38,692 nucleotides of DNA from Schlesneria paludicola DSM 18645 (GTDB lineage: Bacteria > Planctomycetota > Planctomycetia > Planctomycetales > Planctomycetaceae). Both the position numbers and the translations under genes were made by a program. The DNA lies in the NCBI GenBank assembly GCA_945862235.1, contig CAMAYU010000036.1:1-38692 (forward strand), in the 5' to 3' direction. The stretch's first letter is position 1; the number at the start of each line of letters is the position of its first letter. Of the stretch, positions 1 through 38,692 are shown piece after piece. The notes beneath the pieces are model-generated. The model did no database searches. It was not told the origin of the DNA and was given only the letters and a program-made list of their open reading frames with translations.

Positions 1-188
1 TGCTCGGCAGAATCCAGAATGACATAGCACGCGCGCAGCAACCCCACTCCGCGTTCAAATCGCGCAAGTGACGACTCCAGCCCGAGTGAGCCATCCTCTA
101 AGTCGGCCACAATCATCTGCAGTTCCGTCAGTGACTCTTCAAACGACACGACCGTTGAGGGAATTTCTGCGGCTTTGCGTTTGGCCAC
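1..188 (-). CDS. xseB: Exodeoxyribonuclease VII small subunit, 5' part (runs off the window)
   Basis: Reads leftward from a GTG at 188 and leaves the window at base 1 after about 62 codons. The peptide contains 'SFEESLTELQMIVADLEDG', 'LGLESSLARFERGVGLLR' and 'CYVILDSAE', the helical-hairpin pattern of XseB (usual length 70-90 residues), so only the C-terminal end is missing. XseB forms multimers on the large subunit XseA, and the complex degrades single-stranded DNA in the cytoplasm. The GTG start is chosen because AAGGAGA lies 8-9 bases upstream and no better in-frame start follows. It is divergent from the hydrolase at 409. xseA is not visible; it may lie to the left. Confidence 0.86.
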   Translation of the reverse strand, partial: MAKRKAAEIPSTVVSFEESLTELQMIVADLEDGSLGLESSLARFERGVGLLRACYVILDSAE

Positions 189-305
189 GTTGGCGGTCTC
201 CTTATCTTTGCTCGGCCCAGTGTGGCCACGTCCCTGAAAATGCGTCCCATGTTCGGGCCGCACGGTATGTCGATGAGGTGCCTGTCGCAAGGCTATTGTC
301 GTCGG

Positions 306-334
306 TTGTTCCGCTGTCGGTGTGGCGCTAGAAT
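306..334 (+). promoter_or_regulatory. Predicted sigma70-like promoter of the MBL-fold gene
   Basis: TTGTTC (306-311), a 17-base spacer and TAGAAT (329-334). The open frame behind it could start at a GTG at 322, but that codon lies inside this promoter, which supports the ATG at 409. Inference from motif match and spacing only. Confidence 0.45.
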
Positions 335-408
335 CGGCCATCCGCGACCGTCACGTCCCCGCATCCATTCCCCGAAGGCCGCTTCGGCTACAACCCGAGA
401 GTCTCCGC

Positions 409-1200
409 ATGCTTCCCCGCCGAGAAGTTTTTCCGCACGTCATCGAAATGAATTACCAGGCGAGACAGCGACTGGGGTGTTCCGTCTATCTCGTCCATGA
501 TGCCGGGGAATGGCTGCTGATCGACATCGGTTTCGAGGATACGGCCGAAGAGATCATCGAGATGATTCGGCAGATGGACTTTGCCTTGGCGAATTGCAAG
601 TACCTCGTGGCGACTCACGCGGATGTCGATCACATTCAGGGCTTCAAACGTGCGAAGGAACTCCTGCCGAATGCGATGATGGTGGGACACCCCGAATGCA
701 AACGCCTGTTGGCAGAAGGGGACCGCGTCTTCACCTATGCCGAGATCGCCGCTCAGAACATCTCGATTGATCTACCGATCATCCACATCGAACAGACGAT
801 TACCGAGGGGGATTCACTCAAGCTGGGCGGGCTGTCTCTGGACGTATGGAACACGCCAGGACACACAGGCAGCCAGCTCGCATTTCGCCTGGGCGACCTG
901 CTGTTTTCGGGAGACAACATTTTCCGCGACGGTTGCGTCGGCAACATTGACGCGCATCACGGCTCGGACCTTCCTGCGTTCATCCAGTCGCTCGAACGCA
1001 TTCGTGACTGCGATGTGAAATGGTTGCTTCCCAGCCACGGCCCCATCTTTCGGAAGGATCGTGTTCAACTCCAAAAGACGATCGATCGGCTGACCGAGTA
1101 CCAGCACATGGCTGACTTTGGAACCTGCGCCGTCGATTGGCCGCTGCTCGATCAGTGGGAAGAGGAACTCGCGCGAGGCTTCGACCCGGACAAAGCGTGA
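409..1200 (+). CDS. Metallo-beta-lactamase-fold hydrolase
   Basis: 263 residues, cytoplasmic, no signal peptide. The metal-site motifs of the MBL fold appear in order: THADVDH (H70, D72, D74, H75), PGHTGS (H152), SGDN (D169) and PSHGP (H210). The classical HxHxDH motif reads HxDxDH here, so the second histidine is replaced by Asp. Such variants exist in MBL families and the remaining ligands are intact, so it is probably an active mono- or dinuclear metal hydrolase. The substrate cannot be told; glyoxalase II-like thioesters, lactones or phosphodiesters are all possible. The start at 409 is preferred to the GTG at 322, which lies within a predicted promoter. It is followed after 283 bases by ABC transporter genes on the same strand, with no evident functional link. 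Confidence 0.82.
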
Positions 1201-1483
1201 CGATGTCAAAGAGCGTCCTGAATAGATGATTCAAACGTCAGAATCGAATTCAGCAGGCTCGTCGGCGATCTCGCTTTCCAATGTTTCGGCTGTTCACGGC
1301 CGCGAATTTCGATTCGGTTTTCTTCGAGTGTCGCCCGCGATACAGTTCGGCCCGAAATCTGGCCGTTCGCCCAACGAACGGGCAAAAAGTGGCGTAGGCT
1401 GACCGCCCGATCCGGTGCGATCCGGCGTTTTCTTCGTGGTTGATGACTGGCTCTGAATGACTCCCTGCCGCTTCGAGGTTTGC

Positions 1484-2434
1484 ATGTCTTTCGCTCAGAA
1501 TTGGATGCCGTTGTTGTTGGCGGCTGATGAAGTTGTGCTTCGAGGAACGCCAGCACAGTGGTTATCCGTGGCGATTGCCGGACTGCTGCTACTGCTTGGG
1601 CTGATCACATTCGCCTACACGACGAAGGCGGGGATCATTGCCCGAGCCACCACGAAGGAAGCCGTTCGCCAGCCCGTTTTCTTGCTGTGCATGGCACTCG
1701 CGATGGTGGTCCTGATGGTCAACACGGTGCTGCCGTTCTTCTCACTCGGCGACGACGTGAAGATGTTGAAGGACTGCGGTCTCGCCACGATCTTGATTTC
1801 CGGATTGCTGATTGCGGTCTGGACGGCCAGCACCAGCGTGGCCGAGGAAATTGACGGCAAGACCGCAATGACGCTGTTGTCCAAACCGATCACGCGACGC
1901 CAGTTCGTCCTCGGCAAGTATATTGGGATCATTCAAACCGTGCTGTGGTACATGCTGCCGATCACGGTGCTGTTCCTCTACCTCGTCTACTTCAAAGTGG
2001 CTTACGACGCGAAAGAGGGGAGCAAGGATCTGCCCGAGTTTGCCGTTCGGATGGCTGAAGTCACGCAGGTCATTCCGGGATTGGTCCTGTTGTTCTTGGA
2101 AATCGCGGTGATGTCGGCGGTGAGCGTGGCGATCTCGACGCGGTTGCCAATGGTCGTGAACCTGACAAGCTGCTTTGCGATTTTCGTCGTCGGACATCTA
2201 ACGGGAATCCTCGTGCAGGCGGGTGTCATCCGCTTGGAATTCGTGCAGTTCATGGCGCGCCTGATTGCGACCGTCTTGCCGGGACTGGACCTGTTCAACA
2301 TCAGCGCGGCAGTGGCGACGGGTGATATGGTTCCGCCCGACTATCTGGCCTACTCGGCCCTGTACTGCGCCTGCTATTGCGCAGCTGCGATCTTGCTGGC
2401 GTTCATCCTGTTTGAAGAACGAGACCTCGCCTGA
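1484..2434 (+). CDS. ABC-2-type transporter permease
   Basis: 316 residues, strongly hydrophobic, with about six membrane segments. The motif '[20 protein letters not shown]' followed by 'FVLGKYIG', after the second to third segments, is typical of ABC-2/NosY-like permeases. These work with a separate cytoplasmic ATPase to move drugs, lipids or polymers, or to assemble metal centres. The ATG at 1484 has GAGG 6 bases upstream; an ATG at 1457 is possible and would add nine residues. No ATPase subunit of the usual kind is adjacent: the gene upstream is a hydrolase and the gene downstream is a fused permease-ATPase with degraded motifs. The cognate ATPase must be elsewhere, or the pairing is unusual. 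Confidence 0.8.
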
Positions 2435-2575
2435 TCGTCGAAGTCAGCGTGCGCGAGGCGAGTTACGGACCGACGAGGCGTCTCGCCGAGATAACAGGCT
2501 GTACTTGGCACTCGCCGAACGGCGAATCGTGCCGGTCGGGTAAGCCGCGACGCTGGACGCAATCTGCGTGAACAC

Positions 2576-4726
2576 GTGTTGCCGGGATGCCGATGGCTGA
2601 CGGTGCCTCTGCCGTTTTTCGGCGGCTCGCGCACGGATGCCGATCCAGCACACTCTTTTGCATCGGCGGTCATCGTGGCGAACAGCGTCCCCAGCTCACT
2701 CGACAAGTTCTTCACTCAGCGCGATCTGTTTCGAGGCCGGTGCCGACAGGCTTGGCTCTGGTCCGTGTTGGCGACGCTTTTGCTGTTGCCACTCGTGGTA
2801 ACGATCGGTCTGTTCGCGGGGCTCCTCGTCGAACGAGGTCGCTTGGCAGTCGATCTTTCTCGCGATGAGTTGCCTCGATTCGTCGCAGTGACGGGGCTAT
2901 CCGTTGCGGTCGATGCCCAGGTATCCGCACGGGTTCAAGCTGCGGGAACTGATGCGGGAGGCGAACCCCAATCCAAGGCACCGGATGAGGCCGTTCGCGA
3001 AGACGCCACAATTCACTTCGTCAACACGGAGTCTGGCATCTTGCCCGCCGTCTGGCATTCGCGTGGTCACTGGTGGGGCGGAGCGTTGGCGTGGTGCTTC
3101 CGTCGGTTCGATTGGCTTGGATCGAACGTGTTGGCAACCATCGCGCTGCTGTTGGTGGGGACGATGTTGGCGACATGCCGCGCGGCGTGCCTCGCCCGCC
3201 ATCGCCGAGAATGTTCGCGAGCGGCATTAGAGGCGGTCGCGGGGCCTCGCAAAAATCTGCATCGACAAGTCTTGAGGCTCGGCCCTGAAGACTTGGACGG
3301 GTCCGGTCAAAGCCTCGCCTCGCAGTTGTTCTCAGGCGAATCGGAAGAGGTGCGCCGTGGACTGGCAACGTGGATCGAGCGGGAGACGCGTTGTCCCCTC
3401 GAATTGGCCTGCCTCGCGCTGATTGTGTTCTCGATTCAGCCGATGCTTGCCGCTCAAACCGTGTTGCTGTTGGGAGTGGTTTGGTACCTGCTCGATACCG
3501 ATCACCGTAATTCTGAAGGACAGCGATCGCTGGCAGCAGATCGTGCGGCGGGTGAGATGCGAACGCTCGTGGAAGGCTTTCGCACGGCCAGACTGGTGCG
3601 AGGATTGGGACTCGAACAGTCCGAACATGATCGCTTCTCACTCGACTTGCAGCGGTGCCATGAATTGGCCGAACAAGAGGACGTGGCAACGGAGTCCGTC
3701 CTCCATCCGAAGCCGTTAATCGTGGCGTTCTGTGGCCTGATCATCGGCTTCTTGTGTTATCTGTTTGCCTGCAAAGTGTTCGACTTCCAAGGCCAGTTGA
3801 TGTCTGCGACCGGCGGCATGTTTGTCGCTTCGATCGCATTTGCAATCCCATCCGTGAGAGCGATTCTTAACCGATTGACTCCACGCCATGTGGCGGCTCT
3901 CGCAGCGGAAAACATCCAGCGGCATCTCGAACAAATTCCTGCCGTCGGTCAGGCGGTCGGAGCCAAGTTTGTGCAGCCGCTCGGCACCACGCTCCACTTC
4001 GACGCGATCAAATATCGCACCACCGGAGGTCGCTTGCTGCTGGATGGACTCGACCTGAAACTCGCGGCGGGCCGAACGTACGCGCTCGTGTCGGCCGATC
4101 CGCTGGAAGCCCGCGCCTTGGTTTCGCTGCTGCCTCGGTTCATCGAGCCGCAGTCGGGACGAGTGTTCTTCGATGGCGAAGACATAGCGTGGGCGACACT
4201 CGAATCGCTGCGAGCGGAAACGGTTTTCGTGGGTGCGGACGATCCGCCACTCGCCGGGACGGTGCTGGACAATCTGCGCGGCGGCAACGGTGAATACACG
4301 CTGCAACAAGCGACCGACGCGGCGAAGACATCTCACGCGCACAACTTCATCGTCAAGTTGTTCAATGGTTACGAGACCGTCTTAGCGGGACATGGTGACT
4401 CGCTCGACGCGGGTCAACGATTCCGGCTGGCCTTAGCGCGAGCCGTCCTGCGCAATCCGGCCGTACTCATTATTGAAGAGCCTCGCGAAAATCTGGATGA
4501 GGACACGAAGTCGCTGTTGGCCGACGCATACGACCGCATCTGTCCCAACCGAACCGTACTCTTCCTGCCAGGACGGCTTTCAACGGTGAAGCGTTCGGAC
4601 GATGTCATTGTCTTGCACGAGGGGCGTGTCGCCGCAATCGGCCCGCAATCGCGACTCGTCAGTCACTCGACGATCTACCGGCATTGGGAGTACCTCAACT
4701 TCAACGAGTACCGCAGCCAAGAGTGA
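2576..4726 (+). CDS. ABC exporter-like protein with degenerate ATPase domain
   Basis: Up to 716 residues: about six membrane segments with a roughly 100-residue soluble insert after the first, then a C-terminal nucleotide-binding-like domain. Exporter (type IV, MsbA-like) architecture is clear, but the ATPase motifs are eroded. The Walker A position reads ALVSADPLEARAL with no GKS/GKT. The signature reads LDAGQRFRLALARA instead of LSGGQ. Walker B is IIEEP, keeping a carboxylate. The H-loop reads LPGRLSTV, with Gly for the switch His. It probably does not hydrolyse ATP alone and may be a regulatory half-transporter or a non-transport relic kept under selection. The frame is intact over 2.1 kb, so it is not a simple pseudogene. 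No ATG exists near the N-terminus; GTG at 2576 or GTG at 2675 (683 residues) are the candidates, and the shorter form may be right because the first 33 residues look non-native. Confidence 0.72.
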   Translation: MLPGCRWLTVPLPFFGGSRTDADPAHSFASAVIVANSVPSSLDKFFTQRDLFRGRCRQAWLWSVLATLLLLPLVVTIGLFAGLLVERGRLAVDLSRDELPRFVAVTGLSVAVDAQVSARVQAAGTDAGGEPQSKAPDEAVREDATIHFVNTESGILPAVWHSRGHWWGGALAWCFRRFDWLGSNVLATIALLLVGTMLATCRAACLARHRRECSRAALEAVAGPRKNLHRQVLRLGPEDLDGSGQSLASQLFSGESEEVRRGLATWIERETRCPLELACLALIVFSIQPMLAAQTVLLLGVVWYLLDTDHRNSEGQRSLAADRAAGEMRTLVEGFRTARLVRGLGLEQSEHDRFSLDLQRCHELAEQEDVATESVLHPKPLIVAFCGLIIGFLCYLFACKVFDFQGQLMSATGGMFVASIAFAIPSVRAILNRLTPRHVAALAAENIQRHLEQIPAVGQAVGAKFVQPLGTTLHFDAIKYRTTGGRLLLDGLDLKLAAGRTYALVSADPLEARALVSLLPRFIEPQSGRVFFDGEDIAWATLESLRAETVFVGADDPPLAGTVLDNLRGGNGEYTLQQATDAAKTSHAHNFIVKLFNGYETVLAGHGDSLDAGQRFRLALARAVLRNPAVLIIEEPRENLDEDTKSLLADAYDRICPNRTVLFLPGRLSTVKRSDDVIVLHEGRVAAIGPQSRLVSHSTIYRHWEYLNFNEYRSQE

Positions 4727-4785
4727 GGGGCGTCCATTGCTCGCATACCCCGTGGGCGTTGTCTTACACGACGATGCCTCGCCGA

Positions 4786-4848
4786 CACTCACCCGAAGCG
4801 TAAGCGCGGACTGGACGCACATCCTCGCTTACGCTTCGGATTAGTGTG
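4786..4848. repeat. Palindromic intergenic repeat, family A (copy 1)
   Basis: Inverted repeat with arms resembling ACCCGAAGCGTAAGCG and its complement (CGCTTACGCTTCGG), separated by a short spacer, between the ABC gene and the ROK gene. Four further copies occur at 13249, 14791, 16187 and 19636. Confidence 0.8.
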
Positions 4849-4930
4849 AAATGCGCCATCCTCACCTGCCTGCGGTAAAACGACCGAAGTGCTACTCGAT
4901 AACTCAGCGACACCATTGGAAATTCAACCC

Positions 4931-5887
4931 ATGTTTCTCGGCATTGAAATCGGCGGGACGAAGTTGCAATTGGGAGTCGGTCACGGCGACGGATCCGAGT
5001 TTGTGGCGTTCGAGCGACGGACGGTGGACATCGCGAGCGGGGCGGAAGGGATTCGCGAACAAATCCGAACGGTGGGTCGCGAGTTGATCGGGGCACATCA
5101 CATCGAGCGGATCGCCTACGGATTTGGCGGGCCGATTCTCGGAACGCGCGGCATCGTCCAGACCAGCCATCAGGTCAGCGGCTGGGACAATTTCCCCATC
5201 GTCGCTTGGACGCAGGACACGTTGGGCATCCCCACATTTCTAGGCAATGACTGCGACGTGGCCGCACTCGCGGAATCGTGCTTTGGTGGCGGACAAGATG
5301 CGCGGAGCCTGTTCTACACCACGATCGGCACGGGGATCGGTGGCGGTCTGGTGATCGACCGCAAGATTCATGGCACGGATCGACCGGCGGCGGCTGAGAT
5401 CGGTCATCTTCGTCCGGGTCTCGATGCGGTCTCGTCCTCTCAAACGGTTGAATCGGCGGCGGCCGGGCCGGGGATCGCGCAGGCCACGCGAGAGCGAGCG
5501 GCGCGACAACACGAACGCGAACCGAACTCGCCCGACGTTCTTGATCTGTTGGCACGATGCGGCGGCCGGCTGGAACAACTGGCAACGAAAGAGATCGGTG
5601 AGGCCGCCATCGCCGGGAACCAAATCGCTCGCGACGAATACGCTACCGCCGCGCGGGTCATCGGTTGGGGACTCGCTCAGGTCCTGACGATTGTGGCACC
5701 CGAAGTCATCGTCGTGGGCGGAGGAGTGTCACTCGTGGGCGAAGAGATCTTCTTCGCTCCGCTTCGAGCGGCTCTCAAACAGTACGCGTTTCCTCCGCTG
5801 GCGAACTCGTACCGATTGCTGCCCGCCGAACTGGGTGAAAGCGTCGTTGTCCACGGTGCGCTCGCACTGGCACGGTTGAGCGGTTAA
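4931..5887 (+). CDS. ROK-family sugar kinase-like protein (zinc cysteines absent)
   Basis: 318 residues. The N-terminal phosphate-binding motif GIEIGGTKLQLG, the central 'GNDCDVAALAESCFGGG' with 'GTGIGGGLV', and EIGHL (E156, H159) place it in the ROK/glucokinase family of ATP-dependent sugar kinases. Most ROK proteins then carry a CxCGxxGCxE zinc-binding motif; here the stretch reads 'GLDAVSSSQTVESAAAGPGI', keeping only the Glu. The His-Cys3 zinc site is therefore lost, although the catalytic-region Asp (GND) is present. There is no helix-turn-helix, so it is not a ROK repressor. The ATG at 4931 is chosen because the family motif starts four residues later; the in-frame TTG/GTG-type extension upstream has no family similarity. 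It is convergent with the next gene, the stop codons being only 10 bases apart. Confidence 0.85.
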   Translation: MFLGIEIGGTKLQLGVGHGDGSEFVAFERRTVDIASGAEGIREQIRTVGRELIGAHHIERIAYGFGGPILGTRGIVQTSHQVSGWDNFPIVAWTQDTLGIPTFLGNDCDVAALAESCFGGGQDARSLFYTTIGTGIGGGLVIDRKIHGTDRPAAAEIGHLRPGLDAVSSSQTVESAAAGPGIAQATRERAARQHEREPNSPDVLDLLARCGGRLEQLATKEIGEAAIAGNQIARDEYATAARVIGWGLAQVLTIVAPEVIVVGGGVSLVGEEIFFAPLRAALKQYAFPPLANSYRLLPAELGESVVVHGALALARLSG

Positions 5888-5897
5888 AGCCGTTCAA

Positions 5898-7760
5898 TCA
5901 GGCCGCTTTCCGGATGTCAGTAGCAGGTTCGGCCAACGTGGTTTCAGCAGCGGACACGTACTGAGCAACAACTCCCGCCAAAGCCTGCCGCGCTTCGAGC
6001 AGGCTGGCGTGGACCGCTTTTTCAAGCTGCGCGACGTGCATTTTTACGATGCCCGGTTGGATCGGTTCTCGCTCCGCGCAGAAAATCTTGTCGTGAACTT
6101 TCTTCGCGTGCTTCTCATTTCCGTAGAAGAGTTCCTCATACATCTTCTCGCCGGGACGCAGCCCCGTGAACGCGATCTCGATGTCGTCGGGATAACGCAG
6201 ACCACACAACGAGATCATGTCTTTCGCCAGATCGACGATCTTGACCGGCTCGCCCATGTCGAGGATCAGCACCTGGCCCGATTCGCCCACGGCACCGGCT
6301 TGAAGCACGAGCTGCACCGCTTCGGGAATCGTCATGAAAAATCGCGTCATGTCGGGGTGAGTGACCGTCAGCGGGCCACCTTCCAGAATCTGGCGACGGA
6401 ACGTCGGCACGACGCTGCCTGCCGAGTTGAGGACATTGCCAAACCGTACGGTAATGAACTGAGTCTTGGATTGAACGGCCACCGCCTGCAGGTATTTCTC
6501 GGCGACTAATTTTGTCGATCCCATAACACTCGTCGGGCGGACAGCCTTGTCGGTGGAAATCATGACGAACCGCTCGACGCCAAAACGATCGGCCAGATCA
6601 ACTGCCGACTTGGTGCCGAGTACATTGTTGCGAATCGCGATCTGCGCGTTGTGTTCCATCAGCGGCACATGCTTGTAAGCGGCGGCATGGAACATCAATT
6701 CGGGCAGATGCTGACCGAGCACGCGGCCCATCGTGACTTGATCATTGATGTCTGCGATCACGCAATGCAGCTCGATGCCGGTTGTGTCGAGCGACGCGAA
6801 CTCTTGTTCGATTTGAAACATTCCGAACTCAGAGTGATCGACGAGAATCAATTTTTCAGGCTTGAACCCGATGACTTGGCGGCACAATTCGGAGCCGATG
6901 CTTCCCGCCGCTCCCGTCACGAGAACCGTGCGATCCGTGATGTAACTTGCGATCCCTTCCATATCGAGTTGCGTCGGTTCGCGACGTAGCAGATCGGAAA
7001 TGGTCACGTCGCGGACGGTCAGTTTAACCCGTCCATCGACGATCTCATTCAGTGCGGGAATGACGTAGGCCTTGAGGCCCGCATCGACGCACAATTGGCA
7101 CAGATCACGAACGGTTGTCCCCGGCACGCTGCTCGGGATGAGCAGGTAGCCTGCGGAGTACTTTTGAGCGATGCGGGCCACTCCCTTGCGAATCGAAATC
7201 ACCGGCACGCCGCCAACCAGAGAACGGGCGGTTGTTCCCGCAGTATCGATCAGTCCGACGATCTTGAATTCCGGGACCGACACGCGAATCGAACGCAACA
7301 TGCCGATCGATGCCTTTTCAGCTCCGTAGATCAGCGCGAGCTTTTGTTTCGGCTGCTCGGCAGTGTCAATCCGCTCGATCCCCAACCGGATTGCCGATCG
7401 CAACACGGCTGTCGCAACGACCGTCGCCACAAAGTCGATCAGAATGATCGAACGGTGCAGATCGGGATCAACCGCGCTCAACGCGTTCAAGAGATAAATG
7501 GCTGATGAAGCCGCCAGTGAGACCGCCGCGACATAGACAACATCCGACAGTGACGTGTAACGATGTCGCCGCCGCCATTCTCGCGCCACGGCGAACAGGC
7601 TGAGCTTGATCGTCAGCACGATTGGCAGCCACGTCATGAACTCGACCAGTACGTCGCCAGTAATCTGGAGATCGAACCGCAGAGCAAACGCCACCACGAG
7701 GCTCGCGGTATAGAGGGCGACGTAAATCGGCAGAGCAAACAGCAACCGGTTGTACTTCAT
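5898..7760 (-). CDS. WbpM/CapD-type membrane nucleotide-sugar 4,6-dehydratase
   Basis: 620 residues. The N-terminus has about four membrane helices (residues 8-125), followed by a CoA-binding-like Rossmann domain (YGAEKASIGMLRSI) and a C-terminal extended SDR domain with the NAD motif VTGAAGSIGSE near residue 280. The catalytic stretch 'STDKAVRPTSVMGSTK' has Met in place of the SDR Tyr, the Ser-Met-Lys arrangement reported for the long WbpM homologues. These inner-membrane enzymes convert UDP-GlcNAc-type sugars to 4-keto-6-deoxy intermediates for surface polysaccharide or glycan synthesis. The ATG at 7760 begins MKYNRLLFALP just before the first helix and is preferred to an upstream TTG. No glycosyltransferase or other polysaccharide gene is adjacent, which is unusual because these genes normally sit in polysaccharide clusters. 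Confidence 0.88.
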   Translation of the reverse strand: MKYNRLLFALPIYVALYTASLVVAFALRFDLQITGDVLVEFMTWLPIVLTIKLSLFAVAREWRRRHRYTSLSDVVYVAAVSLAASSAIYLLNALSAVDPDLHRSIILIDFVATVVATAVLRSAIRLGIERIDTAEQPKQKLALIYGAEKASIGMLRSIRVSVPEFKIVGLIDTAGTTARSLVGGVPVISIRKGVARIAQKYSAGYLLIPSSVPGTTVRDLCQLCVDAGLKAYVIPALNEIVDGRVKLTVRDVTISDLLRREPTQLDMEGIASYITDRTVLVTGAAGSIGSELCRQVIGFKPEKLILVDHSEFGMFQIEQEFASLDTTGIELHCVIADINDQVTMGRVLGQHLPELMFHAAAYKHVPLMEHNAQIAIRNNVLGTKSAVDLADRFGVERFVMISTDKAVRPTSVMGSTKLVAEKYLQAVAVQSKTQFITVRFGNVLNSAGSVVPTFRRQILEGGPLTVTHPDMTRFFMTIPEAVQLVLQAGAVGESGQVLILDMGEPVKIVDLAKDMISLCGLRYPDDIEIAFTGLRPGEKMYEELFYGNEKHAKKVHDKIFCAEREPIQPGIVKMHVAQLEKAVHASLLEARQALAGVVAQYVSAAETTLAEPATDIRKAA

Positions 7761-8157
7761 TAGACAATTCTCATTGAGGGCGTCATGCCTGAGATTGTGG
7801 ACCAGCGACTTCCTGTCGCTGAATCGACTGAGCGAGCGATCAACCGATTGGCCCAACGCTTATGCCCGCAAAAACTCACCCTACGAGCCATCACGTTGAG
7901 CGAGTTGAGAGTCGATGGAGCTTGAACCAATCAGATGTGAGCCTCACCCAAGTGGAAGCGGATGGGTCTGTAACTGATCCCTGAAAGAGTGTCCAGATCA
8001 GTCACAACAGCACCAGAGACGCGACAAAAACAGGGATATTGGAAGGCCGCAACCGTCAGGCGATGGCTGCTTGATCGCGTCGCAATAACCGTTGACTTAA
8101 CGGCTCAAGACAAGTCTCGAACATCCCGTTATGGCCTTCGCGCTTCACCATACTTCA
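7761..8157. other. 397-base gene-free stretch between two minus-strand genes
   Basis: No open frame with family features is seen on either strand. It holds an imperfect hairpin at 7973-8002 (arms ACTGATC/GATCAGT) and must contain the promoter of the dehydratase at 7760 and any terminator of the gene at 8158, but no convincing -35/-10 pair was found. A short repeat remnant (CTCACCCTACG, near 7876) resembles one arm of the repeat at 16878. Confidence 0.5.
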
Positions 8158-10335
8158 TCACCACTGCTCAAGCAGGGCGACGGGATGGCCGGGACAGCAG
8201 CACGCCCCCGAAGTGGGAAACGGTGCGGACTTGGTCGTCGGTTTCGGTGCAGGCTTCGGAGTCGTGCGTGGAATGACTTCGGGGAGGGGCGGTGTTGCAC
8301 GAGCGACGGGGTTGGCCTCGATCACGATCACCGATCGAGCCTTCGCCTCGACCAATTCACGAGTAACGACTTGGATGTGGCTGATCGCGTCACCCGGTAA
8401 CTGAGCCATCAACCGCAAGACGCAGGTGTGCGAGCCGCGTCGCGCCAAGTTGCCCACTTCGTACTCAACCTCATCTCCACGGCGATGCTTCAACTCGGCG
8501 GGGATTCCCACCACGATGCGAACGTCGTGGAGCGGCGTGTCACCCGTGTTCTTCACGACGATTTGCAACTCGACAATCTCGTCCACGGTGGTTCGATTCA
8601 CATGCTTCACATCGCAAGAAATCGCAGGATTTCTGGAAGGCTCGGCCGCAGGGACGGGATCGGCAGGAACCGGCTGGTCCTGTTGAAGCAACTCGGGATC
8701 GAACGGTTCGGGTTCGATGCGAGGCGGTTCCGACACGGCGGCAGGTTCGGGCGCGACGACATTGTTCGTGGCTCCGACCGCGGCGTGCATCGTCACGACA
8801 GCCCGGTGAACTTGCGAGCCTTCTTCGTTTGGCAACCATTCCACGGACAGTTGCTGATCGCGCCCCGCCAACAACCGAATGACATCGCGTTCCAGCAAAT
8901 CATCGTGTACTCGACCGTCGGGTTTGGCATCCGTCACCGTTTGCAATTCGGCCAGAGACTCATGCACCCGCACTCGGGTCACGGGCACCGAGCCTTCATT
9001 GCGAATGTGCAGTGACGACGAATGAACACGTCCGGCGATCACGTTCTCGGGCACGGTCAGTTCGAGTCGCAAAGCCACTTCGGCAAACGAGGGAAGCCCC
9101 GCTCCCGATTCATCCGAACCGGTCAACCCGTCCGCATCGAGAACTTCGTCAGACGCATCTCGTTCTCCGTCAGGAGACAGCCGCGAGATGTAGGCTTCGG
9201 GGCGAGGCTGATGTTCAACATGGGAAGTCGATCGAATCCAACGATCCATTTGTCCGGTATGAGACGTTGAGCGGTTCGCACGACTGACTGATCCGACGTG
9301 AGCAAATGACTCCGGGAACTCACTGCGGGCCGCCACCGATTTGGAACGCGACTTCGGTGGAAACTCGCTCGTGCCAGGCAGGAATTCCCGCAGCAGCTCC
9401 ATCTCAAACGAAAGATCGGGATGACGTTGGACACGCGCGATCGGAGCGGCTCGCGGTTCATCCCACTGCGGCTCAGGGACCGAAATCTCACGACGAACTG
9501 GCGGAGGATCGCGTCGCACCAAAGGGGAGCGGCGTGGTTCGTACTCTTCGCGGCAATCGGCTCCAGCAGCCCATTCCGCCTGAACCTGTAGCCGCGTATT
9601 CCGCGGTCGATACGGGGATGTTCGAGGAGCCGCATCGAAGTCGACACCGGGTTCTCGGATGAGCGGTCCATAGACCAACCGCCGCGATTGAGTCGCGAGC
9701 GAAGGGGAATCCAATTCCAATCGAACATCCGGCTCACGTCGAACTGAGTGGCCGACCGCTGGTGCTGATCCCGATTGAACGGAGGCCAAGCGTTGCGAAG
9801 CCTCCCGCTGCGTTCGATTCCGATCTGTCGAACGACTGGTCGATTGAACACGCTCCCTTGGCGAAACATCGGCCAGCGGATGCTCTTCAACCAGCCTGCT
9901 GTCGAGCTGAGAGAGAGACAGCTTGCGGGGAGGCCGATGATCAACAAATAAATGCGCGACGCGCCAGCGATCTTGCGCCGACCAGTCGCCCGATCTTTCA
10001 AGAGTCGCACGGGTGACACGCGCACGCGACGCCCCTTCATTGGCCAACTCGCCCAGCGTCGGATCGTGACTGACAATGAATGGGAAGAAGAGCAGTGCCG
10101 TCAGCATCAGCGTGACGCATCCTGCGACGGTCACGCAGTACCAGCCGGGTGAACGATGCAGACCGACCCAAACGCGAGCCGATGTCTGGTCGAGCCAACC
10201 CAATAGCTGAGCGATCTCCATCCCGATTTGTCGGAATGGAAACGGCAACTCATTCAGGATTAATGACCACAGCCGAGACCGCACGCTGTCGCCTTCCGTT
10301 GGCTGTGCCAGTTCTCGCGCGGAGAAACTTGGCAT
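8158..10335 (-). CDS. Membrane-anchored protein with DUF11-like repeat domains, function unknown
   Basis: 725 residues. A cytoplasmic N-terminus of about 65 residues, one membrane helix (about 66-88, 'VTVAGCVTLMLTALLFFPFI'), a long Arg/Ser/Pro-rich low-complexity region (about 100-440), then two beta-rich domains. The domains carry motifs such as LELTVPENVIAGRVHSSSLH, LHIRNEGSVPVTRVRVHESL and VVKNTGDTPLHDVRIVVGIP, the pattern of DUF11/CARDB-like 'conserved repeat' domains used as extracellular spacers or adhesion modules. The tail is Pro/Lys/Thr-rich and ends with three cysteines (ACCCPGH). The start at 10335 is chosen for its GGAAGGAG just upstream. Probably a type II envelope protein; no catalytic motif was recognised. 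Divergent from the M16 gene at 10626. Confidence 0.65.
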   Translation of the reverse strand: MPSFSARELAQPTEGDSVRSRLWSLILNELPFPFRQIGMEIAQLLGWLDQTSARVWVGLHRSPGWYCVTVAGCVTLMLTALLFFPFIVSHDPTLGELANEGASRARVTRATLERSGDWSAQDRWRVAHLFVDHRPPRKLSLSQLDSRLVEEHPLADVSPRERVQSTSRSTDRNRTQREASQRLASVQSGSAPAVGHSVRREPDVRLELDSPSLATQSRRLVYGPLIREPGVDFDAAPRTSPYRPRNTRLQVQAEWAAGADCREEYEPRRSPLVRRDPPPVRREISVPEPQWDEPRAAPIARVQRHPDLSFEMELLREFLPGTSEFPPKSRSKSVAARSEFPESFAHVGSVSRANRSTSHTGQMDRWIRSTSHVEHQPRPEAYISRLSPDGERDASDEVLDADGLTGSDESGAGLPSFAEVALRLELTVPENVIAGRVHSSSLHIRNEGSVPVTRVRVHESLAELQTVTDAKPDGRVHDDLLERDVIRLLAGRDQQLSVEWLPNEEGSQVHRAVVTMHAAVGATNNVVAPEPAAVSEPPRIEPEPFDPELLQQDQPVPADPVPAAEPSRNPAISCDVKHVNRTTVDEIVELQIVVKNTGDTPLHDVRIVVGIPAELKHRRGDEVEYEVGNLARRGSHTCVLRLMAQLPGDAISHIQVVTRELVEAKARSVIVIEANPVARATPPLPEVIPRTTPKPAPKPTTKSAPFPTSGACCCPGHPVALLEQW

Positions 10336-10536
10336 CGACTCCTTCCGTCTCGCGGCATCACTTGGCTGGCGAAACATCATGCCAGCCGCCACGAATTCCT
10401 CGACGACTTGTAACAGTTATCAGAATGATCCGGTATGCGAAAGACCGGTTTGCAATGCTCGCAAAGGAGGCATGGGCCGTTCTTCACAGACTCGTCTCAA
10501 ACGATCCATTGGCCGTGGTCGATGCCCGCCAACGCG

Positions 10537-10565
10537 TTGCGGGACCATGTGGCATGTGACATACT
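10537..10565 (+). promoter_or_regulatory. Predicted promoter of the M16 gene pair
   Basis: TTGCGG (10537-10542), 17-base spacer and CATACT (10560-10565), followed directly by CCCGCCC. The 12 bases ATACTCCCGCCC (10561-10572) recur exactly at 38100-38111 upstream of another gene. Confidence 0.4.
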
Positions 10566-10625
10566 CCCGCCCGCTTTAAGGACCGATTCCCACTTCTAGG
10601 CGATTCAAGGAATTCCCCCCGCTTC

Positions 10626-11855
10626 ATGGCTCAACACGAAGTTCAAATTGCGACTCTCGCGAACGGATTGACCGTACTTGTCGAAACCATGTCGGCCGTA
10701 CAGTCAGCAGCATTTTCAATGCTCGTGCCGGGGGGAAGTGCGTTCGATTTGCCGGGACACAACGGAACGGCGACGGCTCTTGCGGACTGGATTTCGCGCG
10801 GGGCGGGAGACCGGACCAGCCGTGAAGTACTGGCGGAACTCGATCGACTCGGAGTGCAGTCTCGTGAGACCGCTTCGACACACCACCTCGCGATCAGCGG
10901 GGCGTGTCTCTCTGAGAACCTTGCTCCCGCGCTTCGGCTTTACTCCGACGTGTTGCTCCGGCCCCGGTTTGACGAGAGCGAATTCGACGCCGTCTTATCT
11001 GGTGTCGAGAACGAACTCCTTTCGATCGAAGATGACCCTCAGAAAAAAGTCATGGTCGAGTTGGTTCGGCGATGCTATCCGTTCCCGTGGGGGCAGCCCA
11101 ATGAGGGAACGCTCGCCGATTTGGAGAACCTTTCTCCCGAGTCCATTCGAGAACACTACCGCCGGGCAGTGCGACCAAACGGTGCCATTCTCGGGATCGC
11201 AGGCCACGTGACTCTCGCCGATGTGCTGCCGGTTTTGGAACAGTCTTTAAGTGCGTGGAGCGGCTCGAACGAACTGGTGCTAATCGAGGGGCAGCGCGGG
11301 CCACATCGCGAGCATCTGCCGCACGAATCGTCTCAGACTCACATCGGCATCGCCTATCCGGCCATCGCTTATTCAGACCCGGACTACTACGCGGCTTGGG
11401 CGGCAGTCAGCGTCCTGAGCGGAGGCATGAGCGCTCGGCTGTTCACGGAAGTGCGCGAGAAACGCGGCTTGTGCTACTCGGTCTATGCGTCGCTCAATGC
11501 GATGAAGGATCGCGGCCAAGTCCTGTGCTATGCGGGGACTACCGCCGAGCGTGCTCAAGAAACGCTCGATGTCCTGCGAGGTGAACTCGTTCGTTTGGGC
11601 GACGGGATCGGTGAGGACGAACTCGACCGCTGCAAGGCTCGTGCGAAGAGTTCGCTCATCATGGCTCAAGAGTCCGCCGGATCCCGGGCGTCATCGCTGT
11701 CTCGAAATTGGTATCACCTCGGCCGCACGATCTCGCTTGAGGAAGTCCGTTCTAAAATTGAAGCCCTGACGGTCTCGACCGTTCTCGATTACGTTCACGC
11801 TCATCCGGCGACAGACTTCACAATCCTGACCGTCGGCCCGGATGAGCTGAACTGA
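10626..11855 (+). CDS. M16-family peptidase subunit without zinc motif (substrate-binding partner)
   Basis: 409 residues with the two-lobed M16 (insulinase/pitrilysin) fold. The zinc motif HxxEH, expected near residue 40-50 in 'GxxHFLEHMxFKGT', is replaced by GHNGTATALADWISRGAG, so this subunit cannot bind catalytic zinc. The C-terminal-lobe motif SARLFTEVREKRGLCYSVY (R277-Y286) is fully conserved; in this family its Arg/Tyr pair positions the substrate. It lies 168 bases before a second M16 gene that has the opposite pattern, so the two probably make one heterodimeric peptidase, as known for the Sphingomonas M16B pair and mitochondrial processing peptidase. Cytoplasmic, no signal peptide visible. 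The ATG at 10626 lacks a strong ribosome binding site. Confidence 0.88.
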   Translation: MAQHEVQIATLANGLTVLVETMSAVQSAAFSMLVPGGSAFDLPGHNGTATALADWISRGAGDRTSREVLAELDRLGVQSRETASTHHLAISGACLSENLAPALRLYSDVLLRPRFDESEFDAVLSGVENELLSIEDDPQKKVMVELVRRCYPFPWGQPNEGTLADLENLSPESIREHYRRAVRPNGAILGIAGHVTLADVLPVLEQSLSAWSGSNELVLIEGQRGPHREHLPHESSQTHIGIAYPAIAYSDPDYYAAWAAVSVLSGGMSARLFTEVREKRGLCYSVYASLNAMKDRGQVLCYAGTTAERAQETLDVLRGELVRLGDGIGEDELDRCKARAKSSLIMAQESAGSRASSLSRNWYHLGRTISLEEVRSKIEALTVSTVLDYVHAHPATDFTILTVGPDELN

Positions 11856-11891
11856 CGACAACTCGCGCCGAAGTCGCAATGCGATGATTGC

Positions 11892-11987
11892 CTCGTTTAA
11901 CTGCGTGGGCAACGCCCCGCGTGTCGAGCGGCCTGGAAAGCTGTTTCACCTTCGACGCGTGGGGCGTTGCCCACGCGGTTGAACGAG
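11892..11987. repeat. Long inverted repeat between the two M16 genes
   Basis: Arms 11892-11927 and 11952-11987 (36 bases each) are reverse complements with 4 mismatches and a 24-base loop. The core reads GCGTGGGCAACGCCCC. It would form a stable hairpin in the M16 transcript and could act as a partial terminator or mRNA stabiliser, or be a selfish palindromic repeat. No other copy was found in this window. Confidence 0.8.
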
Positions 11988-12023
11988 TATTGATTCCCTC
12001 TTCATCCTCTTCCCGACCACCCC

Positions 12024-13244
12024 ATGCAATTCCACCAAACGACTCTCCCCAACGGCCTCGAAGTAGTGGCCGAGTTGAACGACGACGTGTTCAGCGTCGC
12101 CTTCGGCTTCTATGTCCGAGCCGGTGCGCGAGACGAGTTCGCCACGGTCTCGGGAGTCAGCCACTTTCTCGAACACATGGCGTTCAAGGGAACGGAGCGG
12201 TTCTCGGCCGAGGATGTGAATCGCATCTTCGATGAGATCGGGGCCGACAACAACGCGATGACCAGCGAGGAAAGCACCGTCTTCTACGCGGCCACGCTTC
12301 CCGAATACCTGCCGAAAACGTTTGAAGTTCAGTCGAGCATTCTGTTCCCCACGCTGCGGCAGGACGATTTCGACATGGAGAAGAAAGTCATTCTCGAAGA
12401 GATCGGCATGTATGAGGACCAGCCCGCGTCGGTGGCCTATGACCGCGCGATGCAACTGCACTTCGCCGGGCATCCACTCGGTCAATCGGTTCTCGGTACG
12501 ACCGAGAGCGTGTCGGCACTGACTTCGGAACAGATGCGCGGCTATCACGCGGAACACTATCGCGCGGGGAACATTGTTCTCGCCGTGGCCGGACGCACCG
12601 AATGGTCCACCGTATTGGAACTCGCACAGAAACACTGCGGTCATTGGCCATCAGGCGGCTCGCCGCGCACGCCCATCCCCGCGCAGTCCGCACCTTCGAC
12701 GAAGTACATCGTGAAGGAATGCCAACAGCAACTGATCATTCAGATGGCCGCCGCTCCCTCCGGCAGCGATCCGCGCCGGTTTGCCGCCGAATTGCTCTGC
12801 GTCATCGTGGGTGACGACACCAACAGTCGTCTCTATTGGGACCTCGTTGATCCCGCGTTGGCGGAGTCGGCCGAGGTCGGCTACTACGAGTACGAAGGGG
12901 TGGGAACGTACCTGACGTTCCTGAGCGGATCGCCCGAGTCGATGAAGTCGAACCTCGAACAGATCTCCCGCCAATTCGCGGCGGTCAACGCGAACGGCGT
13001 GACGGCGGAAGAACTCGAACAAGCCCGCAACAAGGTCGCCACGCGCGTGGTCCTTCGCGGCGAACGCCCAATGGGCCGACTCAGTTCTCTGGGAGGCAAT
13101 TGGCTGAGTCGTCGCGAGTACCGCAGCATCGCTGACGATCTGGCGATTTTACGCGGCGTCAGCGTCGAAGACATCCAGCAACTGCTGATCGAGTTCCCAC
13201 TCGCCCAAACGACGACGGTCGGGGTGGGACCTCTGTCGGAGTGA
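12024..13244 (+). CDS. Catalytic M16-family zinc peptidase subunit
   Basis: 406 residues. The zinc motif HFLEH (H47, E50, H51) sits in VSHFLEHMAFKGTERFS, and the third ligand Glu is in KVILEEIGMYED about 75 residues later, the spacing expected for HxxEH(x74-76)E. In contrast, the C-terminal-lobe 'REKRGLxYSVY' motif is missing: the equivalent stretch reads SRLYWDLVDPALAESAEVGY. This complements the zinc-less partner upstream. The pair probably cleaves peptides or small proteins in a closed chamber formed by the two subunits. The ATG at 12024 starts two residues before the family-typical beta strand. Co-transcription with 10626 is likely, although a large hairpin lies between the genes. Confidence 0.9.
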   Translation: MQFHQTTLPNGLEVVAELNDDVFSVAFGFYVRAGARDEFATVSGVSHFLEHMAFKGTERFSAEDVNRIFDEIGADNNAMTSEESTVFYAATLPEYLPKTFEVQSSILFPTLRQDDFDMEKKVILEEIGMYEDQPASVAYDRAMQLHFAGHPLGQSVLGTTESVSALTSEQMRGYHAEHYRAGNIVLAVAGRTEWSTVLELAQKHCGHWPSGGSPRTPIPAQSAPSTKYIVKECQQQLIIQMAAAPSGSDPRRFAAELLCVIVGDDTNSRLYWDLVDPALAESAEVGYYEYEGVGTYLTFLSGSPESMKSNLEQISRQFAAVNANGVTAEELEQARNKVATRVVLRGERPMGRLSSLGGNWLSRREYRSIADDLAILRGVSVEDIQQLLIEFPLAQTTTVGVGPLSE

Positions 13245-13248
13245 GGGC

Positions 13249-13312
13249 ACACTAACCCGAAGCGTGAGCGAGTTTTTCATTACGTCTCCTCGCTCACGCT
13301 TCGGGTTGGTGT
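13249..13312. repeat. Palindromic intergenic repeat, family A (copy 2)
   Basis: Arms 13249-13272 and 13289-13312 (24 bases) are reverse complements with one mismatch; the core is ACCCGAAGCGTGAGCGAG. It lies between the convergent M16 and folC genes and may double as a bidirectional terminator, though no T-run follows. Confidence 0.85.
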
Positions 13313-13378
13313 CGTCCCCCCGCCCTGTTCGCGTCTCCGTCTTTATTCTCGCTCCCCTCAATCCGCGCGGCCACTTCT

Positions 13379-14728
13379 TCACACCGAAGCCAGCACGAGG
13401 TCGCGCAGTTCGGCCACGAGGAAGAACGATCCCGTGATGGCGATCAGGTCGTCCGGTCCGGCCCAACGCTGCGCGAGTTGCCACGCGCTGGCGGGTGTCT
13501 CGGTCGTGTGAGCCACGCGGTTCGAGATCGACCTCATGAACGAGAGCAACTCGGCCGTGGGGACGGAACGCGGGTTGTCGAGGTACTTCGTGAAGATGAT
13601 CGTGTCGAACTGAGGTACGAGAAGCCGCAACAGTCCCGACACATCCTTGTCACGCGTCGCAGCGAAGATCAGCAGCCGATGGCGCGGGTGAAAGTCTTCA
13701 CGCAGCGTGGCGATCAGTGCGCGAGCCGACTCCCAATTGTGAGCGGCATCAATCACGACGGTCGGTCGCTGGGAGACGACTTCGACTCGCCCCGGCCAGC
13801 GCACGCGCGACATCCCGGCCCTCACCGCAGCATCGGGAATCGAAACGCCCTGCGCCCGCAGTTCGTCGATCGCAGCGAGGACCAGCGCGGCGTTGGTCGC
13901 CTGATGCGCACCGCGCAACGAGAGGGGAACCTCGCTCCACACAGACCGTCCGGTTTGAACATCGACCGTCGTTTGAGCCTCGTCCGTTTGGCTTCTGGCG
14001 GTTACATGCACGTCCCGCCCGAGCAGACTGAGGGACGCGCCTCGATCACACCCCATTTGCTCGACGATCTCAATCGCATCCGGATGCGAGACCCCGCTGA
14101 TGACGGGAACGCCCGGCTTGATGATCCCCGCCTTTTCCCACGCGATCTTGCGGACGGTGCTGCCGAGAATCTGCGTGTGATCGCGGCTGACGTTGGTGAT
14201 CACCGTGACGAGCGGGCAACAGACGTTGGTCGAATCGAGCCGTCCACCCAGACCGGTCTCCAACACGGCGAAGTCGGCGTGGCGGTCCTCAAAGTAGAGC
14301 CAAGCGATGGCCGTCGCCAACTCGAAGTATGTCGGCTGCATCTGGCCGGGGAGGCCGTCCATGTGAGCGATCGTCGGCAGCAGGCGATTCAGAATCGCCA
14401 CGAACTCATCCGGCGATGGCTGGACACCATCAACCGTCATCCGCTCCTCAAATGCCGAGATGTGCGGCGAGATGTAGAGACCCGCGCGATGTCCGGCGGC
14501 GGTCAGGACCGACGCGAGCATCGCGCACGTCGAGCCTTTCCCTTTGGTCCCGGCCACATGCACGGCGGGAATCCGCTCGTGAGGACTGCCGATCAGCGAG
14601 AGCAGCACGCGCATCCGTTCGAGTTTGAAGTCACTCGTCGAATACGCTTCGGCCTGCACCCGCTCGTAGTTGATCCGGCCGTAGAGGAACTCGATGGCAG
14701 CGGCATAGGTCTCGATGCAGGCGGGCAT
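13379..14728 (-). CDS. folC: Folylpolyglutamate synthase / dihydrofolate synthase
   Basis: 449 residues, the usual FolC length. The ATP-binding loop HVAGTKGKGST (about residues 56-66), LYISPH, the metal/substrate motif LETGLGGRLDSTN, VSRDHTQILG and the C-terminal-domain motif IDAAHN are all present. The enzyme adds glutamate to dihydropteroate and/or to reduced folates in the cytoplasm, using ATP. The ATG at 14728 has GGAG 6 bases upstream. It is the last gene of the nuo-led minus-strand series, separated from nuoD by 139 bases holding two palindromic repeats, so it may be partly or separately expressed. There is no functional link to complex I. Confidence 0.94.
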   Translation of the reverse strand: MPACIETYAAAIEFLYGRINYERVQAEAYSTSDFKLERMRVLLSLIGSPHERIPAVHVAGTKGKGSTCAMLASVLTAAGHRAGLYISPHISAFEERMTVDGVQPSPDEFVAILNRLLPTIAHMDGLPGQMQPTYFELATAIAWLYFEDRHADFAVLETGLGGRLDSTNVCCPLVTVITNVSRDHTQILGSTVRKIAWEKAGIIKPGVPVISGVSHPDAIEIVEQMGCDRGASLSLLGRDVHVTARSQTDEAQTTVDVQTGRSVWSEVPLSLRGAHQATNAALVLAAIDELRAQGVSIPDAAVRAGMSRVRWPGRVEVVSQRPTVVIDAAHNWESARALIATLREDFHPRHRLLIFAATRDKDVSGLLRLLVPQFDTIIFTKYLDNPRSVPTAELLSFMRSISNRVAHTTETPASAWQLAQRWAGPDDLIAITGSFFLVAELRDLVLASV

Positions 14729-14756
14729 GAGAGACTCCGTTCGATGAGAACCAGCC

Positions 14757-14788
14757 TGAAGTCCGGCTTTTCTAAAAGCCGGACTTCA
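14757..14788. repeat. Perfect 32-base palindrome
   Basis: TGAAGTCCGGCTTTT, two bases, then the exact reverse complement. Located between folC and nuoD, directly next to family A copy 3. It could form a hairpin in the nuoD-folC transcript. Confidence 0.85.
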
Positions 14789-14790
14789 AC

Positions 14791-14855
14791 ACACCAACCC
14801 GCGGCGTGAGCGGACGGCGAAGTACTCGACCTTGCTCACGCTGCGGGTTGGTATG
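14791..14855. repeat. Palindromic intergenic repeat, family A (copy 3)
   Basis: ACACCAACCCGCGGCGTGAG at the left and CTCACGCTGCGGGTTGGT at the right, the same family as copies at 4786, 13249, 16187 and 19636. It ends 12 bases beyond the nuoD stop codon. Confidence 0.82.
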
Positions 14856-14867
14856 GAGGAACGAGTG

Positions 14868-16118
14868 TCACCGGTCGATCTCGCCCATCACGATGTCGAG
14901 CGAACCAACGATAGCGGGGATGTCGGCGATCAGAATGCCTTGGCAGAGCGGGCCGGTGACGGAGAGGTTGCAGAAGCACGAACTCTTGGCTCGGGCGCGG
15001 AACGGTTCCGCGTCGCCATCGCCGACAACGTAGAAGCCCATCGCGCCGCGAGGCGCTTCCGTTTCGAGATAGACCTCGTCGGCTGGCAACTTCTGGTTCA
15101 TCTTGAACGGGACGCGGAACTCACCCTTGGCGGTCGGGTAGCGATCGAGCGATTGGCGGACGATCTCGATCGACTGCGCGACTTCCATCATGCGGACGAA
15201 GAAGCGGCACCAGTTGTCGCCGAGGACGACCTCTTTCGGAGTCTTGCCAAACGCCGCGTCGAAGGGAGCGACCGGAATCTTGTAGTTGTAGCCCTCGTAC
15301 ATCCGGGTGTAGATCGGTTCACCATCACGTCGCAGATCGTGATCGACACCGCTGCCGCGCAGGACCGGGCCGGTGCAGCCGTAAGCGATCGCCATCTCGC
15401 GCGTCAGGATGCCGAGGTTTGCCGTCCGCTTGATGAAGATGGCGTTGCGAGTCAGCAGCGTGTGGTACTCCTGAATGCGTGGCCCCATCCAGTCGAGGAA
15501 CATCCGCAGAGCATCGACCCACTGCAATCGCAGATTCGGATCGCGACCGGTCAGTTGGGCGAGACCGGGCGGAATCGTGATCTCACCGGGCAGATCGTGC
15601 GTCGCGCCGCCGATGGTCAGATAGCTGTAGGTCAGTCGCGCGCCGCAGGCTTCCTCAAACAGGTCGAGGATGATCTCGCGTTCGCGGAAGGCGTAGAGGA
15701 ACGGGCTGAACGAACCGAGGTCGAGGCCGTAGGCTCCCATGCCAACAAGATGGCTGGCGATGCGGCCCAACTCGGAAATGATGACGCGCAGGTTCATCGC
15801 CTTCTCGGGAACTTCCATCCCGATCAGCTTCTCGACAGTGAGCGCGAACCCGAGGTTCATGTTCATCGCGGCGAGGTAGTCCATGCGGTCGGTGTACGGA
15901 ATCCACTGCGGGGGCGAGAGGTTCTCACCGATCTTCTCGGCGCAGCGATGCAGGTAGCCGATGTGCGGCGTGACCTCGTGAATGATCTCGCCGTCGGTCT
16001 TGAGGAGCAGACGCAACACGCCGTGCGTGCTCGGGTGCTGCGGCCCCATGTTGACGAGCATCTCGTCGGTGCGAACATCGAATTCGACGATGCGCGGGTC
16101 TTCCAGTGTCAGGCTCAT
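14868..16118 (-). CDS. nuoD: NADH-quinone oxidoreductase subunit D (49 kDa-type)
   Basis: 416 residues, normal for a stand-alone NuoD (not fused to NuoC). Recognised by MGPQHPSTHGVLRLLLKTDG near the N-terminus, 'PHIGYLHRCAEKIGENL', 'YTDRMDYLAAMNMNLGFAL', GCTGPVLRGSG and the C-terminal 'DIPAIVGSLDIVMGEIDR'. The conserved His and Tyr of the quinone pocket fall in these motifs. It is a peripheral-arm subunit of respiratory complex I on the cytoplasmic face of the membrane. The ATG at 16118 has AAGAGA about 8 bases upstream. It follows nuoC after 155 bases that hold a repeat, a looser spacing than in most nuo operons. Confidence 0.97.
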   Translation of the reverse strand: MSLTLEDPRIVEFDVRTDEMLVNMGPQHPSTHGVLRLLLKTDGEIIHEVTPHIGYLHRCAEKIGENLSPPQWIPYTDRMDYLAAMNMNLGFALTVEKLIGMEVPEKAMNLRVIISELGRIASHLVGMGAYGLDLGSFSPFLYAFREREIILDLFEEACGARLTYSYLTIGGATHDLPGEITIPPGLAQLTGRDPNLRLQWVDALRMFLDWMGPRIQEYHTLLTRNAIFIKRTANLGILTREMAIAYGCTGPVLRGSGVDHDLRRDGEPIYTRMYEGYNYKIPVAPFDAAFGKTPKEVVLGDNWCRFFVRMMEVAQSIEIVRQSLDRYPTAKGEFRVPFKMNQKLPADEVYLETEAPRGAMGFYVVGDGDAEPFRARAKSSCFCNLSVTGPLCQGILIADIPAIVGSLDIVMGEIDR

Positions 16119-16186
16119 GTCAGTCTCTTATGTCTTCGTAGAACGGACCCCTTGGTCCGTCGATCTTCGGCAACCTGCGTGCTGAG

Positions 16187-16266
16187 CCGCCCCCACACTC
16201 ACCCGAAGCGTAAGCGAGGATGCCGATCAGCCGTTCCTCGCTCACGCTTCGGGTTGGTGTGGGGCG
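16187..16266. repeat. Palindromic intergenic repeat, family A (copy 4)
   Basis: The outer ends CCGCCCCCACAC and GTGTGGGGCGG, followed inward by ACCCGAAGCGTAAGCGAG and its complement, make a long inverted repeat between nuoC and nuoD. A small separate hairpin (ACGGACC/GGTCCGT) lies at 16143-16160. Confidence 0.85.
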
Positions 16267-16273
16267 GAGTCCG

Positions 16274-16801
16274 TTACTTGCCTCGGACGCCGTGGTATTC
16301 GAGTGGGAATTCGTAGTCCTTGCGGAGCGGATGACCTTCCCAATCTTCTGGGCAGAGGATGCGACGCAAGTTCGGATGATTCGTGAAGTGGATGCCGACG
16401 AGATCGTAGGCTTCGCGTTCGTGCCAATCGGCGATGCTCCAGACGTGCGAGACGCTCGGAACTTCCGGCAACTCACCGGCGACGCCGTCCCGCCAGCGAG
16501 GCAGCTTCACCTTCAGTTTGCACCAGTGGCGATGCGTGTAGCTGTAGAGGTGATAGACGACTTCGACGTGCGGCTCGCACGGAGTCTTCTTCTTGGGGTC
16601 GGTCTCCAACCAGTCGGAACCAGTGAGATCATTCAACGAATCGAGCACGATGTCTTTGTCGTCATGCAGGAACTTCGCGACATCGGAGATCCGGTGGGCA
16701 GCGATCTCGATCCACGGGTCTTTGACGCCGGTCTTGAGTTCGCGGATGGCGTCGATTCCGAACTTCTCGACCAGCCGTTGATGAATGTCTTCGATGCGCA
16801 T
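16274..16801 (-). CDS. nuoC: NADH-quinone oxidoreductase subunit C (30 kDa-type)
   Basis: 175 residues. The family signature '[20 protein letters not shown]' and '[20 protein letters not shown]' near the C-terminus is unmistakable. NuoC packs against NuoD in the peripheral arm of complex I. The frame is open upstream to 16942, but that extension is translated from the palindromic repeat at 16878-16950 and has no NuoC similarity, so the ATG at 16801 ([15 protein letters not shown]) is the start; GGAAG lies 7 bases upstream. In most bacteria nuoB lies between nuoA and nuoC; here the 162-base gap to nuoA holds only the repeat. Confidence 0.95.
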
Positions 16802-16877
16802 GTCGGCTTCCGAGAGTAGAACAGAGACCTGACTCCATCGGAGCCAGTCCGGCAGGGCAATTGAGTGTGGCCTAACA

Positions 16878-16950
16878 AACGTAGGGTAAGCGGCTCGCTT
16901 GCCCGTAAATGCGGTTGAAAAGCGGGCAAGCCAGAGGCTCACCCTACGTT
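16878..16950. repeat. Palindromic repeat between nuoA and nuoC, where nuoB is usually found
   Basis: Arms 16878-16905 and 16923-16950 (28 bases) are reverse complements with 4 mismatches; outer end AACGTAGGGT, inner end GCTTGCCCG. Its right end stops 13 bases before the nuoA stop codon. Confidence 0.82.
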
Positions 16951-16963
16951 GTTCAACAGGCTG

Positions 16964-17542
16964 CTAGCTGGCTGTTTGAGGGGTTGTCTTGCGCATCCCT
17001 TGATCGGAGGCACTCGACGCGGCGGAGGACAACTTGGCTTGTTCCGCGACAGCGCGGACCCAGTCGAGATCGCCCCGTTTCCAAACGTAGGCAAAACCGA
17101 CGAGCAGCACACCGAAGAACGCGAGGACATCGACGACGGCTGTCCAGCCGAGCGTTAACGCAGCGTCGCGCGTGATCGCCATCTCGGGCGTGAGGCTGAG
17201 GCTACCTGCGGGGAGCGTGAGGAGCTGCTCACTGAGCTGGATGCGTTGAGATAAATCGAGACCGGAGTCCGTCAGTTGCATCACGTTTCCGTAGACCGCG
17301 GCCCACGGAAAGAAAAACACCACTTCGACATCGAAGATGATGAACAGCAAGGCAACCACATAGAACCGCAGATCGAATTGAATGTAGCTGCTGCCGATAG
17401 TTGGCTCACCACACTCGTAAGTAGCGTCCTTCTCGGGTGAGGGAGCTTTGGGGCGGAGCAACTTCCCCAGCAGCAACGGAGCGAGCAGGAAACCGATCGC
17501 CACCACGGTAAACAGCAAAAAATGTCCGACGATGTCCGTCAT
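16964..17542 (-). CDS. nuoA: NADH-quinone oxidoreductase subunit A
   Basis: 192 residues with three membrane helices. The loop motif YECGEPTIGSSYIQFDLRFY and FDVEVVFFFPWA are diagnostic of NuoA, a proton-pumping membrane-arm subunit at the quinone-site junction. Typical NuoA is 115-150 residues; this one is longer because of about 45 residues (about 85-130, containing LSQRIQLSEQLLTLPAGSLS) between helices 2 and 3 and a Ser/Thr-rich cytoplasmic tail. The ATG at 17542 starts MTDIVGHFLLF directly before helix 1. It is preceded by a DUF2203 gene with 34 bases between, so translation is likely coupled within one transcript. Confidence 0.94.
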   Translation of the reverse strand: MTDIVGHFLLFTVVAIGFLLAPLLLGKLLRPKAPSPEKDATYECGEPTIGSSYIQFDLRFYVVALLFIIFDVEVVFFFPWAAVYGNVMQLTDSGLDLSQRIQLSEQLLTLPAGSLSLTPEMAITRDAALTLGWTAVVDVLAFFGVLLVGFAYVWKRGDLDWVRAVAEQAKLSSAASSASDQGMRKTTPQTAS

Positions 17543-17576
17543 TGGCTTCTGTCTCGCTTCTGTTCCATTCGGGAGG

Positions 17577-18020
17577 TCAGTTTGCTTCCGTATCAGTCAG
17601 CTTCAACTCTTGTCGGCCGGAGAAGCCCGCATCACGTGTGTGCCAATGCGTGATGGTTGGCTCACCGAGTTTCCAGCACAGGTAGACTTCTTGGCCGTCC
17701 ATCATCGAGGGGAAGTCGATCAAACCGATCACCGGGTCTTTGAACTCCACGCCCAACTCGAGCAACTCATCGACGAAGCCTTGCAATCTCTCAACATCTT
17801 TTTCGAGGTCCAACCGGATCTGTTCGACCTCTTCGTCGTAGAGATCGCCACGTTGAATGTTGCGGGCATCTCCCTTTCGCAAGCCGCTCAGTCTTTCTTC
17901 GCGATCACGAACATCACGAAACAGCTCCACGATGTCACTGACGATCATGCGGACCAGTGGCAACATACGATTGGCGGATGCCACGGAAAACATCGGTCGC
18001 GACGCCAGTTTGGCACTCAT
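17577..18020 (-). CDS. DUF2203 family protein
   Basis: 147 residues, soluble, mostly helical then beta. The N-terminal 'FSVASANRMLPLVRMIVSDI', the central acidic helix and the C-terminal VIGLIDFPSMMDGQEVYLCW and GEPTITHWHTRDAGFSGRQ match the DUF2203 pattern. The molecular function of this family is not established. The ATG at 18020 is used; the preceding TTG is less likely. It is embedded between nuoI and nuoA in the same direction (64 and 34 bases), so it is probably co-expressed with complex I genes. That suggests, but does not show, a link to respiration or iron-sulfur assembly. Confidence 0.72.
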   Translation of the reverse strand: MSAKLASRPMFSVASANRMLPLVRMIVSDIVELFRDVRDREERLSGLRKGDARNIQRGDLYDEEVEQIRLDLEKDVERLQGFVDELLELGVEFKDPVIGLIDFPSMMDGQEVYLCWKLGEPTITHWHTRDAGFSGRQELKLTDTEAN

Positions 18021-18084
18021 CAAGTAAGACCTTTCGCTGTCACTTCAAGACCGCTGATCTCGGAACGCGTGAAAGTGAACTTCG

Positions 18085-18654
18085 TCACTGCTCTTGAGGA
18101 GCGAATTGGAAAGGACTTGGCTCACCCTTCACCCAAACTGGTTCGTAGAGCACTTTGGATTCGGCGACGGCGGTTGGGTTCAGAGTGGCCTGCCCCCACG
18201 CCACTTCAAGCGGCAGCTTGGCGTAGTCCACGATGCAGCCATCGCGACTGAAGCAACTGAGGTCATGGTTGGACCCCATGAAGATGCAGTCCACGGGGCA
18301 CGGCTCGACGCACAACGCGCAGAACATGCACTTCGTGTAGTCGATCGTGAAGCCATCCACGCGGAAGCCCTTGCCGACCGGGCTTTTCGATTTCTCAATG
18401 TAGATGCAATCGACGGGACACGCGACCGCGCACTTCTCGCAACCGATGCAAGTTGTCAGATCGAAGCGGTGGAAGCCGCGATAGCGGGCTTTCACGGGAA
18501 CCGGCACCTCGGGGTATTCGTACACCTCAGTGAACGTTTTCCGGCGATAGGTCATCAGCATCGTGCGGGCCGTGACCCACATGCCGCTGAGTAATGTGGA
18601 GACCGCGACCCAAATGTTGCGGCACCACTCTCCAAAACCCCACAACCACGCCAT
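18085..18654 (-). CDS. nuoI: NADH-quinone oxidoreductase subunit I (two 4Fe-4S clusters)
   Basis: 189 residues. Two ferredoxin motifs, [16 protein letters not shown] and [16 protein letters not shown], each give four cysteines for the 4Fe-4S clusters (N6a, N6b) that pass electrons towards the quinone site. An N-terminal amphipathic helix ([20 protein letters not shown]) is typical for membrane docking. The frame is open upstream to 18879, but a strong promoter lies at 18778-18805, so the ATG at 18654 is the start. It is the first gene of the nuoI-DUF2203-nuoA-nuoC-nuoD series. Confidence 0.96.
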
Positions 18655-18777
18655 GGTTGGCTCACAGAAAAGTTCATGAAGGCCGGAAAGGATCAACCGA
18701 ACAAGCTGCGCCGCACAGTCGTTCAAGAACGACGATGTCGTGCGTTCACGGCTCAAAAAGGTTGAAAGCGGCGTCGG

Positions 18778-18805
18778 ATTATAGGCCGCGCGAAGTGAAT
18801 CGCAA
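18778..18805 (-). promoter_or_regulatory. Predicted strong sigma70-like promoter of the nuoI-nuoD unit
   Basis: On the minus strand TTGCGA (18805-18800), a 16-base spacer and a perfect TATAAT (18783-18778), about 115 bases upstream of the nuoI ATG and just downstream of the glnE stop. It makes glnE and the nuo series separate transcription units. Confidence 0.6.
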
Positions 18806-18844
18806 GCGACGCTTAACGCCTCTTGAACACGACACGCGATGTTC

Positions 18845-21800
18845 TCAAGAATCGGAATCGAGGTCTGTTGAGTACGCACGCACCAGATCGGTAACGGCCT
18901 GTGTGTGCAGGGTCAGGTCATCGCGAAGGCGTTGAGTTTGCGGGCCAACGCCAAGGCGGCGGGCCAACGATTCGAAGTCAGCGGAAGCGGCAGGTGGAAC
19001 CGTGAGATCACGTGCCTCGCCACGAACCATCCGGAGTGCGTCAATCAGTCGGCGCAGGAAATGGTAAGCCGCACAGAGTCGCTCGTGATCGACGATGGTC
19101 AGCGCGCCGACTTGCCGCAGCGCATCGAGAGCCTCGTGCGTGTTGGGCGTTCTCAATTCGGAATGCTCCGCACCGCGATCGAGTTGCAGGGCCTGCACGA
19201 GGTATTCGAGATCGACCAATCCGCCGGGACTGAGCTTCGCGTGGAACTCCGTCGCACCGACGAGCGATCGCAACTGACGCTCGCGCATCGCACGGATCGC
19301 TCCGAAATCGACCGGCCGACTCGTGTAAACCAATTCGTCGCGCAGGGCCTTCAGTTGGATGCCGAGTCCTTCATCTCCGGCGATGGGCCGCAGTTTAACG
19401 AGTGCCTGCCGTTCATAAGGCCACGCGGGTCCGTCCTGTTGGAAGTAACTGCGGAACGCATCGAGCGACACGGCCAAGCTGCCCGCGCGACCATAGGGCC
19501 GCATCCGCAGGTCGATCCGAAAAATCCCTTCACTGCGTGCGTGAATCGCATGGCTGACGCTTTCGACAAGCCGCGAGTAGAAGCTGGCGTTGTCGATCTG
19601 CTCACGCGGAGAATTCGTGCGCGCTGCGATCTTTTCACCAGCCCGCAGCGTCAGCGAGGGAGAACTCGTGATGCTCGATTCTTGAGACACGCCCTCGCTC
19701 ACGCTGCGGGTTGGTGTGGGATGAGGCCGCGTCATTCCATCTGAGTCGTAGACAAACAGCAGTTCGATGTCCGACGCAAACCCAAGCTCGCGGCCACCGC
19801 ATTTACCCAGCGCGTTCACAGAGAGGCGGCACTCGCTGCCGTCGTCGGTCGCAGGCGAGCCAAATCGTTCGGCCAGTTCTGCGTGGCAGAACTCGACCGC
19901 CGCCGCGACCACAACTTCGGCCAGATCGGTCATCTCGCGACCGAATTCATCGACACCACCGCTGTGTCCCAAGATGTGCCGCATGTCGATCCGAAAGAGT
20001 TCGCGATCCTTGAACTCGTTCAATCGCGTCCGGCGTTCGTCCGCCGTCGTCGTGCCGCTCAACTCTCGGTCGAGGGCGTCGGCGAGTTGTGGCTGGGAAC
20101 GTGACTGCTGCAAACCCGCGATGTCGTGCAGGACCGGAAACAGGTTGGCGTATTGAAGCCGCAGGAAGTCCTCCCACAGGAAGTCGCTCACGCCGAGCAA
20201 TTGTGCGAGTGCGGCCATGACTTCGGGCCGTTCGAGCGACGACAACTGATCGACCCAATCGGGCCGCTGGAACAGATCACGCAGGAAACTGCGAAAGTGA
20301 AGCAGCGCGGCTTGAGGATTCGGAGCCGCAGGCAGCAGGTGCGTGAAATGTTTGATGAGGACCACCGCCGCTTGCAACTCTTGCAGCCGGGCCGCATCGA
20401 GAATCTTGTCACCCGACTGGGCATCAGTGACAAGCAGCGTGTCGTAGGCGCGATGGCTCTCCGCGCGGATCATCACCTGTTCAATGCTCACGCCGCTCAG
20501 CGTCAGCGCGTTCGACAATTCGTAGAGAAAGCCCAGCGTGTCGTCACCCCGAATGTGTAGCACGGTCGCGCTCGCATGAGCCTCGTTATCGAAGCGGGCT
20601 TCTAGCGGAGCGGGCTTCGTCGCAGAGTCGGCGGCGACTTCCAGAGCGTCGGCCACACGCTTGGCCAGCCGCCCCTGAGCCTCGTCCACGCGACCTTCCT
20701 GAGCCAAGCAGACCAATTCTGTCAGATCTCGTTCGTAGTGCGACCAAACCTCGGGCGACATTTCGTTCACAGACGACTGCACCTCAAACACATCGACGAA
20801 GCGGTGCGGCAGACGCTCGCGCAGGCTTTCGGCTCGTGAGCGAGTCTCCGTCGAAACGAACCCCTTGATGATGTTAAAGCCGTTGGCGAACAGCAGACCG
20901 CAGATCATCGACAACTCACCGGGGCAATCGTGCCCAACGACGGTCACACGCCAACGATTCGGCGGCGGCGATGAACTCTCACCGCGTGGCTGATCGCAAT
21001 CACCGGCATCTCGTTCCCCGACGACCCTCACAGGACGTTCGGCGTTCAGCTCGGCCAACAGTGCGGAGTGCCGCTGTTGTTCGTCGGCGTTGAAGACGGA
21101 CGCATAAGTTTCGAGCGGAGGTTGCGGAACACGGTCACGCTCCCGCCGCAATTGCTCGCGTTCCCGTTCCCGATCCGGAATGGGCGGCGAGCTGAGTGGC
21201 TCCACCAAGACTCGATCGTGCGCGAGGTACTTATCGAAAATTGATCGAATCGACTTGCGATGACTGTCGAAGTGAGCCAGCAAGAGCTCCGACGTGCCGA
21301 AGTCGAGCCGACGAGCCAGTGCGGTCAGTTCGATTGCGTCCGTCGGTAGCGAGTGCTCTTGCCGGTTGTTCATCAGTTGCAGCGAGTGCTCGATGGTCCT
21401 CAAGAAGACGTAGCCGTCGGTCAGTCGGCGGTACTCGTCGGCGTGTAACACGCCCGCGTCAGTCAGCCGCACAAGACCATTCAATGTGTTGGACGAGCGG
21501 ACGTGACGATGCTCGGCACCATGTACCAATTGCAGCGCTTGCACGAGAAACTCGATATCGCGGATCGAGCCGCTGCCGAGCTTCACCTCGCCCCACTCGC
21601 GCCCGCGACGACGCAGGTCCGCCTCAATCCGCCCCTTGGCTTGCCTCACCGCCGCGACCACGTCACCGGGAGCCGCGCCGAAAATGTAAGGCTCGGCACG
21701 ACGCAACAGCTCGCGTCCCAAGCCCTTCGGCCCCGCGATGACGCGTGCCTTCAGTAACGCCTGCTTCTCCCACATCTCGGCGTGAGACTTCAGGTACTCC

Positions 21801-22675
21801 AAGTACGATGGGATCGTCGTCACCAGTTCTCCCGACCGTCCCCACGGTCGCAGTCGAACGTCCACGCGATAGAGAAAGCCCTCGCCAGTTGTGTCCTGCA
21901 AACTCTTGACCAACCGCTGCGCGAGCGGCAATGCCTCGGTCGGACTCCGATCGGTAAGGAACACCAGGTCAATGTCCGAACTGTAATTGAGCTCCTCACC
22001 GCCCAGCTTGCCCAACGCCAGCACGGTGAGATTCGTCGAGTGCAACATCAGCTCATGACCGACCAGCGTGAGGCACGCCTGAACCAAGCTGTCGGCGAGC
22101 AAACTGAGCTGCACGGTTGCGGCTCGCAGGTCGATCAGCCCGAAGGCATCGCACGCGCCGATGCGCAACAGCTCCCACCGCTGGTATCGCCGCAAGGCGT
22201 CCATCCGTGCGTTGAAGTCCGGAGCCGCTGCGACGTGTGTGAGCGCGTCGTTCAGAAACTCCTCGCGACTGCGCATTTCGGCGAGACGCCGATGGCGAGT
22301 CAGCTCATGCAACGACTCCGGGTTGCGCAGCACGGTTTCCGTTAGATAGCGGCTGGTCGCGAACAGCCGGACCAGTATTTCAATCGCCCGCGGGTTCCCG
22401 TCGAGAAACTGAAACAACTCGACGCGGTCACCGGCCCCTTGCACGAACCTCTCGAAGTCAATCAGCCCCGCATCCGGATCGGGCACCTCCGACAGCAACC
22501 CGAGCAACTTGCGAAGACTTCCGAAGGCCATCTCCGTTGTGAGCGACTGATCCGTCAACCCGCGCAGCCTGTGCGCCACGCCACCGTCTCGAAAACCGAG
22601 TCGAGTCAAATTCTCAACCAGCGCGCCGCGAGCGTTGTCGTCTCCGCCCAGCCACGCCCGCAATGACTCCCACAT
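18845..22675 (-). CDS. glnE: Glutamine synthetase adenylyltransferase/adenylyl-removase with internal ACT domains
   Basis: 1276 residues, well above the usual 900-1000. Two nucleotidyltransferase halves are clear: [19 protein letters not shown] (D234, D236; third acid D272) and [20 protein letters not shown] (D969, E971). Between them, residues about 574-645 ([20 protein letters not shown]) and about 702-770 ([20 protein letters not shown]) are two ACT domains of the kind found at the C-terminus of GlnD. GlnE attaches and removes AMP on glutamine synthetase in response to nitrogen status, normally through PII and glutamine; the ACT domains suggest direct effector sensing. Residues about 984-1013 are encoded by an in-frame palindromic repeat. 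The second half has Asp-x-Glu in place of Asp-x-Asp. The ATG at 22675 has AGGAG about 9 bases upstream. Confidence 0.92.
19636..19721. repeat. Family A palindromic repeat inside the glnE coding sequence (copy 5)
   Basis: The arms contain CCCGCAGCGTCAGCGAGGG at the left and CCCTCGCTCACGCTGCGGG at the right, with about 40 bases between, the same family as the four intergenic copies. It is translated without frameshift as part of GlnE, giving TPTRSVSEG and [10 protein letters not shown], in a loop directly after the second catalytic strand. Confidence 0.85.
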
Positions 22676-22766
22676 CCCGATGAACTCCTGCCGACAGGTC
22701 AATCAGTACTGGCATTCCCGATCTGTGCCTCGCGTCGCCAGAACGGCCTCGCTTAAACGCGCGGGG

Positions 22767-22795
22767 TGTATAGGCAACGCGCCAGTGCAGGGCAA
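22767..22795 (-). promoter_or_regulatory. Predicted glnE promoter
   Basis: On the minus strand TTGCCC (22795-22790), 17-base spacer and TATACA (22772-22767), followed directly by CCCCGCGC. It resembles the -10 plus C-rich pattern seen upstream of other genes here. It lies about 92 bases before the glnE start. Confidence 0.42.
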
Positions 22796-22810
22796 GAACG
22801 TGGTGGGAGC

Positions 22811-24256
22811 TCACGTCAGCCCGCGAATCGGTTCGCCGTGGTAGACGTGATGTGGGCGGCCGAGGTCGTCATGCCAAGCCACTGTCTCGGGGAGGCCGAG
22901 CGAGGAATAGATGGTCGCGGCGAAGTTCTCGGGCGTTTGTGGGTCTGCGGCGGGGAAGGCACCCAGCTTGTCGGACGAACCGATGACTCGGCCCCCTTGG
23001 ACTCCGCCACCGGCCAGCCACACGGTCTGGACTGCGCCCCAGTGGTCGCGACCTGGCAACTTGTAGTGCTGAGGCAGATGCGAAACTTTTGGCGTCCGCC
23101 CGAATTCACCCGCCATCACGATCAATGTGGAATCGAGCAAGCCGCTGTCGTGGAGATCGTCGAGCAGAGCAGACAAGGCGCGGTCGGTTGGCGGGAAGAG
23201 CTGGTCCTTCAAATGCGGGAACGCTTCGCCGTGCGTGTCCCACGTTTCGTTGTTGCCAAGATTCACCTGGACCATGTTCACACCCGCTTCGACCAGACGG
23301 CGTGCCATGAGCAACGACCAGCCAAACGAGTTCTTGCCGTAGCGTGCTTGCACTGCGTCAGGAGCCGCCGCGACATCAATCGCGTCACGTACGTGGCTGT
23401 CCGTGAGCAACGAAATCGCTCCCTCACGATAACGGTCGAACGACTCGACGCGAGCAAATTGTTCGAGGTCTGCCCGCTGGCGATCGATGTGGCTCAGCAA
23501 CTCCATGCGGTTGCCAAGCCTCCCACGCGAGAACCCTTCAGGAAGCGAGAGATTCGGAGCTTGAAACAGCATCCGCTGAGGCGTGTTCGGTCGATCTTGA
23601 TGATCGAACTCGTACTCGGGGTGTGCTCCGTAACTCTTCGAGCTGAACGCGGACGCCTCAATGAACCAAGGGTCGCGATGGCTTCCCATGATCCCACCAA
23701 ACTGCCCGGGAAGAACCCGCCGCGAGTTATGAATCAACTGCTCGGGGAGTACTGCTGCCGGCGGCAAGTTGTTGCGAGGCTTGGTGACACCTCCCACCAC
23801 GGCCGCGATTGCTGGCCAGTCTTGAGGCCGTGGGACAGAGGGATTGAAGGCGGGTGGAGTTTCGGTTCGCCCCGTCAGCATGATGTGATGGCCCAGCGAA
23901 TGATCGTTCGTGGGGTGCGTGAGCGAACGCACCAACGACCACAGGTGACTGCGTTGAGCGAGCTTCGGCAGATGCTCGCAAATGTCGAGGCCCGGCGTTT
24001 TCGTCGCGATGGAATGGAACTCACCGCGAATATTGTCGGGAGCCAGCGGCTTCGGATCGAAGCTATCGTGCTGAGACAATCCACCCGAGAGAAAGATGTA
24101 AATCACCGACCGAGGCGAAGCGGAAGCCACCGGTGCAGCCGCGGCCTCGCGCAATGCGGCCACATGATTCGACCCGAGGCCCAGCAAGCCCACGCTCCCC
24201 ACTTGGAGAGCCGTGCGGCGCGAGACACGAGGATGAATGAACGAGCGGTGTTCCAT
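22811..24256 (-). CDS. DUF1501 family protein with Tat signal
   Basis: 481 residues. The N-terminus has the twin-arginine signal SRRTALQVGSVGLLGLG, so export in folded form is likely. Alkaline-phosphatase/sulfatase-like motifs of the DUF1501 family follow: FLSGGLSQHDSFDPKP, 'HPTNDHSLGHHIMLTGR', MVQVNLGNNETWDTHGE, 'VMAGEFGRTPKVS' and VWLAGGGVQGG. The family is greatly expanded in planctomycetes; its activity is not established. The ATG at 24256 has AAGGAG 8 bases upstream. These genes usually sit next to DUF1549/DUF1553 (PSD1) genes; none is here. The nearest gene on the same strand is a DUF1080 protein 202 bases upstream, separated by hairpins. Confidence 0.92.
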   Translation of the reverse strand: MEHRSFIHPRVSRRTALQVGSVGLLGLGSNHVAALREAAAAPVASASPRSVIYIFLSGGLSQHDSFDPKPLAPDNIRGEFHSIATKTPGLDICEHLPKLAQRSHLWSLVRSLTHPTNDHSLGHHIMLTGRTETPPAFNPSVPRPQDWPAIAAVVGGVTKPRNNLPPAAVLPEQLIHNSRRVLPGQFGGIMGSHRDPWFIEASAFSSKSYGAHPEYEFDHQDRPNTPQRMLFQAPNLSLPEGFSRGRLGNRMELLSHIDRQRADLEQFARVESFDRYREGAISLLTDSHVRDAIDVAAAPDAVQARYGKNSFGWSLLMARRLVEAGVNMVQVNLGNNETWDTHGEAFPHLKDQLFPPTDRALSALLDDLHDSGLLDSTLIVMAGEFGRTPKVSHLPQHYKLPGRDHWGAVQTVWLAGGGVQGGRVIGSSDKLGAFPAADPQTPENFAATIYSSLGLPETVAWHDDLGRPHHVYHGEPIRGLT

Positions 24257-24352
24257 GACAGACTCTCCTTGACTGGCCAGCCATTTGCATCGGCTGATCC
24301 CGTTGCGTGAGGCTACTGGCAGTCAACAGGCCGTGCAAGGTGAGTCAAATTT

Positions 24353-24415
24353 TCGGCCTTTTTGGTCGCCATAAAAGGCCGAGCGGCCCGGCATCACAAG
24401 GATGTCGGACCGCTC
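24353..24415 (-). terminator. Tandem hairpins after the DUF1080 gene, possible terminator
   Basis: Two hairpins follow the DUF1080 stop codon: GAGCGG...CCGCTC arms at 24381-24415 (13 of 15 paired) and TCGGCCTTTT/AAAAGGCCGA at 24353-24382. On the minus strand the second is followed by AAAATTT rather than a clean U-run, so its efficiency as an intrinsic terminator is uncertain. Confidence 0.45.
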
Positions 24416-24458
24416 GATTCGCCGTGAAAACTGGTCAAATCGTCGAACGATTCAAACC

Positions 24459-25100
24459 TCAGTCGAGCCGCTTCACGCGGATGTTCTTGAAGTGGACCGT
24501 GCTGCCCGGATCGTGAGCCTGCAGCGCGAACGTCCCTTTGTCGATTTTGCGGGTGAAGTCGTCGCCCGCCTTCTTGTCGTCCGGCTCAGTGTAGTCGGTG
24601 ACGACTTGGTCGTTGATCTTGATCGTGACGTGCTTGCCTTTCACGGTCACGGTCTCGGTGTACCACTCGTTGTCTTTGACGTGCAGCTCGAGCACATCTT
24701 TTACGGCATACAGGCTACCGGTCTTCTTGGGATCCTTCTTGCCGACAGGACTGTTGTTGACCTGTGCCTCAAAGCCGTACTTGGGCCAACCTTCGTTCTG
24801 AAACTGCGTGTGGAAGTAGATGCCGCCGTTGGCTTCCGTTTCCGTTTTCACATCGACTCGCAGTTCAAAGTTGACGAACGGCTTGTCGTCGCCGACGTAA
24901 AAGAGGTGACTGCGTTGCCCGTTGGCCACGATGGCTCCGTCGGCAATTTTCCAACTCTCTTTGGCCTCGTTGATCTTCCAGCCATCGAACGACTTGCCGT
25001 CGAACAATTGAACGAATCCATCCTTGTCAGGCTCGGCGGCTTGGATCGAACCGGCGCAGGCGAGCGTGGCAAACATCAAACAGGTCAGCAGGTGCTTCAT
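24459..25100 (-). CDS. Secreted DUF1080 (3-keto-disaccharide hydrolase-like) protein
   Basis: 213 residues. The Sec signal peptide MKHLLTCLMFATLACAGSIQA is followed by a single beta-sandwich (LamG/concanavalin-like) domain with the family hallmarks 'GFVQLFDGKSFDGWKINEAK', FVNFELRVDVKTETEANGGI, IYFHTQF and the terminal FKNIRVKRLD. DUF1080 (PF06439) includes 3-keto-glycoside hydrolases and is abundant in planctomycetes; the substrate cannot be read here. The ATG at 25100 has AAGG 7 bases upstream; an upstream in-frame start would add residues before the signal peptide and is unlikely. Divergent from rpsO. Confidence 0.9.
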   Translation of the reverse strand: MKHLLTCLMFATLACAGSIQAAEPDKDGFVQLFDGKSFDGWKINEAKESWKIADGAIVANGQRSHLFYVGDDKPFVNFELRVDVKTETEANGGIYFHTQFQNEGWPKYGFEAQVNNSPVGKKDPKKTGSLYAVKDVLELHVKDNEWYTETVTVKGKHVTIKINDQVVTDYTEPDDKKAGDDFTRKIDKGTFALQAHDPGSTVHFKNIRVKRLD

Positions 25101-25424
25101 CGGGAAACCTTGTTCTTCAGGAGCTTGGGACAAGAAACAGGGGCAGGCGACACGCGCGTAGTGTGCCCGCGCGCGAGCGTGCTGTAAATCGTGTGACAGA
25201 CGTCTTTGAGGCCATTCAAGCGTGACTTAGCTTCCGTTGAAACTTTGCTCTCGAACGCTACACTCTCGCCCGTCGTAGAATGTGTCACGCAAGGTGTGGG
25301 TGGCGATCTGAGTTGTTTGCGGAGCCGAGCATTGGCTGAGCGACAACTCCTGTTGGTCGGTTGCAGATTGGCTGCACTGGTCGCGGATCGCCTGCCAACC
25401 GAAGTCGCAGGTAGGAAAGCCAAG
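25101..25424. other. 324-base divergent intergenic region (DUF1080 / rpsO)
   Basis: No gene is seen. It holds the predicted rpsO promoter at 25237-25264 and a leader of about 155 bases before the rpsO ATG. No convincing promoter for the DUF1080 gene on the opposite strand was found. Confidence 0.6.
25237..25264 (+). promoter_or_regulatory. Predicted rpsO-pnp promoter
   Basis: TTGAAA (25237-25242), 16-base spacer, TACACT (25259-25264), continuing directly into CTCGCCC. The -10 plus C-rich block resembles the sites at 10560 and 38099. The predicted leader is long enough for S15 autoregulation, which is known in other bacteria but not shown here. Confidence 0.55.
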
Positions 25425-25694
25425 ATGTCGATTACGAAAGAGAAAAAGATCCAAGTCATTCAGGAGTATCGTCGTGCAGAAAACGATACCGGGTCGCCTG
25501 AAGTCCAAATTGCAGTCTATTCGTCGCGGATCGCCGAGCTGACGGAGCACCTGAAAGGTCACGTCAAGGATCATGCTGGTCGCCGTGGATTGCTCATGCT
25601 GGTCAGTCGCCGCCGTCGTCTGCTGAAGTACCTCGAAGCGACCGAACGTTCGCGGTACACGGAAATCATCTCCCGCTTGGGATTGCGGAAGTAA
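25425..25694 (+). CDS. rpsO: 30S ribosomal protein S15
   Basis: 89 residues, exactly the S15 length. It starts [20 protein letters not shown] and continues with [40 protein letters not shown] and [19 protein letters not shown], all conserved. S15 binds 16S rRNA at the central-domain three-way junction during small-subunit assembly. The open frame extends 73 codons upstream, but the ATG at 25425 matches the family start and has AGGA 9 bases upstream. It is followed by pnp, the same pairing as in many bacteria. Confidence 0.98.
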
Positions 25695-25699
25695 TCTGC

Positions 25700-25755
25700 G
25701 GCCAGCGGTTCGCAGCCGCTGGCCTACGGTCGGCGGCTCGTCTGCGGCGACGAGC
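25700..25755 (+). promoter_or_regulatory. Two hairpins in the rpsO-pnp intergenic region
   Basis: GGCCAGCGG/CCGCTGGCC (25700-25708 with 25716-25724) and GCTCGTC/GACGAGC (25736-25742 with 25749-25755). They follow the rpsO stop by 5 bases. The position matches the attenuator/RNase-processing hairpins known between rpsO and pnp in enterobacteria; a role here is inference. Confidence 0.5.
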
Positions 25756-25907
25756 TTATCGCCATCGTCGCGAACTCCGCCGTTGTCGCGATCTCACTGT
25801 TTTCACTCTCCCGTACCGAATGTATTGGCTCGTTGAGGCCGACTTCGGTTGGTGGCTGCCGTCATTGTTGCGTGCGGCCCTCCCCCATTCTTTGCAGGAA
25901 ATCACAG

Positions 25908-28049
25908 ATGAAAGTTACTGTCGAACGCGAATTTGCCGGAAGAACACTCAGCCTGACCACAGGCGAAATGGCGAAGCAAGCCGCCGGTGCGGTGCTGGTC
26001 CGATTTGCAGACACAGTGGTGTTTGTGGCCGCTCAAAACGGACCATCGCGTCCGGGGACCGACTTCTTTCCGCTGACTTGCGATTACCGCGAGCGCGTCG
26101 CGGCAGCAGGCAAGTTCCCGGGCGGGTTCCTCAAGCGTGAGGGCCGGCCGACGATGAAAGAAATTCTCACCAGCCGCCTGACCGACCGACCGATTCGTCC
26201 GCTGTTTCCAGAAGGCTACATCGAAGAAGTCCAAGTGATGTCGAACGTACTCGCCTCGGATGGCGTGAACGATCCCGATGTCCTGTCGATCATCGGGGCG
26301 AGTGCTGCCCTCAGCCTGGCCCCAGTTCCATTTCAAGGCCCGATCGCAGCGGTTCGCGTCGGCATGATCGACGAAAAATTCATTCTGATGCCGACTCGAG
26401 TTGAGTTGGAAACCAGCAAGCTCGATCTGGTCGTCGCCGGTAGCAAGACCTCGGTGTTAATGATCGAAGGTTTCGGGCATCAGCTCCCTGAAGAGCAAAT
26501 GGCCGACGCGATCATGTTCGCACACCGAGCCGTCGTCGAACTGTGTGCGTTGCAGGAAGAGCTTATCCAAAAAGTGGGCAAGCCGAAGTTCGTTGCAGCC
26601 GAGCCCGTCAAAAACCCGCTCGACGCCCCGCTCCGCGAAAAGGCTTATGCCCGATTGCAAGAAGCGAAGGTTGCTGGCGCAAAGAAGGAACGTCGGGGAG
26701 CAGCCAAGGAATTGAAGGCCGCTCTTCTCGAAGAGTTCTTCCCGAACGGAGCCGACAAGACCTCGTGCGGTTGCAGCAAGGAACAGTTCTCTGCCGCGTT
26801 CGGCAATCTCGAATCGCGCGTGGTTCGCGATCTGATCCTCGATAAGAAGCTGCGTCTCGATGGCCGAACGCTCGGCGATTTGCGAGCGGTCTCGTGCGAT
26901 GTCGGCATGCTCCCGCGAGTCCACGGTTCCGCCGTGTTCACCCGTGGCGAAACGCAGTCGCTTGCCACGATCACGCTCGGAACCACTCGCGACGCACAAC
27001 GCGTCGATGGGTTGTTCGAAGAAGTCCAGAAGACGTTCATGCTCGACTACTACTTCCCGTCCTACTCGGTCGGCGAATGCCGCCCGATTCGCGGGCCGGG
27101 CCGTCGCGAGATCGGCCACGGGGCGTTGGCCGAACGGTCGGTCCAATCGGTCATTCCTGCGGGAGAAAAGTTCCCGTACACGATTCGCGTGATCTCCGAC
27201 ATCATGGAATCGAACGGCAGCAGTTCGATGGCCTCGGTGTGCAGCGCGACCCTCGCGCTGATGGACGCGGGCGTGCCGATCACGCAGCCGGTCGCCGGGA
27301 TCTCGATCGGCCTCGTCAAAGAAGGCAATCGGTTTGAATTGCTGACCGACATCATGGGCGACGAAGACCATTTCGGCGACATGGACTTCAAGGTGGCCGG
27401 GACCCAGAAGGGTGTTACCGGCATTCAGCTCGATCTGAAGATCGCCGGGATCAACGAAGAGATCATTCGCAAGACGCTCGAAGAAGCCCGCAAAGCGCGC
27501 ATCGAGTTGCTCAAGACGATGCTCTCCGTGATTCGTCGGCCACGCGGCGAGATTTCGGTCAATGCCCCACGCCTGCTGCGGACCAAGATCGATCCTTCCA
27601 AGATCGGCCTGTTGATCGGTCCTGGTGGTAAGACGATCCGTGCCATCCAAGAAGAGACCGGCGCGACGATCGACATCAACGACGACGGCACGGTGACGAT
27701 CGCCTGCGACAAGAGCGAAGGTGCCGAAGACGCACTCGCTCGCATCGAAGCGATGACCGAAGAGATCAAGGTCGGCCGCGTCTACAACGGCACGGTCAGC
27801 TCGGTCAAAGACTTCGGGGCCTTCATCGAAATCGCTCCCGGCAAAGACGGTCTCTGCCACGTCAGCGAACTCGCGATCGGCTTCGTGAAGTCGGTCGATG
27901 AAGTCTGCCGCGTCGGTGACAAGCTGCAAGTCAAGGTCATCGCGATCGATGACCAAGGCCGCGTCAAGCTGTCTCGCAAAGCCATGCTCATCGAACAGGA
28001 GCAGGCTCAGGGCGGAGACAATGGTGGCGAGCAGCCTGCGGCTCAGTAG
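25908..28049 (+). CDS. pnp: Polyribonucleotide nucleotidyltransferase (PNPase)
   Basis: 713 residues: two RNase PH domains joined by a helical domain, then KH and S1 RNA-binding domains. Seen are VRFADTVVFVAAQ, FPLTCDYRERVAAAGKFPGG, the second-domain active site 'FPYTIRVISDIMESNGSSSM', the metal-binding 'DIMGDEDHFGDMDFK', the KH loop LLIGPGGKTIRAI and the S1 stretch VSSVKDFGAFIEIAPGKDGL. It degrades RNA 3' to 5' using phosphate and is part of RNA turnover complexes. The ATG at 25908 has AGGA 9 bases upstream. The helical linker has an unusual Cys pair (SCGC, about residue 285). The C-terminus is a short Gln/Gly-rich tail. Confidence 0.98.
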   Translation: MKVTVEREFAGRTLSLTTGEMAKQAAGAVLVRFADTVVFVAAQNGPSRPGTDFFPLTCDYRERVAAAGKFPGGFLKREGRPTMKEILTSRLTDRPIRPLFPEGYIEEVQVMSNVLASDGVNDPDVLSIIGASAALSLAPVPFQGPIAAVRVGMIDEKFILMPTRVELETSKLDLVVAGSKTSVLMIEGFGHQLPEEQMADAIMFAHRAVVELCALQEELIQKVGKPKFVAAEPVKNPLDAPLREKAYARLQEAKVAGAKKERRGAAKELKAALLEEFFPNGADKTSCGCSKEQFSAAFGNLESRVVRDLILDKKLRLDGRTLGDLRAVSCDVGMLPRVHGSAVFTRGETQSLATITLGTTRDAQRVDGLFEEVQKTFMLDYYFPSYSVGECRPIRGPGRREIGHGALAERSVQSVIPAGEKFPYTIRVISDIMESNGSSSMASVCSATLALMDAGVPITQPVAGISIGLVKEGNRFELLTDIMGDEDHFGDMDFKVAGTQKGVTGIQLDLKIAGINEEIIRKTLEEARKARIELLKTMLSVIRRPRGEISVNAPRLLRTKIDPSKIGLLIGPGGKTIRAIQEETGATIDINDDGTVTIACDKSEGAEDALARIEAMTEEIKVGRVYNGTVSSVKDFGAFIEIAPGKDGLCHVSELAIGFVKSVDEVCRVGDKLQVKVIAIDDQGRVKLSRKAMLIEQEQAQGGDNGGEQPAAQ

Positions 28050-28119
28050 TGACTCGACCTAGGCGATCCCCGCGTGGTGTCACACGAGGACTCACTGAAG
28101 TTCAGAATTGAAATGATCT

Positions 28120-28148
28120 GTAGCCCGGCATCACTGATGCCGGGCTAC
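28120..28148. repeat. Short palindrome downstream of pnp, possible terminator
   Basis: GTAGCCCGGCATC and its exact complement around the 3-base loop ACT, 70 bases after the pnp stop codon. It is followed by TTTCG only, so it is a weak intrinsic terminator at best; it looks like a short palindromic repeat. Confidence 0.6.
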
Positions 28149-28184
28149 TTTCGCAACGGGCCAGTGGTTGCCGTTTTCTACTTC

Positions 28185-28316
28185 TTCACGCGGCACAAAG
28201 TGAGACATCTCCGAGCGGGGCGGCGTATGCCCCGGGTTCTTCCCAAGCGGGCTTACGTCCAAGAGCCGGGGGGCTTACGCCGCCCCGCTCAGATGTTTCA
28301 TCACTGACCGCGTGAA
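28185..28316. mobile_element. MITE-like element, copy 1 (about 132 bases, no coding capacity)
   Basis: Terminal inverted repeats of about 40 bases: the left end runs TTCACGCGG...GAGCGGGGCGGCGT and the right end ACGCCGCCCCGCTC...CCGCGTGAA. A second copy lies at 34413-34542 with the same order of features (GGTTCTT and CCAAGA in the centre). It fills most of the 305-base gap between pnp and the histidine kinase. No transposase is in the window, so mobility would need an enzyme in trans. Confidence 0.65.
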
Positions 28317-28354
28317 GTATCACTGGCGAATCAGGCTGACACGGGAGCGTGGTG

Positions 28355-29086
28355 ATGATCGAAGAACGACCGGCCGACTCGGACAATCTCGCCCGCGATC
28401 ATCGGCGGCTGCAATCGAACTATGCCGAGATCGCGTCGTTGGCAGGGGGACTCGCGCATGAGATTCGCAATCCGCTCTCGACCATTGGCCTGAACCTCGA
28501 GCTCTTGAGCGAAGACTTGGTCGAGGGGGACTCGCCCCGAGAACGGCGCATTCTTCAGAAGCTGTCTGTGGTGAAACAGCAGTGCCAGCATCTTGATCGC
28601 ATTCTGAGCGACTTCCTCCAGTTTGCCCGCGTCGGTTCGCTCGTGCCACGCAAGTCGGACTTGAACGCGACTGTTCACGAATTCATCGAGTTCTTCACGC
28701 CCCAAGCGGCCGAACGCGGGATCGACATCAGCCCGCATCTCGCCGCCAATTTGCCGGCGGTACAACTCGATGCTCAGCTCTGGCGACAGGTCTTGATGAA
28801 CCTGAGTCGCAACGCGCTACAGGCGATGCCGAATGGCGGCGTCCTCGAACTGCAAACGTATGGTCGCGACAGCTCGGTCATGTTGGACATCATCGACAAT
28901 GGGCAAGGGATGAGTGCAGAGACACAAGCCCGCATGTTCGACACGTTCTTCTCGACGAAACCCGACGGCAGCGGCCTCGGCCTGCCGACCGTTCGCAAGA
29001 TCGTTGAAGCTCACGGCGGAACGATCCTGTGCGAGAGCGAGATCGGTCGCGGCACCCGCTTCAGCATCGTGTTGCCAGCTGCGTAG
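28355..29086 (+). CDS. Soluble orphan sensor histidine kinase
   Basis: 243 residues with only the kinase core. H-box LAGGLAHEIRNPLSTIG (phospho-acceptor H35), N-box NLSRNALQAMPNGG, G1 DIIDNGQGM, F-box MFDTFFSTKPDG and G2 GSGLGLPTV are all intact, so it should be active. The NtrB/AtoS-like H-box suggests a partner response regulator of the NtrC type. There is no membrane helix, PAS or GAF domain; the roughly 25 residues before the H-box are too short for a sensor, so the signal must come from a partner protein. No response regulator is adjacent: the next gene is convergent. The ATG at 28355 has GGGAG 7 bases upstream. Confidence 0.9.
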   Translation: MIEERPADSDNLARDHRRLQSNYAEIASLAGGLAHEIRNPLSTIGLNLELLSEDLVEGDSPRERRILQKLSVVKQQCQHLDRILSDFLQFARVGSLVPRKSDLNATVHEFIEFFTPQAAERGIDISPHLAANLPAVQLDAQLWRQVLMNLSRNALQAMPNGGVLELQTYGRDSSVMLDIIDNGQGMSAETQARMFDTFFSTKPDGSGLGLPTVRKIVEAHGGTILCESEIGRGTRFSIVLPAA

Positions 29087-29109
29087 GATGGACGTGAGCC
29101 GCATCGACC

Positions 29110-30576
29110 TCATGTAAGTATTTCTCGTACGACATATCCATGTACGTCGGTCAGGCGGTGATCTCGGCCACCCGAGCGGAACGTGAGGCGTTCGTGGTCG
29201 AGGCCCAGCAGGTGCAGGATCGTGGCGTGGAGGTCGTGCATCGTGCAGATGTTCTCGACCGCGTGCATTCCGAGTTCATCGGTCGCGCCGTAGATGGTGC
29301 CTCCCTTCACGCCGCCCCCCGCCAACCAAACGGAGAAGCCTTCGGGGTGATGATCGCGGCCATCGCGACCGGTGGAGTGGGGCGTTCGGCCGAACTCGCC
29401 CGCCCAGACGATCAGCGTTTCCTCGAACAGCCCGCGCTGCTTGAGGTCGCGAATCAACGCGGCAATGGATTGATCGGTGTCGAGGGCGTTCTTCTCGTGT
29501 CCCTGTTTGAGGGCACCATGCTGATCCCATGTGCCGTTGGAGGCTCCCGGCGGACAGGTGATCTCGACGAACCGGACTCCCGCTTCGAGCAGCCGCCGCG
29601 CGCGAAGGCACTGCATTCCGTAAAGCCGTTGCGAGGGAACCTTCGAGTCGATGCCGTACTGCGATTGCGTCGCGGCGGTCTCTTGATTGAGCGCGAGGAC
29701 ATCGGGGACGAGCGACTGCATCCGGTAGGCCATCTCGTAGTTGCGAATGGCCGACTCGACGGCGTCGTCGCCACCGAGTGACTTTGAGAACGCCGCATCT
29801 TGACCACGGAGCCAGTCGAGTTTTGTGCGTTGTACGCGCGCGTTCTTGTCGGCCGAGACGATGTTCTCGATCGGCTGCCCCTCGACGCGAAAGAACGTCG
29901 CTTGATGGCTCGCGGGAAGGAAGCCGCTCGAAAAGTTTTCGAGCCCCCCGCACGGAACGACTCCAAAGCTGAGCACCACGAAACCGGGAAGGTTCTGGCT
30001 CTCGTTGCCCAAGCCGTACGTCGTCCACGCACCGAGACTCGGCCTCCCCGCGATGTTCGATCCGGTGTGGAGTCGCAACACGCCGGTCGAATGGAGCGGC
30101 AGATCGGCCTTCATCGAGCGGATCACGGCGAGATCATCAGCGCACTCGGCGATGTGCGGGAAGAGGCTGCTCACCGGCATTCCACTCTGGCCGTGTTGGC
30201 GAAACGTCCACGGACTTTGCAACCACTTGCGGTTCGCATTGGCGGTCGGATTTTTAGAGCCGTTGAATGCCTGCCCATCGACTTCCGCCAGCGTGGGCTT
30301 CGGATCGAACGAATCGACGTGCGAGACCCCGCCGTCCATGAAGCAGAAGATGACGTTGCGAACCTTGGGTGCGAAGTGCGGTCGCGGAGGAGTCGCCTCA
30401 ACGGCAACACGGCTCACGACCGTATCATCGTTGGGTGCAGCGGCGCGCGCAGAACGTGCGAACAATCCTTGAAGTGCCAGCATTCCAAAGCCATTCGCCG
30501 ACGCCTGCAACATCGCGCGACGTGACGTGGGCATCGCAAGCAGACCGGGGCATGAGGCAAGTCGCGCGTGAGTCAT
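29110..30576 (-). CDS. DUF1501 family protein with Tat signal (second copy)
   Basis: 488 residues. A twin-arginine signal SRRAMLQASANGFGMLALQG starts near residue 18, followed by 'VIFCFMDGGVSHVDSFDPKP', 'NRKWLQSPWTFRQHGQSGMP', SSLFPHIAECADDLAVIRSM, 'NGTWDQHGALKQGHEKNALD', VWAGEFGRTPHS and WLAGGGVKGGTIYG. This is the longer DUF1501 subtype, clearly different from the one at 22811, and usually paired with DUF1549/DUF1553 proteins in planctomycetes; no partner is present. The export and fold point to a periplasmic hydrolase-like role, but the activity is unknown. The ATG at 30576 is 276 bases from the divergent TPR gene. It is convergent with the kinase gene, 23 bases apart. Confidence 0.92.
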   Translation of the reverse strand: MTHARLASCPGLLAMPTSRRAMLQASANGFGMLALQGLFARSARAAAPNDDTVVSRVAVEATPPRPHFAPKVRNVIFCFMDGGVSHVDSFDPKPTLAEVDGQAFNGSKNPTANANRKWLQSPWTFRQHGQSGMPVSSLFPHIAECADDLAVIRSMKADLPLHSTGVLRLHTGSNIAGRPSLGAWTTYGLGNESQNLPGFVVLSFGVVPCGGLENFSSGFLPASHQATFFRVEGQPIENIVSADKNARVQRTKLDWLRGQDAAFSKSLGGDDAVESAIRNYEMAYRMQSLVPDVLALNQETAATQSQYGIDSKVPSQRLYGMQCLRARRLLEAGVRFVEITCPPGASNGTWDQHGALKQGHEKNALDTDQSIAALIRDLKQRGLFEETLIVWAGEFGRTPHSTGRDGRDHHPEGFSVWLAGGGVKGGTIYGATDELGMHAVENICTMHDLHATILHLLGLDHERLTFRSGGRDHRLTDVHGYVVREILT

Positions 30577-30692
30577 CTGTGGCTCATTCCGTGTACGAGT
30601 CAGCGGCAGAACGCGGACCAGAATACAGCGGCCTCATTCCAGCGAGAATGGTTGCGAGAACACTCAACCGAATTCAATTCACGGGACGTTGC

Positions 30693-30721
30693 TTGCCAAC
30701 GGATCGCGGGCGCGGTTTATT
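30693..30721 (+). promoter_or_regulatory. Predicted promoter of the TPR-ExbB-ExbD unit
   Basis: TTGCCA (30693-30698), 17-base spacer, TTTATT (30716-30721), followed by CTCCGCCC. The C-rich block after the -10 resembles those at 10560, 25259 and 38099. It lies 131 bases before the TPR gene start. Confidence 0.42.
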
Positions 30722-30852
30722 CTCCGCCCACGTCGTTAGCTGAGGGAGCAGGACTTGAACGACTCCCCATCTCCATTGGCTCCCGGCGTGAGTTGGTCGC
30801 GATTGTTGGTAGCCCCTCGGCTCAAAGCCGATAGTCCTCTGGAAAACTTCCG

Positions 30853-33800
30853 ATGGGAAAGCAACCGCTGATTGCCCGGTTGTCGCGCTGTGCTGTTCTG
30901 CTGGCGTGGCTCGTCCCGCTGGCATTTGTTCCTGCGCGGCAGGTCCAAGCAGAGGAACCGTACCTTGAGTTCGTGCAGGGTCTGCGAGACCAGCAGTACT
31001 ACGACTATGCGATTCTGTATCTCGATCAAATCGCGACGCGGTCGAATCTTCCGGCTGAGATCAAGCAGGTCATTCCGTATCAGAAGGCGATGATTCTGCT
31101 CGATGGCTCCAAGCGGGCGCGGACTCCCGAGAAGCAGACTGAGCAGCTCGTTCAGGCGCTGGCATTTCTCGAGCAGTTCGTCAAAGACAGCCCAAATCAC
31201 GCGAGTGCAGGTGACGCGAATTCGGATCGCGCTCAGATTTTGCTTGGCATGGGACAGGTCGAGATTCTGCAATCGCGGTCGCCCGCCAATCAGGGAGCCA
31301 AGCGGGAGATTCAGGGCAAGGCGCGCGAGGTGATCGCCAAGGCACGACTCGTCTTTCAGACGGCTTACGATCAGCACGCGGCCGCATTCAAAAAGTTTCC
31401 GAGCTTCATCGACGATCAGAAGGATCGCGCCCTAGCCGCCGACCGGGCCAAGGTCGAAGTGAACATGATCACCGCGATGCTGAACCTCGGGATGTGTACT
31501 TACCACGAGGCCCAATCTCACGACCAAGGCTCAATGGAATTCAAGCAACTGCTCGACAAAGCAGCCGGTGAATTCGAGACGATGCACCAGAAGTACCGCA
31601 GCCAAGTGGGCGGCTTGTTCGCCCGAGCTTGGCAAGGGAAGTGCTATGAAGAGCAGAACGATCTTCAGAAGGCGATGGGCATCTACAACGAGTTGCTCGA
31701 TCACCCCGGCAACGAAGGTCCGCTGTCGCGACTCAAAGCGCAGACGCTGTACTTCAAGCTGATCTGCCTGAACAGCAAGGATCGCAACGACAATCAACTC
31801 GCCGCCGACTTGGCCGAGGAATGGTTGAAGAAAAACCAGGCCGAGGCTCGCACCGAGACGGGGCTGGGCATTCAGTGGGAACAGGCCAAGGCTCACGAGG
31901 CGCTCGGCGACAAAGCAGCTCGCGATGTGAAGGCCGATGCCGAGCGAGGCTGGCGGCAAGCGAGGACGCTCGCCACGCAGATCAACAAGTATCCCGGCGA
32001 GTTCAAGGACTCGTCGCTCGCCATGATCCAGCGGTTGCAGGTCAAGCTGGGTGGGAAAGAGCAGGTGCCGAAGGACTTCGACACCGCGTTCGGCCTGGCT
32101 GGTCAGTCCTTCAAGGCGGCATTGGAAATCGCCAAGGAAATCGAAGGGGGCAAGCGGACCAAGCGACCTGCAGACGAGATCGCCAAGCTGGAGCAGGACC
32201 GTCGCAACGAGATCAGTGACGCCGCCAAGAACTTCGATTTGGCTCTGGGTTTGGCCACGAAGAGAGATGACCCCAAGAGCCTGTCAGAAGCACGCCTGTG
32301 GTACGCCTATGTGAACTATTGGCAGGACAAAAACTACGAGGCGGCGGTACTCGCCCAGTATGTCGCGCGCACGGCGGACAAGGACAACGGGACCGTGGGA
32401 CTGGATGCGGCATTCATGGCGATGGCCGCATTCGTCAAGGCGTACAACGACAACAAGGCACCGCTCAACCAAAAGGCGGAAGACATTCGGATGATCATCC
32501 GCGCCTGCAACATGATCACTGATCGTTGGCCTGCGAGTGAAAAAGCCAACGATGCGCGGATGACTCTGGGACGAATTTACGGTGACGCTAAGAAGCCCGC
32601 CGAAGCGGCTGCGTGGTTTGGCAAGGTGCCCGATTCCGACCCCGGCTATCCCAAGGCACAGACGGCGGCCGGGCAAGCGTACCTGACGGCCTATTACAGC
32701 GCGGGCCGGAGTCCAGGGGCGGACAAGCCGTCCGTCGAACAACTCGGCGAATGGCTCAAACTGGCAGAACAGCACCTGCGCAACGGGATCGACAAGCTGA
32801 CGGCGAGCCTTCCCAAGGAAGGGGCCGCGCCGCCCGAGTTGATCTCCGCCAAGATGTCGCTCGCACAGATCATCATTAGTCAGGGAAAGGATGCCGAGGC
32901 CATCAAGCTGCTGCTGGATGATCCGCATTCGGTCGTCAAAGCGGTGTCGGTTGCCGATGAATCGAAGCGTCCCGATAAGGGGGTCACAAGCCGCAAGTTC
33001 GCCGTGGAAACGTTCAAGCTCCTACTGCGGGCCTACATCGGCAGCAGCAACTTGGACAAGGGCCGCGAGGTCATGCGGACGCTGGAAGGGATCGTCGCGG
33101 CGGATGGGACGGACGCAGGCTCCGATGTCACCGAGCTGTATGTAGGACTCGGCCGGTTGCTCAAGGATGAACTCGAACGGCTCCGCAACAATGGCGAGAC
33201 CGACCGTTACAACAACCTGATGGGATCGTTTGAAACGTTTCTCAATGACATGGCCAGCCGCAAGGAAGGCCAGTCGTTTGGCTCGTTGAGCTGGGTCGGT
33301 GAAACATACTTCGCGCTGGGTGAGACCGTTTCGAGCGATGCCGCAAAGTCGATCGGATTCTACGAAAAGGCCGGAACCGCGTTTGCCGACATTCTGACGC
33401 GAGCCGCTGCCGACGCGAGTTTTGCCAAACCCGAGCAACTGCTCGGAGTGAAGATTCGACAAGTGCGAGTCCACCGACTCAAGAAGGAGTTTGAGCCAGC
33501 GGAACTTTTGATGGGCGAAGTGCTGAAGGTGCGCCCGAACGACATCAAAGCCCAGTTCGCCGCGTGCGAGGTCTATCAGGACTGGGGAGCCAGCGGTCAG
33601 GCGGACTCCGCGAAGAAACTGCTCAACGCCATTCGCGGCAATGACAAGATCGGTGCGTGGGGCTGGGGGCAGATCGGCTTCAAGCTGCAAAAATCGAAGT
33701 CCTTCAAAACGGACCCGACCGTTGCCGAAGCGTTTCTCGACGCGCGGTTCAATGGAACGCAATCGCGACAACGGTACGCCCGCGACCTGCCTCCGAAGGA

Positions 33801-34413
33801 CAGGCAAAAAGAATTGGAACGCTGCCTGACGGAACTGGTCACCACGGCCTCAGTGTCGAGAAACATGCCGGATGAACGGTTCGCCAAATTCAATGCCTTG
33901 TATCGGGATGTGTTACAGGATGCGGGGAAGGCTGCGGAGGACTTGCCTCGCTCACAGTCCGCCGCGCCCGTGGCGGAAGTTGAAAAGCCGGATGCCGCTC
34001 CAGTGAAGCCCGCTGCAACCAAGCAGAAAGAAACGTCGGCCGCTAAATCGGAGGCTCCGAAATCGAGTGACACGATCACGATCGTCGTGTTGATCGGCAT
34101 CCTGCTGTTGGGAGGCGCGGTGGCGGCGTGGATGTTCTTGAAGCCCAAGCCGAAGAAGGCCACTTGGGAATCCGTGTCGGAGCGCGAGCCGTCTCCGATG
34201 ACTTTCGGCGGCGGCACAGGCCCTGAGTCGCGATCTGGTCCGGAGTTTGTCTCGTCACCGATGGATGCTCCGAAACCAAGACCACGACCGGCGAGTGCCG
34301 GCGGCGGACAAGCCGGGTCTGCAACGAAATCGGCATCGAAACCGACCGCGCCCGGCGTGGCGGCGACACCAAAACCGAAACCCAAGCCACCGACTCCGCC
34401 CAGCAACACCTGA
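30853..34413 (+). CDS. Giant secreted TPR protein with C-terminal membrane anchor
   Basis: 1186 residues. A signal peptide (RLSRCAVLLAWLVPLAFV, cleavage likely after VQA near residue 34) leads into about 1000 residues of helical TPR-like repeats, recognisable in pieces such as ARAWQGKCYEEQNDLQKAMG, ARLWYAYVNYWQDKNYEAAV and DARMTLGRIYGDAKKPAEAA. One membrane helix (about 1075-1097, 'TIVVLIGILLLGGAVAAWMF') is followed by an 85-residue Pro/Lys/Ser-rich tail. The predicted topology is a periplasmic TPR scaffold with a cytoplasmic tail. It is the first gene of a same-strand series with a second TPR protein, ExbB and two ExbD proteins. It has no recognised catalytic motif; a role as scaffold or cargo receptor for the ExbB/ExbD motor is inferred from context only. 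Confidence 0.85.
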   Translation: MGKQPLIARLSRCAVLLAWLVPLAFVPARQVQAEEPYLEFVQGLRDQQYYDYAILYLDQIATRSNLPAEIKQVIPYQKAMILLDGSKRARTPEKQTEQLVQALAFLEQFVKDSPNHASAGDANSDRAQILLGMGQVEILQSRSPANQGAKREIQGKAREVIAKARLVFQTAYDQHAAAFKKFPSFIDDQKDRALAADRAKVEVNMITAMLNLGMCTYHEAQSHDQGSMEFKQLLDKAAGEFETMHQKYRSQVGGLFARAWQGKCYEEQNDLQKAMGIYNELLDHPGNEGPLSRLKAQTLYFKLICLNSKDRNDNQLAADLAEEWLKKNQAEARTETGLGIQWEQAKAHEALGDKAARDVKADAERGWRQARTLATQINKYPGEFKDSSLAMIQRLQVKLGGKEQVPKDFDTAFGLAGQSFKAALEIAKEIEGGKRTKRPADEIAKLEQDRRNEISDAAKNFDLALGLATKRDDPKSLSEARLWYAYVNYWQDKNYEAAVLAQYVARTADKDNGTVGLDAAFMAMAAFVKAYNDNKAPLNQKAEDIRMIIRACNMITDRWPASEKANDARMTLGRIYGDAKKPAEAAAWFGKVPDSDPGYPKAQTAAGQAYLTAYYSAGRSPGADKPSVEQLGEWLKLAEQHLRNGIDKLTASLPKEGAAPPELISAKMSLAQIIISQGKDAEAIKLLLDDPHSVVKAVSVADESKRPDKGVTSRKFAVETFKLLLRAYIGSSNLDKGREVMRTLEGIVAADGTDAGSDVTELYVGLGRLLKDELERLRNNGETDRYNNLMGSFETFLNDMASRKEGQSFGSLSWVGETYFALGETVSSDAAKSIGFYEKAGTAFADILTRAAADASFAKPEQLLGVKIRQVRVHRLKKEFEPAELLMGEVLKVRPNDIKAQFAACEVYQDWGASGQADSAKKLLNAIRGNDKIGAWGWGQIGFKLQKSKSFKTDPTVAEAFLDARFNGTQSRQRYARDLPPKDRQKELERCLTELVTTASVSRNMPDERFAKFNALYRDVLQDAGKAAEDLPRSQSAAPVAEVEKPDAAPVKPAATKQKETSAAKSEAPKSSDTITIVVLIGILLLGGAVAAWMFLKPKPKKATWESVSEREPSPMTFGGGTGPESRSGPEFVSSPMDAPKPRPRPASAGGGQAGSATKSASKPTAPGVAATPKPKPKPPTPPSNT

Positions 34414-34542
34414 CGCGGCACAAAGTGAGAGGTTTCCGAGCGGGGCGGCGTCAGCCCCCCGGTTCTTTCGAAGAGGGCTTAGGCCCAAGAACCATTGGGA
34501 TTACGCCGCCCCGCTCAGAGGTCTCATCACAGACCACGCGAG
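34413..34542. mobile_element. MITE-like element, copy 2
   Basis: Same structure as 28185-28316: ACGCGGCACAAAGTGAGA at the left, GAGCGGGGCGGCGT and ACGCCGCCCCGCTC as inner arms, and GACCACGCG at the right. It abuts the preceding gene so closely that its first base is the last base of the TGA stop codon. The right edge runs into GTATAAC, a -10-like sequence before the next gene. Confidence 0.65.
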
Positions 34543-34633
34543 GTATAACAGCATCAAAAACGATTTCAACTCAAACTCGCGATCGCATCGCGTTCCCCTT
34601 CACTGGCCATCTCAAGCCCGGAGCAACTCCACG

Positions 34634-35704
34634 ATGACTCGACGCTTTCTCTCACTGGCTCTCACTGTGGCACTCGCTGCCGCGACCACAACACCTTTGT
34701 TCGCCATCGATACGGTGACTCGTAAGAGTGACAACAAGAAATTCGGTGGCACGATCACCGACATGTCCAAGAACGAGTTTAAAGTGAAGAAGGCTGTCGG
34801 TGACCCGGATGTCCTGCAAGCCAACGATGTGTCAGCGGTGGAATGGGACGGCGCGTCGGGCGATCTCCGTTTGGGAGCGAGCGACGAAAACGGTGGTCGC
34901 TTTGAAATGGCGATCCAGCGATACACCAAGTCTCAAGCCGAATCCAAAGGTTCGAGCGAACATTTGAAGGCCGAGTTCGCCTACGTGATTGCTCGTGCGA
35001 CCGCCAAGTGGGCGTTGTCCGATCCCGAGAAACAGGCGGCGGCGATTCAGTTGCTGCAGGCTGCTCAGAAGTCGAATCCCAACTACTTTCGGTACTACGA
35101 ATCGGTCAATCTGCTGGGGCAAGCGCAACTGGCATCCGGTGACGCTGCCGGTGCGAGGGCAACGTTTGCCCTGCTCGCGAAGGCACCTTGGAGCGACTAC
35201 AAACTCGCCGCGCAGATTGCATCCGGTCGTATCCTGATCGCCGAGAACAAGCTCGATGAAGCGGTCAAAGAGTTTGAAGCGGCTGCGGCTGGCGCGAGTG
35301 ACTCACCCGCCGATCAGCTTCGCAAGTACGAAGCCATGCTCGGCCAAGCCCGCGCCACCGTGATGCAGGCTAAGCACGAAGAGGCTCTCAAAATTCTGGA
35401 AACCGTCACGGACAAAGGCCCTGCGGATGAAGCCTCGCTGCAAGCAGAAGCTTACGTCCTGCAAGGTGACTCGCTTCAGGCACTCGGCCGCGCCAAAGAG
35501 GCAGCGCTGGCTTATCTGCACGTTGACATCCTGTTCTCGCGTGAGACGACTCAACACGCGGCGGCTCTGTTCAACCTTTCCAAGGTCTGGAAGTCTGTGC
35601 AACTTCCCGATCGCAGCACCGAGGCCGAAGCCAAACTGGTGCAGCTTTACCCGAACAGTTCGTGGCGCAAAAAACTCGCGGGCAACGCCGCTCCGGCTGA
35701 ATAG
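34634..35704 (+). CDS. Secreted TPR-repeat protein, second gene of the ExbB/ExbD locus
   Basis: 356 residues. Signal peptide MTRRFLSLALTVALAAATTT ending at LFA; then a small beta domain (about residues 25-75, RKSDNKKFGGTITDMSKNEF), which looks like an Sm- or SH3-like barrel; then TPR repeats (QLLQAAQKSNPNYFRYYESV, GRILIAENKLDEAVKEFEAA, EAYVLQGDSLQALGRAKEAA) to the end. It has no membrane anchor, so it is predicted soluble in the periplasm. The ATG at 34634 opens a clean signal peptide; the longer open frame upstream crosses the MITE-like repeat and is not coding. Likely a partner of the giant TPR protein and of the ExbB/ExbD motor. Confidence 0.86.
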   Translation: MTRRFLSLALTVALAAATTTPLFAIDTVTRKSDNKKFGGTITDMSKNEFKVKKAVGDPDVLQANDVSAVEWDGASGDLRLGASDENGGRFEMAIQRYTKSQAESKGSSEHLKAEFAYVIARATAKWALSDPEKQAAAIQLLQAAQKSNPNYFRYYESVNLLGQAQLASGDAAGARATFALLAKAPWSDYKLAAQIASGRILIAENKLDEAVKEFEAAAAGASDSPADQLRKYEAMLGQARATVMQAKHEEALKILETVTDKGPADEASLQAEAYVLQGDSLQALGRAKEAALAYLHVDILFSRETTQHAAALFNLSKVWKSVQLPDRSTEAEAKLVQLYPNSSWRKKLAGNAAPAE

Positions 35705-35842
35705 CCTCGCGCTGGCAAGAACGAGTTGAAGGTTCTAGTATTCCGCACAACCCTCGCAAACTCGGCAGTCACCCCAATCGACGGTCGCTGCCTGCCTTGC
35801 CGTTGTGCGGGTTTCGTCGGGCCGATTGGCTTGTTGAAACAC

Positions 35843-35907
35843 GTAGGACGGGCACTCTTGCCCGTCAATTCCTGATAAGAAAAGACGGGCAGGAGTGCCC
35901 GTCCTAC
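35843..35907. repeat. Palindromic repeat, family B (copy 1)
   Basis: Arms 35843-35866 and 35884-35907 (24 bases) match as reverse complements with one mismatch; outer end GTAGGACGGGCA, inner end TTGCCCGTC. It lies between the second TPR gene and exbB. A related copy lies at 36936. Confidence 0.85.
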
Positions 35908-35972
35908 AGACATGTTTCGACCGGCAGATCGCCCACCGAAATTGGAGCCACTCACACGAAGGAGAGTTCAAA

Positions 35973-36887
35973 ATGAACGGAATCGGATCGAGCTTTAAGC
36001 GGGGACTTGGCCGCTGCTGGTGTGTGTTGCTGTTTTTCGTAGTCGGTTTGGCTGTCGTTGCCTGTCTCCCCGCGAACGGCTTTGCCCAAACTGATCCCGA
36101 TCCGACCACGATGCCGTTTGGCGATGGAGCGGCTAACAACGGTACTGAAGCGGCCAGCAATGGGCTGCTGCCGGGCGCAAATTTGAAACGTCCCGCCCAA
36201 GAGTCATTGGTGACATGGATGATTCGCGCGTCGGGAATCTTCGGCTTCCTCATCATGCTGATTTCGTTCGTAATGGTGGCGTTGATCATGTCACTCGCCA
36301 CTCAATTGCGACGTGAGAATTACCTGCCTCCGTCATTCGTCGAGCAATTTGAACAACGACTGGAGGCGAAGGACTACCAAGGGGCTTACGAAACAGCCAA
36401 GGAGAGCGATTCGTTTGCCGGTCGGGTGCTGGCTTCGGGCATGGGACGGCTCTCACGCGGATACGAGGAAGCGGAAGCCGGTATGCAAGAAGTGGGTGAC
36501 GACGAGACGCTGACGATGGAGCAGAAAATCGGTTATCTCGCTCTGATTGGCCGGATTGCACCCATGCTCGGCTTGTTGGGAACGGTGCAGGGCATGGTTC
36601 TGGCCTTCCAAGTGATTGCCACATCTCCCAGCTCGCCGAAGCCGTCGGAGTTGGCCGACGGAATTGCAACCGCCCTTTTCACAACTCTTGAGGGACTGGT
36701 GGTCTGTATCCCGGCGATGATCTTCCACACGGTCTTCCGAAATCGACTCTCACGTTTTTTGATGGAATGCGGTTTTGTCGTGACGAACCTCATGAAGAAC
36801 TTTCAGAGCATGGGCAAGCCGACGATTGTCACCAAGCCTGTTGGCGGCGGTGTGTTGGCCTCAGTCCCCGCCGCACCGCAAGCGTGA
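35973..36887 (+). CDS. exbB: MotA/TolQ/ExbB-family proton channel subunit
   Basis: 304 residues. A signal-like hydrophobic segment (about 15-38, ending GFAQ) precedes a periplasmic linker and three membrane helices: about 84-110, about 186-217 (YLALIGRIAPMLGLLGTVQG) and about 227-255 (ELADGIATALFTTLEGLVVC). The last two carry the conserved Gly/Thr/Pro pattern of TolQ/ExbB pore helices. With ExbD it forms a pentamer-dimer motor that couples inward proton flow to mechanical work in the envelope. The extra N-terminal signal-like helix and 40-residue linker are common in the larger ExbB subfamily. ATG 35973 has AAGGAG 8 bases upstream; a longer frame crosses a repeat and is rejected. The symbol is given at family level. 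Confidence 0.93.
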   Translation: MNGIGSSFKRGLGRCWCVLLFFVVGLAVVACLPANGFAQTDPDPTTMPFGDGAANNGTEAASNGLLPGANLKRPAQESLVTWMIRASGIFGFLIMLISFVMVALIMSLATQLRRENYLPPSFVEQFEQRLEAKDYQGAYETAKESDSFAGRVLASGMGRLSRGYEEAEAGMQEVGDDETLTMEQKIGYLALIGRIAPMLGLLGTVQGMVLAFQVIATSPSSPKPSELADGIATALFTTLEGLVVCIPAMIFHTVFRNRLSRFLMECGFVVTNLMKNFQSMGKPTIVTKPVGGGVLASVPAAPQA

Positions 36888-36935
36888 TGTTTCGCGGCGT
36901 GCATCAGGTGCCGCCTGAGCCGTCCGTTGAAAGTA

Positions 36936-37000
36936 GTAGGACGGGGCCCTCTTGCCCGTCGGTTTTCCAGACCGATGACGGGCAACAGTGCCTGTCCCAC
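36936..37000. repeat. Palindromic repeat, family B (copy 2)
   Basis: The outer end GTAGGACGGGG and inner TTGCCCGTCGG match, imperfectly, GACGGGCAACAG and CCTGTCCCAC at the other side. It lies between exbB and the first exbD, 93 bases downstream... measured to its start about 49 bases after the exbB stop. Confidence 0.78.
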
Positions 37001-37026
37001 AGAGTTCATCCAAGATCGGGATCGAG

Positions 37027-37503
37027 ATGAAACTGCGCCCGCTTGAAGCAAATTCGCCCGACACGGACATGACTCCGATCATCGACATCGTCTTCCTGTT
37101 GCTGATGCTGTTCATGATCGTCATCAACTTTGAGAACTCGAAGGCTGAAGACCGGACTCGGTTGCCCAAGGATGGCTTGGCCAAGCCACCGGAAGTGAGG
37201 CCCGAACACGAGTTGGTGCTGAACTTCGGTTACAAGCGAAACCGCGATGGCTCGAAAGCCGAAAGTACTCCGACCGTCTATTTCAATGATCGCGATGTGG
37301 AAGTCGGTCGGCTCGGAATCGAATTGGATCAGGAGCGGCGGGCGATGGAGCAGCAATATGGAAATCGAGTGATTGACGATGTCACCGTGCTGATCCGCGC
37401 GGACGCGGATGTCCCCGCCGGACTCGTGCAGCAGCTCGTGCAAAAGTGCCAGCAAAACGGCTTCACGAAGTTCTTGCTCCGCGCGATGGTGGAACAGAAG
37501 TAG
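37027..37503 (+). CDS. exbD: ExbD/TolR-family protein 1
   Basis: 158 residues: a short cytoplasmic N-terminus, one membrane helix (about 16-36) and a periplasmic domain. The helix starts with the family motif DMTPIIDIVFLLLMLFMIV, in which D20 is the proton-translocating Asp of ExbD/TolR. The C-terminal part (VLIRADADVPAGLVQQLVQK) matches the TolR/ExbD periplasmic fold. ATG 37027 has a GGGA/GAG-rich stretch upstream. It is followed 31 bases later by a second, different ExbD. Confidence 0.93.
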   Translation: MKLRPLEANSPDTDMTPIIDIVFLLLMLFMIVINFENSKAEDRTRLPKDGLAKPPEVRPEHELVLNFGYKRNRDGSKAESTPTVYFNDRDVEVGRLGIELDQERRAMEQQYGNRVIDDVTVLIRADADVPAGLVQQLVQKCQQNGFTKFLLRAMVEQK

Positions 37504-37534
37504 ACCGCCTGGCCATGGACGAAAGGCTCACGGA

Positions 37535-38035
37535 ATGAAGTTTAAACTGCATTTGCCGCCCGACAAATTCAACCTCCCGCTGGCACCGATGCTCGACATC
37601 GCGCTCCTGCTGATGATGTTCTTCGTACTCAACCTGAAGCTCGTCACTCCCCAAGGCAACCTTGATCTCAACCTGCCGATCTCGGCCCCGAACTTGGTTC
37701 AGCGGGCCGATGTCAATCTGACAGACATCAAGGTGGGACTCCATTCCGATCGCAACGGTGTTCTGACGGAACTCACCCTTGGCTCGAAGAACCTCGGCAA
37801 CGATGACGCCGCGTTCGATCGGCTCAACCGAGAAATTCTTCAGATCATCGGCCGTCCCGGAAACCCGCTGACAAAAGATGTCGAGATCGAAATTGATGCG
37901 GACTTTGAAACGCAATACCGCTACGTGGCGAAGGCGATCTCTCAATGCACAGGCCGGATCGATGCTCAGACGAAGCAGATTGCGCGTTACGTCGAGAAGA
38001 TCCGGTTTGCTCCACCCCATAAACCGAAGGCTTGA
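37535..38035 (+). CDS. ExbD/TolR-family protein 2
   Basis: 166 residues with the same plan as the preceding gene: cytoplasmic start, one membrane helix with LAPMLDIALLLMMFFVLNLK and a periplasmic domain rich in beta strands. D21 occupies the proton-channel position. Sequence outside the helix differs strongly from the first ExbD, so this is not a recent duplicate; the two could form a heterodimer in the ExbB pore. ATG 37535 has AAAGG 8-9 bases upstream. The protein ends in a basic tail (KIRFAPPHKPKA). Confidence 0.9.
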   Translation: MKFKLHLPPDKFNLPLAPMLDIALLLMMFFVLNLKLVTPQGNLDLNLPISAPNLVQRADVNLTDIKVGLHSDRNGVLTELTLGSKNLGNDDAAFDRLNREILQIIGRPGNPLTKDVEIEIDADFETQYRYVAKAISQCTGRIDAQTKQIARYVEKIRFAPPHKPKA

Positions 38036-38075
38036 TCGCGACGCTGCCGACAAGTCTGTCGCCTACGTCGCGTGC

Positions 38076-38104
38076 TGGCGACCCTGCCGATCCGGCGATA
38101 TACT
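38076..38104 (+). promoter_or_regulatory. Predicted promoter of the poly-Asp-tail gene
   Basis: A weak -35 (TGGCGA, 38076-38081), 17-base spacer and TATACT (38099-38104), continuing into CCCGCCC. The 12 bases ATACTCCCGCCC (38100-38111) are identical to those upstream of the M16 pair at 10561. Confidence 0.42.
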
Positions 38105-38172
38105 CCCGCCCCTTCACAAGACGCCGAAAAGCCGCAGGGGATACTGCGCAGGCGGCGGATGTATCAGACAAT

Positions 38173-38205
38173 TGAGGGCTTTAGGAACTGAGGGCTTTTA
38201 GGAAC
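38173..38205 (+). repeat. Tandem 16/17-base direct repeat before the last gene
   Basis: TGAGGGCTTTAGGAAC is followed at once by TGAGGGCTTTTAGGAAC. Each unit carries an AGGA ribosome-binding core; the second lies 7-8 bases before the ATG at 38210, the first would be 25 bases away. Confidence 0.85.
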
Positions 38206-38209
38206 GACG

Positions 38210-38659
38210 ATGGCTCGCAAATCACCCAGTCGATTGGACATGAGAAAACAGGTCGAAGCAGCCGATGCTCTCGATGAGGCCGCGGTCAAGGAAAAGAAGC
38301 CGCGTAAGGCGGCCGCGCCGCGTGTCAGAAAGGTCAAAGAGAAGCCGGAAATTCGCAAGCGGCTCATTTGGATCGTCTATAGCGGCAGCATGAAAGAAGA
38401 GGGGCGATTCCCGTATCACGAGCGTGCGGCCGCCGAAGAAAAGATCGAACAGCTCAAACTCAAGTCGAAGAAGTTGTACTTCATCCAGCCGTTGAAAGAG
38501 ATCATCGGTGAAGACGGCGTGATCGTTCCCGTGGTTTCCGGATCGCTGGATTTGGATGACGAACCAGTCAAGCCAAAGAAGAAGGTCGCCAAGAAGGACG
38601 ATGACGACGACGATGATTCCAGCAGCGAACCCGACGACGACGATGATGACGACGAGTGA
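38210..38659 (+). CDS. Small charged protein with poly-Asp tail, function unknown
   Basis: 149 residues with a strongly polar charge pattern. The N-terminus is Lys/Arg/Ala-rich (about residues 27-50), the middle (about 51-110) is an ordered-looking domain containing RLIWIVYSGSMKEEGRFPYH and 'ERAAAEEKIEQLKLKSKKLY', and the C-terminus is nearly pure Asp/Glu/Ser. No signal peptide or membrane helix. The charge pattern is like that of nucleic-acid-associated or chaperone-like proteins, but no family was recognised. AGGA of the second tandem repeat unit serves as ribosome binding site. It lies 174 bases after the second ExbD gene with its own predicted promoter, so it is probably a separate unit. 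Confidence 0.75.
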   Translation: MARKSPSRLDMRKQVEAADALDEAAVKEKKPRKAAAPRVRKVKEKPEIRKRLIWIVYSGSMKEEGRFPYHERAAAEEKIEQLKLKSKKLYFIQPLKEIIGEDGVIVPVVSGSLDLDDEPVKPKKKVAKKDDDDDDDSSSEPDDDDDDDE

Positions 38660-38692
38660 GTTGTCGGCCTGAGTCGCTCACAAAGTGACTCA

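Follow-up and report, generated by a model that had tools for sequence, protein, structure and literature searches.

Xanthomonas has one ExbB with two ExbD proteins (ExbB-ExbD1-ExbD2), which work with TonB; in contrast, no TonB partner was found in the planctomycete host studied here. Three other systems are also compared with the host locus below. The Agl/Glt core of Myxococcus and its relatives comprises AglR, AglQ and AglS with GltC, GltD, GltE and GltG, including one ExbB, two ExbD and the exported TPR proteins GltD (1191 aa) and GltE (471 aa), and the clustered core also occurs outside gliding bacteria (PMC3169522). In PVC bacteria, clusters of the order TPR-tolQ-tolR-tolR, reported in 2025, are accompanied by a vWA gene; the two tolR-like genes are heterologous and the family of vWA transducers is also present in Planctomycetes (PMC12204202). 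In Campylobacter, the TPR proteins PflA and PflB hold the MotAB stators (PMC12222027).

The window (the whole stretch of 38 692 nucleotides of Schlesneria paludicola DNA that was analysed) contains a putative operon of five genes, TPR1-TPR2-ExbB-ExbD1-ExbD2 (Table 1), whose products may form a proton motor (ExbB5:ExbD1-ExbD2) acting on a periplasmic TPR1/TPR2 scaffold, a reading to which we give a probability of about 0.5. By analogy, a proton motor on a TPR scaffold would be a machine of an already known kind, represented by Agl/Glt gliding and by PflA/PflB, and the host operon a variant of it. As in the Agl/Glt core, one ExbB-type protein is combined with two unlike ExbD-type proteins, and TPR1 and TPR2, with 1186 and about 356 residues, can be likened to GltD and GltE by size and export; however, the planctomycete unit has no candidate for GltC, and GltG (FHA plus TonB_C) is missing from the host, since there is no TonB_C in its genome. 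A literature search on the Agl channel aspartate returned nothing. The published PVC clusters share a TPR protein, one ExbB and two unlike ExbD proteins with the host operon, but they have one TPR gene where the host has two, and in none of the ten relatives scanned (out of 20) was the first gene after ExbD2 a vWA gene by Pfam, one of them giving no Pfam match. PflA and PflB are likewise a pair of TPR proteins of the periplasm, an N-terminal beta domain being present in one of them, and they hold 5:2 proton motors in place, although these motors are MotAB at the flagellum and the likeness to TPR1 and TPR2 is that of a generic solenoid only.

All five genes were confirmed on the + strand by an ORF check of the window, the likely ATG codons of the last four lying two to three codons inside the frames that were queried, and the gaps between them are 220, 268, 139 and 31 nt in gene order. 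Both the single direction of the genes and the hairpin repeats between them had been predicted from the sequence; the ORFs bear out the former, and a repeat analysis of the window showed the repeats to be real. Given these gaps and hairpins, a single transcript for the five genes is putative. A promoter scan of the locus found none, a scan of this kind saying little for a planctomycete host. Downstream of ExbD2, the window extends to the end of the contig at 38692 and covers nothing beyond.

Table 1. Positions in the window of the five genes and of features within and between them
Feature	Position	Strand	Basis
TPR1, 1186-aa exported alpha-solenoid protein	30853..34413	+	ORF, Pfam TPR matches, structure model, homologues
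TPR1 solenoid, residues 37-1023, conserved part	30961..33921	+	Confident helices in model; conservation profile
TPR1 predicted C-terminal membrane helix, residues 1077-1095, in part of family only	34081..34137	+	Hydropathy, tree
TPR1 Pro/Lys-rich tail, predicted disordered and cytoplasmic	34138..34410	+	
TPR2, exported TPR protein, ~356 aa from ATG	34634..35704 (queried from 34625)	+	
TPR2 N-terminal small beta domain, five strands	34709..34843	+	Structure model
Inverted repeat, 29-nt arms, between TPR2 and ExbB; terminator-like on − strand	35843..35907	.	
ExbB/TolQ-type proton-channel subunit, signal-like N-terminal stretch	35973..36887 (queried from 35964)	+	
ExbD1, ExbD/TolR family	37027..37503 (queried from 37018)	+	
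ExbD1 channel Asp codon	37084..37086	+	Alignment
ExbD2, second, unlike ExbD	37535..38035 (queried from 37529)	+	
ExbD2 channel Asp codon	37595..37597	+	Alignment

The five genes had been read as one unit, with the suggestion that the same order be sought in relatives, and 18 of 20 relative loci were found to have it unbroken. The cultured planctomycete Thalassoglobus neptunius KOR42 (L088) likewise carries the five genes in this order. Among 80 TPR2 loci, which overlap partly with those 20, TPR1 is present in 68 of the 70 with 1 kb of upstream sequence, and ExbB, ExbD1 and ExbD2 lie behind TPR2 in 55 of the 67 with 2.5 kb downstream. The conservation of order is far beyond chance, since it is kept where the proteins are only 25–46 % identical (L055-L057). 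Genomes in which the order is broken mostly encode the missing parts at another site (ExbD2 in nine of the 12 that are split, TPR1 in G009); the other three split genomes, and also G016 and G022, have the TPR pair or TPR1 without a family-level ExbD2, TPR1 being found and ExbD2 giving no match in the latter two. The family is narrow: a strict cut finds it in 7 of 149 genomes sampled over the phylum. As judged from gene order, the five genes are one conserved unit.

The product of the third gene matches the Pfam family MotA_ExbB with 91.3 bits, and ExbD1 and ExbD2 match the ExbD family with 64.5 and 44.2 bits respectively. The hallmarks of a 5:2 motor, conserved Thr residues in ExbB TM2 and TM3 and a channel Asp in ExbD, are present: the TM2 Thr is kept in 74 of 74 aligned residues and the two TM3 Thr in 73 of 74 and 74 of 74, the pore Glu of ExbB varying widely across the family. 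The two ExbD proteins are 26 % identical to each other and the alignment places the channel Asp in both, in agreement with the prediction of two unlike ExbD proteins that each keep it. All five genes have dN/dS values of 0.02–0.13 in two genome pairs. The channel position is Asp in 66 of the 68 aligned ExbD1 sequences having a residue there, and in 71 ExbD2 sequences (second copies included) it is Asp 66 times, Asn three times and Gly twice. Because the ExbD2 Asp has been lost at least two times with the ExbD1 Asp retained, two non-equivalent ExbD proteins are favoured on sequence grounds, and the unequal loss bears out indirectly the proposal that one motor contains both; these natural losses also offer a direct test of ExbD equivalence in a 5:2 motor. 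Genomes L066 and L069 (G040, G041) lack the channel Asp in both ExbD proteins. The idea that these two had lost all of their pore residues proved only partly right: the ExbB pore Thr are retained, and what remains is the loss of both ExbD Asp.

No TonB_C domain was found at E≤1 by a profile search of the host genome, which is 97 % complete, and TonB_2, TolB_N and the plug domain of TonB-dependent receptors were not found there either; of a TonB-ExbB-ExbD system, the host thus has the ExbB and ExbD families and lacks TonB_C and the receptor plug. Among 15 genomes of the same genus, all with an ExbD2 match, none has TonB_C or TonB_2 (the latter model being silent also in all 14 controls) and two have the plug domain; overall, TonB_C is matched in 7 of 40 genomes and the plug domain in 13 of 40. 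TolB_N is matched in one of the 40, a same-genus genome, and there marginally (22.5 bits, cut-off 22.4). The original prediction saw no TonB or TolA at the locus, and the host genome gave no match to TonB_C or TolB_N. A TonB encoded elsewhere as a steady partner, which that prediction had named as a refuting observation, was looked for and rejected, TonB_C being missing in 29 of the 34 genomes with ExbD2 (E≤0.001). The host keeps several ExbB-ExbD-ExbD motors despite having no recognisable TonB_C or TolB_N protein, and the locus offers a compact, conserved and testable case of what may be a TPR scaffold coupled to a proton motor with no TonB or TolA lever.

The TPR pair might be a CpoB-like accessory of a Tol-Pal-like machine, in which ExbB and ExbD replace TolQ and TolR and the outer membrane is kept attached during division. 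Since TolB_N is missing from the host and only the one marginal match was seen in 40 genomes, a classic Tol-Pal system apparently does not have this role. For both TPR2 (30 bits) and TPR1 (22 bits) the best NCBIfam match is YbgF/CpoB, which is also matched in 13 of 17 TPR1 relatives, and ExbB is matched best by tolQ (74 bits, cut-off 221) and ExbD1 and ExbD2 by tolR (23 and 20 bits, cut-off 127). Every one of these scores, however, is far below the curated cut-off, TPR domains match each other generically and no further gene is common to all loci, and we regard this explanation as rather unlikely.

Pfam TPR models score above cut-off in both TPR1 and TPR2. TPR1 is modelled with confidence as a solenoid from residue 37 to residue 1023, and its membrane helix is placed by hydropathy because model confidence is low after about residue 1035. 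With this basis for the helix, the description of TPR1 as an exported TPR protein with a C-terminal helix and a Pro/Lys tail holds. Conservation per 100 residues is 0.42–0.53 up to residue 1000 and 0.18–0.28 thereafter; by profile and model, the conserved portion of TPR1 is the solenoid of about 1000 residues. For the Glt proteins, NCBIfam gave a match to GltJ alone, over the Pro/Lys-rich end.

It had been proposed that TPR1 is the energy transducer, its helix packing on ExbB/ExbD like that of TonB and its periplasmic solenoid being pulled. The TPR1 gene stands together with those of the motor, its product carries a membrane helix in the host's part of the family, the host has no match to TonB_C, TonB_2 or TolB_N, and each of the 39 helices found has at least two Gly residues that could pack. 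Those 39 helices, with their Pro/Lys tails, come from 69 TPR1 proteins, however, and the helix is absent from the other 30 (a few of which are partial or split), many of these relatives keeping the same operon. A single branch divides the proteins with the helix from those without, and a 55-row tree has two changes of helix state, one of them being L080, in which TPR1 is split in two frames and the helix sits on the second piece. Moreover, the helix is C-terminal with its positive side after it, an orientation opposite to that in TonB and TolA, and none of the 39 contains a His or charged residue. In the two genome pairs compared, the linker, helix and tail have dN/dS values of 0.22–0.28 versus 0.04–0.06 for the solenoid, and by this measure are under weaker selection. 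The helix as a universal transducer was rejected on presence and absence, orientation and selection, and we consider a transducing TPR1 very unlikely; taken as a whole, the original prediction is partly supported. Since the helix is lineage-specific, experiments are better directed to the solenoid, and the large TPR1 resembles a scaffold or a load more than it does a lever of the TonB type.

It is also possible, although unlikely, that the true transducer is a membrane protein encoded elsewhere, such as a member of a two-helix family that a profile search found in 3 of the 20 relatives (L053, L055, L057) and in some of the 80 loci, and that has no Pfam match over cut-off. Of the 21 no-helix loci with 3 kb of upstream sequence, 12 encode such proteins ahead of TPR1 in divergent orientation, ten of them as a tandem pair, versus 4 of 29 helix loci, of which one has them beside a second ExbB-D-D set; the host encodes at least two, adjoining sister motors on C13 and C30. 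Nevertheless, none was found next to the operon of the window or within the 10–16 kb surrounding each of nine separated motors (L164-L172), linkage to the operon is only partial, most of the predicted helices show no His, and 8 of 36 ORFs have one clear helix only.

No sixth operon gene common to all 20 relatives was found by blastp, a screen that missed a diverged one, and a hidden sixth gene was rejected as none is common to all loci, two neighbours recurring in some. In 13 of 50 loci a tyrosine-recombinase gene comes after ExbD2; it is taken as a neighbour and not as part of the machine. Downstream families recurring in at least four of the 50 loci were listed, some of them by name. No gene accompanies all nine of the separated motors, and some are shared by two or three of them. 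Given that further neighbours are shared among some of the loci, the machine could consist of more than five parts.

The model of TPR2 has a five-strand N-terminal domain and a TPR array, with a mean pLDDT of 90, matching the prediction of an exported protein with a small N-terminal beta domain. Foldseek searches with TPR1 and TPR2 returned mostly generic TPR solenoids of unrelated machines, among which a chain of the Campylobacter flagellar scaffold was one of many (rank 23 for TPR1 and rank 7 for TPR2, with low TM-scores); as the matches are mostly generic, the fold of the two proteins does not show their function.

In the preferred reading of a proton motor acting on a TPR scaffold, five ExbB subunits would surround one copy each of ExbD1 and ExbD2, giving an inner-membrane 5:2 motor bound to a periplasmic scaffold that the exported proteins TPR1 and TPR2 make up. 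Protons flowing past the Asp residues of ExbD would make the ExbD pair turn or tilt, and the periplasmic domains of ExbD would pass the work directly to TPR1 and TPR2, with no protein of the TonB/TolA type between them, the scaffold either holding the motor in place or itself being the load that is moved. The C-terminal helix would tie TPR1 to the inner membrane in the host's part of the family; in the other part TPR1 is without the helix, and separate two-helix membrane proteins adjoin about half of the loci. We infer the 5:2 stoichiometry, the ExbD1-ExbD2 heterodimer, the interaction of ExbD with the TPR proteins, and any movement. A broader version, in which an ExbD1-ExbD2 rotor on a TPR scaffold would replace Tol-Pal/TonB coupling in a trans-envelope machine of the Planctomycetia, and ExbD2 could lose its Asp and leave the proton path to one ExbD, seems distinctly doubtful.

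We note that the several ExbB-ExbD-ExbD motors of the host include, besides the sister motors on C13 and C30, a set on C91 that consists of a giant TPR protein, ExbB, two ExbD proteins, a DUF4159 protein and a TPR protein, and that may be closer than the window operon to the published PVC vWA type (PMC12204202).

The window is the whole of contig C36 (38,692 bases). Its five-gene set encodes, in order, the exported TPR proteins TPR1 and TPR2, ExbB, and two ExbD proteins, ExbD1 and ExbD2. Pfam searches match TPR models to the first two proteins, MotA_ExbB to the third (91.3 bits) and the ExbD domain to both ExbD1 (64.5 bits) and ExbD2 (44.2 bits), which are 26 % identical to each other. TPR1 is predicted to form a single unbroken alpha-solenoid from residue 37 to 1023, with the remainder at low confidence, and hydropathy places a C-terminal membrane helix at about residues 1077–1095; TPR2 is confidently predicted to be a TPR array preceded by a small domain of five strands. 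Related hairpin repeats are present in two intergenic gaps, and the repeat, which has three matches in the window where none is expected, is possibly a dispersed palindromic element. The Lys/Asp-rich ORF that lies 3′ of ExbD2 has no relative adjoining the operon in 20 other genomes and is thus not part of the unit.

The five genes are a conserved unit in other Planctomycetota. In 20 stretches around ExbD2 relatives, which were selected for having ExbD2, the same order is found in 18; one exception (L038) has its TPR1 elsewhere in the genome, and the other (L039) stops at the end of its contig and has its TPR1 on a different one. A scan with TPR2 gave at least 80 loci, partly on the same contigs as these 20. 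Among the matches listed, TPR1 lies upstream of TPR2 in 68 of the 70 loci with at least 1 kb upstream, and of the 67 in which 2.5 kb or more is available downstream, 55 have ExbB, ExbD1 and ExbD2 there, the other 12 having ExbB alone (one locus) or no motor gene (11 loci). Nine of these 12 broken-order genomes encode a family-level ExbD2 (>150 bits) elsewhere, and the remaining three (G044, G048 and G049) have no family-level ExbD2, only paralogues of up to 59 bits. ExbB, ExbD1 and ExbD2 are still together in eight of the nine separated motors, in one of these eight (L165) with ExbB split in two frames, and the ninth has left its ExbB next to TPR2. Two further genomes (G016 and G022) contain TPR1 with no ExbD2 match in the single-sequence search, and co-occurrence of the five genes is therefore strong but not strict. 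That search matched 34 of 40 genomes; 25 of them score at least 80 bits, and these comprise every one of the 15 same-genus genomes. A stricter ExbD2 profile, run on 149 genomes drawn from the whole phylum, matched seven, which are the host and six others of its class. In two pairs of closely related genomes dN/dS is 0.02–0.13 for all five genes; some of the dS values approach or exceed 1.

All-against-all blastp of the flanks of the 20 relatives revealed no gene common to all; close kin have flanking genes in common. Four (L053, L055, L056 and L057) have the same gene after ExbD2, a tyrosine recombinase, which among the matches listed follows ExbD2 in 13 of the 50 loci where 1.5 kb of downstream sequence is available. 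In 12 of the 13 it lies on the strand opposite to the operon, and it occurs at loci both with and without the TPR1 helix. These are distant relatives, and the recombinase is absent from the loci examined in the window's genus. In the remaining scanned relatives the next gene encodes GMP synthase, a tRNA synthetase, a lipase or similar, and no vWA protein is the first gene 3′ of ExbD2 in the 10 of 20 relatives searched with Pfam, one of which gave no match.

The original prediction was that TPR1 could be the energy-transducing partner, with its C-terminal helix packed against ExbB and ExbD; we conclude that this helix is not a general transducer. Among the matches listed the helix is present in 39 of 69 TPR1 proteins and missing from 30, a few of which are partial or split (e.g. 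L123 and L135). A 55-row tree was built from the five proteins together, omitting the helix region as well as the columns of the ExbD Asp. Helix state changes twice on it, once on a single well-supported branch and once at L080, where TPR1 is split between two frames and its second piece carries the helix. The branch would fit either gain or loss of the helix; by taxon label the helix group is mostly Planctomycetaceae, and the no-helix group includes Pirellulales (15) and loose Planctomycetaceae (12). In 38 of 39 proteins the positively charged flank comes after the helix, so that the solenoid lies outside and the tail inside, and none of the 39 helices contains a His or charged residue. The helix of TonB and TolA is N-terminal and of opposite orientation. 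According to PMC12204202, it bears an SHLS/His motif. The linker, helix and tail of TPR1 also evolve fast (dN/dS 0.22–0.28, versus 0.04–0.06 for the solenoid, in the same two genome pairs), and conservation drops from 0.42–0.53 to 0.18–0.28 past residue 1000. Each of the 39 helices does contain at least two Gly residues, and some kind of helix packing is therefore possible.

TonB is not a steady partner of these motors: neither the host nor any of the 15 same-genus genomes has TonB_C, which is found in 7 of the 40 genomes, two of them lacking an ExbD2 match. TonB_2 (0 of 15 in the genus, 4 of 40 overall) is a weak test, because the model was also silent in all 14 control genomes. The host also has no TonB-dependent receptor plug, a domain that occurs in 2 of 15 same-genus genomes and 13 of 40 overall, and TolB_N has one marginal match among the 40, in a same-genus genome.

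The channel Asp is kept in 66 of the 68 aligned ExbD1 sequences having a residue at that column and in 66 of 71 ExbD2 sequences, the others having Asn (3) or Gly (2). The Asn residues occur in the sisters L058 and L059 and in L073, whose nearest kin retain Asp, and the ExbD2 Asp has thus been lost independently at least twice with ExbD1 intact. An Asn-bearing ExbD2 on the L073 contig (L043) is under purifying selection (dN/dS 0.07 against L042, one pair). ExbD1 has lost its Asp only in the L066 and L069 genomes, where the ExbD2 Asp is gone as well and the motor (L170 and L171) is away from the TPR genes; the ExbB pore Thr is retained and the ExbD periplasmic parts are still recognizable, and these are possibly natural motor-dead variants. 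The Asp losses favour non-equivalent ExbD subunits and fit, without proving, the suggested heterodimeric rotor, an unlike pair within one motor. A duplicate ExbD2 lies behind the first copy at L060, L061, L068 and L085.

A protein of about 320 residues with a helix near each end adjoins sister ExbB-ExbD-ExbD sets on host contigs C13 and C30. Its profile matched 36 ORFs, 28 with at least two clear helices and eight with one (some cut), and the family has no Pfam match over the cut-off. Among the matches listed, two-helix genes lie upstream of TPR1 and divergent from it in 12 of the 21 no-helix loci that have 3 kb there, ten of these 12 carrying a tandem pair, and in 4 of 29 helix-bearing loci, one of them beside a second motor set; of the 20 relatives, L055 and L057 also have a pair. 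Where TPR1 lacks its helix, we infer that this protein could anchor or couple the scaffold. The profile found no member in the window or in 10–16 kb around the nine separated motors, and neither this family nor the recombinase lies beside the window operon, where the contig holds only 657 bases past ExbD2.

On the reading favoured here, a 5:2 proton motor would be formed with the ExbD1–ExbD2 pair, which would act on a periplasmic TPR scaffold with no TonB or TolA lever. The nearest worked examples come from Myxococcus and Campylobacter. In the former, the Agl/Glt core combines one ExbB and two ExbD with TPR proteins that are exported and measure 1191 and 471 aa (PMC3169522); in the latter, PflA/PflB is a scaffold that holds MotAB stators (PMC12222027). 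Structure searches with TPR1 and TPR2 returned chiefly generic TPR solenoids, with the Campylobacter scaffold chain at rank 23 and rank 7 respectively, at low scores, and VIA-align matched LGN-type and other TPR proteins; such likeness is no proof of common function. A 2025 paper (PMC12204202) already describes clusters in PVC bacteria in which a vWA transducer adjoins a TPR gene, a tolQ-like gene and a pair of unlike tolR-like genes. The present set differs in having two TPR genes and, in the relatives scanned, no vWA gene directly 3′ of ExbD2, and no description of this five-gene set was found in the sections consulted of the planctomycete ExbB/ExbD/Tol literature (PMC12204202, PMC12505986). 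The C91 set of the host may correspond to the published PVC force-transducer clusters, and the TPR1-like protein of the C13 set (1025 aa, 25 % identical to TPR1) has no C-terminal helix.

Positions of the five-gene set, neighbouring features and related loci
Feature	Location	Strand	Remarks
TPR1-TPR2-ExbB-ExbD1-ExbD2	window 30853-38035	+	ORFs
Hairpin repeats	window 35846-35904; 36945-36997		
Lys/Asp-rich ORF	window 38210-38659		149 aa
Tyrosine recombinase	L053:11909-12850; L056:12071-13009		~312 aa, directly after ExbD2
Motors without either ExbD channel Asp	L170:7427-9704; L171:5893-8155		
Second ExbD2 copy	L047:7938-8396		contig shared with L061
Two-helix genes	L098, L109, L110, L112, L114, L117, L120, L124, L125, L129, L130, L136	-	5′ of TPR1
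C13 sister set	L010:9210-17350		ExbB, two ExbD, two-helix-family protein, 589-aa protein, TPR1-like protein
C30 sister set	L011:7193-10254		ExbB, two ExbD, two-helix 320-aa protein without Pfam family
C91 third-kind set	L012:1105-14958		2567-aa TPR protein, ExbB, two ExbD, 277-aa membrane protein, DUF4159 protein, TPR protein
C9 set	L013:8885-14462		ExbB, two ExbD, FHA/PQQ-repeat protein
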